Shown in pieces: positions 1-64,000 of a DNA stretch of 64,000 nucleotides; position 1 is the first letter of the stretch, and every line of letters starts with the position of its first letter. The position numbers and the translations under genes were made by a program. A model generated the notes under the pieces. The model saw only the letters and a list, made by a program, of their open reading frames with translations. It ran no database searches and was not told the origin of the DNA. The stretch comes from an uncultured Bacteroidales bacterium (lineage in GTDB: Bacteria > Bacteroidota > Bacteroidia > Bacteroidales > P3). The stretch lies in NCBI GenBank assembly GCA_944321735.1, contig CALUMK010000010.1:28040-92039 (forward strand), read 5' to 3'.

Positions 1-21
1 AAACTTCGGCAACGCAGCCAA

Positions 22-2049
22 TCAGCCATTTCCCTCTGCTTCGCCTATCTCGGTCCGCCGGGCCGCCTTCACTTCCTCCACCACCCCGCAGACCATCTGT
101 TTGAGCTGCACCATGAACTGGGCGGCAGAGTATTTCCCGTCGGCTATTTCCCTTAGTTTCTTCTCCCATTGCCCGGTCAGTTCGGCCGACTTGAGCAAGC
201 GATTCTGTATCGTCTCGATCAGTTTTATCCCCGTCGGCGTAGGCAGAATCCGCTTCTTGTCCTTATAGACATACTTGCGCTTGAGCAAGGTCTCTATAAT
301 CGCCGCCCGGGTGGAAGGCCTCCCTATCCCGTTGGCTTTCATCAGATCGCGCAGTTCCTCATCGTCCACGTTCTTGCCCGCCGTCTCCATCGCCTTGAGC
401 AAATCGCCCTCGCTCATATACTTGGGAGGCTGGGTCTGCTTCTGGACAATTTCCGGCTTATGCGGTCCTTTCTCGCCCACCTTGTACTCCGGCAGCACAT
501 TTTCTTGATTATCCTTCTCCTCCTCTTCCCCTTGCTGCGCCTTGGAAGGGAACACCACCCGCCAGCCAGGCTCGGTTATCACCTTGCCGGTAGCTTTGAA
601 TTGTATCAGCGTGTCTTTCTTCTTTTTGCCTTTCCCCGCCGAACTAGTTTCCCCGCTTTCTTCGCGCGATGCCAAAGCGGACTGATTGCCGCCTGCCGAA
701 ACCGCCGCCTCAACATCCTCCGGGCTTTCCCCCACTTCCGGCATCGTACGCTCCAAGCTTTCCGCAACATTCCCTTGAAGCCCGGCATCCGCATCGGGCA
801 ACCCGCCCGCCATTCCGCCCAAGTCCACTTGCGCCATCACCGTCGTGTTGGCATACTCGCAATCGGGATAAAACACCGCGATGAAACGGCGGATTACCAT
901 ATCCAACACCAATTTCTCGTTCCGGTTCAGCGTGGCAGCCGCCCCGAACTCCCCGGTGGGAATAATGGCATGGTGGTCGGTTATCTTCTTGTCGTTAAAT
1001 ACCTTGCTACTCTTTCGCAAGCTTTTCTGCGCCAATAAAGGAGCGGTCAGATCGGCGTACGGGCTTAGTCCGCGCAACATCCCCGGCACTTTGGGATAAA
1101 TGTCGTTGGGAAGGAAGTTGGTATCGACGCGAGGATAGGTAGTCAGTTTCTTTTCGTAAAGGTTCTGAATGATTTGCAAGGTCTCATCGGCCGAGAAGCC
1201 GAACTTTTTGTTGCTTTCCACCTGCAAAAGGGTCAAATCGAAGAGCTTGGGCGGATGCTCCTTGGCCTTTTTCTTTTCCACCTTGGTGATTTCCAGCGGT
1301 TTGTCCGCCACTTGCCGGCAAAGCTCCTTGGCGGCCTCTTCCGTGGCGAGCCTGCCTTTGGTACTTTGGAACTGGCCTCCCCGGTAAAGGGTACGGAGTT
1401 CCCAAAATTTTTCCGGCTTGAAATTCTCTATCGCCTTCTGGCGTTCCACCAAGATAGCCAAGGTCGGGGTCTGGACGCGGCCTATCGACAAGACCTGGCC
1501 GGGGATGCCGAATTTGAGGGTATAGGCGCGGCTGGCATTCATCCCCAGCAGCCAGTCGCCGATGGCCCGCACCGAACCGGCAGCATAGAGATTGTCGAAA
1601 TCGGAAGCGGGATAGAGTTTGGCGAAGCCTTCCTTGATGGCTTCTTCGGTCAAAGAGGATATCCAAAGGCGTTTCACCGGCACTTTGCAGCCCGCCTTCT
1701 GCATGACCCATCGCTGGATTACTTCCCCTTCCTGCCCGGCATCGCCGCAGTTGATCACTTCCTCGCACCGGGCCATCAGGTCGCTCAGAATCTGGAACTG
1801 GTTCATGCTGCCTTTTTCCGGAATCAGCTTCAGCTTGAAAGTCGGGGGTATCATCGGCAGCACTTCCATCCGCCAGCGTTTCCATTCGGGGGTATAGTCG
1901 TCGGGCTCGAAAAGGGTGCAGAGATGGCCGAAGGTCCACGACACCCAGTAGCCGTTGCCTTCCATATAGCCGTTCTTGGCGGTCGTGGCCCCGATTACAC
2001 GCGCTATTTCCCTGCCCACGCTGGGCTTTTCGGCTATACAGAGTTTCAT
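22..2049 (-). CDS. topB: DNA topoisomerase III (type IA)
   Basis: This is a 675-residue type IA topoisomerase, which cuts one DNA strand through a tyrosine and decatenates or relaxes DNA. The N-terminus has the TOPRIM start MKLCIAEKPSVGREIARVIG and the acidic GDAGQEGE motif near residue 105. The active-site tyrosine lies in LTTYPRVDTNFLP near residue 305, and the GIGRPSTRA motif typical of the family is near 590. The length is close to that of E. coli TopB, but roughly residues 410-480 are an acidic, low-complexity stretch ending in a GKGKKKK run, an insertion that looks disordered. The start is the ATG complementary to 2047-2049. A mobile element ends 36 bp upstream of it, so the native promoter may be displaced. 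TopB also occurs on conjugative elements, but no conjugation genes are nearby. Confidence 0.95.
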   Translation of the reverse strand: MKLCIAEKPSVGREIARVIGATTAKNGYMEGNGYWVSWTFGHLCTLFEPDDYTPEWKRWRMEVLPMIPPTFKLKLIPEKGSMNQFQILSDLMARCEEVINCGDAGQEGEVIQRWVMQKAGCKVPVKRLWISSLTEEAIKEGFAKLYPASDFDNLYAAGSVRAIGDWLLGMNASRAYTLKFGIPGQVLSIGRVQTPTLAILVERQKAIENFKPEKFWELRTLYRGGQFQSTKGRLATEEAAKELCRQVADKPLEITKVEKKKAKEHPPKLFDLTLLQVESNKKFGFSADETLQIIQNLYEKKLTTYPRVDTNFLPNDIYPKVPGMLRGLSPYADLTAPLLAQKSLRKSSKVFNDKKITDHHAIIPTGEFGAAATLNRNEKLVLDMVIRRFIAVFYPDCEYANTTVMAQVDLGGMAGGLPDADAGLQGNVAESLERTMPEVGESPEDVEAAVSAGGNQSALASREESGETSSAGKGKKKKDTLIQFKATGKVITEPGWRVVFPSKAQQGEEEEKDNQENVLPEYKVGEKGPHKPEIVQKQTQPPKYMSEGDLLKAMETAGKNVDDEELRDLMKANGIGRPSTRAAIIETLLKRKYVYKDKKRILPTPTGIKLIETIQNRLLKSAELTGQWEKKLREIADGKYSAAQFMVQLKQMVCGVVEEVKAARRTEIGEAEGNG

Positions 2050-2085
2050 TTCCTTAGCTTGCTTTACCTATCGATACCCCTTAAA

Positions 2086-2278
2086 CCCAAATCGGTCATT
2101 AGACTTTGGGTAGATTGTCCGCTTATGTCATGCAGCATGCTTCTCGCCTAGCCGAAGGCGTAGCGGGCTACGTCGAGGCGTAGCGAGGAGCAAGATGCGG
2201 ACAGAAGCGGGCAAGATGCCCGAAAGCCTCACTTTCCCAATCAAAAACGGACTCGGCGCGTCTAATGACCGATTTGGG
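2086..2278 (+). mobile_element. MITE-like element, copy A
   Basis: This 193-bp element is bounded by perfect 19-bp terminal inverted repeats, CCCAAATCGGTCATTAGAC on the left and its complement on the right. The flanking five bases are TTAAA on both sides (2081-2085 and 2279-2283), a target-site duplication. The interior holds smaller dyads, including CGTAGC-GG-GCTACG and CGGGC-AAGAT-GCCCG. It has no transposase gene, so it would have to be moved by an enzyme encoded elsewhere. It lies just upstream of the topB start. Confidence 0.9.
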
Positions 2279-2353
2279 TTAAAGGCATAGAGCAGCAAAA
2301 ATACAAAAACCTCTCTGATTCCCGGAAAAACCGTAATATTGGAACCCGCAGAT

Positions 2354-2634
2354 GGCGGTGTGTCATAATGAGCAATCGGCTTCGTTGCTTTGGTTTCACC
2401 GAAAACAGGCTGCACCTCGGCCAAACTCGAACCTATCGGCTGGGTTTGGCTCTCGGTTTGCACTGTTTTTCGAGTCTCGGACTCAGTCACGAACCGCAGT
2501 GCAAGCCGAATGCAGAGGGCATGTCTGCTTGCACTATGCTGAGGCGCAGCCTGCGTTCGCTGCGGAGCAGCAACAGTACGCTCCTTCGTTCTCGCTCTCT
2601 GCGCCTTGCATCTTACTCACTCTGACACACCGCC
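2354..2634 (-). repeat. Hairpin-armed repeat family (R2), copy 1, with enlarged interior
   Basis: Outer arms GGCGGTGTGTCA (2354-2365) and TGACACACCGCC (2623-2634) are perfectly complementary. A short internal asymmetry follows, and then the inner arm ATGAG / CTCAC. Read on the minus strand, the core carries TAAGATGCAAGGCG, GGAGCGTACT and GCAACGAAGC in that order, the same blocks as the copies at 9593-9718 and 63783-63886. This copy is longer than the others because about 150 bp of extra, partly self-complementary sequence sits in the loop. No protein is convincingly encoded. Confidence 0.7.
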
Positions 2635-2765
2635 TGAGATTTATTTCAAATCCCTATTTTGATACACCCTCATCTTTCTCCTAAGCTGCATTTTCTACTT
2701 GAACTTGCTCAGGCAAGCGAAACCCAATCTTGCATTTCCAAACGCAGACACGGTTCCCTATTTAT

Positions 2766-2957
2766 CCCAAATCGGTCATTAGACTTTGGGAGATTGCCCG
2801 CTTGTGTCATGCAGCATGCTTCTCGCCTAGCCGAAGGCGTAGCGGGCTACGTCGAGGCGTAGCGAGAAACAGGATGCGGACAGAAGCGGGCAAGATGCCC
2901 GAATGCCTCATTTTCCTAATCAGAAACGGACTCGGCGTGTCTAATGACCGATTTGGG
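2766..2957 (+). mobile_element. MITE-like element, copy B
   Basis: This 192-bp copy has the same orientation as copy A and the same 19-bp terminal inverted repeats. It is flanked by the direct repeat TTTAT (2761-2765 and 2958-2962). Relative to the other copies it lacks one base about 26 bp from the left end. It stands between topB and the restriction-modification genes, about 345 bp upstream of the methyltransferase start. Confidence 0.9.
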
Positions 2958-3031
2958 TTTATAGAACATACCACATTATTTGTACCTTTGGCTGTAGCGA
3001 AGGTAGCTTGGCCACCATCGTCTAAACAAGC

Positions 3032-3063
3032 TTTGTTTCTAATCTCGACTTTCGCTACCTTTG
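3032..3063 (+). promoter_or_regulatory. Predicted promoter for the methyltransferase-endonuclease operon
   Basis: TTTG at 3032-3035 and TACCTTTG at 3056-3063 are separated by 20 bp, matching the Bacteroidetes -33/-7 promoter pattern. A second -7-like box at 2983-2990 lacks a well-placed -33 partner. The prediction rests on motif match only. Confidence 0.55.
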
Positions 3064-3257
3064 TCTACGGACTCTGGTTGAATCATAGGAAAAACATTGG
3101 ATATAAAGGTTTTTTGAGAAAACCACCACACATGCCAATGGCTATCCAAAGAGCCAGAGAAAAATCAAACAACCTTTTCAAAGGGAGTATGAATCAGCTC
3201 GACCTACTTGGGAGATTCTGCTTTGCATAGTAACTATATGCAGCAAGTCACACGAGT

Positions 3258-3272
3258 CGGCCAGACTGGCCG
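3258..3272. promoter_or_regulatory. Perfect 15-bp dyad upstream of the methyltransferase (possible operator)
   Basis: CGGCCAG-A-CTGGCCG is a perfect dyad around one central base, 29 bp before the methyltransferase ATG. It is GC-rich in an otherwise AT-rich leader. It could be an operator for self-regulation by the methyltransferase or a short hairpin in the mRNA. Its function is inferred only from position and symmetry. Confidence 0.4.
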
Positions 3273-3301
3273 CAAAGTTGAATAAATAGCACAATGAAGC
3301 C

Positions 3302-5176
3302 ATGGCTGAAAAGAAAGAATTTATTTCAAATCGAAAAGCTGTCACATATCTTGATTTGTTTGCAGGGGCTGGAGGATTCAGCGAGGGTTTCATGCAAGCC
3401 TATACGGATGACAAATACTATGACTTCCGTCTGGCGAGCGACATTAACGAGAATTGCGAACTTACGCACCGTATCCGCTATAACAAGATGCTCGGACTTG
3501 ACACAAAATTCATATGCCAAGACATCATGGAGGATTCCTTTCTGCCGAATCTCTTGAAAGAAATCGGCAATCAAGAAATAGATGTCGTCACAGGGGGACC
3601 GAGCTGCCAATCATTCAGCCTCGCAGGACGTAGAAGAAAACTCGATAAGCGCGATGATTTGTTTTATCATTATTTGAAGGTCATCAAAGCCTTACGCCCT
3701 AAATATTTCGTAATGGAAAATGTTAAAGGAATCCTTACCAAAGATGAAGGACGCATAAAAGAGAGGATTCTTCGTGAAATCAGGTCAATCGTTGACGATA
3801 CAAAGATGTACATGTTGTTTGCCTTCATGGATGATGTCCTTAAGCCACAAATGCCCAATTCGCTTTATTACGCTTTATATGTCAGGTTGCATATGGAAAC
3901 ATCCATAGATGATGCAGACAAACAAAATGAAATCTTCTTCAATAACCTTGACCAACAGCTGAAAGATATCACCAAACATCTCCCTTATAGCGTAAGCAAG
4001 AGTGACAAATACGTAAATACAATTCGTCATGGGCTTTTGTTGCTTCAAATGAAGCAGCAGCGTGAAGCCATCCGCAAGCAGGTTATTCAACTGAAAACCA
4101 ACGCTCATATCGACAACGATACCTTTGTAGACGGCTACAATAATATCATCGAGACCCTATCGGACGAACAGATTCGCGAAAAGACTTTGAATGCGATTGA
4201 TAAGATAGCAGAAAGGGGAGATTGCGCAGAAGAAGCCAAAACGCTGAAAAAATCCCTTGAAATCCTTACTTCCACTTTCGATGAGTGTATTGAGTATATC
4301 CAAAAACAACTCCAAGACAATAAAAGCATTCTCGACCATCTGAACGACTTAATGAAGGAGATACGATTATATAACATAGAGGAACCCTTGATACTCCTCT
4401 CTTCCAATTATGGCGTGCCACAGAATCGGGAAAGGGTTGTATTTATTGGCTGCCGGAACGATCAGGAAGTAATCAATGAGATTCCTCCAACAGTTGCAGA
4501 AAAAGACAAGGTAAATGTCTATGAGGCACTTTGGGACTTGAACATGGTTGGCAATGGTGAAACCGCCACTTCGTATAAGAAACCTGAATTGATTCCCGAA
4601 TTTGAAAGCACAAAAATCCAACGAGCTGTTCAAGGCGAACCTGACAAACGCGGGCTTCTATTCTCCGAATGGTCAAAGATTGGCCGTCTAGGGCATCGGT
4701 TCACATTCGATGAAAAACCCTTTTATATACTGAATATGAACGACTTGAATAAACCAACAAAATACCAACGCATGGAACTTTTCAATCATCAGACAAGTCT
4801 TCAGAATAACACTGTGCGTGAACGATTGAAAATCATTGCCAAGTATGGATCCTATGATGATGCAAAAGCAGAACTCCAAGCCAAAGGGGTAGCATCTCAA
4901 AAGCGTAATTATGTAGTCCTGAATCCCCTCGGACAAAGCCCGACTGTCTGCACGATGCCTGATGACTTCATTCATTATTCCGCATACCGTCCTACGACTG
5001 TCCGAGAAATGGCGCGTCTGCAGAGTTTTGACGATTCATTTGTTTTCCAAGGGAAGCGTCAGACCGGAGGCAATAACCGTCAAAAGGAAATACCCCAATA
5101 TACATTGGTAGGCAATGCCGTTCCTCCGCTAATGGCAAGAGCCATCGCCAACACCTTATTGAAACATATTAAATAG
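3302..5176 (+). CDS. DNA (cytosine-5)-methyltransferase of a type II restriction-modification system
   Basis: The 624-residue protein transfers a methyl group from S-adenosylmethionine to carbon 5 of cytosine, protecting the host from the endonuclease encoded next to it. Motif I is DLFAGAGGFSEG (about residues 18-29). The catalytic Cys102 lies in GGPSCQSFS, where Ser replaces the usual proline before the cysteine. ENVKGI (motif VI) is near 139, QNRERVVFIG (VIII) near 375, and VGNAVPPLMA (X) near the C-terminus. About 220 mostly helical residues separate motifs VI and VIII, far more than in minimal enzymes, and this insert may help target recognition or oligomerisation. The endonuclease ATG follows 13 bp after the stop. 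Base composition is visibly AT-richer than the flanking genes, which suggests horizontal transfer. The recognition sequence cannot be read from the protein. Confidence 0.93.
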   Translation: MAEKKEFISNRKAVTYLDLFAGAGGFSEGFMQAYTDDKYYDFRLASDINENCELTHRIRYNKMLGLDTKFICQDIMEDSFLPNLLKEIGNQEIDVVTGGPSCQSFSLAGRRRKLDKRDDLFYHYLKVIKALRPKYFVMENVKGILTKDEGRIKERILREIRSIVDDTKMYMLFAFMDDVLKPQMPNSLYYALYVRLHMETSIDDADKQNEIFFNNLDQQLKDITKHLPYSVSKSDKYVNTIRHGLLLLQMKQQREAIRKQVIQLKTNAHIDNDTFVDGYNNIIETLSDEQIREKTLNAIDKIAERGDCAEEAKTLKKSLEILTSTFDECIEYIQKQLQDNKSILDHLNDLMKEIRLYNIEEPLILLSSNYGVPQNRERVVFIGCRNDQEVINEIPPTVAEKDKVNVYEALWDLNMVGNGETATSYKKPELIPEFESTKIQRAVQGEPDKRGLLFSEWSKIGRLGHRFTFDEKPFYILNMNDLNKPTKYQRMELFNHQTSLQNNTVRERLKIIAKYGSYDDAKAELQAKGVASQKRNYVVLNPLGQSPTVCTMPDDFIHYSAYRPTTVREMARLQSFDDSFVFQGKRQTGGNNRQKEIPQYTLVGNAVPPLMARAIANTLLKHIK

Positions 5177-5189
5177 AAAACGGTTTCAC

Positions 5190-6368
5190 ATGGTCAATAT
5201 GCGTCCATTCACTGACTTTGAGCAGAAGAACTTGAAATTTCTTGTAAACCACAATGTGAAGTTTACACTTGTTGAGATTACCCCTACCGGCTTAGGAAAG
5301 GGCATTCTCGACTCAACTGCCCCTATGCGATCCTATTTCCTTGAAAACGGAATCCACAACTACGAAGAGCAGCTTCAAGGACAAGAACACAAGCAGATGA
5401 AAAACGCTTGCATTCTGACAGAGACCACCAACATTGACACCAAGGCATCTTTCTATCGTCCAAACACAAAGAAAGGTGACCCACGCATGTGGATTTATGG
5501 ATTTGGGTCATACACACAAGGTAATGATATTCATGTCCTTTTCTGGCATGAAAACACATTATACACCATTAATATCACCCGCATTGACATAGAGAAGTGT
5601 TACAACACTGCCATTATCAATCCCATGCAAGAGATTCTAAAAACCATCAACAGAATGGGGAGCTCTGTTTCCGAAGAACTCCTTGGACGCTTCCGTGCGG
5701 TTAAAGACCAATGGTTTGAAACCGAGGTTACCGCCGATACAGGTATCGGAAGAACCATCGAGTCCTTCCTCGGCATCACCATGAACAGCGATAAGACTCC
5801 TGACTACAAGGGTATTGAATTGAAGAGTCACCGAGAGAAAAGAAGCAGCAAGAAGAATGTGCTGTTTACACAAACTCCCGATTGGGACATCAGTACATTG
5901 AAATCCGGGCGTGAAATCGTCGAAAGATATGGCTATGTAAATGCAGATGGATTCAAAACCTACCAGAATACCGTGCAATGCACACCTCCCAACAGCAATA
6001 CGTTATTCCTGAACGTCAACCACTTGAACAAACTCCTTGAACTGCAAGCAGAAAGACAAAACATTGAGGACATTGCCGCATGGAGGTTAGTAAAGTTGCA
6101 CCAACGACTCCTAACAAAACATCGTGAAACATTCTGGATAGAAGTAGAGAACACGCTGAATGATGGCAAGGAGTACTTCCGCTACAAGCAGATTGAACAC
6201 ACAAAGAATCCTAACATCGGCCAATTTGACGTACTCCTTGAGCAGAACATGATCACAGTTGATTTGCTTCTATGCCGCCCAAGCGGGCATGGAGACACTT
6301 ATTCATTCAAAATCAAAAAGAAAGGCATGCCATTGCTCTTCCCTGAAAACGTAATTTATGTCCTATAG
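5190..6368 (+). CDS. Type II restriction endonuclease, MvaI/BcnI-like
   Basis: This 392-residue protein is probably the restriction partner of the upstream methyltransferase. The block TGIGRTIESFLGI (about residues 184-196) followed by PDYKGIELKSHR (204-215) is the signature of MvaI/BcnI-type nucleases. Asp205, Glu210 and Lys212 would form the metal-binding D...ExK active site. Known family members act as monomers and recognise CCWGG or CCSGG; whether this one does is not known. Residues 1-150 are an extra N-terminal domain containing a KKGDPRMWIYG motif, perhaps a DNA-binding or effector domain as in some EcoRII-like enzymes (inference). The start ATG at 5190 could be replaced by the ATG at 5199. 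AT-rich composition matches the methyltransferase. Confidence 0.85.
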   Translation: MVNMRPFTDFEQKNLKFLVNHNVKFTLVEITPTGLGKGILDSTAPMRSYFLENGIHNYEEQLQGQEHKQMKNACILTETTNIDTKASFYRPNTKKGDPRMWIYGFGSYTQGNDIHVLFWHENTLYTINITRIDIEKCYNTAIINPMQEILKTINRMGSSVSEELLGRFRAVKDQWFETEVTADTGIGRTIESFLGITMNSDKTPDYKGIELKSHREKRSSKKNVLFTQTPDWDISTLKSGREIVERYGYVNADGFKTYQNTVQCTPPNSNTLFLNVNHLNKLLELQAERQNIEDIAAWRLVKLHQRLLTKHRETFWIEVENTLNDGKEYFRYKQIEHTKNPNIGQFDVLLEQNMITVDLLLCRPSGHGDTYSFKIKKKGMPLLFPENVIYVL

Positions 6369-6458
6369 CCAATTTGATAAATTTTGCCTATTGGTCCAAT
6401 CTATCCAATACGTCAAAGATACGCAAACGCATCTGCCAAAACATTACACATTATTTTC

Positions 6459-7082
6459 ATGAAAGGCAAAGTGAACTTCAAACCGGGGACGATGATTTAT
6501 CCGTTGCCGGCGGTCTTGGTGGGCTGCGGGGCGAGCGAGGAAGACTACAATCTTATCACCGTTGCATGGACAGGCATCCTCTGCACCAACCCGCCCGTCT
6601 GCTACATTTCCATCCGTCCGGAGCGGCACTCCTACGGCCTTATAAAGAAATACGGCGAATTCACGATAAACCTGACCACTCAGGCTTTGGCCAAGGCTAC
6701 CGACTGGTGCGGGGTCAAGTCCGGGCGGGATTATGACAAATTCAAGGAATGCGGGCTGCAGGCTGCGGCGGGGGAAGAGGTCAAGGCACCGATTGTCGTG
6801 GAATCCCCATTGAGCTTGGAATGCAAAGTGCGGCAGTCGCTGCCTTTGGGTTCGCACGAGGTCTTCATAGCCGATATTGTCAACATCCAAGCCGATGAGA
6901 AGTACATGGATCCGGAAACCGGCAAATTCGACTTGGCCCGTTCCGGACTCTTGGTCTATGCACACGGGGACTACTATGAGACGGGCGAAGCGATAGGCCG
7001 CTTCGGCTGGTCGGTGCAGAAGAAAAAACGGAAAACAAGCAAGCAATCCCCCAAAGGAGGCAATAAAGAAAGCCTTGCCTAA
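6459..7082 (+). CDS. Flavin reductase family protein (flavoredoxin/RutF-like)
   Basis: The 207-residue protein has the split-barrel FMN-binding fold: an N-terminal block with PLPAVLVGC, then ITVAWTGILCTNPPVCYISIR and a GEFTINL strand, as in flavoredoxin-type NAD(P)H:FMN reductases. Such proteins bind FMN in the cytoplasm and pass electrons to partner enzymes; the partner here is unknown. The ATG at 6459 (MKGKVNFKPG) is preferred because the 25 codons upstream in frame are intergenic in character. The C-terminus is lysine-rich. Base composition returns here to the genome norm, which marks the right edge of the restriction island. The gene converges with dedA. Confidence 0.88.
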   Translation: MKGKVNFKPGTMIYPLPAVLVGCGASEEDYNLITVAWTGILCTNPPVCYISIRPERHSYGLIKKYGEFTINLTTQALAKATDWCGVKSGRDYDKFKECGLQAAAGEEVKAPIVVESPLSLECKVRQSLPLGSHEVFIADIVNIQADEKYMDPETGKFDLARSGLLVYAHGDYYETGEAIGRFGWSVQKKKRKTSKQSPKGGNKESLA

Positions 7083-7159
7083 GGAAGCCGAGACCTCTTA
7101 GCACAAGGCTGATGGAAACCGAAGCATAACTGCCGGCATGACAGCCGTCAAGCACAAAA

Positions 7160-7828
7160 CTAAGCTTTTGGGTTCTGCTGTCCTGCCTGAGCTGCCTTGC
7201 GCTTCTTGACTACCCGCTTCACTATAAAATACCCGAGAACCACTACCACGATGGCCAGAATGCCATAGCCAATCTCATGACTGTAGGTCGAAGCCAAGTT
7301 GGATACATCCTCGGTGGTTTCGACATTGGGGAAAGAGACCCGTACCACATAACCCAAAACGGCCAGAACGATATTCCAAAGACCGGCGCCCAGCGTAGTA
7401 AAGAGCAAAAACGTATGCAGCTTCATCTCGGCCAGACCCGCCGGAATGGAAATCAGCTGGCGGACCGCAGGCACCAAACGGCCAAAGAAGGTGGAAACGA
7501 CCCCGTGCTTGCGGAAATATTCCTCGGCATGAGCCACCTTTTCCCCATTGAGCAGGCAAAGATGCCCTACCCGGCTGTTGGCGAACTTATAGACGATAGG
7601 ACGCCCCAGCCATTTGGCCAAGTAATAGTTAATCAACGCGCCCGCATCCGCCCCCAAGGTAGCCACCAAGACCACCAGGACGATATTCATTTCCGAGTCC
7701 GGCCCCAAAGCCAGCCAAGCGGCCGGAGGCACAATCACTTCGGAAGGGAAAGGGATGAACGAGCTTTCAATCATCATTCCCAAGAAAACCGTCCAATAAT
7801 TCAGGTTGTCGAGAAAAAATTCAATCAT
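7160..7828 (-). CDS. DedA family integral membrane protein
   Basis: The 222-residue inner-membrane protein belongs to the DedA/VTT family. These proteins are linked to membrane homeostasis, and several recycle undecaprenyl phosphate or phosphatidylethanolamine across the membrane. The family motif E-x-x-x-P-x-PSE appears as ESSFIPFPSEVIVPP near residues 21-35. The second motif, FFGRLVPAVRQLISIPAG, lies near 114-131 and carries the conserved arginines. Four to five hydrophobic segments are visible, and the tail is rich in lysine (VVKKRKAAQAG). A good promoter lies just upstream on the minus strand. The transported substrate cannot be assigned. Confidence 0.9.
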   Translation of the reverse strand: MIEFFLDNLNYWTVFLGMMIESSFIPFPSEVIVPPAAWLALGPDSEMNIVLVVLVATLGADAGALINYYLAKWLGRPIVYKFANSRVGHLCLLNGEKVAHAEEYFRKHGVVSTFFGRLVPAVRQLISIPAGLAEMKLHTFLLFTTLGAGLWNIVLAVLGYVVRVSFPNVETTEDVSNLASTYSHEIGYGILAIVVVVLGYFIVKRVVKKRKAAQAGQQNPKA

Positions 7829-8146
7829 ATAGCAGCCTGTATTTCGAATTAGAAAGCGCGAAGATAGTGCAAATCGCGTGTAGTGCCAAACTCGCTGTTT
7901 CGGTAAAAATCAAAGGCATCGTGCAAACAGTCCCACCAACCCAACATTCACATCACAATCAATCAATTAAAAAACAAATCACTTCTCACTCAAATCCAAA
8001 TTTCGGCATTTTCATCTTGATTCCACCCCTCCACGCCCCCTGTGACGGCTATCTTCGCCTGCCTTATCGAAAACGGGTACCTTTAACAATACCGTGCCCT
8101 CCTGACGAGGAATGGCAAGACACCTGTCCCGAAGTTGACAAGAACC
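7829..8146. other. Divergent intergenic region between dedA and the DUF2147 gene
   Basis: These 318 bp hold the dedA promoter at the left end. On the right, a TACCTTTA box near 8089 could serve the DUF2147 gene but has no clear -33 partner. No open frame of interest and no strong hairpin were seen. Confidence 0.5.
7859..7890 (-). promoter_or_regulatory. Predicted dedA promoter
   Basis: On the minus strand TTTG (7890-7887) and TATCTTCG (7866-7859) are separated by 20 bp, a close match to the Bacteroidetes -33/-7 pattern. The ATG lies about 30 bp downstream of the -7 box. Confidence 0.5.
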
Positions 8147-8617
8147 ATGCACCTAAAGACACTGCTCTTCGTATTTTCACTTCTGCTGTGCCTGCCGGCC
8201 GGGCTGCAGGCTCAAAGCTTAGGCGCCAAGGCCGACGATATCGTAGGGGATTACGAAGTATTCGACCGAGGGACAGGGGAACGGATGCATCTGAATTTCT
8301 ACCGGGCCGATGACGGAGACTACGAAGCCCGGATTGTCTGGATGGAAAACCCCTTGGACGACTTGGGCAAACCCAAGACCGATGTCCAAAACCCCCGCGC
8401 CGACAAACGCCATATCCCGCTCACCCATGTGGTGGTGGTCCGCAAGCTAAGCTACGATGCCCGCAGCAAGGAGTGGAACGGCGGCCGCGTCTACGACCCC
8501 ACCAGCGGCAAGACCTACCGCTGCGCCATCGAATTCGAGAACGACAGCACGATGAAAGTCAGAGCCTATATCGGCTTCCGGATCTTAGGACGAAGCCTGT
8601 ACTGGAACCGTCTGTAA
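8147..8617 (+). CDS. DUF2147 family exported protein
   Basis: The 156-residue protein has a clear signal peptide (MHLKTLLFVFSLLLCLPAGLQAQ). The mature domain begins DDIVGDYEVFDRGTGER and contains the GGRVYDPTSGKTYRC and VRAYIGFRILGRSLYW blocks that define DUF2147. The fold is a small beta-barrel resembling lipocalin-like domains. Family members are periplasmic or outer-membrane associated, and their biochemical role is not established. The ATG at 8147 is chosen because the upstream in-frame TTG precedes the signal peptide by only four codons. Confidence 0.85.
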   Translation: MHLKTLLFVFSLLLCLPAGLQAQSLGAKADDIVGDYEVFDRGTGERMHLNFYRADDGDYEARIVWMENPLDDLGKPKTDVQNPRADKRHIPLTHVVVVRKLSYDARSKEWNGGRVYDPTSGKTYRCAIEFENDSTMKVRAYIGFRILGRSLYWNRL

Positions 8618-8785
8618 GCCATAAGCCCATCGAACAAGAACCGCCCTCCCGCCATCCGCCCCTAACACATCCATAGCCTCCGATTCGGATTAACCAGTCC
8701 GCCTTTGGATTCTTTTTCGTACATTCGCCAGCCTGAATCCAAGCGATTCCCACGACAAGGGCTTCGCGTGAAAAGTCTTAATCAC

Positions 8786-9604
8786 ATGGTCTACAAATAC
8801 GGCGAACCCGTCAGAATCTACAACCACTACACCGACAAGAAGCACCGGCTCAAAATCAAGACGCTCTGCGACCTATTCAACGATATGGCCGAGCTGCACA
8901 CCTACCGGCAAGGCGTGAACGCGGATATCCTCAACCAGCAAGGGCTCACCTGGATGCTGAGACGAATCCACATCTTCATCCCCGATATGCCCCAGCGCGA
9001 GGAAAGGGTGCTGTTCGAAAGCTGGAATCCGGCCTGCGAAGGGCTGCTGGTGCCCCGGCTCTACAAGGTCAGCGACTGGAACGAGGAAACCGCCGCCTTA
9101 TATAATAATGGTATCACCACCGAAAAAGTCTCCACTGGCGCTTTGCGGGCTTTCGCCTACACCGACTGGATGCTGATCAATTTGGAAGGCCGCCGACCGG
9201 AACGCCCCACCGAGATGATGAAACCGCTGGCGGGATACTACAACGAGGAACTGCCTTTCAAGCCGTCGATGTTCGACCGCCGGGAACAGAAAGGGATGCT
9301 GGATTTCAACCAGCCCGCCTGGCACGAAGCCTGCCGGGTACAAGCCCACTACCGGGACATCGACTTCAACGGCCACGTAACCCAAAGTTCCTATATCCAA
9401 TGGATGATGGATGCCCACTCGGACTCGTTCATGGAAACGCACCGGCTCGATGAGATGGAAGTGATTTACGCCCATGAGCTGAAACCGGGAAGCGAGGTGT
9501 CCGTATGGCTATGCGATGCCGAGGAACACCAAATCTCCTATGCGATCCGGAGTTTGGACGGGGGTATTCTTCATGCGTGGGCCCGTGCCCATTTTGGCTC
9601 GTGA
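8786..9604 (+). CDS. Acyl-ACP thioesterase (tandem hot-dog fold)
   Basis: The 272-residue cytoplasmic enzyme resembles plant FatA/FatB-type thioesterases found in Bacteroidetes. These hydrolyse acyl-acyl carrier protein and set fatty-acid chain length. The first hot-dog repeat contains QQGLTWMLRRIHIFI (about residues 50-64). The second contains YRDIDFNGHVTQSSYIQWMMD (about 188-208), with the Asp, Asn and His layout expected of the active site. The ATG at 8786 (MVYKYGE) is favoured over an upstream in-frame TTG. The reading frame ends with TGA directly followed by TAA, and both stops lie inside the left arm of the R2 hairpin element, so the 3' end of the mRNA is likely folded. Confidence 0.88.
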   Translation: MVYKYGEPVRIYNHYTDKKHRLKIKTLCDLFNDMAELHTYRQGVNADILNQQGLTWMLRRIHIFIPDMPQREERVLFESWNPACEGLLVPRLYKVSDWNEETAALYNNGITTEKVSTGALRAFAYTDWMLINLEGRRPERPTEMMKPLAGYYNEELPFKPSMFDRREQKGMLDFNQPAWHEACRVQAHYRDIDFNGHVTQSSYIQWMMDAHSDSFMETHRLDEMEVIYAHELKPGSEVSVWLCDAEEHQISYAIRSLDGGILHAWARAHFGS

Positions 9605-9718
9605 TAACGGCCAAGCTGCTTCGTTGCGCGAGAAGCTCGAAAATGCTCACATACTAAAGTATGCTCCGCTTTTCTCGTCCTCGCGCGCCTCGCATCTTAG
9701 CCGTTCTGACGAGCCAAA
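9593..9718 (-). repeat. Hairpin-armed repeat family (R2), copy 2
   Basis: This 126-bp element has outer arms TTTGGCTCGT (9593-9602) and ACGAGCCAAA (9709-9718), a small internal mismatch, then inner arms AACGGC (9606-9611) and GCCGTT (9699-9704). On the minus strand the core reads TAAGATGCGAGGCG, GGAGCATACT-TTA-GTATGTG (a local hairpin) and GCAACGAAGCAG. The left arm overlaps the last codons of the thioesterase gene. It lacks a T tract, so it is not an ordinary terminator. Confidence 0.75.
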
Positions 9719-9955
9719 GAGGACGCGCCAAAGAGACAGACACAAGAATTTACTGGCAAAGCGACCGATAAATGCGATCTCATTTTTTTCAAAACCACAT
9801 TCAATACAATTCTTCCGTCCGCAGAACCACACAACAGTAAAAGAAATACCACCAGCAAATAAAAAAACGCCCCCACGTACTTCCCGCACCTGAGGACGTT
9901 TAAAGCCTAAGCCTGCGCACAACGCAGCAGAGGCTTTTCAGAAAAGACCCTGAAA
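9719..9955. other. Intergenic region after R2 copy 2
   Basis: These 237 bp between the R2 element and the convergent beta-helix lipoprotein gene contain a probable terminator for the minus-strand gene near 9862-9902. Nothing else is recognisable. Confidence 0.4.
9862..9902 (-). terminator. Probable terminator of the TonB receptor / lipoprotein operon
   Basis: On the minus strand AAACGTCCTC pairs, allowing two G-U pairs, with GGGGGCGTTT, and a run of seven T follows directly. It lies about 55 bp beyond the lipoprotein stop codon. Confidence 0.5.
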
Positions 9956-11374
9956 TTATTCAGCCGCAGCTACATATTCCGTGTTCTGGGGATCGAAGTT
10001 GCACCAGCCAGCCGTCCAGTCTTCCGTACCGAAAGCCCCGATGAAATTGACGGTTTCAAAGCCGGTCAGGCCGCTGAAGTCAGCACCGGAAAGCAAAGCC
10101 GAACCGCTTTCGGGCAGGAAAGAAGGAGAAGCCAAGTTGAAAGCACCGGCAATGCCCAGTTCAGCATTGGTAGCCACCACGCGGTTGTTCAAAGCCGCAT
10201 TGTTGAAGTATTCTTCGGTAGTCAGGGTAGCGCTTTCCACATCCTGGTCGAAGTTCTGACGCATACCTGCCAAGATACAGTTCTTTACCACCAAGTTGTT
10301 GACAGGATCGGAGATACCCGCTTCCGCCGAGTTCATGCAGTTGTCGCTGTCGAGCAACAGACCCAGAGGCCAGCCGGCGAATACCGAATTGTAAACCTGC
10401 AAACGGGTGTTGCGACGCAGGTGCATGGCAGCCTGGAATGGACCATAAGCGTTGTCGCTGGCAAAAGAGCTGTTGGTATTGGCCGTATCAGCCAAGGTAG
10501 CGTAAGGGCCAATCAGGGTCACGTTCGAGAAACGAGGGTTGTTCAACGGAGTGTTGCTGGAGCCGTCGCCATCGTTATCCGATTCAAAACCGTTGGACTT
10601 GGACTTGTCGGAAACCTGAATGTCGCGAACCGAAACCGCAAACTGAACCGTTCCACGGAAACCGGCATCGGTATCGAAGTCGTCATCCCAGCCGCGGAAA
10701 GCCACCAAATTACGGCAATTCACCGTACCGCCGAACCATTCAAAGCTGTCATCCTTGATATAGGAACACTGCACGTGGTCGATTACCGTCTGGCTACCCA
10801 CGGCGCAAAGAGTCAAACCATTGATTTCCTTGTCAGTGTCAAATTCAACACCACCGTATTCGATACGGACATAACGGAGAATGCCGGAATTGTCGTTGTC
10901 ATTCTGGCCACCGTACATAGTACGCGGACCACCTTCCACCTGGGCTTCGCCCGAGTTGATCACCGCCTTGCCGCAGATAATAACGCCGCCCCAGTCACCG
11001 TAGTTACGCTGGCCGGCCGGTTTGTCGGAAGTGAAGATGATAGGGTCTTCGGCCGTACCTTCGGCCATCAGCTTGCCGCCGCGTTCCACGATCAAAGCCG
11101 CCTTGGTACCGCTCTTGCCTTGGATTACCGTACCGGCAGGAATCGTCAAGGTAGCCCCATCCACTACGTAAACGAAGCCGTCCAAGGTATAGACCGTATC
11201 GGCCGACAAAGTACGGTTGCCTTTGATTTCACCTTTCAGGACCGGATCGCCGGCAACGACATCATCACCACCGTTGTCGTCGCTACCATTTTTGTCGTCG
11301 CAGGAGGTGAACGCCAACATTCCGCCGGCCATCATGGCCATCAGGAACCACATTTTCATTTTGTTCATTTTCAT
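9956..11374 (-). CDS. Parallel beta-helix surface lipoprotein, TonB receptor partner
   Basis: The 472-residue lipoprotein has a signal peptide ending in LAFTSC, with acidic residues (DDKNGSDDNGG) after the cysteine, as expected for a surface-exposed Bacteroidetes lipoprotein. The body repeats short strands with GATLTIPAGTVIQG, GGVIICGKAVINSG and IEYGG-type turns, typical of right-handed parallel beta-helix proteins. The gene follows the TonB receptor with a 29-bp gap in the same orientation, so the two probably form one operon and work together at the outer membrane. The ligand is unknown. It lacks SusD features and should not be called SusD. Confidence 0.8.
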   Translation of the reverse strand: MKMNKMKMWFLMAMMAGGMLAFTSCDDKNGSDDNGGDDVVAGDPVLKGEIKGNRTLSADTVYTLDGFVYVVDGATLTIPAGTVIQGKSGTKAALIVERGGKLMAEGTAEDPIIFTSDKPAGQRNYGDWGGVIICGKAVINSGEAQVEGGPRTMYGGQNDNDNSGILRYVRIEYGGVEFDTDKEINGLTLCAVGSQTVIDHVQCSYIKDDSFEWFGGTVNCRNLVAFRGWDDDFDTDAGFRGTVQFAVSVRDIQVSDKSKSNGFESDNDGDGSSNTPLNNPRFSNVTLIGPYATLADTANTNSSFASDNAYGPFQAAMHLRRNTRLQVYNSVFAGWPLGLLLDSDNCMNSAEAGISDPVNNLVVKNCILAGMRQNFDQDVESATLTTEEYFNNAALNNRVVATNAELGIAGAFNLASPSFLPESGSALLSGADFSGLTGFETVNFIGAFGTEDWTAGWCNFDPQNTEYVAAAE

Positions 11375-11403
11375 TTTGTTATAAAAATTTATAGGTTTAT
11401 TTT

Positions 11404-14253
11404 CTAAAGTTTGAAAGTCACGCCGACTTGGAACTCAACCCCCAGCTTGTACGAACGCGGCGTTTGGGTCACCGTATGTCCCACTCCGTCGGAATCCGTG
11501 TAATGCGCAAACTGGCACTCGGTATAATCCTGGTTCAGCAGGTTGCTGGCAAGGAACTTGATTTCCCAATGCTTGCCAATGCTTTTCTTGAGGCCGAACG
11601 ACAAATCGTTGCGCGGCATCTCGTAAATGTCCGGGATATCCTCATCCGGGTTCTGGAACACCTCGCCCACCGCCAGGATGCGGCGGCCGTAACGCCCGTA
11701 CATCAGGCTCAACACCCAGCCCTTGTTCTCGTAGAACAAACCGGCATTGACCAAGTAAGGCGATTGCCCCTGCATGGCGCGGTCGCGGTCGAAGTCCTCG
11801 TCCCGGAAACGCACCTGGCTGTAAATCCAAGCTGCGTTCACCACCAAGGAGAAGTTCTTGAGCTTCATGAAGTCGAGGCTCTTTCGCAATTCCAGTTCCA
11901 CGCCGGTGGTATAGGCGAAGTCGGCATTCTTGAAGGTGTAAATCGCGTTCCCGCCCGAGGAGCGGATATAGGAAACCTCGATAGGATCGCGGAAATGCTT
12001 GTAGAACGCCCCTACCGAAATCAATTCCTTGGGAGAAGGATAGAACTCGTATCGCAAGTCCACGTTCTGGATCTTGGCATTCTTCAAATCGGTATTCCCG
12101 GTATAATCGGCAAACTGGTCGAAGTCGTAATAGACGTAAGGCGCGATTTCCCGCAACTCTGGACGGTTGATCGTGTAGGCGTAAGCCGCACGGAGGATAT
12201 GCTTGTCGTTGAAATGGTAGGATCCGTTGAAGGAGGGGAACACATTCAGCTCGCTCCGGTTCACCTGTACCGGCATCGAACCGTCTGCCGTATAGCCGTT
12301 CAGGATGGTCCGCTCGTATTCGGCCCTCGCCCCTGCCGCCAAATGCCATCCGCCCACTTGCATCTTGACCGATGCATAGAGTGCCGGAATAAAGGTGGTA
12401 GCCGTATAGGCATCGGACTTGCGGGTGTTCTCATCAATGAAGTAACCATCGGCTCGAAGGTTCTCCGGCTGGAATATCTCGGTCAAATCCCCGTACAGGA
12501 AATCCGAAGGCAGCGTGGAAGGATAACCCGAAGTGTACAGGAACTTGCGGCCGTCGAAAACCCGGTTCTTGTACTGGGCGGCAGCCCCGGCAAGCAGCTC
12601 CAGCTTCAAGCCCTTATCCACCAACAAGCCCTTGTAGTCGATTCCTCCCGCTACCAAATGCTCGTTCATGTCCTGGTAGTAGCGGTTCACATCGGTCGCC
12701 TTGTACATCTCGTAATTCGGCATCGAAGGGTCGGTCTGCTGGCGGAAAGTCACCAAGCGGCGATCCGGCTCCTGGCGGTTCGTGAAACCGTAAGTCAGGC
12801 GGTAATCCAGCTTATGCCCTTTGGCAGGGTTGTGCGTGTAGAGCAACTGCCCCAAGTAGAGGGAACGCTGCGTATAGATGTATTCTTGTTCCCGGATATG
12901 GTAATCGTTGTTGTAGTCGATACCTTGACGGAAAGCCGTCTTGTCCTGGGCATTCTGGCTGAAAAGGTTCTTGAACTCGAAGCGCGAACCGTCCTTGAAC
13001 TGGAAGCCGATATTGCCCAAAGCGTTGAGCTTGACCTTGGTACCATAATCCTCATCGGTATAAGCATTCAGGTAACGCGGTTGCTCGTTAATCAAGTCAA
13101 ACACCCCGAAGCGGTTGTTCTCGAATGCCTCGCGAACCGTGTTCTCGTAACCGTAATTGAGCGCGAACAGGCTCCCGAACTTGATATCCTTGTCTTTGCC
13201 CACCATGGCCGACTTGTCCCACTGCATCGAAAAGCCTTGGGACGGCAGGGAGGTCCGAGTAGAAGTAGCCCAGTCGTTGTCCAGCATCCGGGCGTATTCC
13301 GCTTTCTCGGCATTGCTGGCCTGGCTGATATCCGAAGGGAAGCCCGCAGGCAGCTGGCGCGAAGCCCCGCCGAAGCCTATCGCATCCGCCCCGTTGCCGT
13401 GATAATGCACAAAGTCCTTGCCGATGCTGGCCGTATTGACACCTATATTATAAGAGAAGCTCAAGGCATCCTCCGTGGGCATGCTCTTGGTGGTGATGCC
13501 GATCAGACCGCCGGAGAAATCGGCCGGAAATTCAGGCGATGCGGTCTTGTACAGCATCAAATGATCGATGGCGTTCCCGGCAATGACATCCAAGGCGAAC
13601 GCCCGGCTGTCGTTCTCTGTTCCCGGCGCCGTGGTCCCGTTGAGCAAGACCGTGTTGTACCTCACGTTCAAGCCCCGCACGTTGACCATCCCGCCTTCTT
13701 CCACGCTGACCCCCGGAAGCTTGGACACCACCTCGGCGGCATCTTTCGACTGGGAACGGGAAATCAGCTGGGACGAAGCCCCGGTAGCCACCACGTCGGC
13801 CTGCTTCATCGTGCTCAGGACCGCCGCATCGGTATGCCGCACCCGGCGTGCCGTCACCTTCACTTCCTTCAACTCCGTAGCCGTGCTTTCCATTGCCACA
13901 TCCAAATGCGTGTTCTGACCGGCCACAATCTTGATATTGGGAATCACCTGCGTCTTATAGGAAGTGAAGCTGACCTTGACAGAATAAGTACCCGGCATCA
14001 GATTGAACGTATAGCTCCCGTCCAAACCGGCTACCGCCCCCAAGGCTGTACCTTCTATCTGCACCGCGGCAAACGGCAAGGTCTCGCCCGTACCTTTGTC
14101 GGTCACCACGCCTTGCAGAACGCCTTTCGCCTTGCTTTCGCCCGTCTCCGCAATCCCCTCGCCTTCCATCGTCCCGAATCTTGCGCCATAGGAAAGACTC
14201 CCGCAACAGGCCGAGGCCCAAACCAGGCACAATATCAAAACCCTTTTTCTCAT
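11404..14253 (-). CDS. TonB-dependent outer-membrane receptor
   Basis: The protein of about 949 residues imports a ligand across the outer membrane using TonB energy. After the signal peptide (MRKRVLILCLVWASACCGSLSYG), a carboxypeptidase-like regulatory domain occupies about residues 45-130 (VLQGVVTDKGTGETLPFAAV...). It is followed by a plug domain with SKLPGVSVEEGGMVNVRGL near 180-200 and a long beta-barrel ending in GVEFQVGVTFKL. It lacks the SusC signature and its partner is a beta-helix lipoprotein, so it belongs to the non-SusC class. The ATG complementary to 14251-14253 is preferred to the GTG one codon earlier. A TACTTTTG -7 box is located 38 bp upstream. Confidence 0.92.
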   Translation of the reverse strand: MRKRVLILCLVWASACCGSLSYGARFGTMEGEGIAETGESKAKGVLQGVVTDKGTGETLPFAAVQIEGTALGAVAGLDGSYTFNLMPGTYSVKVSFTSYKTQVIPNIKIVAGQNTHLDVAMESTATELKEVKVTARRVRHTDAAVLSTMKQADVVATGASSQLISRSQSKDAAEVVSKLPGVSVEEGGMVNVRGLNVRYNTVLLNGTTAPGTENDSRAFALDVIAGNAIDHLMLYKTASPEFPADFSGGLIGITTKSMPTEDALSFSYNIGVNTASIGKDFVHYHGNGADAIGFGGASRQLPAGFPSDISQASNAEKAEYARMLDNDWATSTRTSLPSQGFSMQWDKSAMVGKDKDIKFGSLFALNYGYENTVREAFENNRFGVFDLINEQPRYLNAYTDEDYGTKVKLNALGNIGFQFKDGSRFEFKNLFSQNAQDKTAFRQGIDYNNDYHIREQEYIYTQRSLYLGQLLYTHNPAKGHKLDYRLTYGFTNRQEPDRRLVTFRQQTDPSMPNYEMYKATDVNRYYQDMNEHLVAGGIDYKGLLVDKGLKLELLAGAAAQYKNRVFDGRKFLYTSGYPSTLPSDFLYGDLTEIFQPENLRADGYFIDENTRKSDAYTATTFIPALYASVKMQVGGWHLAAGARAEYERTILNGYTADGSMPVQVNRSELNVFPSFNGSYHFNDKHILRAAYAYTINRPELREIAPYVYYDFDQFADYTGNTDLKNAKIQNVDLRYEFYPSPKELISVGAFYKHFRDPIEVSYIRSSGGNAIYTFKNADFAYTTGVELELRKSLDFMKLKNFSLVVNAAWIYSQVRFRDEDFDRDRAMQGQSPYLVNAGLFYENKGWVLSLMYGRYGRRILAVGEVFQNPDEDIPDIYEMPRNDLSFGLKKSIGKHWEIKFLASNLLNQDYTECQFAHYTDSDGVGHTVTQTPRSYKLGVEFQVGVTFKL

Positions 14254-14290
14254 CACTGTATTCGTCGATTTTGCTTTCTGAAATTCGGCG

Positions 14291-14298
14291 CAAAAGTA
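14291..14298 (-). promoter_or_regulatory. Predicted -7 box for the TonB receptor gene
   Basis: TACTTTTG on the minus strand matches TAnnTTTG and lies 38 bp upstream of the receptor ATG. A matching -33 TTTG at the right distance was not found, so confidence is limited. Confidence 0.4.
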
Positions 14299-14630
14299 GA
14301 AGCTAGTTGTTACGATTTCCCATACGGAATTATTGCCTTTCTATGGAGTATTTGTTACGGAATCATTTCAATGCCCCAAAAGACGACACGCCAGAAAACC
14401 TGATACCACACAAACAGCATACCTATATATAATAGTAGGAGATGCACCTTTCCACCCGCCATAGAAAAGACAATCCGATACGAGGAAAGGAACCGCACAC
14501 CGTCCCATTTAACATTTGTTAACTCTTTTTTAACCCGCTTAACATTTTTTTAGAAGCACATTCTTAGACATTTAACTTTTCATAGTTAATTTTTTTTCAG
14601 AAACGGGCAAGGAATGTTAAAGCCGTTCAC

Positions 14631-14660
14631 TTGGCTTTATGGAAAAATTATCTAAATTTG
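14631..14660 (+). promoter_or_regulatory. Predicted promoter of the susC/susD-like operon
   Basis: TTGG at 14631-14634 and TAAATTTG at 14653-14660 are 18 bp apart, a good Bacteroidetes promoter. Transcription would begin near 14667. Confidence 0.55.
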
Positions 14661-14867
14661 CTACCCTCAATTTAATGCCGAAGTGTGGGCAATAGGGAAT
14701 CTTTCCCCATCAGAACGGGTTCTGAAAGCCAACCAAAGCATTGAAACTTATTGAAGAGCGATGAAACAGATCGGATACCGTTCGAGATACGCATGAGTGT
14801 TGATGGATGACTCTCTTGCGAATAGAAAACACGAATTAAATAACACAAATCCAAATCAGCTTTTTTT

Positions 14868-17800
14868 ATGAAAAAACTAGTGCTCTTTGTGGTGTCCTTG
14901 TTCCTTATGGGAGCCGCCAACATGGCTTTCGGGCAACGCACCGTCACAGGTAAGGTCACGAGTGCGGATGACCCGATGGGTATCCCCATGGTGGCAGTCC
15001 AAATCGAAGGGACAACGATTGGTACCTCAACCGACCTCAATGGTGTTTACACCTTGAACAACATCCCCGCCACGGCCAAGAACCTGAAATTCTCGGCTAT
15101 GGGTATGAAAGACAAAATCGTGCCTATTACCAGCGGTGTGATCAATGTCGTGATGGAAACACAAGCCGTTGCGTTGCAGGAAGTCCAAGTTTCCGCCTCC
15201 GGTTACGGGGTACGCAAGAAAGTGGACAATGTAGGTTCTGCTGTCGAGGTAGGTGAAGAAGTCATCACCCGTCAAACAGAATCCAACGTAATCAACTCCC
15301 TGCAAGGTAGTGTTCCTGGTATGCAGGTTAGTACGGCTTCCGGACAGCCCGGTTCGTCAACTACCGTCCGTATTCGTGGTACAAGCTCCTTGTCCTCCGG
15401 CAACGACCCCTTGTACGTAATCGACGGGGTGCCCATCATTACCGGAGCCATGGGTATGACATCCTACACCGATGGACAAGGTACCGACCCTCTGGCATCT
15501 TTGAATCCTGAAGATATCGAAAGCATCCAGTTGCTGAAAGACGCTAGTGCCACATCCATCTATGGTTCGCGTGCCTCCAACGGGGTTATCGTAGTTACCA
15601 CGAAAAAAGGTAAAGAAGGCAAGGTTTCCTTCGGGGTCAATGCCAAAATCGGTCTTTCCACGCCTCCTAACGTAAAGAAGCGTTTCCAGAAAGTGAACAT
15701 GGAAGACTTCAAGGACTTCTTGTTCGAATCCCGTCTGAACACAGCCGCCGTTAACGAAAGAACTTATTACCGTTGGATCAACAATCCTGATTTGGCGCTG
15801 TCTTACTATGCCGAAACGCCGTCCATGAATATCGATTTCTTGAACAATAACGGCTTCCGTACGGCAGAAGAAATCGCCGAATATGGCCCGAACACGATTT
15901 ATTATACCGACTGGTGGGATGAAGTGACCCGCAACGGCCTCATCCAAGACTACTCGATGACCGCATCGGGTGGCACCAAGAACGTCAACTACTATGCATC
16001 GGTTGGCTATTTCAACAACAAAGGTATTGTCATCGGATCTGACTACACCCGGTACAACGCTCGTTTGAACTTGGATGTCAATCCTACCGACTGGTTGTCT
16101 TTCGGTATGAACTTGACCGGGTCGTATGCCGAAGTAAACACGGTTCCTACCGGTCTGGCTTACGCTTCGCCTATCTGGGGCGCTTCCATGATGCGTCCGA
16201 CAGACCCCGTTTACGCCACCGACCCTGTTACCGGTGAAGTAAACTACAACGAATGGAACTACACGACCAACCCGGCTTCGCAAGGTTACAACCCGGTAGC
16301 CCTTTATACCGATGAATACCGCGACCGCGCTTTCCAGCAGCAGTACAAAGCCTTGTTCAGCCCGTACTTGCGTGTCAAGCTGTACAAGAATTTGTATGTG
16401 CAGTCCAAGATTGGTATCGACTTTGTAACTTTGAAAGAAGAAAACGTTTGGTCGATGGTCGTTAACCCGCAAGGTCAGGACTTGGGCGGTTTGACCCAGA
16501 TACAGGATGAAACCTACGCCTACATGAACATCACCAACACCATCAACTGGATGCCTTCCATCAAGAAGAACAACTTCAATATCTTGATCGGTCAGGAAGC
16601 CCAGAGGTTCAACAACTACACCTCTTTTGTTTCCGGTCAGGGTTACGCTACTCCGCAGTTGATGGCTGTCTCCAATGCTACCGACACCCGTGGTGCTGCT
16701 AACCGTGCGGATGCTACCTTGGCTTCTTACTTCGGTAACATCGAATACGATTATGACAACAAGTACTACGTATCTGCCAGTGTACGTCGCGATGGTTCTT
16801 CCCGTTTCGGTGAAGACAAACGCTGGGGTACCTTCTGGTCGGTAGGTGCAAGATACCGTATCTCGGCTGAACGCTTCATGGCTGCCACACAAAACTGGTT
16901 GAACAACTTGAGCGTACGTATCAGCTACGGTACTTCCGGTAACCAGAACGTAGGGTACTACCAGGCTCGCGGGGTTTACGCCTCGACCCGTTATGGCGGT
17001 CTTGCCGGTTTCGGTCCTTCTCAGTTGGCCAACCCCAATCTGGAATGGGAATCCAGAAATAAATTCGACGTGGGTTTGGAATTCATGTTGTTCAACGTGT
17101 TGACCGTTGAAGCAGACTACTACAACGACCGCACTGTCGATATGATTTTCTCCCGTCCTCTGTCTTACGCTACCGGTTTCGGTGCCATTGCCACCAACTT
17201 GGGTAGCATGCGTAACCAAGGGGTTGAAATCCAAGTGAGCGCCTTGCTGATGAACCGCAAGAACTTCCGCTGGACCTTGGGATTCAATATCACCACTAAC
17301 GACAATAGGGTACTGGAATTGCCCGACCACCAACCGATCCAAAGCGGTACCATCGGACGTATCGAAGAAGGCCGTCCTTCCAGCCAGTTGTACATGCGCG
17401 AATGGGCAGGCGTTGACCCTGCGACAGGCCGTCCCCGCTGGTATGGAGAAAACGGTGAATACGTTTTCAACTACAACGATGCAGCCCTGCGTTATGTCGG
17501 CTTCAGCGACCCCAAATTCTACGGAGGTTTGCAGATGGGCTTTGAATTCTACAACTTCGATATCAGCTTCCAGTTCAACTACAACTACGGTAACTATATC
17601 TTGAGCAACGACCTTCCGTATTTGGAAAACGAAGGCCACCAGCCCGGCCAGACCACTACCTACTGGATTATGGAAAACCGTTGGCAGCGTCCCGGCGATG
17701 ATGTCGTAGTTCCGCAATTGATGAATGGCGGTAACAACAACGCCAACCAGTTGAGCTCCCGTCTGCGTATGTCCGGATCCTACCTCCGTCTCAAATCCAT

Positions 17801-18005
17801 CATGGTAGGATACACCTTGCCCAAGAAACAGTGCGAAAAGATTTTCTTGAGCAGCCTGCGTATCTATGCCAGCATCGACAATGCGTGGACCTGGTGCGCC
17901 AAGGACTTCCGCGGGTACGACCCCGAATCCGGTTTGAGCGCAATCCAAACCTCAAACTATCCTGTGCCAATCAACTATTCGATCGGTCTTAATGTTGGAT
18001 TCTAA
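14868..18005 (+). CDS. SusC/RagA family TonB-linked outer-membrane protein
   Basis: This 1045-residue transporter barrel carries oligosaccharides or peptides into the periplasm together with the SusD-like lid encoded next. It has a signal peptide ending AFGQ, then a carboxypeptidase-regulatory domain (RTVTGKVTSADDPMG..., about 23-105). The plug contains the SusC-class blocks VRIRGTSSLSSGNDPLYVIDG and LKDASATSIYGSRASNGV near residues 165-240, and the barrel ends in SIGLNVGF. The gene is richer in T-ending codons than its neighbours, consistent with high expression. No glycoside hydrolase, sulfatase or peptidase is adjacent, so the substrate is open; a RagAB-like peptide importer is as plausible as a glycan importer. 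Confidence 0.95.
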   Translation: MKKLVLFVVSLFLMGAANMAFGQRTVTGKVTSADDPMGIPMVAVQIEGTTIGTSTDLNGVYTLNNIPATAKNLKFSAMGMKDKIVPITSGVINVVMETQAVALQEVQVSASGYGVRKKVDNVGSAVEVGEEVITRQTESNVINSLQGSVPGMQVSTASGQPGSSTTVRIRGTSSLSSGNDPLYVIDGVPIITGAMGMTSYTDGQGTDPLASLNPEDIESIQLLKDASATSIYGSRASNGVIVVTTKKGKEGKVSFGVNAKIGLSTPPNVKKRFQKVNMEDFKDFLFESRLNTAAVNERTYYRWINNPDLALSYYAETPSMNIDFLNNNGFRTAEEIAEYGPNTIYYTDWWDEVTRNGLIQDYSMTASGGTKNVNYYASVGYFNNKGIVIGSDYTRYNARLNLDVNPTDWLSFGMNLTGSYAEVNTVPTGLAYASPIWGASMMRPTDPVYATDPVTGEVNYNEWNYTTNPASQGYNPVALYTDEYRDRAFQQQYKALFSPYLRVKLYKNLYVQSKIGIDFVTLKEENVWSMVVNPQGQDLGGLTQIQDETYAYMNITNTINWMPSIKKNNFNILIGQEAQRFNNYTSFVSGQGYATPQLMAVSNATDTRGAANRADATLASYFGNIEYDYDNKYYVSASVRRDGSSRFGEDKRWGTFWSVGARYRISAERFMAATQNWLNNLSVRISYGTSGNQNVGYYQARGVYASTRYGGLAGFGPSQLANPNLEWESRNKFDVGLEFMLFNVLTVEADYYNDRTVDMIFSRPLSYATGFGAIATNLGSMRNQGVEIQVSALLMNRKNFRWTLGFNITTNDNRVLELPDHQPIQSGTIGRIEEGRPSSQLYMREWAGVDPATGRPRWYGENGEYVFNYNDAALRYVGFSDPKFYGGLQMGFEFYNFDISFQFNYNYGNYILSNDLPYLENEGHQPGQTTTYWIMENRWQRPGDDVVVPQLMNGGNNNANQLSSRLRMSGSYLRLKSIMVGYTLPKKQCEKIFLSSLRIYASIDNAWTWCAKDFRGYDPESGLSAIQTSNYPVPINYSIGLNVGF

Positions 18006-18043
18006 AAGCTTGGATTAAGAACAAATCATAAAAAGAAAAAGAG

Positions 18044-19771
18044 ATGAAAAAAATTCAAAATATAGCAATCGTAGCAGCCATGGTTCCCGTTGTGCTGTTC
18101 TCGTCCTGCTCGAACGATTTCTTTGACAGGACTCCAGAAACGGCCATGGACACGGAAGTCGTCCTCAGCGACCCCTCCTTGGTTCCGAGCACCGTCGTGG
18201 GTACAATGGCCATGATGTATTCGGCTGGCGCATGGGGACGGGATTTGACAGTAGTAGGAGATGTCATGACCGACCTTGTCAGCACCATCCGGAGCAACCA
18301 AGGTACCATGCGTGATATCGAACAATGGATTATCACCACATCGTCCACCGATGCAGCCAGCTACTGGGCCGGACCTTACCAGATTGCAGCCAGTGCTGCC
18401 CGTACCGTTGAAGCGGCCAAACGTCTGTTGGCGGATTCCGCTTCCTTGAACGAAACGGAAATCACCAACTTGAATAGTGCCATTGCAGCCTCTTTGACAA
18501 TCAAAGTTCTTTGCGAATATACTTTGGCTCAGTTCTTCTGCGTGGATTACAACCTGACGGATGTTCCAGGCAACAACCCCACGAAGGTCGGTCTCATTCT
18601 GCTCCGCGACAGGGCGTTGAATACGGACGAACCAGCCAATATGTCCTCGCTGGAAGACAGCTACACCTTCATGGAACAAGAAATTGCAGAAGCCATCGAG
18701 CGGTTTGAAGCAGTGGGCGGTACGTTTACTTTGCAGGTAAGCCAAGATACGCGTTTCTATCCTACGCTGGGTGCTGCCTATATGGTTCAGGCTCGTGTTT
18801 ACTTAGCACAGCATCAATACCAAGAGGCTTTGACCGCTGTGGAAAACGCGCTTGCCAACTTGCCAAGCGGTGCCCAGGCAGAACTGATTACAACGGAAGA
18901 AGCTCTTGTTGACGCATACGGTGAAACGCCTTCTTCGGAAGACATCTGGTTGCTGAACTACACCACCCAGGACAACCTTTCCGCCAATAGCTTGAATACC
19001 TTGTTCGGTTCTTACGGTTTCAGCCCTACCAAATATGCGGTGGATCTGTTCAACGGTACCGACATCCGGAGCGCCCTGTACGGTGGCTGGCCCGATGGAG
19101 TCCAACCCAGCGAAGAAAGCAGCAGCTGGTGCTTGAAATATCCGGCTGATAACGGCGTCTTCAATGTACCGGTTCTCCGTGTTCCTGAATTGTACTTGAT
19201 GAAAGCAGAATGCCAAGCCGCCATGAACGATGTTGCTTCTGCAAGAACAACCTTGATCGAAAATTTGATTTCCAAGAGGGATACCGTAATTGACATGGAC
19301 AATTACTCCAACTATGAGGCTTATTCCGACCTTGCTGGAACCGAATGGAAATCCGGATACGATAACAATGGGGTTGCTGAAGGCTTCTTGGCCGGACTCT
19401 TGAAGGAATACACCCGCGAACTCTTGTGCGAAGGCCAACGTTGGTCCACTCTGCGCAGAAACGGGGTATCGCTGAACCGCAACGGTTCTGCTACCAACGA
19501 ACAGTTCAGAAGCCACTTCCTGCAGTATCCTGTAAGCCGGTTCTCTTTCCCGGTTCCGTTTGTCGAATTTACGACCCAGCAATGGATCGATGGCCGTCCG
19601 ATTGACTTGAACGGCAAATTCATCCCCGGTCAGAACGCCAACTGGCAGACCAATGCCTGGGACAAGCCGAACGGTCAGGACTACAGCCCGCAAATCGAAT
19701 TGCCGCAAGACGGTTACGACTACAACAACCGGAATGATCAAGCGGGAACTCCGATGGCAACAGCCAAATAA
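18044..19771 (+). CDS. SusD/RagB family nutrient-binding lipoprotein
   Basis: The 575-residue surface lipoprotein forms the hinged lid over the SusC-like barrel. The signal peptide ends in VVLFSSC, and CSNDFFDRTPETAM follows, the usual start of mature SusD proteins. The body is helical with TPR-like repeats (AAYMVQARVYLAQHQYQEALTAVENAL near residues 245-270), and the C-terminus has ELLCEGQRWSTLRRNG and FPVPFVEF, which are SusD landmarks. It begins 38 bp after susC and is followed by a strong terminator, so the two genes form a complete operon. Confidence 0.94.
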   Translation: MKKIQNIAIVAAMVPVVLFSSCSNDFFDRTPETAMDTEVVLSDPSLVPSTVVGTMAMMYSAGAWGRDLTVVGDVMTDLVSTIRSNQGTMRDIEQWIITTSSTDAASYWAGPYQIAASAARTVEAAKRLLADSASLNETEITNLNSAIAASLTIKVLCEYTLAQFFCVDYNLTDVPGNNPTKVGLILLRDRALNTDEPANMSSLEDSYTFMEQEIAEAIERFEAVGGTFTLQVSQDTRFYPTLGAAYMVQARVYLAQHQYQEALTAVENALANLPSGAQAELITTEEALVDAYGETPSSEDIWLLNYTTQDNLSANSLNTLFGSYGFSPTKYAVDLFNGTDIRSALYGGWPDGVQPSEESSSWCLKYPADNGVFNVPVLRVPELYLMKAECQAAMNDVASARTTLIENLISKRDTVIDMDNYSNYEAYSDLAGTEWKSGYDNNGVAEGFLAGLLKEYTRELLCEGQRWSTLRRNGVSLNRNGSATNEQFRSHFLQYPVSRFSFPVPFVEFTTQQWIDGRPIDLNGKFIPGQNANWQTNAWDKPNGQDYSPQIELPQDGYDYNNRNDQAGTPMATAK

Positions 19772-19820
19772 AGGAGAATCCTCCTATCAAAGAGGGTGAC
19801 TAAAACACCTCTTTCTATAC

Positions 19821-19859
19821 GAAGCGGCCCTGTTAGAAGTTTTCTAACAGGGCCGCTTC
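19821..19859 (+). terminator. Terminator of the susC/susD-like operon
   Basis: A perfect 18-bp stem (19821-19838 with 19842-19859) closes a three-base loop. It is not followed by a strict T run, but the stem is exceptionally strong and stands 50 bp after the susD-like stop. Confidence 0.75.
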
Positions 19860-19893
19860 CGTTATAATAGGAAGTTTTTGGCCAGCCTCTTTT

Positions 19894-19928
19894 TTTGTAT
19901 ACCTCATTGAAATATTTTTGTAATTTTG
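19894..19928 (+). promoter_or_regulatory. Probable promoter region of the CapD-like gene
   Basis: TTTG at 19894-19897 is followed by two overlapping candidate -7 boxes, TATTTTTG (19913-19920) and TAATTTTG (19921-19928). Neither spacing is ideal. The region lies about 105 bp upstream of the ATG. Confidence 0.35.
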
Positions 19929-20033
19929 TAAGTTGGTATTTGCATACTGGCATCTGTTCTTGATTTTCCGGGCTCACCCCCGCACAAACAAGGCGTATGC
20001 CAGCATAAATGTTGAGAAAAGCGAGCTCCTAGA

Positions 20034-21962
20034 ATGACACTTTCTTTAGGAACAAAACTGGCCAAGAAAATCATAAGCGAACCCTATATAAACCGTTGGT
20101 TTGTGTTGGCTTTCGACCTCGTTGTGTCCACAATAGGGACATGCGCGTCGTATGCTTTGTGCCGAAGGCTGTTCCATCAGACATTCCAATCCACCTCCTT
20201 TGTAGAAATAGCTCTTTTCAGCTTGTTTTCCAGTGCTATAGGATTCCTGCTTTTCAAAACGTACAAAAACATCATCCGGCATTCGTCCATGCAATCCATT
20301 TGGCGGATTGCTGCCGCACTCATGGTCAAAGTCTTATTTGTCGGCTTGGCCTTGCTCTTGTACGGACATATCTCCAATATGGAAATAGGCGTCACTCTGC
20401 TGATCGATATCAGTTTCACTTTTTCTTGCCTGGTATTGTCGCGGGTGGTCGTAGTCATTGCCTATCAATACGCGATCAACAACTCAAATAAGACAAAACA
20501 GAATGTCTTGATTTATGGAGCCAATCCAAACGATTTGACTCTTAGCAGCGTATTAAACTTAAATACCCAATCGAACTATAAAATTGCAGGTTACCTCCGT
20601 TTTGGGAAAAGAGCGGACACTTACCCCATCGGCAATCTTCCCGTTTATGTACTCGACCGGGTAAACAGCATCAAGGCAATCATCGAAAAAGACGACATAG
20701 AAGGCATACTTTTCACTCGCCAGTCCGATATATGGAACGAACGGAATCGATTGATTGCTTACTGCCTATCCCGGAACTTGAAATTATTCACGGTTCCCCC
20801 TATCGGGAAATGGCGCCACTCGATTCCCCAAGTCCGGAAACTGGACATCTCCGATTTGCTTGGAAGGGAAGAAATACAAATCAATACCTTGCAAATAGCC
20901 GAAGACCTCCACGACAAGACCATCGTGGTAACGGGTGCGGCTGGTTCCATCGGCAGCGAACTCTGCCGCCAAATCGCATCGTTCCAAGTCCGCAGGCTGG
21001 TCTTGTTCGACAATTGCGAGACAGGCATCCATAACCTGCGCCTCGAACTGGAAGAAAAATTCCCAAAACTGGAATTGGTTCCCATGGTCGGCGATGTGCG
21101 CTTCAAAGAACGCCTCACCCACCTCTTTGAAACCTACCACCCCCAGATTGTATTCCATGCCGCGGCATACAAGCACGTTCCTTTAATGGAAAGCAATCCC
21201 AACGAAGCCTTTATGGTCAATGTGGTCGGAACCCGGAACATTGCCCACATGGCATTGAAATACCAAGCCGAAAAATTCGTCATGATTTCTACCGACAAGG
21301 CTGTGAATCCGACCAATGTCATGGGGGCTTCCAAACGTCTGGCGGAAATCTATGTACAAAGCCTGAACTACGCCATCAAAGCCGGCAGGGTCGCAGGCAA
21401 AACCCAGTACATAACCACCCGTTTCGGCAATGTATTAGGCAGCCAAGGTTCGGTCATCCCTCTCTTCGAATCGCAGATTTCCAAAGGCGGCCCGGTCACG
21501 GTTACCCATCCGGAAATCACACGCTACTTCATGACAATCCGAGAAGCCTGCCTTTTGGTCTTGGAAGCATCCAATATAGGACATGGAGGCGATATCCTGG
21601 TATTCGACATGGGCACGCCTATCAAGATAGCAGACCTTGCCAAGAAGATGATTCTCCTTTCCGGATATAATCTGGACACCATCAAAATAGAATATACCGG
21701 CCTCCGCCCAGGAGAAAAACTATACGAAGAGGTATTGAGTTCCATAGAACATACACACCCAACCTCGAACAAGAAAATCCGGATTGCAGATGCCAGGGTC
21801 TATGACTTCGAGGATTTGCTGCCCGATTACGATCAATTGGAGGCATTGGCCCGCAACTGCAAGACAGAAGATGCTGTAAAGAAAGCCAAGGAAATCGTCC
21901 CTGAGTTCATCAGCAATAATTCCGAATTTGCAAAATTGGATCGAAAAACCGTAGCTGCATAA
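20034..21962 (+). CDS. CapD/WbpM-like nucleoside-diphosphate sugar dehydratase/epimerase
   Basis: The 642-residue inner-membrane enzyme modifies UDP-sugars for capsule, O-antigen or protein glycan synthesis, probably as a UDP-GlcNAc 4,6-dehydratase. The first 140 residues contain about four membrane helices. A first Rossmann-like region starts near 160 (NVLIYGANPNDLTL), and the catalytic short-chain dehydrogenase domain begins with VVTGAAGSIGSELCRQI near 296-312. ISTDKAVNPTNVMGASKR near 419-436 carries the catalytic Lys, with Met in place of Tyr as is usual in this subfamily. The length matches full-size PglF/WbpM proteins. It stands alone after the SusCD terminator and converges with yraN (9-bp gap). 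Confidence 0.92.
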   Translation: MTLSLGTKLAKKIISEPYINRWFVLAFDLVVSTIGTCASYALCRRLFHQTFQSTSFVEIALFSLFSSAIGFLLFKTYKNIIRHSSMQSIWRIAAALMVKVLFVGLALLLYGHISNMEIGVTLLIDISFTFSCLVLSRVVVVIAYQYAINNSNKTKQNVLIYGANPNDLTLSSVLNLNTQSNYKIAGYLRFGKRADTYPIGNLPVYVLDRVNSIKAIIEKDDIEGILFTRQSDIWNERNRLIAYCLSRNLKLFTVPPIGKWRHSIPQVRKLDISDLLGREEIQINTLQIAEDLHDKTIVVTGAAGSIGSELCRQIASFQVRRLVLFDNCETGIHNLRLELEEKFPKLELVPMVGDVRFKERLTHLFETYHPQIVFHAAAYKHVPLMESNPNEAFMVNVVGTRNIAHMALKYQAEKFVMISTDKAVNPTNVMGASKRLAEIYVQSLNYAIKAGRVAGKTQYITTRFGNVLGSQGSVIPLFESQISKGGPVTVTHPEITRYFMTIREACLLVLEASNIGHGGDILVFDMGTPIKIADLAKKMILLSGYNLDTIKIEYTGLRPGEKLYEEVLSSIEHTHPTSNKKIRIADARVYDFEDLLPDYDQLEALARNCKTEDAVKKAKEIVPEFISNNSEFAKLDRKTVAA

Positions 21963-21971
21963 GCATAATAC

Positions 21972-22361
21972 CTATCCACCAAAAGGAGCAAATGCATTCT
22001 CTATATGCTCCACGACCCGATAGAAGATTTGCCGGCCTTGACGCCGGCATTCCACCCAAATGATATCAAAGCGGATATCCATGGTCAATGCATGCTGACG
22101 CACATATCGGGAAGCGGCGGAATACAAAAACATCTGCTTCCGCCAATCCACGGCACAGGGTGCGGCCAACAAAGCATTGGACGCCCTGGTCTTGACCTCT
22201 ACAAAAACCAGAATTCCCTCCTTTTCGACAATCAAATCGATTTCCCGATGCCGAGAGCGATAATTGGCTTCTAAGACCCGATACCCCAACGACTGCAAGT
22301 AAGCTGCAGCCCATCGTTCGCCGCCTTTGCCTGCGTTCCTGTATGCCAGCGAATATCCCAT
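21972..22361 (-). CDS. YraN family (UPF0102) nuclease-fold protein
   Basis: The 129-residue protein has the Holliday-junction-resolvase/restriction-like fold. The core reads GERWAAAYLQSLGYRVLEANYR, then HREIDLIVEKEG and VFVEVKTR. The Glu, Asp and ExK arrangement corresponds to the usual GEIDLI/EVKTR nuclease motif, with His-Arg in place of the common Gly before Glu. The family is universally conserved and its cellular role is still uncertain. MITE copy C begins 16 bp upstream of its start codon, so its promoter is probably altered or supplied by the element. Confidence 0.9.
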   Translation of the reverse strand: MGYSLAYRNAGKGGERWAAAYLQSLGYRVLEANYRSRHREIDLIVEKEGILVFVEVKTRASNALLAAPCAVDWRKQMFLYSAASRYVRQHALTMDIRFDIIWVECRRQGRQIFYRVVEHIENAFAPFGG

Positions 22362-22377
22362 ATATAGCCGTATTTAA

Positions 22378-22570
22378 CCCAAATCGGTCATTAGACACGC
22401 CGGGGCTGTTTTCGGTTAGGAAAATGAGGCTTTCGGGCATCTTGCCCGCTTCTGTCCGCATCCTGTTTCTCGCTACGCCTCGACGTAGCCCGCTACGCCT
22501 TCGGCTAGGCGAGAAGCATGCTGCCTGACACAAGCGGGCAATCTCCCCAAAGTCTAATGACCGATTTGGG
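22378..22570 (-). mobile_element. MITE-like element, copy C
   Basis: This 193-bp copy is inverted relative to A and B. It has the same 19-bp terminal inverted repeats and is flanked by TTTAA on both sides (22373-22377 and 22571-22575). It stands between divergent yraN and the ROK gene, in the promoter region of both. Confidence 0.9.
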
Positions 22571-22773
22571 TTTAATTCCATCATATACGAATTACTGTCC
22601 GACCCGAAACCGGAACAGAGTCCGCCCTTTATATATTAGTCGCTATTTCCTGCTTTTAACGAACTTTCTTGAAGAAAAAAAACAAAAGCCCAATGCCTAG
22701 GATATCGCATCTTCGTTTTTTTTGTAATTTCGCCGGCTTCAAAAAGCATCTTGTTTCATTAAAAAAGAGGAAA

Positions 22774-23697
22774 ATGCGCTGCGGTGTGGACATAGGAGGC
22801 ACCAACACCATGATTGGTTTGGTGGACGAAAACGGAAGGATTGCAGATTACGACTGCATCAAAACGGGCAAATACGAAATGGCTTTCGATTTGGTTGTAA
22901 CGATTGCCTATTCCATATTGAGAATGGCAAAAGTAAACCAAGTAAAAATAGAAAGCATAGGCGTAGGATGCCCCAACATCAACCCAGAAACCGGCATCAT
23001 AGAAAAAGCCGCCAATTTGAAATTCAAAAGCCCGGTATCCCTATTGGACGAGTTCAGGCGCTATTTCCCGGAAACCCCTCTCTTTTTTGAAAACGATGCC
23101 CGCGCTGCCGCCTTGGGCGAAGCCGTGTACGGATCAGCCAAGGGACTGAAAAATTTCCTGGAAATCACATTGGGCACAGGCTTAGGATGCGGTATCATGG
23201 CCGAAGGGAACCTGTTGGCAGGAAACCGAGGCATGGCCGGAGAAGTAGGGCATTCCATCATCGTTCCTGAGGGCCGGGAGTGCGGCTGCGGACGTCGAGG
23301 TTGCCTGGAGCAATACGTAGTAGCCAATGGAATATACCGCACCTACACGGAACTCTGCCAACAGTTAAACCAGCCGCCCAAAGCCGCAGACTACCGCAGC
23401 CTTGCCATTCTGGCCAAAGCCGGAGACTCTATCGCCATCGATACTTACCAGAAAACAGGGAAAATCCTCGGTCTCGCTTTGGCCAACATGGCCTGCTGCT
23501 ATGCTCCATCGCATATCTTCATCTTCGGAGGCGTAGCCCAGGCGGGAGATGTCCTGATGGAACCCACCCGGGAATCCTTCGAAAAGAACCTTCTCTTCTG
23601 CTACAAGGATCACATCAAGCTGGAATTTTCCGGATTGATGGCCAGCAGCAAAAATGCAGGAATCCTTGGCGCGGCAGCCCTCGCCGACAGAGCATAG
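22774..23697 (+). CDS. ROK family sugar kinase (glucokinase-like)
   Basis: The 307-residue cytoplasmic kinase phosphorylates a hexose, probably glucose or an N-acetylated sugar. The ATP-binding phosphate loop is CGVDIGGTNTMIGLV at residues 3-17. ENDARAAALGEAVYG near 105-119 holds the catalytic Asp, and ECGCGRRGCLEQYV near 168-181 holds the ROK zinc-binding cysteines. It lacks the N-terminal helix-turn-helix of ROK repressors, so it is an enzyme. The ATG at 22774 is preferred because it is preceded by an AAGAGG ribosome-binding site and gives the usual N-terminus. A TAATTTCG box at 22725-22732 may be its -7 element. It converges with the next gene with an 8-bp gap. Confidence 0.92.
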   Translation: MRCGVDIGGTNTMIGLVDENGRIADYDCIKTGKYEMAFDLVVTIAYSILRMAKVNQVKIESIGVGCPNINPETGIIEKAANLKFKSPVSLLDEFRRYFPETPLFFENDARAAALGEAVYGSAKGLKNFLEITLGTGLGCGIMAEGNLLAGNRGMAGEVGHSIIVPEGRECGCGRRGCLEQYVVANGIYRTYTELCQQLNQPPKAADYRSLAILAKAGDSIAIDTYQKTGKILGLALANMACCYAPSHIFIFGGVAQAGDVLMEPTRESFEKNLLFCYKDHIKLEFSGLMASSKNAGILGAAALADRA

Positions 23698-23705
23698 CCA
23701 GGCAT

Positions 23706-24629
23706 CTAATCCCGGATAGAAAAACCGGTACGGCCGATTTCGCGTCCATCCATATACACCACCACCGCATATTGCCCAGCCATGGCATGGTTATCGTCTG
23801 TCAAACGATCCCAATGCATACGGACATCTTGCGCTTGGTTGGTGTAATCGATATCTTTCCTAAGGGTGTATTGCAAAGTATCCCCATCTACAAGGAAAGA
23901 GCAACTGTCATCGGTGCTCATAGACATCACCGCTCCGTCAGGACGGGATATCCGGGCATATACGGTCTTGAGACCAGCTTCCACAATCTTATTCTCGCTC
24001 AAGGTAAAGGACAGGTTTATCCTCGTCACCCGGCGAGCCCGATCCGTAGGGACTTCTTTCCCATCGGCTCTCACCCTGACTGTCATAGCCGTCAAATCGT
24101 AGGCCTTGAACTCCGAAGCCAAGGTTATTTTCTCGTCCAATTCGGTCTTCAACTGCGTGTTTTCCTGCCGAGCCCGATTCATCTCTTCCTTGATTTGCGT
24201 ATTCTCCTCCGCCAAGACCCTGTTCGCCGTTACCAACGAATCGATACGAACCACGTAATCCTGCGTGATATTCCGAAGCAGCTCCAGCTTCCGTTTGATC
24301 TTGTTATAATCGGCCTGACGGGCTATCAACCGTTCTATCTCCTGCTTATTGGCCATAATAAGACTATCCTTGTCGGACATCTGCCCTATCAAATCCTGGT
24401 TTTCCATCCTGATATCGTTGTAGTCTTCCATCAGCTTGTCCAATTCGCCTTTCAACTGAACGCCTTGCGCAAAACTTTCGTTTCGCTCGGAAGCCACCTT
24501 CTGGTTGTGGAAAATCAAAAATGCCAACGCTATCACCAATATAACGATGACCACATACAAAATCTTGATTTTACGATCCGAACGAGGAGCCTTCCCCGTC
24601 TGAACCTGTGCATTGTTTGACGATTCCAT
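23706..24629 (-). CDS. Membrane-anchored coiled-coil protein, function unknown
   Basis: This is a 307-residue protein with a basic cytoplasmic N-terminus, one membrane helix at about residues 22-40 (ILYVVIVILVIALAFLIF), a long coiled coil (about 50-170, rich in Glu, Lys and Leu heptads), and a C-terminal beta-rich domain ending GQYAVVVYMDGREIGRTGFSIRD. The layout suggests an inner-membrane anchor holding a rod and an adhesive or sensing domain in the periplasm. Similar proteins are common as hypothetical proteins in Bacteroidetes. No enzymatic motif is visible. Confidence 0.75.
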   Translation of the reverse strand: MESSNNAQVQTGKAPRSDRKIKILYVVIVILVIALAFLIFHNQKVASERNESFAQGVQLKGELDKLMEDYNDIRMENQDLIGQMSDKDSLIMANKQEIERLIARQADYNKIKRKLELLRNITQDYVVRIDSLVTANRVLAEENTQIKEEMNRARQENTQLKTELDEKITLASEFKAYDLTAMTVRVRADGKEVPTDRARRVTRINLSFTLSENKIVEAGLKTVYARISRPDGAVMSMSTDDSCSFLVDGDTLQYTLRKDIDYTNQAQDVRMHWDRLTDDNHAMAGQYAVVVYMDGREIGRTGFSIRD

Positions 24630-24837
24630 ACTATCTCTGTTTTGGTTGTTTTTACTCTACACACCCTGATGCCGGACTTTTCCGGAAAGCAAGGAGACAA
24701 CACCCGTCCCAACAGCATCTTCCCCCTGCGAACCCAGCAAGCCCGTATTCCTACCTCTTTCAATAATAAATTCGTAAAAACTCAAGCAGTCGAACAGCTT
24801 TTAAGACTTTTTAACATTAGATAAGGCAAAGATAACG

Positions 24838-24845
24838 TATTTTTG
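24838..24845 (+). promoter_or_regulatory. Predicted -7 box of comF
   Basis: TATTTTTG ends five bases before the first in-frame ATG (24851). The transcript would therefore start at or after that codon, which favours the ATG at 24860 and a leaderless or nearly leaderless mRNA. No clear -33 box was found. Confidence 0.4.
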
Positions 24846-24850
24846 CCAAA

Positions 24851-25570
24851 ATGCAAACCATGGAGCATAAAGCAAGCCTGTGGAGGGACTGCCTCCATTT
24901 TTTCTATCCGGATTGCTGCCTATGCTGCGGACAGCGGCTAATCGGGACAGAAAAGATTCTCTGCGCCGACTGCCTGGGACGATTGACCTATACCGGATAT
25001 GAAAACCATGAAAGGAATCCTCTGAACATGCGCATGAAAACAAAAATACCAATCCGGGGAGCCAGCGCATTGCTGCATTTCAATAAAGAAGGAGTCATCC
25101 AGAAACTCTTGCATGTGCTCAAATACCAAAAGCAATCCGAGGTCGGTCTCTTCCTTGGACGGTTGGCCGGACTACGGCTCATCGGCCAAACTCCTTTTTG
25201 CGAGGCCGATTTTCTCGTACCAGTTCCCATACACCCGAAGAAACTCCGGAAACGGGGTTACAACCAAAGCATGCTCATTGCCCAAGGCATGAATGAAATC
25301 CTGCGAAAAGAGATAAGCGGCGACCTGTTAATAAAGCAGGAAAGAACCCAAAGCCAGACAAAAAAAAGCCGGGAAGCCCGCTGGGCCAATATACAAGGAA
25401 GCTTTTGCCTGAATCCGGAATTTCTCCACGAACAACGTTTCCACCAGCAGCATTTCTTGCTCATAGACGATGTGGTGACAACCGGTGCCACCTCCGCAAG
25501 CTGCTGCCAGGAACTGCTCAAGATTCCCGGAAGCCAAGTGTCCTTTTTCGCCATAGCCCATCCCGAATAA
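24851..25570 (+). CDS. comF: ComF family phosphoribosyltransferase-like protein
   Basis: The protein (239 residues, or 236 if the ATG at 24860 is used) starts with a cysteine cluster resembling a zinc finger (CCLCCGQRL and CADCLGRL, about residues 21-50). The phosphoribosyltransferase domain contains VPVPIHPKKLRKRGYNQS and the PRPP loop LLIDDVVTTGAT near 203-214. ComF proteins help move incoming DNA in naturally competent bacteria, but they are also widespread in species not known to be competent. No other competence gene is nearby. The predicted promoter is unusually close to the start codon. Confidence 0.9.
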   Translation: MQTMEHKASLWRDCLHFFYPDCCLCCGQRLIGTEKILCADCLGRLTYTGYENHERNPLNMRMKTKIPIRGASALLHFNKEGVIQKLLHVLKYQKQSEVGLFLGRLAGLRLIGQTPFCEADFLVPVPIHPKKLRKRGYNQSMLIAQGMNEILRKEISGDLLIKQERTQSQTKKSREARWANIQGSFCLNPEFLHEQRFHQQHFLLIDDVVTTGATSASCCQELLKIPGSQVSFFAIAHPE

Positions 25571-25622
25571 AACACCTGCGCTTTCCAAAATGGATTTTTA
25601 CCGCAGATTAAGCAAATTGAAC

Positions 25623-25630
25623 TATTTTTG
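25623..25630 (+). promoter_or_regulatory. Predicted -7 box of the cyclophilin gene
   Basis: TATTTTTG fits TAnnTTTG and lies 122 bp upstream of the ATG. No convincing -33 box accompanies it. Confidence 0.35.
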
Positions 25631-25752
25631 TAGGTTCTATCTTTCCGATACCAGACCGACCGCTATCGGCAGATAGGAAAAAGGAACGGATTGCCAAACC
25701 TAAGACACACGAATCGGCAACCGGAACCCGGAAACATAAAACGAATAAATAG

Positions 25753-26439
25753 ATGAACATGATTGGAAAAGGCTTGGCCTTGGTTGCCAGCCTCCTCACA
25801 CTAAATTTCGTAACACCTATGCAAGCGCAAACCACCCAAGACGCAACAGAGAAAGAGCAATTGGTCGTCATCCACACCTCCTACGGGGACATGACCGTCA
25901 AATTATACAACGAAACCCCGCAGCACCGCGATAATTTCATCAAGCTTGTCAAGGAAAAACAATATGACAGCACACTTTTCCACCGGGTTATCAAAGGATT
26001 CATGATTCAAGGGGGCGATCCCGGCTCCAAACATGCCAAACCGGGACAGATGTTGGGCGGCGGAGACCTGGGATATACCATCCCGGCCGAATTCGTACCC
26101 AATCTGATTCATAAAAAGGGCGCTTTGGCCGCAGCCCGGACCGGAGACCAGATAAACCCGCAGAAACGCTCCTCTTCCTGCCAGTTCTACATCGTGCAAG
26201 GCAAAACATGGACACCGCAGGAGCTCCAGATGATTTCCATGCAATACGGTATCCAGTTCACACCCGAGCAAATCGAAGTTTACACCTCTTTAGGCGGCAC
26301 GCCATTCTTGGATATGCAATATACCGTTTTCGGTGAAGTGGTTGAAGGATTGGATGTCATCGACAAGATTGCCAGCCAGCCGACCCAACCCGGAGACCGT
26401 CCGGTGGAAGACATCCGGATGACCATGACGCTCGAATAG
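25753..26439 (+). CDS. Exported peptidyl-prolyl cis-trans isomerase (cyclophilin type)
   Basis: The 228-residue protein speeds proline isomerisation during protein folding outside the cytoplasm. A signal peptide runs to about residue 26 (TPMQAQ). The cyclophilin core begins VIHTSYGDMTVKLYNETPQH and contains the catalytic block FHRVIKGFMIQGGDPGS near 76-92 and SSCQFYIVQGKTW near 138-150. About 35 residues after TW form an insertion seen in Bacteroidetes homologues, before the closing YTVFGEVVEGLDVIDKI strand. It stands alone with its own promoter-like region. Confidence 0.93.
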   Translation: MNMIGKGLALVASLLTLNFVTPMQAQTTQDATEKEQLVVIHTSYGDMTVKLYNETPQHRDNFIKLVKEKQYDSTLFHRVIKGFMIQGGDPGSKHAKPGQMLGGGDLGYTIPAEFVPNLIHKKGALAAARTGDQINPQKRSSSCQFYIVQGKTWTPQELQMISMQYGIQFTPEQIEVYTSLGGTPFLDMQYTVFGEVVEGLDVIDKIASQPTQPGDRPVEDIRMTMTLE

Positions 26440-26510
26440 GATTCCTCGCGGAACCGAACTGAAAAACGAAACACCAATCTGGGCCTCAAGATGCCCTAAA
26501 GAATAAAGAA

Positions 26511-27536
26511 ATGCAACTTAAGGAAAAGATAGAAAGCTTATTGGATGAAGCTCGGAAAATCCGGCTCCAAACAATGGAAGAAGCAGAACAATACCGTATC
26601 CGGCTTCTGGGACGCAAAGGGGAAATGAACGACCTGTTCGAGGAATTCAAAAAGGTCGAACCCGGCTTGAAGAAAGATATTGGACAGGCTCTCAACCAAT
26701 TGAAAACAGCCGTGCAGGAAGCCATCCAGAAAGCCAAAGACGAATGCGGCGCGAAAGCCTCCGCCCAAGCGGCTTCCGAACTCGACCTCAGCCGCCCGGT
26801 CGATGAAAGAATCGGCCACCGGCATCCCCTTTCCCAGGTTCGAGAAGAGATTTTCCGCATTTTCGGCAAAATCGGTTTCGACGTTTCGGACGGCCCTGAA
26901 ATAGAGGACGACTGGCACGTGTTCACCGCATTGAACTTCTCGGCCGACCACCCTGCCCGCGACATGCAGGACACTTTCTTCATCGAACGCCAAGGCTCGC
27001 CCCAGGACGTACTGCTCAGAACCCATACCTCCTCGGTCCAAATCCGAAGCATGATGAGCCATCCGCTGCCTATCCGCACGCTTTGTCCCGGCCGGGTATA
27101 TCGCAACGAAGTGGTTTCAGCCCGTGCCCATTGCTTCTTCCACCAAATCGAAGGGCTCTATGTGGACAAGAACGTCTCCTTTGCCGACTTGCACGACACC
27201 CTGCTTTACTTTGCCCGGGAAATGTTCGGGAACGACACCAAAATCCGGCTTCGGCCCTCCTATTTCCCGTTCACCGAACCTTCAGCCGAAATGGACATCG
27301 CCTGCACGATCTGCGGAGGCAAAGGATGCCCGCTCTGCAAACACACCGGCTGGGTGGAAATCCTCGGCTGCGGCATGGTGGATCCGGCGGTCTTGGAAAA
27401 CTGCGGCATTGACCCTGGCGAATATAGCGGCTTCGCCTTTGGCGTCGGCGTGGAACGCATCGCCAACCTGCTCTACCGGGTCAACGATTTGAGATTGTTC
27501 TCGGAAAACGACCGCCGCTTCCTCTCCCAGTTCTAA
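26511..27536 (+). CDS. pheS: Phenylalanine-tRNA ligase alpha subunit
   Basis: The 341-residue catalytic subunit attaches phenylalanine to tRNA(Phe) with the beta subunit, which is not encoded in this window. The N-terminal coiled coil (1-90) contacts tRNA. HPLSQVREEIFRIFGKIGF begins the catalytic domain near 105; RTHTSSVQIRSM, CPGRVYRNE and HQIEGLYV are motif 2 elements; and GFAFGVGVERIANLLY is motif 3 near 305. The C-x2-C-x4-C-x2-C cluster in CTICGGKGCPLC near 265 resembles a zinc knuckle. No T-box or leader peptide was recognised upstream. A 10-bp hairpin follows the gene. Confidence 0.96.
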   Translation: MQLKEKIESLLDEARKIRLQTMEEAEQYRIRLLGRKGEMNDLFEEFKKVEPGLKKDIGQALNQLKTAVQEAIQKAKDECGAKASAQAASELDLSRPVDERIGHRHPLSQVREEIFRIFGKIGFDVSDGPEIEDDWHVFTALNFSADHPARDMQDTFFIERQGSPQDVLLRTHTSSVQIRSMMSHPLPIRTLCPGRVYRNEVVSARAHCFFHQIEGLYVDKNVSFADLHDTLLYFAREMFGNDTKIRLRPSYFPFTEPSAEMDIACTICGGKGCPLCKHTGWVEILGCGMVDPAVLENCGIDPGEYSGFAFGVGVERIANLLYRVNDLRLFSENDRRFLSQF

Positions 27537-27548
27537 ACAGGCATGCAA

Positions 27549-27578
27549 TCAGCGGTGGCGAACCATCCCCACCGCTGA
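27549..27578 (+). terminator. Hairpin after pheS (weak terminator candidate)
   Basis: TCAGCGGTGG (27549-27558) and CCACCGCTGA (27569-27578) form a perfect 10-bp stem with a 10-base loop. No T tract follows, so it may only pause transcription or protect the 3' end. Confidence 0.4.
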
Positions 27579-27639
27579 AGCATCTTCACATTTGCCACCG
27601 ATTCCCTTACAAGTCGTCACCGCAAAGCAGCAACTCAAG

Positions 27640-28659
27640 ATGAACCGAAGGATTTTCCATACATTGTCCGCCTTGCTCCTGATTTCAAGCCTCTGCCTTT
27701 CAGGCTGCCAAAACAAGAATAGCCAAAGAAAGCCGGCATCCCCGGCCATGACAGAAAACACAAGGCCGACCCCAAAGGCACCGGTCTGCCATGCCGACTC
27801 GGCCTACCGTTTCGCCGCCGAGCAAGTGGCTTTCGGCCCCCGTATTCCCAATTCGGAAGCGCAAAGGCAATGCGCCCGGTACCTGCACGAAAAACTATCT
27901 TCCTACGGCGCTGACGTACAGACACAAAAATTCCAGGCCCGCCGTTGGGACGGGCAAATGTTGGACGGATACAACATCATCGCCTCCTTCAACCCGGACA
28001 AAACCCAGCGGATCCTGCTCTGCGCCCATTGGGATTCCCGTCCTTATGCCGACCACGACCCCGACCCCCAAGCCCGCCGGGATGCCATCGATGGTGCCAA
28101 TGACGGCGCCAGTGGAACCGCCGTGCTCTTGGAAGTGGCCAGAGTAATGCGGCAGGCACTGCCCGAAGTCGGCGTGGACATCATCCTTTTCGACTTGGAA
28201 GACTCCGGCAAACCGGAATGGGAAGCCAACCAATACGGAGACGAATTCACATGGGCCCTGGGATCCCAATACTGGGCTAACAACCCCCATATCCCCGGAT
28301 ACAACGCACTCTACGGTATCCTTCTCGACATGGTAGGAACGCCTCGTCCTTGCTTTGCGATGGAAGCCACCTCGATGTACTACGCCCCCGACATCATGGC
28401 CAAAGTCTGGAACACAGCAGCCAAACTTGGCTACAGCCACGCCTTCCAAAGCCGCGAAGCCGGAGCCATCATCGACGACCATCTGTTCATCAACGACATA
28501 CTGGGAATCCCCACGATTGATATCATCCACTATGAAATGCAGAGCGGATCGGGATTCTTCCCCCATTGGCACACGAAACAGGACAATATGGACAATATCT
28601 CGGCAGAAACGCTCAAAATGGTAGGAGACGTGGTCCTGGCCGTAGTCTATGGAGAATGA
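27640..28659 (+). CDS. M28 family zinc lipoprotein, glutaminyl-peptide cyclotransferase-like
   Basis: The 339-residue lipoprotein has a signal peptide ending LSLCLSGC (Cys23). The M28 fold carries the zinc ligands of bacterial glutaminyl cyclases: His130 in CAHWDSRP, Asp155 in DGANDGASG, Glu in FDLEDSGK near 187, and the final His in WHTKQDNMD near residue 310. Such enzymes cyclise N-terminal glutamine to pyroglutamate on exported proteins, a modification frequent in Bacteroidetes after signal peptidase I cleavage before Gln. An aminopeptidase role cannot be excluded. The ATG at 27640 starts the signal peptide; upstream in-frame codons include the pheS hairpin. Confidence 0.88.
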   Translation: MNRRIFHTLSALLLISSLCLSGCQNKNSQRKPASPAMTENTRPTPKAPVCHADSAYRFAAEQVAFGPRIPNSEAQRQCARYLHEKLSSYGADVQTQKFQARRWDGQMLDGYNIIASFNPDKTQRILLCAHWDSRPYADHDPDPQARRDAIDGANDGASGTAVLLEVARVMRQALPEVGVDIILFDLEDSGKPEWEANQYGDEFTWALGSQYWANNPHIPGYNALYGILLDMVGTPRPCFAMEATSMYYAPDIMAKVWNTAAKLGYSHAFQSREAGAIIDDHLFINDILGIPTIDIIHYEMQSGSGFFPHWHTKQDNMDNISAETLKMVGDVVLAVVYGE

Positions 28660-28692
28660 ACCTTCGGCATCGGCCGATAAAAACACAAAGAA

Positions 28693-30189
28693 ATGCAACT
28701 GAAGAGTTTGGCAAAACAGACAGTGATTTACGGGATTCCCTCCATCGTGGGGCGTTTCCTCAATTACCTGCTGGTGCCGCTCTATACGTACACCTTCGCG
28801 CCCGACCAGTACGGAATCGTCATCGAACTCTATGCCTATGTGGCCTTGCTGCTTGTCCTGCTCACCTACGGCATGGAGACCACGTTCTTCCGCTTCATGC
28901 AGAAATACAAGGAAGACCCAAGCGTCTATAGCACCTCCGTCTGGTCGCTGGCTGCCACCACTTCGCTATTCCTCGCCTTGGTCATCGGCTTCCACGACCA
29001 GATCGGGCAAGCCTTGGGGTATCCCGATGCCGGGCAATACATCACTTGGTTCGGCATTATCCTATCGGCCGATGTGATGTCGGCCATCCCTTTCTGCCTG
29101 CTCCGGGAACAGAACAAGGCAGGCCGTTTCGCGCTGCTCAAATCGCTCAATATCGCGCTCAACATCGCGCTCAACCTATTCTTCATCGTCTATTGCCCGC
29201 ACAGGATTGAATCCAACCCGGACAGCTGGCTGCAACACATCTACGACCCAGGCATGGGCGTGGGATATATCTTCATATCGAACCTGATTGCCAGCCTGTT
29301 CACCTTTGCCTGCCTGTTGCCGCAATGGCTGCAGCTGCGTTTCAGGTTCCGGTGGGGTCTGTGGAAAGAAATGATGATTTACAGCCTCCCCATCATGATA
29401 TGGGGCTTGGCCGGCATCATCAACGGCACGTTCGACCGTATCCTGCTCAAATACCTGAGTCCCGACCCGGCCACAGCAATGAGCCAAGTGGGAATCTACG
29501 GAGCCTGCTACAAGTTGTCCATCATCATGACCCTCTTCGTGCAGGCGTTCCGGTTTGCCGCCGAACCTTTCTTCTTCAAGCAAATGGACCAGAAAGACGC
29601 GCCGCGGACATACGCCCAGGTGATGCGTTATTTCGTGATAGCATGCTCGTTCATCTACCTGATTTGCGTGCTGTTCCTGCCGCAGCTGATGTACTTCGTG
29701 GGGCCTGAATACCGGGAAGGCGCCGATGTCGTGCCCATACTTCTGATGGCCAACTTCTTCTTAGGCGTTTTCTTTAACCTCTCGGTCTGGTACAAGGTCA
29801 GCGACAAGACCCGGATCGGGATGTATATCTCGCTTATCGGAGCTGCCATCACGCTGGGGATGAACTTCGCTCTGATTCCGCATTTCGGCTATCACGGTGC
29901 AGCTTGGACAGTATTCACCTGTTATGCCGTGCTATGCATTATCTCGTATATTTGGGGGCAGAAATGCTATCCGGTCCCTTACCCGCTTGGCAGGATGCTG
30001 ATTTACACCGCGATTCCTGTCCTTCTGGGCTGGCTCGGCCGGACTTTTGCATGGAACAGCCTCGCTGCCCAGCTGCTATTCGGCGCAACTGGCCTGATTG
30101 CCTTCACGCTATTCGTCGGCAAGATGGAACCCGAACTTCCTTCCACCCTCAAAGGAATAGTCCACAGCATCCGGCGAAGCAAGAAATAG
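28693..30189 (+). CDS. Polysaccharide flippase (MOP superfamily, Wzx-like)
   Basis: The 498-residue inner-membrane protein has about fourteen hydrophobic segments and begins with the amphipathic start and first helix typical of the polysaccharide transport family (SLAKQTVIYGIPSIVGRFLN, then PLYTYTFAPDQYG). These proteins flip lipid-linked glycans across the membrane. It opens a run shared by many Bacteroidetes genomes: flippase, dut, sugar nucleotidyltransferase, TPR protein, DUF4292 lipoprotein, EnvC-like protein. That linkage suggests a core envelope function, not a strain-specific capsule locus. Confidence 0.9.
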   Translation: MQLKSLAKQTVIYGIPSIVGRFLNYLLVPLYTYTFAPDQYGIVIELYAYVALLLVLLTYGMETTFFRFMQKYKEDPSVYSTSVWSLAATTSLFLALVIGFHDQIGQALGYPDAGQYITWFGIILSADVMSAIPFCLLREQNKAGRFALLKSLNIALNIALNLFFIVYCPHRIESNPDSWLQHIYDPGMGVGYIFISNLIASLFTFACLLPQWLQLRFRFRWGLWKEMMIYSLPIMIWGLAGIINGTFDRILLKYLSPDPATAMSQVGIYGACYKLSIIMTLFVQAFRFAAEPFFFKQMDQKDAPRTYAQVMRYFVIACSFIYLICVLFLPQLMYFVGPEYREGADVVPILLMANFFLGVFFNLSVWYKVSDKTRIGMYISLIGAAITLGMNFALIPHFGYHGAAWTVFTCYAVLCIISYIWGQKCYPVPYPLGRMLIYTAIPVLLGWLGRTFAWNSLAAQLLFGATGLIAFTLFVGKMEPELPSTLKGIVHSIRRSKK

Positions 30190-30252
30190 AAGCGAGTCCG
30201 ACTGCAAGCCCCTGCGAACAACACGCATTACCAAAGCCGAAAAACAATAGTC

Positions 30253-30705
30253 ATGGAAGCAAAAAAAACGATACAAGTCAAAATCGTAAACCGTTCCGGG
30301 AACGCGCTCCCGTCCTATGCCACGCCGGCATCGGCCGGGATGGATTTGCGGGCCAACATCCAAGAGCCCGTGATCCTCAAAGCCCGCGGACGAATCATTG
30401 TCCCGACCGGCCTGTTCATTGAGCTGCCAGTCGGATTCGAGGCTCAGATCCGCCCCCGCAGCGGGCTGGCCGCCAAGAACGGCATCACCGTGCTCAACTC
30501 TCCTGGAACCATCGACGCCGACTACCGGGGCGAGATAAAAATCATCCTGGTCAACCTCTCCGATGAGGATTTCTGCATCCGGAACGGAGACCGGATCGCC
30601 CAAATGGTAGTGGCCCGGCACGAATGCGTGGAATGGATCCCTACAGAAAACTTGAGCGATTCCGAACGGGGCGATGGCGGCTTCGGGCATACAGGGAAAC
30701 AATAA
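30253..30705 (+). CDS. dut: Deoxyuridine 5'-triphosphate nucleotidohydrolase (dUTPase)
   Basis: The 150-residue trimeric enzyme hydrolyses dUTP to dUMP and pyrophosphate, keeping uracil out of DNA and supplying dUMP for thymidylate synthesis. All five motifs are present: SAGMDLRAN (1), [12 protein letters not shown] (2), [11 protein letters not shown] (3), RIAQMVV (4) and the glycine-rich [10 protein letters not shown] (5) at the C-terminus. In motif 5 the usual RG-x-GGFGSTG Ser is replaced by His. It lies in the envelope gene run, 63 bp after the flippase. Confidence 0.96.
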
Positions 30706-30789
30706 AGCCCTCGGACTGACCCTGAAAAAAAACAGAAACACAATACGATCCGGGCGTGCGACGAACCGCCCTCAAAAAAAAGATACAAG

Positions 30790-31788
30790 ATGAAAATTAT
30801 CATACCTATGGCCGGTATGGGGAAACGGATGCGTCCCCACACCCTGACTACCCCGAAACCCTTGATTCACTTGGCTGGAAAACCCATCGTGGAACACTTG
30901 ATTAATGAAATCGCGCTGGCTGTCAAAGAGCCGGTGGACGAAATCGCTTTCATCATCGGTAATTTCGGGGAAGCGACGGAAAACGCGCTGAAAGCCTCCG
31001 CTGCCAAAATCGGAGCCAAGGGCAGCATCTACCATCAAGAAGAAGCCTTGGGTACCGCCCACGCCATCCTCTGCGCGGCCGATTCGCTGCAAGGGCCGGT
31101 CGTGGTAGCCTTTGCCGACACGCTTTTCTTCTGCCACAACAAACTCAATTTGGACAAAGATTCCATCATCTGGACAAAAAAAGTACCCGACCCCAGCGCT
31201 TTCGGCGTGGTATTGACCGACCCATACAACCGGATTACCGGTTTCGTAGAGAAACCCAAGACACCAGTCTCGAACCAGGCCATCATCGGAATCTATTTCT
31301 TCAAGGACGGGGAAAACCTGAAAAGGGAACTCCAATACCTGATCGACCACGACATCAGGAAAGGCGGGGAATACCAACTGACCGACGCGCTGCAGAACAT
31401 GATGGAAAAAGGCTTGAAGTTCTACAGCGAACCTGTCGATGAATGGCTGGACTGCGGCAACAAGGATGCCACTGTAGCCACGCATACCAGCGTGCTCCAG
31501 CACATCGGGCATTATGTGGACCCCAAAGCCAAGGTGGAAGAGTCCATCATCATCCCGCCCTGTTTCATCGCAGCCGACACCGAAATCCGGCAATCGGTCA
31601 TAGGCCCGTTCGTTTCAGTCGAATCGGGCAGCCGGATTCAACATGCCGTGCTTTCCGAAACGATTATCCAAAAGAAATCCGAAGTCGAGAACATGGTCCT
31701 GACCAAATCGATGATCGGGAACGAAGCCTATATCAGCACGAAGGTGACATCGGTGAACCTGGGAGACTTTTCCCGATTCGAATCCTAA
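30790..31788 (+). CDS. Sugar-1-phosphate nucleotidyltransferase
   Basis: This 332-residue cytoplasmic enzyme would activate a sugar phosphate to an NDP-sugar. The N-terminus IIPMAGMGKRMRPHTLTTPKPL is the nucleotide-binding signature of glucose-1-phosphate thymidylyl- and uridylyl-transferases. EEALGTAHAILCA and FADTLFF continue the active site. After about residue 240, a left-handed beta-helix-like tail is visible (VEESIIIPPCFIAADTEIRQSVIGPFVSVESGSRI). The NDP and sugar cannot be fixed from sequence. It probably feeds precursors for the envelope glycans handled by the flippase upstream. Confidence 0.88.
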   Translation: MKIIIPMAGMGKRMRPHTLTTPKPLIHLAGKPIVEHLINEIALAVKEPVDEIAFIIGNFGEATENALKASAAKIGAKGSIYHQEEALGTAHAILCAADSLQGPVVVAFADTLFFCHNKLNLDKDSIIWTKKVPDPSAFGVVLTDPYNRITGFVEKPKTPVSNQAIIGIYFFKDGENLKRELQYLIDHDIRKGGEYQLTDALQNMMEKGLKFYSEPVDEWLDCGNKDATVATHTSVLQHIGHYVDPKAKVEESIIIPPCFIAADTEIRQSVIGPFVSVESGSRIQHAVLSETIIQKKSEVENMVLTKSMIGNEAYISTKVTSVNLGDFSRFES

Positions 31789-31896
31789 GAGTGAATATCC
31801 GAACGAATAATCCGGCCTGGACGAACTCGAGTCACCGCAAAGAGGATGCCATGCCGGATTCAAGACCTACGGGGTCACCCAAAAACAACATAAACT

Positions 31897-33702
31897 ATGC
31901 CTTTATTTTCTTTGGGAAAGAAAATTTTATACCGGATGGCGGTAGCCCTTGCCGCAGGATTCTGGTGCCTGTCTGCCTGCCAAGCGTCCGCAACAACGGA
32001 TTCCACCCGCCTTGGCTCTGCTCCCAGGCAAAGCGCCAGTACCATTCCAACCCTCTACAACGAGCAGGATCGAATCAATGATTCTATTTTCCTCTCGGCC
32101 ACATCGCTTTTCCTGACGGACAAGACGGAAGAAGCAATGAAGGCATACCTGCATTTGCTCGAACAAAATCCGGAAAATGCAACGGCCGCCTTCCAAATTG
32201 CCAATATCCTAGCGGCCCGAAAAAACTTTACCGACGCCTTGGCCTATGCGGAACAAGCCTGCAAGCTGGATGCGCAAAATGAGTGGTTCCAGTTGCTGCT
32301 GGCGCAGCTATACAAGACGAACAGGCAATTCAACAAGGCGGCGCCCATCTTCGCCAAGCTCTACGAAATGCGACCTGACAAATTGGACTACGCTTACGAA
32401 CAGGCCAATATGTACATCCTTTCCGGCGACTTCCTTTCTGCCATCTCCGTTTACAATGCCCTGCAAGAACGGTTAGGCTACACAGACACTTGGAGCATGC
32501 AGAAATACAAAATTTACCTCGGGCTGAACGACACGGAATCGGCTCGTCGTGAGATAGAAGAAATCAGCAATGCCATTCCCGGGCAAGCCAAATACCTGGA
32601 AATGCTGGCTCAGATGTGCATGAAGGAAAAAGACTACAAACAGGCTTATGTTTACTTAAAAAAAGTCCTGGAAATCAAGCCTGACGACCCTTACATCCAC
32701 GTCTCCCTAGTGGACTATTACCGCAACACGGGAAATTTCAAGCAAGCTTTTGCCTCTTTGGAAAAAGCCATCCAGAACCCGCGCTTGGACTTCAAGACCA
32801 AACAATCCCTCTTACGGGCATATTACACAGGGAAAGACGAACTCAAACCTGAAGGGGATCTTCTCAAACAGACCGGGACACTGTTCCGCCTGCTCACCGA
32901 AACGCATCCCAACGAAGCCGAAGGATACTTTGATTATGCCCGTTTCCAACTCATGCAGGAACAGCCGCGACACGCCATTGCGCTATTAGAAAAAGCCATC
33001 AGCATAGATTCGAATGCAACGGGAAGCTGGGAATTGCTCCTATTGGCCTCAAACCAAATAGGAGACACCGCACGGATGATACGGGCCGGCATACACGCGG
33101 CAAAACTCTTCCCTGAACAAACTTTTCCATTCATGTACCTGGCCATTGCCTCCTTTTTAGAGAACCATACCGAAAACGCTATCCAGTATGCAACAATCTG
33201 CCTGCAAAGAAACCGCAGGCACAATGCCTTCGTCGAGAAAATCGCTCTGCAAATCCTAGGAGATGCATATTTTGAAGTGGACAAGCTGCAAGAAAGCCTG
33301 GAAGCCTATCAAACTTTATTCCTATTGGATCCCGACGATCCCTATATCCGGAATAATTACGCTTATTACTTGGCATTGAGTGGAAATGATCTGTCTTTTG
33401 CCGAAAACATAGCCTCGCAACTCTGCAAAAACGACCCCAAAAACGCCACTTTCCTAGACACTTATGCCTGGGTACTCTATAAATTAGGAAAATACGAAAA
33501 AGCTTTGGATTATATCAAAGCCGCGCACAAATACGATGCCGGGAATGACAGTGTCATACTGGATCACTATGGCGATATTCTTTTCCAATTGGGCAAAAAG
33601 AAAGAAGCCGTAGAATTCTGGAAAAAAGCCTTGCAAAAAGATCCCGGGAATACGCGATTGCAACAAAAAATAAAACAGGAGAATCCGACATGGAACAGAT
33701 AA
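31897..33702 (+). CDS. TPR-repeat lipoprotein
   Basis: The 601-residue protein is made almost entirely of tetratricopeptide repeats. The signal peptide ends in WCLSAC, so it is probably a lipoprotein. Repeats begin near residue 60 (TEEAMKAYLHLLEQNPENATAAFQIA...) and run to the end (KKEAVEFWKKALQKDPGN...). TPR arrays act as protein-docking scaffolds. It overlaps the following DUF4292 gene by 13 bp, so the two are translationally coupled. A role in envelope assembly is inferred from this company. Confidence 0.88.
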   Translation: MPLFSLGKKILYRMAVALAAGFWCLSACQASATTDSTRLGSAPRQSASTIPTLYNEQDRINDSIFLSATSLFLTDKTEEAMKAYLHLLEQNPENATAAFQIANILAARKNFTDALAYAEQACKLDAQNEWFQLLLAQLYKTNRQFNKAAPIFAKLYEMRPDKLDYAYEQANMYILSGDFLSAISVYNALQERLGYTDTWSMQKYKIYLGLNDTESARREIEEISNAIPGQAKYLEMLAQMCMKEKDYKQAYVYLKKVLEIKPDDPYIHVSLVDYYRNTGNFKQAFASLEKAIQNPRLDFKTKQSLLRAYYTGKDELKPEGDLLKQTGTLFRLLTETHPNEAEGYFDYARFQLMQEQPRHAIALLEKAISIDSNATGSWELLLLASNQIGDTARMIRAGIHAAKLFPEQTFPFMYLAIASFLENHTENAIQYATICLQRNRRHNAFVEKIALQILGDAYFEVDKLQESLEAYQTLFLLDPDDPYIRNNYAYYLALSGNDLSFAENIASQLCKNDPKNATFLDTYAWVLYKLGKYEKALDYIKAAHKYDAGNDSVILDHYGDILFQLGKKKEAVEFWKKALQKDPGNTRLQQKIKQENPTWNR

Positions 33703-34571
33703 AGGAACCTGCAATGCATAGCAGAGGGACAAAAATCCTCGGCCTGTGCTTCAGCCTGTGTGTCACGCTTGTGGTATCGGTATCCTGCCGTTCCGACCGT
33801 TCGGATACCGGATGGATGAATCAAAGCTTTGACTTTGCATCCGAAATCCCAGCCACAACCCGCGACTCGGCAACTTATATCATGCAACAAAGCCTGCAAC
33901 ATAATTCAAAGTTCCAGACTTTCGCTTCCAACATAGAAGCAAAAATGAAAGTAGGCGCTTTCAAAATCGGGATGGGCGGACAAGTGAGGATTGCCGAAGA
34001 TTCCGTGTTATGGGCAATCGTCCACAAGATGGGAATGGAGTTGGTCAGACTGAAACTCACGCCCGACAGCCTGTTCATGTGCAGCAAGGTCGCGAATATG
34101 GCAGCCATCTATACCGACAGACAAAACCATGAGATGATGGCAGGCTTTTACCGGATTTGCCAAAACCTGTTAATGCGCCAAATGGACACCTCCTTGTTCC
34201 AGAACCCGGCCAGCCTGGTCTTGAACAAAAACAAAGCCTGGGAAATCAAGGGACTTTCGGACGACAGCGTAGCTTGGACCACTTGGATTGATGCCCGTTC
34301 ATTCAAAATCCTGCAATTCGACGTGGCGCTACAGGATGAAGGCTCGGAAATGCAGGCCTCATTCAAGTATCTTGCAGACAACCTGATGGATATCCGGCTC
34401 GCCCAGGACAGAAAGGAACTGATCCGCGTGGAAATCGGCTATGCCAATCCGCAATGGAACATACCCCTGTCGTTTCCTTTCCAGATTCCAGCTTCCATTC
34501 CGGTCTCTGTCAACCACGGATTGATAAAGAGCATGCAAAAGGTTGAAAACGAATTCATACGACCCGAATAA
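33690..34571 (+). CDS. DUF4292 family lipoprotein
   Basis: The 293-residue lipoprotein has its lipobox cysteine in VVSVSC near residue 33. The mature part contains FQTFASNIEAKMKVGAFKIGMGGQVRIAEDSVLWA, a LolA/LolB-like beta-barrel pattern common to DUF4292, and ends VEIGYANPQWNIPLSFPFQIP. Because of the similarity to lipoprotein-carrier folds, a role in lipid or lipoprotein handling in the periplasm is possible but unproven. The ATG at 33690 overlaps the previous gene; the ATG at 33714 is an alternative. Confidence 0.82.
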   Translation: MEQIKEPAMHSRGTKILGLCFSLCVTLVVSVSCRSDRSDTGWMNQSFDFASEIPATTRDSATYIMQQSLQHNSKFQTFASNIEAKMKVGAFKIGMGGQVRIAEDSVLWAIVHKMGMELVRLKLTPDSLFMCSKVANMAAIYTDRQNHEMMAGFYRICQNLLMRQMDTSLFQNPASLVLNKNKAWEIKGLSDDSVAWTTWIDARSFKILQFDVALQDEGSEMQASFKYLADNLMDIRLAQDRKELIRVEIGYANPQWNIPLSFPFQIPASIPVSVNHGLIKSMQKVENEFIRPE

Positions 34572-34585
34572 CCGCATTAACATAC

Positions 34586-35827
34586 ATGACAATGAGCCAC
34601 TTGTATAAAAAAAGGTTATTTCTTCCAGCAATCCTGCTGATGGCTGTCGTGCTGCTGACAAACTCGGCCATGGGACAAGACAGAAAAACGCTGGAAGCCA
34701 ACAAGAAAAAACTCGAACAGGAAATAGCCCAAACAGAAAAACAATTGGATCAGACCCGCAACCGCCGCAAAAACACGGTGGCCGAATTGCAATTGGTCAA
34801 CAGCAATATCAGCAAACGGGAAGAACTCATCAGCGGATTGAACAAGGAAGTGAACCTGACCAACCGGGAAATCAACAATCTGAGTTCCAAAATCACACGC
34901 CTGAGCAACGATATCGAGACGCTCAAAGAGGAATACGCAGAGATGATTGTGGCATCGCAACGGCATCGCAACCAATATTCCTTGCTGATGTTCATTTTCG
35001 CCTCCCAGGATTTCAACCAGGCATGGAGAAGGCTGCGATACATTGGCCAATACAATGACTACTTGAAAAAGCAGGTAGCCTTGATCAAGGAAAAACAAGT
35101 GGTATTGCGCGACAGCAAGGAAAAATTGGAAGAAGAAAGGGAATCGAAGAAAGAGCTTGTCCGCGAGCAACAGACGGCCAAGCAGAAACTTGAAAAAGAG
35201 AAACAAAACAAGAACCGGCTCGTTTCCCAGCTCAAATCCAAGGAAAACAAGCTGCGCAAACAGATGAAAGATCAGCAAAAGAAAGTCAACCAGCTCAATG
35301 CGCAGATCCAGAAAATCATCGAAGAGGAAATCAGACGTTCGCAAGAAGAGGCGCGCAAGAAAGGAGAAACCAGCAGCGGGAACACCTACGCGCTGACCCC
35401 GGAAGAAAAGACGCTATCCTCGAATTTCGAGAGCAACAAGGGGAAACTGCCCTGGCCATTGGAAAGAGGCGTGATTTCGGGCAAGTTCGGAACCCATCCG
35501 CACCCGGTCATCAGCAGCGTGACGGTGACCAACAACGGCATCGACATCCTGACCGACAAGAACGCTCCTGTCCGGGCCGTCTTCTCAGGCGAAGTCTGCA
35601 ACGTAGGTTCGGTCTATGGCTTGAAATTCGTCATGATCCGCCACGGGGCATACGTGACGGTCTATGCCAATCTGGATCAAGTCTATGTGAAGGAAGGAGA
35701 CAAAGTGGACACCAAGGAAAAGATCGGCCGGGTCTATTACGATGCCGAGGAAGGCAAGTCGGAATTGCAGTTCCAGGTGTGGAAGAGCACGGCCAAGCAA
35801 AACCCGGAATACTGGATTGCCAAATGA
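34586..35827 (+). CDS. EnvC-like murein hydrolase activator (degenerate LytM domain)
   Basis: The 413-residue exported protein has a signal peptide ending SAMGQ, a long coiled coil (about residues 33-265, dense in Lys, Glu and Gln), and a C-terminal LytM/M23 domain from about 290. The M23 zinc sites are degenerate: the expected His before GIDI is Asn (TNNGIDI), and the HxH near the end reads VYANL. It is thus likely a non-catalytic activator of amidases during cell separation, like EnvC, and not a peptidase. The coiled coil would contact the division machinery. It is the last gene of the conserved flippase-to-EnvC run. Confidence 0.88.
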   Translation: MTMSHLYKKRLFLPAILLMAVVLLTNSAMGQDRKTLEANKKKLEQEIAQTEKQLDQTRNRRKNTVAELQLVNSNISKREELISGLNKEVNLTNREINNLSSKITRLSNDIETLKEEYAEMIVASQRHRNQYSLLMFIFASQDFNQAWRRLRYIGQYNDYLKKQVALIKEKQVVLRDSKEKLEEERESKKELVREQQTAKQKLEKEKQNKNRLVSQLKSKENKLRKQMKDQQKKVNQLNAQIQKIIEEEIRRSQEEARKKGETSSGNTYALTPEEKTLSSNFESNKGKLPWPLERGVISGKFGTHPHPVISSVTVTNNGIDILTDKNAPVRAVFSGEVCNVGSVYGLKFVMIRHGAYVTVYANLDQVYVKEGDKVDTKEKIGRVYYDAEEGKSELQFQVWKSTAKQNPEYWIAK

Positions 35828-35877
35828 CGAGGCGTTTTAGCCGGCAATCTGCGGTAGGAAGCCTAAAAAGAAAGAAT

Positions 35878-36444
35878 ATGAGAATCTGTGTTTATTGCGC
35901 CTCCTCGATGGGCAACAACGAGGTCTTCGCCCAAGCAGCCCGGGACTTAGGGCAATGGATCGGCCAAAACGGCCACAGTCTGGTTTACGGGGGTGCCTGT
36001 TGCGGCACGATGGGCGTATTGGCCGATGCCGCCTTGCAGTCCGGAGCTTACGTACATGGAATCATACCTCGTTTCTTTGAGCATTACAGTTTCGAAGTGG
36101 TACACAAAAACCTGTCGGGAATCACCCTGGTCGACGACATGGCCGAAAGGAAGAAGCTCCTTGTCAAAGAAGCGCATGTATTTGTCGTCCTGCCGGGTTC
36201 TTACGGAACGATGGACGAACTGTTCGAGACCTTGGCCCTATGCCAGCTCAAACAAATCGAAAAGCCTGTTTTTCTACTCAATATCAATGGATTCTACAAT
36301 CCGTTACTTGCTCAGTTGGACCAAATGCAGGAATGCGGTTTCCTGAAGAGCAGCAACAGAGCCTTGCTCTCGGTGGCAGACAACCTGGCATCCATGACGC
36401 AAGCCATCAGCGAATATTCGCAACAACACCCAAAACTACTGTAA
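35878..36444 (+). CDS. LOG family protein (TIGR00730, nucleotide-sugar cleaving)
   Basis: The 188-residue Rossmann-fold protein starts MRICVYCASSMG and has VYGGACCGTMGVLADAAL and the family motif LPGSYGTMDELFE, where Ser replaces the second Gly of the usual PGGxGT. LOG proteins cleave the bond between base and ribose 5-phosphate in AMP-like nucleotides. Many bacterial members are annotated as cytokinin-producing or as AMP nucleosidase-like housekeeping enzymes. The ATG at 35878 gives the conserved N-terminus and is preceded by AAAGAA. The next gene starts on the base after its stop, indicating co-translation. Confidence 0.9.
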   Translation: MRICVYCASSMGNNEVFAQAARDLGQWIGQNGHSLVYGGACCGTMGVLADAALQSGAYVHGIIPRFFEHYSFEVVHKNLSGITLVDDMAERKKLLVKEAHVFVVLPGSYGTMDELFETLALCQLKQIEKPVFLLNINGFYNPLLAQLDQMQECGFLKSSNRALLSVADNLASMTQAISEYSQQHPKLL

Positions 36445-37944
36445 ATGAAAACATCGATTCATCTTTTAATAGGCATTCTACCTTTTATGGCCTTCGGCGC
36501 TTCCGGCATGGCACAAAACCTGCCGATGCCCGTGCCGCCCGAGAAAGCCGGCAAAACGGACGATGGATACGAAATCCGGGTCAAGCTCCGCAATTATCCA
36601 GACTCAATGCAGCATTCCCTCCGGTTGGGGCGCTATTATTGGTCGGGACGTTATATCGAGGATTCCGCTGTCTATGACGAAAGCCGGGATCTCTATGTTT
36701 TCCAAGGAGACAAGGCGCTGAACAGGGGCATGTACATCCTGATTACCGCCGACGACCATTATGTGGATTTCATTCTCGACCATAACCAGCATTTCGGCAT
36801 CGAGGCATCCTACCCGGAATTGTCGTCCGGAATACATTTCTCCGATTCCCCGGAAAACGAAGCCTATCAGGAGTTTATCAGGATCAGCGAAGTCTATTTC
36901 CCCGTACTGGACAGCCTGCAATCCTTGTACAAATCGGCTCAACAGACAAAGAATGAAGCGGAAACGGCCCGGCTTCGCGACGAGATTTCCTATTATTACC
37001 AACAGGTAGACGAAGCGAAAAGAGATTTCATGGAAAGGTATCCCGACAATATGATGGCCGTGATTTTCCAATCGCAGCAACCTGTCTCCGTGCCGGATGC
37101 ACCTGCTTCCGTACCGGATTCGCTCAAAGCCCACTGGCAATACGAATACTACAAGAACCACTACTTCGACCATTTCGACCTTTGCGATGAACGCCTGCTT
37201 TTCTCCCCGATGCTGTACCAAAGGGTCAGCTCGTTCCAGGACAAGGTGCTGCATATGCAAAGCCCGGATACGATAAAATTCGCCTGGGAGCGCCTGATTG
37301 AAAAAGCCCGCTGCAACAAAGAGGTTTTCAAGGCATTGATTGCCCATCCGGTGGAACACTACCAACGCTCGCAAATCATCGGGCAGGATGCCATCTGGGT
37401 CTATCTGGCAAAAAAATACTATCTCGGAGGCGAAGCCTGGTGGGCATCGCCAAGCCTGGTAGAGAACTTCCGCAAACGTATCGAACGGGTGGAGCCGCTT
37501 TTGATCGGAAACCGGCCTCTGGAATTCTCCTGCCCGGACACGACGGTTGACAGTCCGCACGAGAACTGGGTATCGGTATTCTCTTCCAACCGAAGATATA
37601 CCGTGGTGATTTTCTGGTCGCTGAGCTGTGTCCACTGCCAGCACTCGATGCCCAAATGGCACGATTTGTACGAAAAACACGGCAAGGAATGGGACTTTGA
37701 CGTGATTGCGATATGCAAAGACCACGAAGTGGAGGAATGGAAGCATTACATCCGCAAGCACGATATGCTGGATTGGACCAACCTGTGCGGAAAGAAAGCC
37801 AATCTGGACTATGACGACAAATGGGATGTGGCTACCACGCCGACCATTTATGTCCTGGACAGCAAAAAACGCATCGTCACCAAGATGATCGAGCCGGAAT
37901 ACCTGGAGGACTTCATCAAGGACTGGAACAAAAAATATTTCTAA
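36445..37944 (+). CDS. Exported thioredoxin-fold protein with DUF4369/DUF5106-like N-terminal region
   Basis: The 499-residue protein has a signal peptide ending SGMAQ. Residues 30-130 resemble the beta-rich DUF4369 region and about 130-350 the helical DUF5106 region that precede thioredoxin domains in Bacteroidetes. The thioredoxin domain starts near 375 with the redox pair SCVHCQH near 395-398 and the cis-proline in TTPTIYVLDSKKRI. It would act in the periplasm as a TlpA/ResA-like disulfide reductase or isomerase; clients are unknown. Coupling to the LOG gene appears positional only. Confidence 0.85.
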   Translation: MKTSIHLLIGILPFMAFGASGMAQNLPMPVPPEKAGKTDDGYEIRVKLRNYPDSMQHSLRLGRYYWSGRYIEDSAVYDESRDLYVFQGDKALNRGMYILITADDHYVDFILDHNQHFGIEASYPELSSGIHFSDSPENEAYQEFIRISEVYFPVLDSLQSLYKSAQQTKNEAETARLRDEISYYYQQVDEAKRDFMERYPDNMMAVIFQSQQPVSVPDAPASVPDSLKAHWQYEYYKNHYFDHFDLCDERLLFSPMLYQRVSSFQDKVLHMQSPDTIKFAWERLIEKARCNKEVFKALIAHPVEHYQRSQIIGQDAIWVYLAKKYYLGGEAWWASPSLVENFRKRIERVEPLLIGNRPLEFSCPDTTVDSPHENWVSVFSSNRRYTVVIFWSLSCVHCQHSMPKWHDLYEKHGKEWDFDVIAICKDHEVEEWKHYIRKHDMLDWTNLCGKKANLDYDDKWDVATTPTIYVLDSKKRIVTKMIEPEYLEDFIKDWNKKYF

Positions 37945-38146
37945 AGGCCGCTGCACCGGATGCCTTGCGCATGAAGCCAAGACCGGGGAATGCGATGCCG
38001 GAACCCGAGAAGCCAGACCGCATCGCGCAATTCCCGAAACAGAGGCTGCAAGTGGCTTTGTCGAGGCACGCAAATCCGAACGGCGGGGATACATCCTAAA
38101 ACGGAGGTTTCCGTGATGTCCTTCTCCTAAAAGGATGCGGCCTTGT
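37945..38146. other. Convergent intergenic region
   Basis: These 202 bp between the thioredoxin-fold gene and the RsmI-Nudix gene hold no clear terminator, repeat or small gene. Confidence 0.4.
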
Positions 38147-39271
38147 CTACAGGCCGAGCGTTTGACGGAACTCTTGAATTATCGATCCATGGTCGAAAGC
38201 CAAGGCCGGAAGACTATCCAAGGGAAACCAATCCGCACGGCGGGCATCGTCCTGACCTTGGACTTCGGGCAATTCTTCCGTTTCCAGAACCGCGTAATAG
38301 ACCATCGTGATGGTGCGGCCGCGCGGGTCCCGCCCGGGTTCACTATAGGGCCGGAAAGGAAGAGGCGTGAGCCCGTAGTCCTTCAGCCGGATGCCTGTTT
38401 CTTCGCGCAGCTCCCGGCCGGCGGCCCACTCCAGCGTCTCGTCTTCGTCCACGAAGCCGCCCGGAAAAGCGTAACAGCCTTGAAACGGCTCCCTGCCCCG
38501 CTCCACCAGCAGCAGATGCGGTGGCAGATGCCCGACCTTGGCAAGCAGCAGGAAATCGACCGTCACCGCCGGCCGGGGGTACGGATAAGCGTACACCGGA
38601 TTGGGACTCCCTTCCACCACTAAAACCATCTCTCCTTTAGGTTCGTTCTCCTGATAAAAAGCCGCCAGTTCGCACAGCGTCCCCCGCTTGCTTTCGGCAA
38701 ACACCTTGGAAATTTCCCGGCAAAGGCAGGCTCGCCGGCTGCCGCCCAAGACTTCGGACAACTGCTGCAAGGTCTTGGCAATGCGGTGCGGGGATTCATA
38801 CAGGATAAAGGTCTTGTCGTAATACTTCAACTGTTCCAGACGGGCGTTCCGGCCTTTCTGATGCGGCAGGAAGCCTTCAAAGATGAAACGTTCGCAAGGG
38901 AAACCGGATTGCACCAGAGCCGGTACGAAAGCCGTAGCCCCCGGCAGGCATTCCACTTCGATATCGTTTTCCACGCAGGCCCTCACCAAAAGGAATCCCG
39001 GATCGGAAATTCCCGGCGTTCCGGCATCGGTGATGACCGCCAGATCCTGGCCTTGCTGCAAAAGCCCGATAATCTGCTCGCAGACTTTATGCTCGTTGAA
39101 CTGATGGTAGGCGCGGCAAGGGGTCTTGATGCCGTAATGCTGCAAGAGCTTGCTGCTGGTCCGGGTATCTTCGGCCAGAATCAGATTCACTTGGTTCAAG
39201 ACTTCGACGGCCCGATAGGTGAAATCGGCCAGATTCCCGACCGGAGTCGGCACCAAAAACAGTTTCGCCAT
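38147..39271 (-). CDS. rsmI: RsmI 16S rRNA methyltransferase fused to a Nudix hydrolase
   Basis: The 374-residue protein joins two enzymes in one frame. Residues 1-221 are RsmI, which methylates the 2'-O of C1402 in 16S rRNA: LFLVPTPVGNLADFTYRA, LAEDTRTSSKLLQHYGI, ITDAGTPGISDPG and LYESPHRI are all present. Residues 225-372 are a Nudix domain whose box is complete: Gly272, five residues, Glu278, seven residues, then Arg286-Glu-Leu-Arg-Glu-Glu-Thr-Gly-Ile294. The domain opens with YPRPAVTVD, the usual start of free-standing ADP-ribose-type Nudix proteins, so an entire second gene appears to have been fused. The start is the ATG complementary to 39269-39271. The frame stays open upstream through MITE copy D, but that extension is not RsmI-like. 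Confidence 0.9.
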   Translation of the reverse strand: MAKLFLVPTPVGNLADFTYRAVEVLNQVNLILAEDTRTSSKLLQHYGIKTPCRAYHQFNEHKVCEQIIGLLQQGQDLAVITDAGTPGISDPGFLLVRACVENDIEVECLPGATAFVPALVQSGFPCERFIFEGFLPHQKGRNARLEQLKYYDKTFILYESPHRIAKTLQQLSEVLGGSRRACLCREISKVFAESKRGTLCELAAFYQENEPKGEMVLVVEGSPNPVYAYPYPRPAVTVDFLLLAKVGHLPPHLLLVERGREPFQGCYAFPGGFVDEDETLEWAAGRELREETGIRLKDYGLTPLPFRPYSEPGRDPRGRTITMVYYAVLETEELPEVQGQDDARRADWFPLDSLPALAFDHGSIIQEFRQTLGL

Positions 39272-39397
39272 AGTCACAGTTGCTGAATCATCCTGTCTCC
39301 CAGTGCCGTACACATAGAGAGTCGAAAAATCCGCTCGCATTATCCATTGCGAGATTCCCCCTAAGCGCATTCCATATCTATGACAGAACGCCTTAAA

Positions 39398-39590
39398 CCC
39401 AAATCGGTCATTAGACGCGCCGAGTCCGTTTTTGATTGGGAAAGTGAGGCTTTCGGGCATCTTGCCCGCCTCTGTCCGCAGCATGCTCCTCGCTACGCCT
39501 CGACGTAGCCCGCTACGCCTTCGGCTAGGCGAGAAGCATGCTGCATGACACAAGCGGGCAATCTACCCAAAGTCTAATGACCGATTTGGG
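39398..39590 (-). mobile_element. MITE-like element, copy D
   Basis: This 193-bp copy has the same orientation as copy C. It has perfect 19-bp terminal inverted repeats and the flanking duplication TTAAA (39393-39397 and 39591-39595). It lies 126 bp upstream of rsmI, and one reading frame crosses it without a stop in the rsmI direction and frame. Confidence 0.9.
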
Positions 39591-39700
39591 TTAAAAGCTT
39601 TCCCCCTCTACCGGCCTGAAAAAACGGGGCAAAATTACAAAGATTCACGCTTCGATTCCAATGGCGAATTGTACAGGGGAAACCATCCTCAACATCCGAG

Positions 39701-40481
39701 GGGGCGTTTGCAGTGCCGGTCCGCCAGTGCATCCAGCGTCCGCAAGTGCGGATTTTCATCTGAAAAGCCCTTTGACAAGCTGCTGGCTCAAACCTGCAAA
39801 CGCCTAGTTCGAGGGGTTTTCTCTTTCTTTTGCCACCTTTTCTTTCTCTTTCTTTCTCTTTTCGCCCCTTTCAAAAGAGAAAGAAAACCAGCCTTGCGTG
39901 GAGGGGCGTTTGCAGTGCCGGCCCGCCAGTGCATCCAGCGTCCGCAAGTGCGGATTTTCATCTGAAAAGCCCTTTGGCAAGCTGCTGGCTCAAACCTGCA
40001 AACGCCTGGTTCTAGGGGTTTTCTCTTTCTTTTGCCACCTTTTCTTTCTCTTTTCGCCCCTCTCAAAAGAGAAAGAAAACCAGCCTTGCGTGGAGGGGGC
40101 GTTTGCAGTGCCGGCCCGCCAGTGCATCCAGCGTCCGCAAGTACGGATTTTCATCCGAAAAGCCCTTTGGCAAGCTGCTGGCTCAAACCTGCAAACGCTT
40201 GGTTCGAGGGGTTTTCTCTTTCTTTTGCCACCTTTTCTTTCTCTTTTCGCCCCTCTCAAAAGAGAAAGAAAACCAGCCTTGCGTGGAGGGGGCGTTTGCA
40301 GTGCCGGCCCGCCAGTGCATCCAGCGTCCGCAAGTACGGATTTTCATCCGAAAAGCCCTTTGGCAAGCTGCTGGCTCAAACCTGCAAACGCTTGGTTCGA
40401 GGGGTTTTCTCTTTCTTTTGCCACCTTTTCTTTCTCTTTTCGCCCCTTTCAAAAGAGAAAGAAAAGGACTTTTTGTACATT
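39701..40481. repeat. Four-unit tandem repeat of 193-202 bp made of nested hairpins (R3)
   Basis: Units begin at 39701, 39903, 40096 and 40289, each with GGGGCGTTTGCAGTGCCGG. The first unit is 202 bp and the others 193 bp. Within a unit, GGCGTTTGCAG pairs with CTGCAAACGCC about 85 bp later, a small CCGCA-TGCGG or variant hairpin and a TTTTC-GAAAA hairpin lie between them, and a 15-bp homopyrimidine/homopurine stem (TTTTCTTTCTCTTTT with its complement) closes the unit around CGCCCC(T/C)(C/T)TC. Units are nearly identical, so the array is recent or kept uniform by recombination. It separates rsmI from the GT117 genes and ends at the GT117 promoter. Direct adjacency without unique spacers excludes CRISPR. 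Confidence 0.85.
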
Positions 40482-40483
40482 TG
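40476..40483 (+). promoter_or_regulatory. Predicted -7 box of the GT117 operon
   Basis: TACATTTG matches TAnnTTTG directly after the last unit of the tandem repeat. The -33 region would fall in the homopurine stem of that unit, where no TTTG is present. The ATG is 86 bp downstream. Confidence 0.4.
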
Positions 40484-40568
40484 CAAGTTTGATGCCCGCC
40501 GAATGGAATTCCCTCGGCCGTCAAAGGAAGGCTCTCAAAGCCTGCCGCAAAGGACAAAACAGCAACAT

Positions 40569-43500
40569 ATGCGTAACTATAAACTCTGGAACAACATTAT
40601 CGGATGGGCCGTCTGGCTCATCGCCTCCATCGTTTTCATCGGGACAGCCGAACGGGCTGCCAGCTGGTGGGATTGCGGCGAATACATCTCCTCCGCCTCC
40701 CAATTGATGGTCGGACATCCTCCTGGAGCCCCCACTTTCCAATTATTAGGCGCCATCGCCAGCATCTTCGCATTCGGAGACCCGGCCAAAGTAGGCTTCA
40801 TGGTCAACTGCATGTCGGCCCTTTGCAGCAGCTTCACCATCCTGTTCCTGTTCTGGTCCATCACGATGCTGGCCCGCAAGCTCGTATTCCGTTTCAACTA
40901 TACCACGCACGATGCCAAAACCAAAAGACGGATCCTGCTTCCAGACGCCCCGGACGCCTCTTCATGGATTCCTTCACTGGCGCAAAGCATCCTGATTTTC
41001 GGTTCGGGAATCGTAGGCGCATTGGCTTACACTTTCTCCGACTCGTTCTGGTTCAGCGCGGTGGAAGGCGAAGTCTATGCCATGTCGTCCTTCTTCACCG
41101 CCGTGACTTTCTGGGCGATACTCCGCTGGGAAACGGTGGCCGACCAACCGCATAACCTCCGCTGGATTATCCTGATTGCCTTCATGATTGGTCTGGCTAT
41201 CGGCGTTCACTTGCTGAACCTTCTGGTCATCCCGGCCATCGTCTTCGTGATTTACTACAAGAAATTCCAACCATCCCGCAAAAGGTTCTGGATTTCCATG
41301 CTCCTGTCGGTATTGATTCTGGGACTCACGCTATGGGTCATCATCCCCTGGACCGTCAAACTGGCCGGATACATCGAACTGTTCTGCGTCAACAGTTTGG
41401 GAATGCCGTTCAATATCGGGACCATACTATTCTTCATAATCCTGATTGCCGCTTTGGTATTCGGGCTTCGATACACCCAAAAGCACCAGCGCGTAATCCT
41501 GCATACCAGCTTGCTCTGCCTCTGTTTCCTGCTTATCGGATACTCGACTTTCATCACCTTGGTCATCCGAGCCAATGCAAACGTGCCTTTGAACCAAGGG
41601 GAAGTAAAGAATGCCATCAGCCTGCTCTCCTACCTGAACCGTGACCAGTACGGTTCCACGCCATTGGTTTACGGGCAGTTCTATAATGCCCAATTAATCG
41701 AAGTGGAAGAGGCCAACCCGCAATACGTGCGCGACGACAGCACCGGGCGTTACGAACAGGCCGGGTATTCATCCCAAAAACTCACCTACGACCCGGACCA
41801 TTGCGGGCTTTTCCCCCGTATGTGGAGCTCTATGCAAAGCGGCGGTCGTCCCTGTGTCACCTACAATAAGATATGGAGCGGGCACGACGGGAACGACCGT
41901 CCCTCTTTGGGCGAGAACCTCCGCTACTTATGGAAGTACCAGCTTGGCTGGATGTACGGCCGTTACTTCATGTGGAACTTCGTAGGCCGGCAGAACGACA
42001 TCATGGGCCGCGGATACAACACAGACGGCTCGATAGACGTATTGCACGGCAACTGGATCAGCGGTATCAAGTTCATCGACGAGATGCGCCTCGGCCCGCA
42101 GGACAACCTGCCCCGGTACCTCAAGGAAAATCCGGCCCGGAACACTTTCTATTTCCTGCCGCTTATCTTAGGATTAATCGGGCTTTTCGTCCAAAGCCGC
42201 TATGACAACCGCAATAGCTTCATTGTCTTCCTTCTGTTCTTCATGACCGGCTTGGCCATCGTCCTTTACCTGAACCAGCCCTCCACCGAACCCCGTGAAA
42301 GGGATTACGCGGTAGTCGGTTCGTTCTATGCTTTCGCGATCTGGATCGGACTCGGGGTTGCCGGTATCGGCCATGCCTTGAAAAAATGGCTGGATAAAAG
42401 ACCGGAAGCAACCAAAGCGGCGGCTTACGCTTGCATTTCCGTAGTCTGCTTGCTAGCGGTTCCCACCCTCATGGCCCAACAAGGCTGGGACGACCACGAC
42501 CGTTCCCACCGGACTTCGGCCCGGGATTTCGGGAGGAACAACCTGGAATCTTGCGAACCCAATGCCATCCTGGTATCTGACGGGGACAACGACACTTATC
42601 CGCTTTGGTATAACCTCTACGTAGAACGGACTCGTCCGGACGTACGCCTGATGAACAGTATGCTGGCGCACAGTTCCTGGCACATCCAGCCATTGTTCCG
42701 GAAAATTTACGAATCCGAACCTTTCCAATTGTCCATTTCTTCCAAGAACTACGGAGGCGGAAAAAACGAACACGTCTATATCCAAGACCAGATTTCTACC
42801 TATTTGGAGGCAAAAGACGTACTGGCATTCATCAATTCGGACAATCCGCAAAGCAAACTGCGCACAATGGACGGGAAAGAACTCTCTTTCAGTCCCGGAA
42901 GGCATCTGAAGCTGACCATCGACAAGGAAAGGATGCGCGCTTCGGGCTTATATACCGAAGATGAAATAGCCCGGACACCGGATGCGCTCCGATGGGATTT
43001 GTCTGGAGACGGACTCAGCAAGTCCGACCTGATTCTGTTAGACATAGTGGCCAACAACCTCTACGAACGCCCCATCTACTTTGTAAGCCCCTACAGCCAC
43101 AACAGTTTCCTGCCAGCCATGGCGCAATCGCAAGTAGAAGGGATGGTATATCGTTTCGTGCCATTCAAGAACGATAACAGTACCGCGTTGGGCGGCGGCA
43201 GCAATGGCATCAATACCGACCGCACTTTTGACCTCTTGGTCAATAAGTTCAGCTGGGGAGAAATCAATTCGGGCAAGGAAAAACTAGACCCGGAAACCCG
43301 CTCATGGTCAGAACAGGCACGCCACCAGTATGCCACACTGGCCATGGGCCTGATTGCCGAGAACAAGACCGATTCAGCCGTCATAGCCTTGGACAAAGGA
43401 CTGTACTTCTTCCCTGACAAAGTACTGGAATACAATCAGCATTCCTTGCTTTACGCCAATGCCTATTTCCTTTGCGGCGAAAACGAGAAAGCGGAATCCA

Positions 43501-43712
43501 TCCTCAACAGCATCGTGGAAAACTACATCCAACGGCTGGAATACTATAATTCCTTTACCCGCCCCAAATTCCAAAGAGGCTTGCGTGGAGAAATCCAAGA
43601 GACCTTGAACACACTGGGTTCGGTATATTACATTGCCCGTCAATACGGAGTATCGGATATCGAACAAAGAATCGGCCAGATTTTTGGCCGGCAAGGCATT
43701 CAACTGCAATAG
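40569..43712 (+). CDS. DUF2723 / glycosyltransferase family 117 membrane protein, first paralogue
   Basis: The 1047-residue protein is a GT-C-type membrane glycosyltransferase related to protein O-mannosyltransferases. The N-terminus NNIIGWAVWLIASIVFI is the first helix, followed by the DUF2723 hallmark ERAASWWDCGEYI and HPPGAPTFQLLGAIA, whose acidic residues would contact the lipid-linked sugar. About ten more hydrophobic segments follow to about residue 640, then a soluble periplasmic region with a TPR-like tail (KTDSAVIALDKGLYFFPDK...). It probably transfers sugar to exported proteins or surface glycans; donor and acceptor are unknown. The ATG at 40569 matches the start of the paralogue; an ATG at 40503 is possible. 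Confidence 0.88.
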   Translation: MRNYKLWNNIIGWAVWLIASIVFIGTAERAASWWDCGEYISSASQLMVGHPPGAPTFQLLGAIASIFAFGDPAKVGFMVNCMSALCSSFTILFLFWSITMLARKLVFRFNYTTHDAKTKRRILLPDAPDASSWIPSLAQSILIFGSGIVGALAYTFSDSFWFSAVEGEVYAMSSFFTAVTFWAILRWETVADQPHNLRWIILIAFMIGLAIGVHLLNLLVIPAIVFVIYYKKFQPSRKRFWISMLLSVLILGLTLWVIIPWTVKLAGYIELFCVNSLGMPFNIGTILFFIILIAALVFGLRYTQKHQRVILHTSLLCLCFLLIGYSTFITLVIRANANVPLNQGEVKNAISLLSYLNRDQYGSTPLVYGQFYNAQLIEVEEANPQYVRDDSTGRYEQAGYSSQKLTYDPDHCGLFPRMWSSMQSGGRPCVTYNKIWSGHDGNDRPSLGENLRYLWKYQLGWMYGRYFMWNFVGRQNDIMGRGYNTDGSIDVLHGNWISGIKFIDEMRLGPQDNLPRYLKENPARNTFYFLPLILGLIGLFVQSRYDNRNSFIVFLLFFMTGLAIVLYLNQPSTEPRERDYAVVGSFYAFAIWIGLGVAGIGHALKKWLDKRPEATKAAAYACISVVCLLAVPTLMAQQGWDDHDRSHRTSARDFGRNNLESCEPNAILVSDGDNDTYPLWYNLYVERTRPDVRLMNSMLAHSSWHIQPLFRKIYESEPFQLSISSKNYGGGKNEHVYIQDQISTYLEAKDVLAFINSDNPQSKLRTMDGKELSFSPGRHLKLTIDKERMRASGLYTEDEIARTPDALRWDLSGDGLSKSDLILLDIVANNLYERPIYFVSPYSHNSFLPAMAQSQVEGMVYRFVPFKNDNSTALGGGSNGINTDRTFDLLVNKFSWGEINSGKEKLDPETRSWSEQARHQYATLAMGLIAENKTDSAVIALDKGLYFFPDKVLEYNQHSLLYANAYFLCGENEKAESILNSIVENYIQRLEYYNSFTRPKFQRGLRGEIQETLNTLGSVYYIARQYGVSDIEQRIGQIFGRQGIQLQ

Positions 43713-43714
43713 AA

Positions 43715-46700
43715 ATGAAACATTACCAACGGTACAACAACCTCATCGGATGGATTGTCTGGTTTATCGCCACGACGGTTTACATTGCCTGCGCGGAAAG
43801 GACCGTCAGCTGGTGGGACTGCGGTGAATACATCTCCACCGCCAGCAAGCTGATGGTCGGGCATCCTCCCGGAGCACCTACATTTCAAATCCTAGGAGCT
43901 ATTGCCAACATATTCACATTCGGGCATGCAGAACATACCGCTTTCGCCATCAACATCATGTCGGCCCTATGCAGCAGTTTCACGATACTGTTCCTGTTTT
44001 GGACCATCACGATGATTGCCCATAAGATGATGACGAAACGCTATCCGGAAGGTTTAAGCGGACTCCATCAATGGGTTATCTACGCTTGTGGTGTCATCGG
44101 TGCTCTGGCTTATACTTTTTCCGATTCGTTCTGGTTCTCATCGGCAGAAGGGGAAGTTTATGCCATGTCCTCGTTCTTCACCGCCATCACATTCTGGGCA
44201 ATCCTCCGCTGGGAAGCCATAGCCGACCAGCCAGGCAATCTCCGTTGGCTCATTTTCATTGCTTTCATGATCGGCTTGGCCATAGGGGTGCATTTGCTGA
44301 ACCTCTTAGTCCTGCCTGCCATCGTATTCACCATTTACTACAAGAAATTCAAGCCCTCGCGCAAAGGATTCTGGATCGCCTTGATACTTTCCGTTGTCCT
44401 GCTGGGTCTGATTTTATGGGTCATCGTGCCTTGGACGGTAAAATTGGCCGGATACTTTGAAGTATTCTTTGTCAACAGCCTTGGATTGCCGTTCAACTCA
44501 GGGACGATTGCCTACTTCGTCTTATTGATAGCCGCCTTGGTCTGGGGATTGTACCAATCCCGCAAAAAAGAAAGAGTCATCCTGCATACGGCATTGCTAA
44601 GCCTCTGCTTCATGCTCATAGGCTATTCCACATTTCTCACTCTAGTCATCCGCTCCAATGCGAACGTGCCTATCAACGAGAATGAGCCCAAAGACGCATA
44701 CAGTCTCTTGGCATACTTAAACCGAGAACAATACGGTTCCCGCCCTTTGCTATACGGTGCATACTTCAATGCTGTACCTATTGACATCAAAGAGGGAGCA
44801 GCCATTTATGCCAAAGACCCCGCCTCTGGCCGGTACAAAATAATCGGCCGCAATACGGAATACATCTACGAACCAGAAGACTGCGGACTGTTTCCGCGGA
44901 TGTATTCGAGAGAAAACAGCGGAGCCCGCCCGCATCAGGATTATTACCGTTTCTGGAGCGGAACCGATGCTAACGAAAACACCGGAAAACCCACAGGAAT
45001 CGAAAACATGCGGTTCCTCGTCCGTTACCAATGCGGATGGATGTATTTCCGCTATTTCATGTGGAACTTTGCCGGACGTCAAAACAACATCCAAGGCCTT
45101 GGTTACAACCGCGATGGCAGTCGGGACCTTTTCCTCGGCAACTGGATCAGCGGCATAAAATTCCTGGACAAAATGCGCCTTGGACCACAAGACAACCTGC
45201 CTGACTATCTTGCCAACAACCAAGGACGCAACACTTTCTTCATGCTTCCCTTGCTGCTAGGGCTTTGCGGCCTGATATACCAATTACGCAAATTCAAACA
45301 CAGCGGATTTGTTGTATTTCTTTTATTTTTCATGACCGGCTTGGCCATTGTCCTTTATCTGAACCAACCTTCAACCGAGCCCCGTGAACGAGACTACTCG
45401 TTTGCCGGTTCATTCTACGCGTTTGCGATATGGATCGGACTTGGGGTCATGGCATTGACAGACTGGCTGGGACGTAAATTCAATCCCAAGATTGCATTTC
45501 CGATTATAACCGTACTCAGCTTGGTTTTTGTGCCGGGATTAATGGCCCAGCAAGGGTGGGACGACCATAACCGTTCCCATAGGACTGCCGCCTACGATTT
45601 CGGGAAAAACACCCTGCTTTCATGCGAAGCCAATGGAATCCTGATTGCCAATGGCGACAACGACACTTTCCCTGTCTGGTACTGCCAGGAAGTAGAAGGC
45701 ATCCGCCCGGATATCCGAATCATCAACAGCGCACTTGCCAATAGCTACTGGCACATACAACCCTTGTTCCGCAAAATGTATGAAGCCGACCCGCTCCGCT
45801 TCACAATACCTTACGAAGCATACGGGCAAGGTAACGATTATGCCTATTTGGGGGACATTGATTTGGGCGATTACACAGAACTTTCCCAAGTTCTGTCGTT
45901 CACAGCCAGCGAAGACCCGGCCACCAAGCAGACCATGATGGATGGCAGCAAAGTCCCCGTGATTCCTGTCAGAAAGGTCAAATTGAGCCTGGATTCACAA
46001 AGACTGTTGAACCAAGGGCTTATAACCGAAGCCGAAGCGGCGGCCATGCCTGATGCGATACGGTACAACCTGAAGCCTTCGCAAGGAGACATGCTCTTCC
46101 GGGCGGATCTGGCTTTTTTGGACATCTTTGGCTCCAACGGTTTTGAACGCCCGATACACGTAGTAAGCCAAGCTGCGCAAGCCAATGTGCTGCCGGTTTC
46201 GGAATATGCCCAAGCCGAAGGAACGGTTTACCGCATTGTTCCCTACCACAATCCCAACCGTCAAGCCGTAGGTGGTAACGGCATCAATACCGGCAAATCC
46301 TACGACCTCTTTGTGAACCAGTTCCGCTGGGGCAACTTGCAGGATCCCCAAACAGCCGTCGATCCAGAAAGCGCTGGCTACGCAGGCACAATCCGCTACC
46401 AGTATGCCCAGCTAGCCAAAGCCTTGACGTTCGAAAACAAACGGGATTCAGCAATCCAAGTCCTGGACAAGTGCCTAGAGTTTTTCCCGGATGACAAAGT
46501 GCCGTACGATGGGCTCATGATTTACCTGATGGAAGAATATTTCCGCGCCGGAGCCACCGAAAAAGGGCTTGCCCTGGCTTCCCGCTTGGAAGAAATCTAT
46601 TCTTCCCGGCTGGATTATGTGAACAGATTTCCATCCCGGTTCGCCCGAACCATACAATACGAACGGAACGAATGCTTGGCTGTCTTTTATGAAGCGAGCC

Positions 46701-46789
46701 GACGAATGCAAGCCTACCGCCAGCAAGCCGGGGTAAACGAAATGATGGCATCACTGCAAAAAACATTGACTTCCTATGGAATACAATAA
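43715..46789 (+). CDS. DUF2723 / glycosyltransferase family 117 membrane protein, second paralogue
   Basis: The 1024-residue paralogue begins two bases after the stop of the first and shares the same layout: NNLIGWIVWFIATTVYI, ERTVSWWDCGEYIST, HPPGAPTFQILGAIANI, and later LYLNQPSTEPRERDY. Long identical blocks in the membrane part and more divergence in the soluble C-terminus point to tandem duplication with change of acceptor or donor specificity, or to a heterodimer like eukaryotic PMT1/PMT2 (inference). Co-transcription with the first copy and with the small membrane protein downstream is almost certain from the spacing. Confidence 0.88.
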   Translation: MKHYQRYNNLIGWIVWFIATTVYIACAERTVSWWDCGEYISTASKLMVGHPPGAPTFQILGAIANIFTFGHAEHTAFAINIMSALCSSFTILFLFWTITMIAHKMMTKRYPEGLSGLHQWVIYACGVIGALAYTFSDSFWFSSAEGEVYAMSSFFTAITFWAILRWEAIADQPGNLRWLIFIAFMIGLAIGVHLLNLLVLPAIVFTIYYKKFKPSRKGFWIALILSVVLLGLILWVIVPWTVKLAGYFEVFFVNSLGLPFNSGTIAYFVLLIAALVWGLYQSRKKERVILHTALLSLCFMLIGYSTFLTLVIRSNANVPINENEPKDAYSLLAYLNREQYGSRPLLYGAYFNAVPIDIKEGAAIYAKDPASGRYKIIGRNTEYIYEPEDCGLFPRMYSRENSGARPHQDYYRFWSGTDANENTGKPTGIENMRFLVRYQCGWMYFRYFMWNFAGRQNNIQGLGYNRDGSRDLFLGNWISGIKFLDKMRLGPQDNLPDYLANNQGRNTFFMLPLLLGLCGLIYQLRKFKHSGFVVFLLFFMTGLAIVLYLNQPSTEPRERDYSFAGSFYAFAIWIGLGVMALTDWLGRKFNPKIAFPIITVLSLVFVPGLMAQQGWDDHNRSHRTAAYDFGKNTLLSCEANGILIANGDNDTFPVWYCQEVEGIRPDIRIINSALANSYWHIQPLFRKMYEADPLRFTIPYEAYGQGNDYAYLGDIDLGDYTELSQVLSFTASEDPATKQTMMDGSKVPVIPVRKVKLSLDSQRLLNQGLITEAEAAAMPDAIRYNLKPSQGDMLFRADLAFLDIFGSNGFERPIHVVSQAAQANVLPVSEYAQAEGTVYRIVPYHNPNRQAVGGNGINTGKSYDLFVNQFRWGNLQDPQTAVDPESAGYAGTIRYQYAQLAKALTFENKRDSAIQVLDKCLEFFPDDKVPYDGLMIYLMEEYFRAGATEKGLALASRLEEIYSSRLDYVNRFPSRFARTIQYERNECLAVFYEASRRMQAYRQQAGVNEMMASLQKTLTSYGIQ

Positions 46790-47387
46790 TAACATTCAAA
46801 AAGGAGACACCGACAATCCGGAACAGGATTCGATGGTATCGCAAGAGACGATACCCCTGACCGAAAAGGCCGAAAAAACGGACAAGGACAATCCGAACGA
46901 GACAGAAGCAGAAGAAAGCAAGCCCTACACACCGAGTCAGGTCTATAAAATCCAACGACCGACTTTATTGAGCGTATTATGCGTCCTGACCTTTATCGGA
47001 AGCGGGATATCGGCCTTCTCCAATGCGGTGATGTGGCTCAGTCTCCCAAAATTGAAAGAAATAGTTCTGACTACCGGTCTGTACGATAGCTATTTTGCCA
47101 TGTTCCCCGAACTGGAGACGCAATTCATGACCATGATGGAAGTTCCGCGATTCTTCTACTTGATATCCGCGATTTTCTATATTGGTTCAGTGGCTGGAGC
47201 TGTCTGGATGTGGAACTTGAAACGAAAAGGATTCCATCTCTATACAATTTCCCAATGCATCTTGATCCTGATTTCCATGCTGATGATGCCCAATCAGGGC
47301 ATCCCTTGGGGTGGAATTCTTTGGACGGGTTTGTTCGTGACCATGTATGCCACCAATCTGAAATACATGAATCCTCAACAAAAATAA
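46776..47387 (+). CDS. Small integral membrane protein, function unknown
   Basis: The 203-residue protein overlaps the end of the second GT117 gene by 14 bp. The first 65 residues are highly charged and low in complexity (TEKAEKTDKDNPNETEAEESKP) and probably cytoplasmic and disordered. Four hydrophobic segments follow, at about residues 65-88, 127-145, 153-172 and 180-195. No family motif was recognised. Translational coupling suggests a function tied to the GT117 pair, perhaps as an accessory subunit. Confidence 0.75.
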   Translation: MEYNNNIQKGDTDNPEQDSMVSQETIPLTEKAEKTDKDNPNETEAEESKPYTPSQVYKIQRPTLLSVLCVLTFIGSGISAFSNAVMWLSLPKLKEIVLTTGLYDSYFAMFPELETQFMTMMEVPRFFYLISAIFYIGSVAGAVWMWNLKRKGFHLYTISQCILILISMLMMPNQGIPWGGILWTGLFVTMYATNLKYMNPQQK

Positions 47388-47434
47388 AGCAACGGCCGCA
47401 GGCCTTAACAATAAACTCAAAAATCTTTCAAACA

Positions 47435-48853
47435 ATGACAGAAAAGTTACAACAAACGCTTCGTGACTCCGCGGGAGCCCGATGGGCGGCATTGATCCTC
47501 ATCGCCCTGATGATGTTCTTCGCCTACATGTTCGTCGATGTGATGTCCCCGTTGCAGACCCTCATCGAATCACAACGCGGCTGGACCCCGAACGTGTTCG
47601 GGACATACGCTGCCTCCGAGTACATTTTGAATGTATGCGGTTTCTTGATTCTTGCCGGTATCATCCTTGACAAATGCGGAGTCCGGTTCACCGGAACGCT
47701 GTCCGCCTCATTGATGGTGGTAGGCGCCGCTATCAAGTACATTGCCATCAGCGATTTCTTCCAGGATTCGGCTCTCTGCGCTTGGTTAGGTTCATGGTGG
47801 ACCGCGATGCCGGGAAGTGCCAAACTGGCCTGCCTGGGCTTCATGATTTTCGGCTGCGGCTGCGAAATGGCCGGAATCACCGTATCGCGTGCCATCGCCA
47901 AATGGTTCGCGGGCAAGGAAATGGCTCTTGCCATGGGCCTGGAAATGGCTATTGCCCGTTTGGGGGTATTCGCCGTCCTCTCGCTTTCTCCGTTCCTGGC
48001 TGCCAAATTCGACCAATCCGTAGTAGCTCCTATTGCTTTCTGTACCGTACTGCTGCTCATCGGCCTCATCAACTTCATCGTTTTCTCGGTGATGGACCGC
48101 AAACTGGACAAGCAGCTGGGCGTAGGCAAGGATGCCGGTTCGGAAGAAGACCAATTCAAGTTCAGCGATATCAAATACATCTTCGGCAGCAAGATGTTCT
48201 GGCTTATCGCGCTGCTCTGCGTGCTGTACTACTCGGCCATCTTCCCCTTCCAGCGTTATGCAACCAACTTCTTGGAATCCACATTGACGATTCCTGCCGA
48301 TGAAGCGGCCAATATTTTCCGCTGGTTCCCGATTCTGGCCATGATCCTGACCCCGGTCTTAGGCTCGTTCATCGATTATAAGGGGAAAGGCGCTTCCATG
48401 CTGATGTACGGTGCCTTAATCATGATTATCTGCCATCTTTCATACGCTTTCATCCTGCCGGCATACCCGGCCAAATGGCTGGCTTTCGTCATCACTATCG
48501 TGCTCGGGGTTTCATTCTCCTTGGTTCCCGCTGCTCTCTGGCCCAGCGTACCCAAAGTCATCGACGGCAAGATTCTCGGAAGTGCGTATGCCTTGATTTT
48601 CTGGGTTCAGAACATCGGTCTCTGCTTTGTTCCCAAAATCATCGGAAACGTGCTTAATTCCACCAATCCCGGCGTGGCCGAAGCCCGCAACCAAGCCATG
48701 ATGCAAGGCACTGCGATGCCGGCCTACGATTACACCGTGCCGATGATCATCTTCGCTTCCTTCGGCGTGGTGGCTTTCCTCTTGGGCATCTGGCTCAAAG
48801 CCGAAGACAAGCGCAAGGGATACGGCCTGGAACTCCCTAACGTGAAGAAATAA
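47435..48853 (+). CDS. Major facilitator superfamily transporter
   Basis: The 472-residue inner-membrane transporter has twelve predicted helices in two halves separated by a charged loop near residues 225-250 (DRKLDKQLGVGKDAGSEEDQF). Substrate cannot be deduced. Motifs such as GFMIFGCGCEMAGITVSRAIAKWFAGKE near 135-165 resemble organic anion or peptide-type MFS members found in Bacteroidetes. The ATG at 47435 gives a normal N-terminus (MTEKLQQTLRDSAGARW) 47 bp after the preceding gene. A hairpin after the stop may end the transcript. Confidence 0.88.
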   Translation: MTEKLQQTLRDSAGARWAALILIALMMFFAYMFVDVMSPLQTLIESQRGWTPNVFGTYAASEYILNVCGFLILAGIILDKCGVRFTGTLSASLMVVGAAIKYIAISDFFQDSALCAWLGSWWTAMPGSAKLACLGFMIFGCGCEMAGITVSRAIAKWFAGKEMALAMGLEMAIARLGVFAVLSLSPFLAAKFDQSVVAPIAFCTVLLLIGLINFIVFSVMDRKLDKQLGVGKDAGSEEDQFKFSDIKYIFGSKMFWLIALLCVLYYSAIFPFQRYATNFLESTLTIPADEAANIFRWFPILAMILTPVLGSFIDYKGKGASMLMYGALIMIICHLSYAFILPAYPAKWLAFVITIVLGVSFSLVPAALWPSVPKVIDGKILGSAYALIFWVQNIGLCFVPKIIGNVLNSTNPGVAEARNQAMMQGTAMPAYDYTVPMIIFASFGVVAFLLGIWLKAEDKRKGYGLELPNVKK

Positions 48854-48896
48854 CTCCGTTCCTGAAAGCTATCTTCGAATCCGCCTGATTCACCGG

Positions 48897-48929
48897 GAGG
48901 GTGTGCACCATCAACCACCGCACACCCTC
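48897..48929 (+). terminator. Hairpin after the MFS gene
   Basis: GAGGGTGTGC (48897-48906) and GCACACCCTC (48920-48929) form a perfect 10-bp stem, followed by TCTTTCAG. Outer bases CTGAAAG and CTTTCAG add a further partial pairing. It is a terminator candidate 43 bp after the stop. Confidence 0.5.
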
Positions 48930-48960
48930 TCTTTCAGAAATAGCAACAATCTTCCTAACC

Positions 48961-50673
48961 ATGGGACATAGCCTGTTCAGCATGAAAAACGATTCCCTGA
49001 AAATCGCGGGGCTGCTGCTTGCCTTGCCATTCGCCGTCCTGCCATCCCAGGCATGCCCCACGCCTCGGCAATTGGAAATCCGCCCTGCCGACAGTCTTTT
49101 CTTCATCGGGGAAACCTTTTTCGACAATTACCAATACGACTCGGCTCTCCCTTTCTTTGAAGAGCTGATTTTCCGCCTCGACAACCGCAAACTTCAGGAT
49201 TCAGACATCAGCTTCGGCATCCAGGCTTGCAACTGTGCCGGAATCATCCACATGATACATTCCCATGACGAGCAGGCCATGCAGTACTTTGCCGATGCCA
49301 GCTTCTGGTGCGACCGCATCCAAGACAGCATTCACAAACAAATCATACTGAACAACACGGGTGTCCTCTACGCCAAGCTACAAGCATACGGGCAAGCATA
49401 CCGATCATTCAAACAAGCTTTTAGCATCGCCAGTCCGGACCAAGGCCCGCATAAGGAAGAAATCCTGATGAACATGCTCACGATGGCATCATGGACTACC
49501 GATACCGGCATGGAAGATTCCTGCCTTGAATTATTGATGCAGCCTGAATTCAACAATACTCCAATCCAAAGATTCGGGATACAGGCCAGCTTGTCAGAAC
49601 AGGAATACCGGAAAGGCAATATCGAGAAAAGCATAGCCCATATACGTCAGGCTCTCCGCTGCTGGCCTCTGCCGGCAGACTCCATAGAATTCTTCTCCCA
49701 CCAATATCTCTCGTTAGCAGACCGCTTCGAGAAATGCGGGGAACCCGATTCCGCCCTCTGTTACTATCAAAAAGTGGCGCAAATAGCACATAGCAGGAAA
49801 AACCATGTATTCCTGCAGAACTGCTTGCGCCAAAGCATCGGGATATTCCGGAAACAAGGCAGGATTTCCTCCGCACTCGCCGCCTTGGACCAATACTGGA
49901 ACACCACCGACAGCATCATGGTCCAAGACCGGACCCTGCGGCTGAAGAATCTGGAGTCCGCCACGCAAAAGCACCTCAAAGATCTGGAGATATCAGACCT
50001 CAGGATAACGACAGAATACCAAAACCGCCTCATCAAGTCCAAAAACGTCACCCTGGCCTCCTTGATTGCCGGAGGAGGGTTAGCGTTAATACTCCTCATC
50101 ATCGTCTACTACCAGAAAAAGCAGCAAGGCAAGCACCTGCTCCTACTATATGAGAAGAACTCCCAGCTATGGAAAGATGCCCAGCAATACCAAATCCAGA
50201 AAAACGCTCTTGAAAAGCAATTATCCGATTTGAAAATCGAATCAAGCTCCATCCAGGCACCGCTGCACGACAAAGGGCAGACAAAGAATGGCGCGCCTGG
50301 TGCGACCGACACTTCACGGCAGGAACTTCTGGAAAAGATAATCAAAGTGTTCGAAGGAAATGCCTTCCTGAAAAACAATTTCAGCCTGGCAAGCTTGGCA
50401 CGGCAGGTCAAATCCAACACATCTTACGTTTCAACAGCCATTAACGAACACTACGGGAAGAATTTCAATGCCCTTGTCAATGAATACAGGATCCGCCAAG
50501 CCTGCCAGTATCTGGAAGACCCCGAATACAACCGGTATACTATCGAATATGTCGCCCAATCGGTCGGTTACGCCAATAAAACCACATTCTACGCAGCCTT
50601 CAAGAAACATACGGGTTTGACACCCTCCCAATACCAGCGGCTCGGCCTCCAGCAAAGAAAGAAAACGCTCTGA
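48961..50673 (+). CDS. TPR-transmembrane-AraC hybrid transcriptional regulator
   Basis: The 570-residue regulator senses outside the cytoplasm and binds DNA inside it. A signal-like hydrophobic stretch near the N-terminus (LLLALPFAVLPSQA) precedes a TPR-type helical region to about residue 330. One membrane helix follows (LIAGGGLALILLIIVYY, about 363-384), then a short coiled coil and an AraC-type helix-turn-helix near 480-565 (FSLASLARQVKSNTSYVSTAIN and YTIEYVAQSVGYANKTTFYAAFK). The ATG at 48982 is an equally good start. It directly precedes the giant T9SS cargo gene, which may be its target (inference). Confidence 0.85.
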   Translation: MGHSLFSMKNDSLKIAGLLLALPFAVLPSQACPTPRQLEIRPADSLFFIGETFFDNYQYDSALPFFEELIFRLDNRKLQDSDISFGIQACNCAGIIHMIHSHDEQAMQYFADASFWCDRIQDSIHKQIILNNTGVLYAKLQAYGQAYRSFKQAFSIASPDQGPHKEEILMNMLTMASWTTDTGMEDSCLELLMQPEFNNTPIQRFGIQASLSEQEYRKGNIEKSIAHIRQALRCWPLPADSIEFFSHQYLSLADRFEKCGEPDSALCYYQKVAQIAHSRKNHVFLQNCLRQSIGIFRKQGRISSALAALDQYWNTTDSIMVQDRTLRLKNLESATQKHLKDLEISDLRITTEYQNRLIKSKNVTLASLIAGGGLALILLIIVYYQKKQQGKHLLLLYEKNSQLWKDAQQYQIQKNALEKQLSDLKIESSSIQAPLHDKGQTKNGAPGATDTSRQELLEKIIKVFEGNAFLKNNFSLASLARQVKSNTSYVSTAINEHYGKNFNALVNEYRIRQACQYLEDPEYNRYTIEYVAQSVGYANKTTFYAAFKKHTGLTPSQYQRLGLQQRKKTL

Positions 50674-50784
50674 GCCTCCAGCAAAAAAAATAAAACACAT
50701 AATCAATCAATTAAACAAACAATTTATCAGTATGATTTCTTAAATCCTTACATTTTCCCGGCCTCGGCCTAAGATGTTCATGCT

Positions 50785-50792
50785 TATTTTTG
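50785..50792 (+). promoter_or_regulatory. Predicted -7 box of the T9SS cargo gene
   Basis: TATTTTTG lies 66 bp upstream of the ATG. A -33 TTTG at correct distance was not found. Confidence 0.35.
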
Positions 50793-50818
50793 CCCTGTCC
50801 CGAAAGGAATCCACTATA

Positions 50819-50852
50819 TCGAACAAAAATACAAATCGAACAAAAATACAAA
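50819..50852 (+). repeat. Two tandem 17-bp repeats before the T9SS cargo start
   Basis: TCGAACAAAAATACAAA occurs twice in direct succession (50819-50835 and 50836-50852), ending five bases before the start codon. It occupies the 5' untranslated region where a ribosome or an RNA-binding protein would sit. Copy-number change could alter translation. Confidence 0.6.
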
Positions 50853-50857
50853 CGAGC

Positions 50858-53800
50858 ATGAAACGTCTATTTTTCTTTCTGGCAGGAATCTGCCTGCTGC
50901 CCGCCCTCAGCATCGGGCAATCCGGCAAAATGCCGCCCAGCATCTCAAAAACGGCCGATGCTCCCGGCATCGACCAGCTCTGCAGAAAACAACCTGGCTT
51001 CAAAGCAGCGGGAAAAGCCGCGCACCTGCGGATCCAGAAGGTTTCCCGGCCGGCAAAATCCATCGACAGCACAGCTACTGTCACATTAGAGGTCTTATAC
51101 GACTGCGGCGAAGGCAACGGTTACCAACTACTGCTGGATGCCGATGCCACCGCTTACGGGACGCAGATTCCCGAGTACGGAGACCTCACCAACAGCACAG
51201 ATGCAGAAGATGGCGTGTACGATGTGTTCGAGTACAAGATCCCGGGCGATGCCAACGGAATCATTGCGGAAGAGAAATGGCTCTCTTTCAACGAATCCGC
51301 ATCCATTGAAATCGCTCCAGGCACTTATGATTTCGTCATCACGCACCCCGATGAAAATTACGGAATCCAAGTAGCTTACGGAGACACGCGAGAGGACGAC
51401 TTCGTCTTTGAGGCCGGTATCGAATACATCTTCACTATCTTCCCGGATTCCTGGGGCGAGATATGCATCCTGACCCGGCAGGCCAACACCGACCTCGCCC
51501 TCATAGACCTGCTCAGCCCGCAGTCCTGCGATACCTTGTCCGGTAACGAAAGCATATCTGTCCGAATCTGCAATGCCGGCAGAGACACCGTCTCGTCCTT
51601 CACGGTCGGTTACATGCTCGACGGGCAGACTGTCGAAGAAAAATCCGCACTGAAACTAGCCCCGAAAGACAGCATGACCTACACCTTCCTGCAAAAGGCA
51701 GACTTTTCCGAAACAGGGAAACATCTGGTCACTGCCTTTGTCAAAGCCGAAGACGACCCGTTCCAGGCCAATGATTCCATTTTTACGCCAGTGTACAAGT
51801 TCGGCCCAAGCGCCGGGCATTTCGCTTGCGATTTCTCCAACCAGGAAGACATGCAGCTATGGACAGTCATCGATGCCAATCAAGATGGCAGGACCTGGCA
51901 GTATGAAACAGGCATCGATGCCCAAGGGGAACGGACTGGATATGTCAGCGCCTTGTACAACGCGACATCGAATGCTGACGACTACCTTGTCTGCCGTTAT
52001 CCCGTCGCACTGCCCGAAGGGAACAACCACATCGTATTTTACTACAAATCAGGATCAGATCACCTGCCCGAAAACGTCGAGATCCTCATCAGCAGTTCTG
52101 CCGGCATGGAAAACGCCGACACCATCGGCCTGGTAAAGGATTTCATCACTGACGAATGGGAATTCGCCCGTTTTGAATTCAGGACAGCAAACGCCGGCAA
52201 TTACTACATAGCTTTCCACGCCTCTTCGGATACCAACATGAACCGCGTCCAGATAGACGACGTAGAAATCAGCGCCGGCGATTTCACTGGAACCACCGAC
52301 TTGATTGCCGGAGAAGTGCTCCTGCCGAAATCCGCCTGCGGGCTCAGCCAGGAAACCCCTATCGGCATCCGCCTCCATAACGGAGGCAACGTTCCCATCC
52401 CCGGCTACAAACTGGCTTACACCATCAACGGAGGCAAGCCCGTGGAAGAAAGATTCCTCGACAGCCTGCCCGTCGGCAAAAGCAGGGACGTATATTTCAC
52501 GCAGCCCGCCGACTTATCCGACACCGGCGCATACGAGGTCTCCGTGACAGCATTCGCCGATGCCGCCAATGGAGCCTTGCCCGATGCATATCCGGAGAAT
52601 GACATGTCGAAAGGGCATGTCACGCACTTTTCCCCTCAAGAGCCTCCCTACTTTGCCGATCTGACAGAAGCCGGCCAAAGAGCGGAATGGGTGCATGAAG
52701 AAGGGTGCTGGACATACGACTCCGTGCTGCATGGCATGAGAGACCTTGCCATCTCCCCTCTCTATTCTCGTTGCATACACCTCAAGGGAAACACAATGTA
52801 CCGCCTTTCCCTGAAGATCCGAGCCGGAATGAACATTCTGGGAATCCAGGCCTACGAGAATTTCGCCATCCTGATCGGAGTGCCGGGCAGCCCCTTTGAA
52901 GAATACCAGCTAATACAGGAATTCACCAATTGCTACACGCAGGAGAAGTTCCAGACCTTCGATGTCGACTTCGCCATTCCAGAAGAAGGCGCATTCAACC
53001 TGGCAATCTTGCCTGAATCCCTCACATGCCTGCTCTATGTCCAATCTGTTTCCATCATTGAAGTCCCGGAATGCGACATTCGAATCAACGAAGCCACTTC
53101 GTCCCTGGCGCGCCTGACCCCATCCGGACATACCGAAAAGCCTGCATTCCTTGTACAGGCAGAGAACCGAGGCGCTTCGAAACAGCAGTGCCACATCAAT
53201 ATCTGGAACGGAAGCACCCTTATGGCACAATCAAAGCCATTCCTCCTGGACGCAGGAGAAATCCGTTCAGTATTCTTCCAGAACACCGTGCCGCCTGCCG
53301 CCACGGATACAGGCAGTTTCAGAATCGAAGCCTGCCCGCAAGGCCAAGACGCCTATCCCAGCGACAATGCAAGGACATACAGTTTTTCCATATCCGACAC
53401 AATGTACGCGCATGATAGCTGCCGTTCCTATGCCGACGGCATCGGAACCCAGGCATTCGGATTCGCGAACCTGTTCAGCCTGAGCCAGACAGACACCTTG
53501 ACAGGCATCGAGATAGGGATGATGGACATGACCGGGATAGCAGAACAGGATTTTGAAATGGAAGTCCGGATATATGCAGCAGACACCTCGACAGGAATGC
53601 CCGGCAGGCTTCTCCTCGAGGAAACCATAACCCGGCCGCTGCGCGGAGGGCTCGTCGCCTACGATATTCCCGACCGCCTGCTGCCTGCCGGGCATTACTT
53701 GATCGCACTCTACCAAACAGGCACAGACAATATCGCCATCGCCTACGACGACACTCCTTCCGGTTCATTCATCGTAGTCCTGGACAAGCAGACGGAAATC

Positions 53801-54997
53801 ATTGGAGAATACGGGAATATCGCACTCCGGGCCATCTTGGGCCATCACGGGCATGTCCTTGGCAAAGACGTGGAAACCGTTTCCATAGACAGCCCTGCCG
53901 AAAACGGGATTCTCGCTGCCAACGAATCCGTAACAGCCACCATCCGGAACAATGGATACCTGAACCTTGAAAATGTACCTGTCTCGCTGAATACCGGCAA
54001 GAAAGACATCACCACCACCATAGACCTGTTACCCTACGAAAGCAAAATGGTCGAGTTCGAAGCCGACTTGTCCCGGCCCGGGACTTATTTGCTGACCGTC
54101 GCATCCAGACTGCCAGAGGACGAAGTACCGGAAAACGATTCAGCCCAGCGAGAAATCCAGTCCGAAGTCCCTTCAGATCCTTACATAATGGACTGGGAAC
54201 ACTGCCAAGACTTCTCTGTGGAAAGATTCAACCCGGCCTGGATCACCTTAGACAGGGATGGCAGCCCCACGTATGCTCCCAATAATGCAACTTTCCCGCA
54301 CATGAACGAACCCTTCGCCTTCATGGCATTCAATCCTTCCCAGGCGACACCTTCGCTCGAAGCCAGCAACCTGTACCCGCACAGCGGCAAAAAACTAGGT
54401 GTCAGCATCTGTCCCATCGGCGGCGGGCCCAACGATGACTGGCTGATCTCCCCCAAATTGACCATGCCCGCGGAAAACGCGAAAATAAGTTTCTGGGTAA
54501 AGATTCTCGCTGCCGACTACAATCCGGAATTATTCAATGTGCTTGTATCCGAAACCGATATGAACCCGAATAGCTTCCAAATGGTAGGGGGCACCCGAGA
54601 AGCCACGTCCGTAGAATGGGAACAAGTGGAGATAGATTTGTCAGACTACGCAGGCAAGGATATACATATCGCCATCCAATGCGTATCCGAAAACAAATTC
54701 ATCTTCATGATAGATGATATTCTCATCAACAAACCCTCGTCGCACAACAGCGATCCCTTGTCCGCCCAAATCCGGCTGTATCCTAACCCGGCCAAGGGGC
54801 AAATCCATCTTTATTCGAGCGATGCCCGCATCCTGGGACTGAGAATCATCGACCTCAGCGGCAGAGTGGTCAGACAGGAACAGAACCTGCATAGCAACCA
54901 CCTCGGCTACAACATTTCCGACCTGCAACCAGGGCTCTATCTGGCAGAAATCACCACCTCGAACGGCTCCTGCCTCATGAAGTTCATCCTCCAATAG
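50858..54997 (+). CDS. Giant secreted adhesin-like protein with T9SS type A sorting domain
   Basis: The 1379-residue protein starts with a signal peptide (MKRLFFFLAGICLLPALSIGQ). The body alternates immunoglobulin-like CARDB-type segments (such as ICNAGRDTVSSFTVGYMLDG and IRLHNGGNVPIPGYKLAY) with jelly-roll choice-of-anchor or cleaved-adhesin domains (about 350-480 and 1110-1300, including GGGPNDDWLISPKL). The last 75 residues, from IRLYPNPAKGQIHLYSSD to LMKFILQ, are a type A sorting domain, so the protein should pass the outer membrane by the type IX system and be anchored or released. No protease motif was recognised; adhesion is the likeliest role. The ATG at 50858 fits the signal peptide. 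Confidence 0.87.
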   Translation: MKRLFFFLAGICLLPALSIGQSGKMPPSISKTADAPGIDQLCRKQPGFKAAGKAAHLRIQKVSRPAKSIDSTATVTLEVLYDCGEGNGYQLLLDADATAYGTQIPEYGDLTNSTDAEDGVYDVFEYKIPGDANGIIAEEKWLSFNESASIEIAPGTYDFVITHPDENYGIQVAYGDTREDDFVFEAGIEYIFTIFPDSWGEICILTRQANTDLALIDLLSPQSCDTLSGNESISVRICNAGRDTVSSFTVGYMLDGQTVEEKSALKLAPKDSMTYTFLQKADFSETGKHLVTAFVKAEDDPFQANDSIFTPVYKFGPSAGHFACDFSNQEDMQLWTVIDANQDGRTWQYETGIDAQGERTGYVSALYNATSNADDYLVCRYPVALPEGNNHIVFYYKSGSDHLPENVEILISSSAGMENADTIGLVKDFITDEWEFARFEFRTANAGNYYIAFHASSDTNMNRVQIDDVEISAGDFTGTTDLIAGEVLLPKSACGLSQETPIGIRLHNGGNVPIPGYKLAYTINGGKPVEERFLDSLPVGKSRDVYFTQPADLSDTGAYEVSVTAFADAANGALPDAYPENDMSKGHVTHFSPQEPPYFADLTEAGQRAEWVHEEGCWTYDSVLHGMRDLAISPLYSRCIHLKGNTMYRLSLKIRAGMNILGIQAYENFAILIGVPGSPFEEYQLIQEFTNCYTQEKFQTFDVDFAIPEEGAFNLAILPESLTCLLYVQSVSIIEVPECDIRINEATSSLARLTPSGHTEKPAFLVQAENRGASKQQCHINIWNGSTLMAQSKPFLLDAGEIRSVFFQNTVPPAATDTGSFRIEACPQGQDAYPSDNARTYSFSISDTMYAHDSCRSYADGIGTQAFGFANLFSLSQTDTLTGIEIGMMDMTGIAEQDFEMEVRIYAADTSTGMPGRLLLEETITRPLRGGLVAYDIPDRLLPAGHYLIALYQTGTDNIAIAYDDTPSGSFIVVLDKQTEIIGEYGNIALRAILGHHGHVLGKDVETVSIDSPAENGILAANESVTATIRNNGYLNLENVPVSLNTGKKDITTTIDLLPYESKMVEFEADLSRPGTYLLTVASRLPEDEVPENDSAQREIQSEVPSDPYIMDWEHCQDFSVERFNPAWITLDRDGSPTYAPNNATFPHMNEPFAFMAFNPSQATPSLEASNLYPHSGKKLGVSICPIGGGPNDDWLISPKLTMPAENAKISFWVKILAADYNPELFNVLVSETDMNPNSFQMVGGTREATSVEWEQVEIDLSDYAGKDIHIAIQCVSENKFIFMIDDILINKPSSHNSDPLSAQIRLYPNPAKGQIHLYSSDARILGLRIIDLSGRVVRQEQNLHSNHLGYNISDLQPGLYLAEITTSNGSCLMKFILQ

Positions 54998-55009
54998 GCC
55001 TGAACACGC

Positions 55010-55046
55010 AAAAGCGGCCAAGCTACACTGTAACTTGGCCGCTTTT
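55010..55046. terminator. Bidirectional terminator between the T9SS cargo and pnp genes
   Basis: AAAAGCGGCCAAG (55010-55022) and its complement (55034-55046) make a 13-bp stem with an 11-base loop. A- and T-rich flanks on both sides allow use by both converging genes. Confidence 0.85.
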
Positions 55047-55074
55047 ATTTATAAGATAAAACGAGAAAACGGAT

Positions 55075-57459
55075 TTACATCATGTCGTCAGCAGGATCCT
55101 GCGGCACCACCGGAGCCGAAGCACTCCCCTCGCCATCTTCCATCGGCGGGTTGTTCCGCAGACGAGGAGCGCTCAGACGATGTTCGTGACGTTCCGGACG
55201 TTCGCCCCTTTCGCCACGGTCGTAACGCTCGCCGCGATCATAGCCTCGTTCCGGACGTTCCCGACGCTCGCCGTTACGACGCTCAGGACGTTCGCCCCGT
55301 TCCGGACGATCGCCACGCGGAGCACGTTCCACATAGCCTTCCGGTTTGGGTTCCAGCACACGATGGCTCAGACGGAGCTTGCCGGTACGCGGATCCACCT
55401 CTATCAGCTTCACTTGTATGTGGTCGCCTTCTTTCAAGACATCTTCCACCTTTTCAACGCGCTTCCAGCTGATTTCCGAAATATGCAGCAAGCCGTCCTT
55501 GCCGGGAAGGATTTCCACGAAAGCCCCGAACGGCTGAATCGTCTTGACAACCCCATCGTACACCTCGCCCACTTCCGGCACGGAGGTAAGGGCCTTGATG
55601 CGATCCAGCACCATATCCATGCTTTCCTTGTTGCTTCCGGCAATATCCACGATGCCGAATTCGCCCACTTCCTCGATCGAGATTTCGCAACCGCTTTCAC
55701 GCTGCATTTCCTGGATAACCTTGCCACCGGTTCCGATAACCGCACCGATGAATTCGCGCGGAATCCGAATCTGGACGATACGCGGAGCATGTGGCTTGTA
55801 ATCGGCACGCGGAGCCGGCATCACTTCGAGCATCTTGCCCAGGATATGGGCACGGCCGCGATGCGCCTGCGCCAAAGCCTTGGCCAAGATTTCATAAGAA
55901 AGACCGTCAATCTTTATATCCATCTGGCAAGCGGTAATACCATCGGGCGTACCGCAAACCTTGAAGTCCATATCGCCCAAATGGTCCTCATCGCCCAAAA
56001 TATCGGAAAGAACCGCGTAATTGCCTGTCTTTGGGTCGGTAATCAAGCCCATCGCGATACCGCTCACCGGCTTGCTGATTTGTACCCCGGCATCCATCAA
56101 CGCCAAGCATCCGGCGCAAACCGTAGCCATCGAAGAGGAACCGTTCGATTCGAGGATATCCGAAACCACCCGGATCGTGTAAGGACACTTGTCCTGGGAA
56201 GGCAGCACCTGCTTCAACGCACGCATCGCCAAGTTGCCATGACCGATTTCACGGCGCCCGGTACCCCTCACCGGCTTCACCTCGCCGGTAGCAAAAGGCG
56301 GGAAGTTGTAGTGCAACAGGAAGCGGTTGGAACCTTCCACAATCGCCCCGTCGATAGTCTGCTCGTCCAATTTGGAACCCAAAGTCACCGTGCTGAGCGA
56401 CTGGGTCTCGCCACGGGTAAAGATAGCCGAACCGTGAGGACCGGGCAGCACATCCACTTCGCACCAGATAGGACGGATGTCTTCCAAACCACGGCCATCC
56501 AGACGGATACGTTCCTTGAGAATCATATCGCGCACGGCTTCGCGGTGTACATCGTGGAAATAACGGCTAATCATGAATTCCTTGCCTGCCAAAGTTTCCG
56601 GCGTGAAGTTCTCTTCGATGAAAGCCTTCTTGATTTCATCGATCTTCTGCGCGCGGAGCTTCTTGTCGGCCACGCATTCGCGAGCGCAGTCGTAGCACTT
56701 CTGATAGCACTTCTCGTGAACCAAAGCCCGGATGGCTTCATCGTTCACTTCATGGCAGTATTCCCGCTTGGGTTTGCCCACTTCCTTGGCCAGTTCCATC
56801 TGCACCTGGCACTGCACCTTGATAGCTTCATGAGCGGCCTTGAGGGCTTCCACCATCACTTCCTCGCTCACTTCCTTCATCTCGCCTTCCACCATCGAAA
56901 TATCGTTGATCGTGGCACCGACCATCAATTCCAAGTCGGCCTTTTCCATCTGCGAAACCGAAGGGTTGATCACGAACTGGCCGTCCACGCGGGCCACACG
57001 CACTTCGGAAATAGGGCCGTTGAAAGGAATGTCCGAAATGGTCAAAGCGGTCGAAGCGGCCAAAGCGGCAAACGCATCAGGCAAGTTTTCCTTGTCTCCC
57101 GAAATCAGGTAAACCAGCACCTGGGTATCGGCATGATAGTTATCGGGGAACAAAGGCCGCAAAGCGCGGTCGATCAGACGGGAAATAAGAATTTCGTATT
57201 CCGACAGACGGGCTTCACGCTTGAAGAAACCGCCCGGAAAACGGCCTACAGAATAGTATTTTTCCTGATAGTCAACCGTGAGGGGCATGAAATCCACATC
57301 CTCCCCTACCTCGGTCTTGCTGCAGACAGTGGCGAGCAGCACAGTGTCGCCGCATCGCACAACGGCCGAACCATCGGCCTGCTTGGCAATCTTGCCAGTT
57401 TCAATCACAACTTCCCGGCCATCGGGCAAGTTGAACGTTTTTTGAGTACCTAATACCAT
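55075..57459 (-). CDS. pnp: Polyribonucleotide nucleotidyltransferase (PNPase)
   Basis: The 794-residue trimeric 3'-5' exoribonuclease uses phosphate to degrade RNA. Two RNase PH domains cover about 1-225 and 315-545 ([56 protein letters not shown] holds catalytic Asp residues). A KH domain ([15 protein letters not shown]) is near 565, and an S1 domain ([19 protein letters not shown]) is near 640-700. The tail after 710 is a low-complexity array of Arg-Gly-Glu and Pro-Glu-Arg motifs, which may bind RNA or partner proteins. It lies downstream of rpsO in the same direction, the order known from many bacteria, but a terminator stands between them. Confidence 0.96.
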
Positions 57460-57772
57460 AACTTTAAATTACTAACCCCGTTCGAGCGGGCATCATCCGT
57501 ATTGCCATATGTCCGCCGGGGCATTATTCTTTATTTTACTTACGTTCGCTACAAAGCAAAAAATTGATTCCCAATACAATTTATCCCTTCTTCAAAAAGC
57601 GGGCGATGCCAAAACCGACCCCATCGAAGACCCTCGCTTTGCAGGGAACAGCGGCACCGACAAAATATTGCATTAAGAATCAATTACTTATATTTTACAC
57701 AATACAACAAAAGGCAATTACGAAACATAATTGCCTTTCATTGCCAGAGCTGTCTGTATCCACACAGCCTGC
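57460..57772. other. Intergenic region between rpsO and pnp
   Basis: These 313 bp, transcribed leftward, contain the rpsO terminator at 57710-57738. The rest is presumably the pnp promoter and leader, but no box with good spacing was found. No structured element comparable to the E. coli pnp leader hairpin was identified by eye. Confidence 0.4.
57710..57738 (-). terminator. Terminator of rpsO
   Basis: AAAGGCAATTA (57710-57720) pairs with TAATTGCCTTT (57728-57738), an 11-bp stem with a 7-base loop. On the minus strand it is followed by TTGTTGT. It is 35 bp beyond the rpsO stop. Confidence 0.8.
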
Positions 57773-58042
57773 TTATTTACGCAGATTCAACTGTTGCAGG
57801 ATAGCACGGTAGCGCTCGATGTCCCGTTCCTTCAAGTAGTCGAGCATCTTACGGCGCTTGCCTACCAAGGTAACCAACGCACGTTGGGTAAAACGGTCTT
57901 TCTTGTGTTGTCTTACATGTTCGGACAGATGGAGAATCCGTTCGGTGAACAAGGCAATCTGACCTTCCGCGCTTCCGGTATTGCTTTCCGAACCGCCATA
58001 GGTCTTGAAGATTTCTTTCTTTCTTTCTGTGGTCAAATACAT
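57773..58042 (-). CDS. rpsO: 30S ribosomal protein S15
   Basis: The 89-residue protein binds the central domain of 16S rRNA early in 30S assembly. It shows the conserved TGSAEGQIALFTERILHLSEHVRQHKKD stretch (about 22-50) and the RRKMLDYLKERDIERYRAI helix. Size and sequence are typical. A strong promoter lies just upstream and a terminator just after, so it can be transcribed alone. Confidence 0.97.
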   Translation of the reverse strand: MYLTTERKKEIFKTYGGSESNTGSAEGQIALFTERILHLSEHVRQHKKDRFTQRALVTLVGKRRKMLDYLKERDIERYRAILQQLNLRK

Positions 58043-58074
58043 ATCTCTGTTACTCTTTTTCGCAAAATGGAGCG

Positions 58075-58106
58075 CAAAGGTACATCATTTATTTGAGATA
58101 ATCAAA
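58075..58106 (-). promoter_or_regulatory. Predicted rpsO promoter
   Basis: On the minus strand TTTG (58106-58103) and TACCTTTG (58082-58075) are separated by 20 bp, an exact Bacteroidetes -33/-7 match. The rpsO ATG is 32 bp further on. Confidence 0.65.
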
Positions 58107-58136
58107 TTGTTTACACAAGCCTGTTGAAAAAATCGC

Positions 58137-58144
58137 TATCTTTG
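58137..58144 (+). promoter_or_regulatory. Predicted -7 box of the toxin-antitoxin operon
   Basis: TATCTTTG, a perfect TAnnTTTG match, lies 27 bp before the antitoxin ATG. The -33 element is unclear: a TTG at 58124-58126 is too close. Confidence 0.45.
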
Positions 58145-58171
58145 CACAAATAATATAAAAATCCCCACACC

Positions 58172-58414
58172 ATGAAAGCCAGCATCTCGATGGAAAGCCT
58201 GTGGTTGACCATACAATCCATGTCCTTGCGCAACAAGGAATGGCTGTCGTCCAAACTGACCGAGGACATCCAGGCACAAAAAAAAGAACAAGAAGCGGAA
58301 TTTATCAGCAAAGAGGAAATCTTAGCCGGCATCGATGCCGGACTGAAGGACTTGAAAGCAGGCCGGAAACAATCTTTCGATTCTTTTATTAAGGAGATGA
58401 AAAATGAACTGTAA
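58172..58414 (+). CDS. Putative antitoxin of a RelE/ParE-type module
   Basis: The 80-residue protein is rich in Lys, Glu and Ser. The middle is a charged helix (SKLTEDIQAQKKEQEAEFISKEEILAGIDAGLKDLKAGR), and the C-terminus (FDSFIKEMKNEL) resembles the toxin-neutralising tail of antitoxins paired with RelE-fold toxins. DNA-binding residues are not obvious. It overlaps the toxin gene by 11 bp, the usual arrangement for coupled expression. The identification rests mainly on position and size. Confidence 0.75.
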   Translation: MKASISMESLWLTIQSMSLRNKEWLSSKLTEDIQAQKKEQEAEFISKEEILAGIDAGLKDLKAGRKQSFDSFIKEMKNEL

Positions 58415-58745
58415 AGTCGAGGTTCTCTTTACCTTCAAAAAAGAATTCAAAAGATTGAGCAAACGGTACCGCTCCTTGCTAAATGATGTGCAAAAACTGC
58501 AAGGAGAACTTCTTGCCAAGCCCGATCTCGGCACAGACTTGGGAAACGGCCTGAGAAAAATCCGCATGGCCATCCAGTCCAAAGGCAAAGGCAAAAGCGG
58601 CGGAGCCAGGGTCATCACCTACACGATTATCACCAAGATAGAAGAAACCGAAATCAACCTTCTATACATCTACGATAAATCCGAAAGAGACAGCATCTCT
58701 GCCGCAGAGATTAAAGAACTTCTGAAACAGAATGGATTTCTTTAG
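58404..58745 (+). CDS. RelE/ParE superfamily toxin
   Basis: The 113-residue protein has the RelE-fold pattern: TFKKEFKRLSKRYRSLLNDV at the N-terminus, GLRKIRMAIQSKGKGKSGGARVITY in the core strand, and INLLYIYDKSERDSISAAEIKELL at the end. Members cleave mRNA at the ribosome or poison gyrase; the basic core and terminal Tyr-Asp-Lys suggest an mRNA interferase. Its start has a strong AAGGAG ribosome-binding site, unusual in this window, where most genes lack one. The unit may be a stabiliser or phage-defence module acquired beside rpsO. Confidence 0.85.
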   Translation: MNCKVEVLFTFKKEFKRLSKRYRSLLNDVQKLQGELLAKPDLGTDLGNGLRKIRMAIQSKGKGKSGGARVITYTIITKIEETEINLLYIYDKSERDSISAAEIKELLKQNGFL

Positions 58746-58910
58746 GCATGCTCTATAAATTCGGCTAGTGGTTGCATTGGGTTAGGCAAGAGAGCCTTTC
58801 GGTCGCTTTTCCGCTCGTCCGGCGAAAAAAAATCGTCCCGACCCAATTTATAAAACCCACCTTTAATCTGCAACTGTCTACAAATCAAACAACAAGAAAC
58901 CCAGGCCCAT
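58746..58910. other. Convergent intergenic region with distant inverted repeat
   Basis: These 165 bp hold a TATAAATT (58754-58761) / AATTTATA (58855-58862) inverted pair and a small GGC-GCC hairpin between. A minus-strand open frame covers it but continues out of frame into the transporter gene and looks spurious. Confidence 0.35.
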
Positions 58911-59867
58911 TCAAGGAACCAGCTCCGCATGGTGCGCCTTCTCGCCCAAATCCCGCATCCGCTTCCGGTACAGCTGCCAGCTATTGATAATGTTCTGCCA
59001 TATAATATAGGTACCCAAGCCGACAATCGCCAGAGGCGTTTCTCCGGTAGAAGGCATCAGGAACATCCCTGCAATCCAGATTCCCAGGATAATATTTTTC
59101 TGCCCCAAGCTCTGGCCGCCGCTAATCCTATCCCCGTAATGCCCGCCCAAGCGTTTCCCAAGGAAAAACTGCAAGGAACAAATCGCCAAAGAGCCTAAAG
59201 CCAAGACCGCCATCATGCCCAATCCCGCCGAACTATGGTTCATCGCGTCCACCATCTGGGCCGCGGCAAAAATCAAGCAGGATGCCCAAAGGTAAAACGA
59301 GACCTCATGCCAGCGGGCAAACGCATCGTGTACTTTCCTCAACGTATATTTGAGCAGCATCGCCAACAGGAACGGCCCGGCCAGAAGCGGCAGCACCCGC
59401 TTCAATATGCTCCAGAACGCCTGCCAGAACGGAATCTCCTGAGTCGGCTCATGAATCAGCGGAAACCAAAGAGGCACCACCAAAGCCACCATAAGGCTGG
59501 ACAGTAGCACATAGGTAGTATTCGATGCCCCGTCTCCGCCCAGCTTCATCGTCACCACTGCCGAAGCCGCCGCCGTCGGGCACAGGAAACACAGCATGCA
59601 GCTTTCTGCCATATCGTTCCATCCCAAAGCGGAAAGCGCGTAATACATCGCCATAGCCCCGCCAACCTGAATCAACAGGAACAACGCATGCACTTTCCTG
59701 AACTTCAACTGCGAAGGATCAATCCTACAGAAAGTGAACAGCAGCATGACAAAAATCAGGTAAACCGTCTTGTCGGCATACTGCACAAAAAACTTGTTGC
59801 CCACGCTGCCTATCAGCAGGGCGATAATCAAAGCCCAGTTCTTGATGAAATTGACAATCCCGTTCAT
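58911..59867 (-). CDS. BASS family transporter (bile acid:sodium symporter-like)
   Basis: The 318-residue inner-membrane protein has about ten hydrophobic helices. MLCFLCPTAAASAVVTMKLGGDGA near residues 93-116 and the later PSTGETPLAIVGLGTYIIWQN match the BASS fold. Members carry bile acids, pyruvate, pantothenate-pathway acids or other organic anions with sodium. The gene begins 12 bp after hutI in the same direction, which suggests an operon. An organic acid of histidine breakdown as substrate is possible but speculative. Confidence 0.83.
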   Translation of the reverse strand: MNGIVNFIKNWALIIALLIGSVGNKFFVQYADKTVYLIFVMLLFTFCRIDPSQLKFRKVHALFLLIQVGGAMAMYYALSALGWNDMAESCMLCFLCPTAAASAVVTMKLGGDGASNTTYVLLSSLMVALVVPLWFPLIHEPTQEIPFWQAFWSILKRVLPLLAGPFLLAMLLKYTLRKVHDAFARWHEVSFYLWASCLIFAAAQMVDAMNHSSAGLGMMAVLALGSLAICSLQFFLGKRLGGHYGDRISGGQSLGQKNIILGIWIAGMFLMPSTGETPLAIVGLGTYIIWQNIINSWQLYRKRMRDLGEKAHHAELVP

Positions 59868-59879
59868 CCCCTACCCTTC

Positions 59880-61127
59880 CTACATCACTTTCTTCCCGTT
59901 CAGGTAAACGGACGCTACCTTGTTGTCTCCGTAAGAATACGGCATATATTCGTAAGTAGGAATCGGCTTGGTGATAAAGAAATTGGCCTTCTTGCCCTTG
60001 GTGATGCTGCCTAATTCCTTTTCCACGCCCATTGCGCAGGCCGTATTGATGGTGGTAGCATGAACCACTTCTTCCGGATACATCCGGTAACGGATACAAC
60101 CTAAAGACATCACAAACTGCATATTGCCCGAAGGAGAGGATCCCGGGTTGAAATCCGAAGCCAAGGCCACCGGAAGGCCGGCTTCCATCATTTCCCGAAC
60201 CGGACTGAGAGGCATTCCCAAGAAGAACGCCGCGCCCGGCAGAACCGTCGGCATCGTGGTGCTGCCCAGCAAAGCCTCTATCTCCGCCTTGCCCACATGC
60301 TCCAAATGATCCACCGACAAAGCCTTGTACTTGACCCCTACCTGGATGCCGCCCGATGCAGCCAGTTCGTTGGCATGAATCTTGGGCCGCAATCCGTATT
60401 TCGCCCCGGCCTCCAGAATCCGTTCGGTATCCTCCACGGTAAAGAAACCCTGATCGCAGAACACATCCACGAAATCCGCCAGTTTCTCGGCCGCCACCGC
60501 CGGAATCATCTCGCGCACTATCAAATCCACATATTCGGTCTGCCGCCCGATATATTCCCTCGGCACGGCATGAGCCGCCAAAAAGTTCGCCCGGATCGTC
60601 ATCGGGGACTTTTCCTTGAGACGGGCTATCACCCGAAGAATCTTCAATTCATTGGCTAAATCCAAGCCGTAACCGCTCTTGACCTCAGCCGCCCCGGTCC
60701 CGTAGGCGCACATCGTCTGCAAGCGTTCCCAGGCGGATTCAAACAACTCGTCCTCGGAAGTCTGCCGCAAACGATCGGCCGAATTGAGGATACCCCCGCC
60801 CCGCTTGGCGATTTCCTCATAGCTCAAGCCGCGTATCTTGTCGTTGTATTCGATTTCCCGGCTGCCTGCATAAACGATATGGGTATGGGAATCGCAAAAA
60901 GCCGGGAACACGAAGCCTCCTTTGGCATCGGTTTCTTCCACTCCGGCATACTCCGCCGCTTTGGATTTCCACTGTTCCATCGTGCCGAAGTCCGCAATCC
61001 CGTTTTCGTCGAACAACAGGAATGCGTCCGACAGGACTTCCAGTTTCTGCATTTCCTTGCCTTTGACACAGGAGACGGAGGCTGGCAGAATCTGCACCAA
61101 GCCTTTGATGTTGGTAATAACTTGCAT
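59880..61127 (-). CDS. hutI: Imidazolonepropionase
   Basis: The 415-residue metal-dependent amidohydrolase opens 4-imidazolone-5-propionate to formiminoglutamate, the third step of histidine degradation. It has FCDSHTHIVYAGSREIEY with the metal-binding HxH near 79-81, KIHANELAASGG near 245, and ALASDFNPGSSPSGNM near 320, which holds the metal-binding Asp. The length and motifs fit HutI well. Histidase, urocanase and formiminotransferase are not encoded here, so the pathway must be scattered or partial. A TAATTTCG box at 61223-61216 on the minus strand, overlapping the end of the AraC gene, may be its -7 element. Confidence 0.94.
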   Translation of the reverse strand: MQVITNIKGLVQILPASVSCVKGKEMQKLEVLSDAFLLFDENGIADFGTMEQWKSKAAEYAGVEETDAKGGFVFPAFCDSHTHIVYAGSREIEYNDKIRGLSYEEIAKRGGGILNSADRLRQTSEDELFESAWERLQTMCAYGTGAAEVKSGYGLDLANELKILRVIARLKEKSPMTIRANFLAAHAVPREYIGRQTEYVDLIVREMIPAVAAEKLADFVDVFCDQGFFTVEDTERILEAGAKYGLRPKIHANELAASGGIQVGVKYKALSVDHLEHVGKAEIEALLGSTTMPTVLPGAAFFLGMPLSPVREMMEAGLPVALASDFNPGSSPSGNMQFVMSLGCIRYRMYPEEVVHATTINTACAMGVEKELGSITKGKKANFFITKPIPTYEYMPYSYGDNKVASVYLNGKKVM

Positions 61128-61220
61128 AGCGTATGTTTTCTCTATCGAAGCGTCTTTTTCGTCGGATGCCCAGGCAAAATCCAGCCCATCCGCTAAACGC
61201 CTCCTTTGCAGAGCGCGAAA

Positions 61221-62360
61221 TTACGCTTTTCTTTCCGAACCCGCCATCTTTCCCTTGTATTGGCTGGGGACACAACCACACTTCTTGGCAAAGGCCCGAC
61301 GGAAAGTGGCCGGGCTTTGGAACCCTGACGCGTAGGCTATCTCGTTAATCGTATAGGCCTTTTCTTCTTCCAGCATCGGAATCGCTTTCTTCTCAATCCG
61401 CATATTGTTGACATAGTCCCAAAAAGACACCTTCTTGCAATATTTCAGGTACTGATACACATAGGTCTTGTTCGTCCCCGCACGGGATGCCAACATGGAC
61501 AAGTTCAATTCCGGATTCAAATACAGATTCTCCGTCTGCATCGTGTTCTCTATCTTGCTGCCGATTTCCTCCAGGACATCCACCCGGACATTGGCATAAT
61601 CCGGAAGCTTCTTTCCCGCCGGATTTCCCGTATCCTCCGCCAGCGCATCCTCGCCAAGCCTGCCAGCATCAGTTTCTTGCGGGCTTTCGGCATCACCCCC
61701 CATCGGCACATAACGCTGGCGAACCGTATGCCGATATAGAATCCACCATATCAAAACAATGGCAACATAATACACGATATCCCACCAGTCGGCCACATAA
61801 GAAAGGAAATACAATAGGCAGTTCAAGAAAAACAACACACTGACATAAACCACCCATTGCATGCTCATCCTGTCATCATACGAGAAATTCTCCCGCAGGT
61901 AGCGGTGATAAGTATGAATCGAATGAATGATAAAAGCCAGCATAACCAAAGAATACACCGTCGATAAAGCCAGAAGCAAGACAAAGCAAAGACGCGAATG
62001 CTGCTCCGAAACCAGCATCCAGACAAACAGACAGGCGCAAGAAATCAGATAAGGGAACAAGGCCGTCAGGCAGCGGCGTATGACCCATTGCGGACGGCAC
62101 AATCCGAAAAGATAGATCGAGGTAATCGGGACAGCCATGAAATCCAAAGCCGAAGAGACTTGCCCCCATTGGACGGGATCGCCCAAGACCAGCTTCACGC
62201 AATCCTTGAAAAACAAGGCCGCCCAGAACAAGGTCACAACCCCCAAGGCATCGCAAGCAGAAGACATGGCATTCCCCTTGCGGTGAATCAACAAATTGAT
62301 TCCCCAAAACAGGAACAGGGCTGCGGTCCCGCCTGCTACCAACAGATAGATTTTTTCCAT
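61221..62360 (-). CDS. Membrane-anchored AraC family transcriptional regulator
   Basis: The 379-residue protein begins with six or seven hydrophobic helices (about residues 5-225), a sensor region embedded in the membrane. After a low-complexity acidic linker (235-255) comes an AraC DNA-binding domain near 275-370 with two helix-turn-helix units, LNLSMLASRAGTNKTYVYQYLKY and YTINEIAYASGFQSPATFRRAF. It would detect a signal in or near the membrane and bind DNA directly. It is transcribed toward hutI and the transporter (93-bp gap), which are its likeliest targets by position. The promoter is at 62403-62434. Confidence 0.87.
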   Translation of the reverse strand: MEKIYLLVAGGTAALFLFWGINLLIHRKGNAMSSACDALGVVTLFWAALFFKDCVKLVLGDPVQWGQVSSALDFMAVPITSIYLFGLCRPQWVIRRCLTALFPYLISCACLFVWMLVSEQHSRLCFVLLLALSTVYSLVMLAFIIHSIHTYHRYLRENFSYDDRMSMQWVVYVSVLFFLNCLLYFLSYVADWWDIVYYVAIVLIWWILYRHTVRQRYVPMGGDAESPQETDAGRLGEDALAEDTGNPAGKKLPDYANVRVDVLEEIGSKIENTMQTENLYLNPELNLSMLASRAGTNKTYVYQYLKYCKKVSFWDYVNNMRIEKKAIPMLEEEKAYTINEIAYASGFQSPATFRRAFAKKCGCVPSQYKGKMAGSERKA

Positions 62361-62402
62361 ACCGTCCTTACAAATTCAAGACAAAAAACGCTTGCAGCAC
62401 GG

Positions 62403-62434
62403 CAAAAGTACGATTCTTGCAACAAGTCCGCAAA
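62403..62434 (-). promoter_or_regulatory. Predicted promoter of the membrane-anchored AraC regulator
   Basis: On the minus strand TTTG (62434-62431) and TACTTTTG (62410-62403) are 20 bp apart. The ATG lies 42 bp downstream of the -7 box. The GA microsatellite is about 80 bp upstream of the -33 box. Confidence 0.6.
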
Positions 62435-62511
62435 AGCCCCCAGCAGCCCCAGGATGCTACCCGCACGACTTTTAAGTATTTATAATCAATCGATCGATCG
62501 ATGCAGCCCTC

Positions 62512-62551
<40 letters not shown>

Positions 62552-63000
62552 GTATCATATTCAAAAATATATCCCTTCGCATTCACTGTATGGCAGCTGT
62601 TTCGGCAAGTCATGACTATCCGGAAAAATCGTACCTGCCACATCCATACAAGTATGGCATTTTTTCTTTTTTGAACGAATATTTTTCTTTTCCGATTCAT
62701 GCTTTTTCCTTTTCACTATGCGATTTTCATCCTTTACCACCTCTAAAACGCCCCTAACACCATACATTTGCGCATAAGGTCTTACACCAAGACATCCCAT
62801 TATCGCCCGCACACGTACAACCGTTAACGGGAAAAACGACCAAGCATACCTCTCAAAAACGTACACATATAAAAACATTAAAAAAACTCATACCCACAAA
62901 ACCATTTTCTGAAACAACCAAACGTACTACTATTGTAAAACAGCAATAAGCATTCGCACACACAATAAACCCAATAAACATCACTAAAAAAAATTGCGTT

Positions 63001-63603
63001 ATGGAAAAAGCAACTATTTGGAAATCGGGCGTAAAAAAAGCTTATTACGGCTTTTTGATTGAGAACTTAGGTTCTATTTTGGCCGTGATTGTCGGCATTA
63101 TCGGCGCCGGCGCTGGCGTGGCAGGACTCCTGCAAGGAGAAGTCAGAGTAGGCCCCATGATTTTGTCCATCCTCCTCGGAATCGCCACGGTTGTCGGCTA
63201 CATCATTTATCTGATTGGTATTAACGGAATCAAAAAAGCCACAGCAGGCGGTCCTGACGCTCCAGCCACCAGCAATCTGTTCATCGGCGTCATCTTAGGA
63301 TTGGTCGGCACGATTGTCGGCTTCATCCCCTTGGCTGGAATTGTAGGCAGCATCGTAGGCTTTGTCGGCCTCATCTTCATGCTGATTGGTTTCAACAAAA
63401 TGAAGAACTCCACCACCTTGCCAGCTTTAGCTGCTTCGGGAAGCTCCAAGCTATTCATAGCCATGATTCTTGGATTGGTTGGCGGCCTTTTGGGTCTTAT
63501 TCCTGTTGCCGGTGCCATCATCAAGGCAATCCTCAGCATCGTTTGCTTGATCTTAGGTATCATGGGATGGGCCTCCATCGCCAAATCCGAACTCAGAGCA
63601 TAA
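63001..63603 (+). CDS. Glycine-rich integral membrane protein, function unknown
   Basis: The 200-residue protein has five or six hydrophobic segments rich in Gly, Ile and Val, arranged as a repeated unit. LFIGVILGLVGTIVGFIPLAGIVGSIV (about 92-118) and LFIAMILGLVGGLLGLIPVAGAIIKAI (about 150-176) are clear internal copies, which implies duplication of a two-helix module. No enzymatic motif is seen. It is followed by a strong terminator and preceded by a long AT-rich leader region, so it is a single-gene unit. Confidence 0.75.
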   Translation: MEKATIWKSGVKKAYYGFLIENLGSILAVIVGIIGAGAGVAGLLQGEVRVGPMILSILLGIATVVGYIIYLIGINGIKKATAGGPDAPATSNLFIGVILGLVGTIVGFIPLAGIVGSIVGFVGLIFMLIGFNKMKNSTTLPALAASGSSKLFIAMILGLVGGLLGLIPVAGAIIKAILSIVCLILGIMGWASIAKSELRA

Positions 63604-63698
63604 CCTTTTTCATAAATTACTTTTCACGAAGAGCCGGGGCGACCCGGCTTTTCTATTATACGAGACACCGAGCCGAAAGACGGCGAAGCCTCTCTACT
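63604..63698. other. Short spacer with the terminator of the 63001 gene
   Basis: This 95-bp spacer lies between the membrane protein gene and the right-edge tandem repeat. Apart from the terminator it contains only a small GCCG-CGGC inverted repeat near 63672. Confidence 0.4.
63632..63655 (+). terminator. Rho-independent terminator of the membrane protein gene
   Basis: AGCCGGG (63632-63638) pairs with CCCGGCT (63643-63649) around a GCGA tetraloop and is followed by TTTTCTATT. It is 28 bp after the stop codon. Confidence 0.88.
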
Positions 63699-64000
63699 AA
63701 AAAGCGTTTAGAACGAGTGGATTCAAGGCATCGCGAGGGTGAGAAAAGCAAAATCCACTCCATAACGGTAAAAAGCGTTTCCGGCAGGCAGATACGAGGC
63801 GTCGAGCCGCCGGGCAGGGAGGGAGCGTACTTCTGTACGTGACCGACCTGCACAAGGCTCGCAACGAAGTAGATGCAATAACACCGTAATAAAAAGCGTT
63901 TAGAACGAGTGGATTCAAGGCACCGCGAGGGTGAGAAAAGCAAAATCCACTCCATAACGGTAAAAAGCGTTTCCGGCAGGCAGATACGAGGCGTCGAGCC
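63699..64000. repeat. Right-edge tandem repeat of 192 bp (R4), truncated by the window
   Basis: One full unit (63699-63890) is followed by the first 110 bp of a second (63891-64000), with a single mismatch seen between them. Each unit starts AAAAAGCGTTTAGAACGAGT and contains a 9-bp inverted pair GAGTGGATT / AATCCACTC. After a second AAAAAGCGTTT it contains an R2-family core. The array probably continues beyond the window. No protein is supported. Confidence 0.85.
63783..63886 (+). repeat. Hairpin-armed repeat family (R2), copy 3, inside the R4 unit
   Basis: The blocks AGATACGAGGCG, GGAGCGTACT-TCT-GTACGTGA and GCAACGAAGTAG occur in the same order and similar spacing as in the copies at 9593-9718 and 2354-2634, on the opposite strand. 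Outer arms are weaker here. A fourth copy begins at 63975 and is cut off by the window end. Confidence 0.65.

Follow-up and report, generated by a model that had tools for sequence, protein, structure and literature searches.

An ERIC-type family of palindromic repeats in a Bacteroidales genome, probably spread through a folded single strand

The ERIC repeats (ERIC / IRU / RU-1) are protein-free palindromes of about 127 bp that occur in many copies and share a central inverted repeat, GGAGC-N-TAC / GTA-N-GTGA; the ERIC1R and ERIC2 primers, as given in the relevant part of PMC3359277, read GGAGCTTAC..GTAAGTGAC, which is the same tip. The passages on ERIC in a 2024 review give Enterobacteriaceae and Vibrionaceae as its families and do not name its mobiliser (PMC10969869), while those on such repeats in a 2007 review state that their likeness to the ends of insertion sequences was, RUP excepted, either not sought or not found, and leave the mechanism for the future (PMC2229807). 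Here we describe palindromic, protein-free and likewise multicopy repeats with the same central inverted repeat from the 2.7-Mb genome of a gut Bacteroidales bacterium (probably Candidatus Pullibacteroides). The window, that is the whole stretch of 64,000 nucleotides that was analysed, contains three copies, whose features are the following.

2354..2634, minus strand: copy 1, a type I element with two inserts (placed by eye)
~2495-2574 and ~2392-2470, minus strand: the inserts of copy 1, in the apical loop and the inner 3' side, respectively (by eye)
2575..2584, minus strand: 5' half of the copy 1 core, GGAGCGTACT (by eye)
2380..2388, minus strand: GCAACGAAG block of copy 1, second conserved internal loop
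2602..2634, minus strand: outer 5' arm of copy 1 and AAGATGCAAGGCG block
8786..9604, plus strand: acyl-ACP thioesterase gene, stop codon TGA at 9602-9604
9591..9722, minus strand: copy 2, a complete element with type I arms (model match and fold)
9647..9667, minus strand: core of copy 2, GGAGCATACTTTAGTATGTGA
9686..9698, minus strand: AAGATGCGAGGCG block of copy 2, 5' side of the internal loop
9619..9627, minus strand: GCAACGAAG block of copy 2, 3' side of the internal loop
63695..63769, plus strand: truncated, coreless unit upstream of copy 3, recurring at 63887
63765..63894, plus strand: copy 3, member of a tandem array at the end of the contig (model match)
63822..63842, plus strand: core of copy 3, GGAGCGTACTTCTGTACGTGA
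63861..63869, plus strand: GCAACGAAG block of copy 3
63887..64000, plus strand: second round of the array, interrupted by the end of the contig: a truncated unit followed by the 5' part of a further element

Read GGAGC-first, copy 3 alone is on the plus strand, copies 1 and 2 being on the minus strand. The sequence-only reading had treated 2354-9718 as one feature, a span that actually holds two separate copies, and had listed three shared blocks, of which GGAGC(A/G)TACT and GCAACGAAG are indeed common to all three copies, whereas AAGATGCGAGGCG is exact in copy 2 only (one mismatch in copy 1, two in copy 3) and, searched alone with up to three mismatches, is not informative (21 matches against 21.1 expected). 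Its claim that the arms are self-complementary stood, as the folds beat dinucleotide shuffles (copy 1 as DNA, z = -8.3; copy 2 as RNA, z = -7.9; 0 of 200 shuffles in each case), and so did the small internal asymmetry near TCTGAC (CAG/ATC, by eye), which is common to type I arms; the arm of copy 1 (GGCGGTGTGTCA..TGACACACCGCC), presented as wholly different from that of copy 2, is not unique and belongs to a recurrent type (GGYGTGTCAGAAYGGG..CCCRTTATCACACRCC). A covariance model of 131 positions, built from the copies of the genome, matched copy 2 with 107 bits and copy 3 with 96 bits (9591-9722 and 63765-63894), and gave a broken match of 24 bits across 2526-2638 at copy 1. The latter owes its length of 281 nt to the two inserts that break it: the 3' half of its core (GTTCGTGA..) lies ~80 nt from the 5' half (by eye), and in its surroundings an opposing gene's stop codon was not seen adjoining. 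The final codons and the stop of the thioesterase gene fall within the right arm of copy 2, and in copy 3 the next unit stands in place of the complementary outer right arm (broken pairs in the model alignment), an arm that is intact in a close relative (G011). One further weak match (4271-4385, 18.5 bits, E 0.0008) lies within a methyltransferase gene and was taken as chance. Rfam 15 returned no match at gathering in the window, and none at E up to 10 for 9500-9800.

Genome-wide, the core GGAGCNTAC-N4-GTANGTGA has 74 exact matches against none for the reversed pattern, and the model search of this genome and its relatives recovered at least 113 copies here (at least 113 in each of G000 and G011, at least 119 in G001), which confirms the three copies as members of a real repeat family. 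The element is a hairpin of 110-130 nt. Its tip, which includes a GAG/TGA internal loop, is constant (GGAGCNTAC-N4-GTANGTGA; TGA follows the core in 71/71 copies read), a second loop ([A/G]AGGC / CAACG) is conserved as well, and the stems are free in sequence provided they pair. Conservation is concentrated at the tip and the two internal loops and is lowest at the outer ends, most columns of the outer arms staying below 60% for any base. In an alignment of 69 copies the covariation score was 0.568, against 0.199 when shuffled and at most 0.102 when slid, with changes on both sides in 16 of 22 pairs; together with the same layout bearing other arms in other phyla, this upholds the proposal that the structure is kept under sequence change. 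Further pair types did not exceed shuffles (45 vs 43.9; 187/500). Whole inner hairpins are exchanged between sites, and part of the covariation is due to this exchange, not to point-by-point compensation alone. Between ortholog pairs the differences are too few to count; by eye, a double change (L023 vs L217) and a drifting pair (L021 vs L219) were seen.

The folding of one particular strand, also proposed from the letters, is supported by an asymmetry of mismatches. Considering that G-T exceed A-C mismatches by 30:11 here, by 25:8 across 38 foreign loci and by 21:1 in Listeria (the bias is absent in Klebsiella, 3:3), the GGAGC strand appears to be the folded one in this genus and in other taxa, a mark that looks to be new. 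The 3' end of this strand adjoins the stop codon of an opposing gene in 48/68 copies of the window's genus, versus 5/68 at the other side. This polarity, which in the window's genus also looks new, recurs in G010 (14/24 vs 1/24) and in four other taxa pooled (10/49 vs 1/49); stop adjacency is strong in the window's genus only, with 0/10 in Fulvivirga. A stop triplet is present at both ends in 15 of 37 stop-adjacent copies (the readable set being those in which the 9 nt after the stop recur in the left arm), and no clean case of target-site duplication was seen. The evidence bearing on mobility consists of differences between related genomes: the site of copy 2 is empty in a close relative (G001), six sites carry different elements in different relatives (by eye), and older copies have lost the 3' part and kept the 5' part (by eye). 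That copy 2 inserted into the loop of a terminator already resident at the thioesterase site is not supported, as the empty relative has an unrelated hairpin there.

We reason that the repeats are probably a non-autonomous, ERIC-type mobile palindrome that spreads via its folded GGAGC strand, and we place them, as its Bacteroidales branch, in a superfamily of small palindromic mobile elements that are protein-free and include ERIC. The GGAGC strand would fold into the 110-130-nt hairpin and a new copy would have its 3' end placed at the stop codon of a gene on the opposite strand, or overlapping it; a later element reaching the same gene end would leave the older one as a 5' part farther out. 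The folded single strand, as DNA or RNA, would be the spreading intermediate, and the fold may be kept since well-folded copies spread, rather than for any need of the neighbouring gene.

The same core was found in Listeria, Rickettsia, Rhizobiales, Scalindua, Porphyromonas and others, usually within long complementary arms and in up to 58 copies per genome. Its distribution is patchy (3/296 Bacteroidota genomes are positive); among 34 genomes picked from core matches, 17 (one of them from the window's genus) had 5 to 58 copies, and the reversed pattern was absent from all 34. Of 39 loci picked by the core alone (38 outside the genus, some related to each other), 32 showed arm pairing beyond all 200 shuffles and 7 did not (L079, L092, L108, L111, L114, L117, L118), and the two flanking loop motifs occurred in 25 and 20 loci, against expectations of 5.9 and 6.4, respectively. 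The covariance model reached at least 40 bits in 25/41 foreign loci, core-only matches yielding ~22-27 bits and a classical ERIC copy (L301) 30.5 bits, barely above the core alone. By record label we count about eight phyla, presumably Bacteroidota, Pseudomonadota, Bacillota, Planctomycetota, Desulfobacterota, Campylobacterota, Actinomycetota and Vampirovibrio, some of them on 1-2 copies.

The ERIC-type core thus extends beyond Enterobacteriaceae and Vibrionaceae. The AAGGC / CAACG blocks of the second loop are shared by the window's family and ERIC-type copies of Klebsiella such as L088 and L292; 2 of 33 Klebsiella copies bear GGAGCTTACATAAGTAAGTGA, and one Klebsiella element shows a partial match to repeats that are present in 5375 of 5426 E. 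coli genomes. The arms that we take to be ERIC-specific (TATACCC..GGGTATA and TTGCAACTTGAAG) were also seen in Klebsiella copies and are unrelated in sequence to those of the window's genus, so the latter is ERIC-like and not ERIC in the strict sense; moreover, the variable tip letter is T in ERIC and mostly G or A here, and the stop-codon site and single orientation are unlike ERIC. In a Rickettsia endosymbiont, 51 core copies lie in palindromes of ~130 nt, which we assume to be Rickettsia palindromic elements (RPE); their arms are unlike those of the window's family and 4 of 10 examined overlap an open frame. In the matches from Mesorhizobium, Rhizobium, Agrobacterium and Phyllobacterium, which are presumably RIME-type repeats, long arms enclose the core, and none of the four showed the AGGC/AACG loop motifs. 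RPE are treated as a family of their own in the review passages that cover them (PMC2229807, PMC10969869). BrickBuilt of Porphyromonas gingivalis, also a MITE-like Bacteroidales repeat, was ruled out as a different one, being described as a 23-nt tandem repeat of other sequence, with GGAGC and GTACGTGA absent from the main text of its report (PMC4596501).

The repeats could instead be cis-acting RNA elements of gene 3' ends (terminators, or controls of mRNA stability or translation), kept by the host and copied as useful, which we regard as unlikely. Copies do sit directly past stop codons, type II arms bear A and T runs at their bases (by eye), and ERIC at gene 3' ends in Yersinia changes transcript levels in an orientation-dependent manner, according to the passages on it in two reviews (PMC2229807, PMC10969869). 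However, where a copy adjoins a stop codon, its folded GGAGC strand lies antisense to the mRNA of the gene that ends there, and the asymmetry of mismatches opposes selection on the mRNA strand; left neighbours, called as mechanical open frames, point either way (34/71 toward the element, 25 away, 12 uncalled), and presence varies among close relatives and is confined to the few positive Bacteroidota genomes given above.

It is rather improbable that the family is a bacterial SINE, whose GGAGC-strand RNA would be reverse-transcribed at the target, primed from the coding strand of the gene at its stop codon. Such a SINE predicts the fixed 3' junction at stop codons, the antisense orientation and a tolerance of G-U on the GGAGC strand, and G-U or U-G cells are frequent in helix 2 (22/207) and in one pair of helix 4 (29/68); they are, however, scarce in helix 1 (5/276) and absent from helix 5 (0/276), and older copies lack the 3' part rather than the 5' part. 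The reverse transcriptase domain RVT_1 is missing from 7 of 15 high-copy genomes (G000, G001, G011, Klebsiella, AS22, Rickettsia, Asticcacaulis; several of the 15 are incomplete drafts), and its absence may reflect loss, missing contigs or supply from outside.

The repeats are very unlikely to be a MITE mobilised via conserved terminal repeats by a cut-and-paste DDE transposase (IS630 type, TA target): many copies, not all, have TA at their ends (by eye), and ERIC is entered as a MITE with TA termini in the list of the 2007 review (PMC2229807), but the ends here are the least conserved part and differ among copies of one genome, and DDE_3 is present in only 3 of the 15 high-copy genomes and in 0/4 of the window's genus. 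We give still less credence to a REP-like element moved by a Y1 transposase (RAYT / IS200 family) with GGAG as the tetranucleotide tag at the hairpin foot. REP and REPIN with RAYT are likewise tagged, intergenic hairpins, and REP termini often provide a stop codon (PMC3733652, in the part on termini); they differ in tag sequence and size (units of 20-40 nt versus a single hairpin of 110-130 nt), and Y1_Tnp is absent from 4/4 genomes of the window's genus and from 9/15 high-copy genomes. Y1, RVT_1 and DDE_3, each missing from several high-copy genomes, were therefore rejected as a common resident mobiliser, and the enzyme probably comes from the host or acts in trans. An attC-like site of an integron or other tyrosine recombinase, as the sequence-only reading had suggested, shares the single-strand fold with unpaired positions, the sequence-free arms and some tandem arrays, yet is almost certainly the wrong reading, as conservation is central (tip and two internal loops) rather than terminal and most copies are solitary at gene ends across the genome; both it and the IS-end reading were dropped because conservation is lowest at the ends, which leaves that first interpretation partly supported.

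Returning to the ERIC-type mobile palindrome, the core common to ERIC and several phyla suggests, from sequence comparison, one widespread kind of small mobile element, although convergence on a common binding target could in principle account for it. More tentatively, and with appreciable doubt, ERIC and the palindromes of the approximately eight phyla may form one structure-addressed mobile superfamily, in which the folded GGAGC strand would be recognised by shape (tip and two loops), the inner hairpin would be the mobile part and the outer arms would be rebuilt to pair at each site. If 3' joining takes place at stop codons with fixed polarity, arrays of 5' parts would record past insertions.

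The sharing of the core by distant phyla would allow the movement of ERIC-type repeats to be approached by comparison across many separate expansions, for which the strand asymmetry tells which strand to seek and the stop-codon polarity where new copies land. ERIC-PCR, which is applied beyond enterics, would be affected by ERIC-type cores in other bacteria: genomes labelled Listeria, Pantoea and Porphyromonas hold such cores, with the T of the primers mostly replaced by G or A.

The repeat family that the sequence-only reading had recognized from three copies was borne out by a genome-wide search and proved far larger: the genome (2.71 Mb) contains 74 instances of the core GGAGCRTACTNNNGTAYG, which forms the tip of the hairpin, and none of the reversed pattern that served as chance control. 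The shared blocks are present at all three places, the AAGATGCGAGGCG block with one mismatch in copy 1 and two in copy 3. These copies (strand by the GGAGC-first reading) and the other repeats and genes of the window are as follows:

2354-2634, minus strand: copy 1, an element with an apical-loop insert and a second insert on the 3' side
9591-9722, minus strand: copy 2, a complete element
63765-63894, plus strand: copy 3, part of a tandem array where contig C10 ends
2081-2286, 2761-2961, 22373-22575 and 39390-39595: second repeat family, ~203 nt
3302-5176 and 5190-6368: C-5 cytosine methylase and adjoining MvaI/BcnI-type restriction endonuclease
39701-40481: 193-nt unit repeated four times in tandem (81-98% similarity to the reference copy)
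62514-62550: extended tract of AG dinucleotides

Copy 2 folds well above its dinucleotide shuffles (z -7.9), and copy 3 is found in the window without the outer right arm that is retained in a close relative (L203). The apical-loop insert of copy 1 (2495-2574, minus strand) is GTTGCTGCTCCGCAGCG; a similar insert occupies the apical loop of one copy (L209) in G011, another genome of the genus, which raises the question of a hairpin-tip preference of such a repeat. The 203-nt family carries terminal inverted repeats of ~24 nt (TTTAACCCAAATCGGTCATTAGAC), its paired copies being 93-97% alike. Two of its copies, together with copy 1, precede the methylase-endonuclease pair, and one in G001 (same genus) was seen by eye inside an old arm of the hairpin element.

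The covariation claimed for the arms stood in part. From 71 copies with full flanks two were removed (>93% identical to another), and the remaining 69 were aligned and scored on an RNAalifold structure derived from those same sequences. Standard pairs filled 92.1% of 1517 cells (72.0% when shuffled), and the covariation score reached 0.568, against 0.199 in shuffled alignments and at most 0.102 in slid versions, a control that leans in the structure's favour because the structure was derived from the sequences scored. Changes on both sides were found in 16 of 22 pairs (13.4 in shuffles, 3 of 500 of which reach 16), whereas further pair types were no more frequent than expected (45 vs 43.9; 187 of 500 shuffles). 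The five invariant tip pairs offer no evidence, as their letters are set by the search pattern; with six tip pairs excluded, ~89% of cells are still paired (by arithmetic). TGA directly follows the tip in 71 of 71 copies, though it lies outside the search pattern, and further conserved letters occupy the second internal loop ([A/G]AGGC/CAACG). The inner hairpin and the outer arm move apart (79 pairs of copies agree by 86% or more in their inner stems, and in 27 of these the outer arms are less than 50% identical), and therefore part of the covariation reflects the exchange of whole modules.

With helices called from Watson-Crick pairs alone, the single mismatches of the GGAGC strand were asymmetric (G-T 33 vs A-C 12; G-A 21 vs T-C 4), and the RNA energy was lower for this strand in 68 of 71 copies. 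Excluding the core, the G-T:A-C counts were 30:11 in the window's genome, 25:8 in 38 foreign loci (36 of them with lower energy on the GGAGC strand), 21:1 in Listeria, 7:0 in Rickettsia and 11:0 in Fulvivirga, while Klebsiella had no G-T excess (3:3). Mismatch asymmetry and energies thus identify the single-stranded GGAGC strand as the constrained form in five of six sets, RNA and DNA not being distinguished. By helix of the alignment structure, G-U cells do not separate the two: they are absent from helix 5 (0/276) and rare in helix 1 (5/276) but frequent in helix 2 (22/207) and at one helix 4 pair.

In the window's genome the elements show a preferred orientation towards genes (called mechanically as open frames, minimum length 80 codons). 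A frame read in the opposite direction has its stop codon on the right of the core, at a distance of 42-64 nt, in 48 of 68 copies, and at the mirrored left position in 5 of 68 (two-sided sign test, 7e-10). Elsewhere, in a subset of the copies listed by the searches, right and left adjacency amounted to 16 and 3 of 23 in G011 and 10 and 0 of 17 in G001 (sites of both partly common with the window's genome), 14 and 1 of 24 in the congeneric G010, 4 and 0 of 20 in Listeria, 2 and 0 of 10 in Klebsiella, and 4 and 1 of 9 in Rickettsia; Fulvivirga had none on either side (0 and 0 of 10). Since these stops belong to opposing frames, the mRNA of the adjacent gene carries the complement of the folded strand, which argues that the fold is not maintained for that gene's message.

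Comparison of relatives showed how such sites change. Copy 2, whose right arm overlaps the end of an acyl-ACP thioesterase gene (8786-9604, plus strand), is present at this site in the window's genome and G011, and the site is empty in G001; by our own reading, the protein ends in AWARAKYTA in the latter and, with its last codons overlapped by the arm, in AWARAHFGS. A different element stood at the same gene end in six of 22 aligned locus pairs (L043, L055, L066, L042, L068, L058), and several others were identical or nearly so. By eye, the complete element of one genome corresponds at all six changed sites to a leftover 5' part in the other, farther from the gene (only ~15 nt of arm in L042 and L068), with the stop abutted by another, complete element, and at five of the six the outer arms of the complete element are similar to those of an even older fragment. 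The outer left arm is repeated in the left flank (at least 21/24) in 11 of 69 copies, against 3 of 552 other-locus comparisons and 1 of 68 right flanks. Separately, at the locus pair L051/L213, two relatives have the right half of an element in common and differ in left half and flank, which places a rearrangement breakpoint close to the tip of the hairpin.

Three candidate mobiliser families were sought in 15 high-copy genomes, several of them incomplete drafts: Y1_Tnp was missing in 9, RVT_1 in 7 and DDE_3 in 12, and all three in the window's genome, G001, G011, AS22 and the Rickettsia endosymbiont. The element pattern was also found in 22 stretches of viral contigs.

Within the genus, a covariance model built from the 69 aligned copies matched (E 0.001 or better) at least 113 times in the window's genome, at least 113 in G011 and at least 119 in G001, totals that are lower bounds (150 candidates scored per genome), and had no match at that threshold in G008 and G012. 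Presence is very patchy: the element was found in 13 of 61 relatives (11 inside the genus), and the longer pattern in 3 of 296 Bacteroidota genomes. One locus of the window's genome (L005) matches Candidatus Pullibacteroides excrementavium DNA at 97.8% over 1609 nt, so the genus is probably Candidatus Pullibacteroides (Bacteroidales). A public MAG labelled Ruminococcus flavefaciens (L087/G068) has repeat places identical to those of G010, a genome placed in this genus by the search; the MAG's label looks wrong. Contigs C10, C16, C17 and C37 end inside or beside repeat copies, and the assembly therefore probably breaks at the repeats.

The closest known system is ERIC (enterobacterial repetitive intergenic consensus). 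A scan of a species-genome collection for the core returned at least 116 stretches, and in 34 genomes chosen from the matches the general core had 1 to 58 copies per genome (control 0 in all; estimated chance expectation <0.02 per genome). At least five copies were present in 17 of them, one (G068) from the window's genus; the counts include Listeria newyorkensis and Porphyromonas somerae (58 each), Scalindua (57), a Rickettsia endosymbiont and a Deltaproteobacteria MAG (51 each) and Fulvivirga (49). Among 39 test loci (one per label, one from the window's genus, several enterics or Rhizobiales and hence not independent), the arms outside the core pair better than all 200 shuffles in 32, and the two loop motifs recur in 25 and 20 (5.9 and 6.4 expected). 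The covariance model matched all 41 foreign loci, as expected from their preselection for the core, and 25 of them scored at least 40 bits (core-only matches, ~22-27 bits); a classical ERIC copy (L301) reached 30.5 bits and a Klebsiella copy (L088) 43.4.

The ERIC primers include GGAGCTTACATAAGTAAGTGA (PMC3359277), the classical core, which is present in 2 of 33 Klebsiella copies. Of 5426 E. coli genomes, 5375 contain unannotated repeats matched by a Klebsiella element (best matches, ~60% of the 241-nt query at ~77% identity); these repeats are presumably ERIC. A second enterobacterial-type family, observed by eye in Pantoea, Enterobacter and Aeromonas (L100, L104, L112, L119, L134, L135, L142), has the core in common with the hairpin repeat and other inner blocks (CCAGCGC/CACTGCC).

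We regard the repeat in the window's genome as an ERIC-type element outside the enterics and, because its arm sequences differ from those of ERIC, as a putative new variant. As far as our literature searches reach, three points are new: how widely the superfamily extends, the asymmetry between the strands and the polarity relative to stop codons. The fold, the strand and the landing place of an ERIC-type element are now testable.
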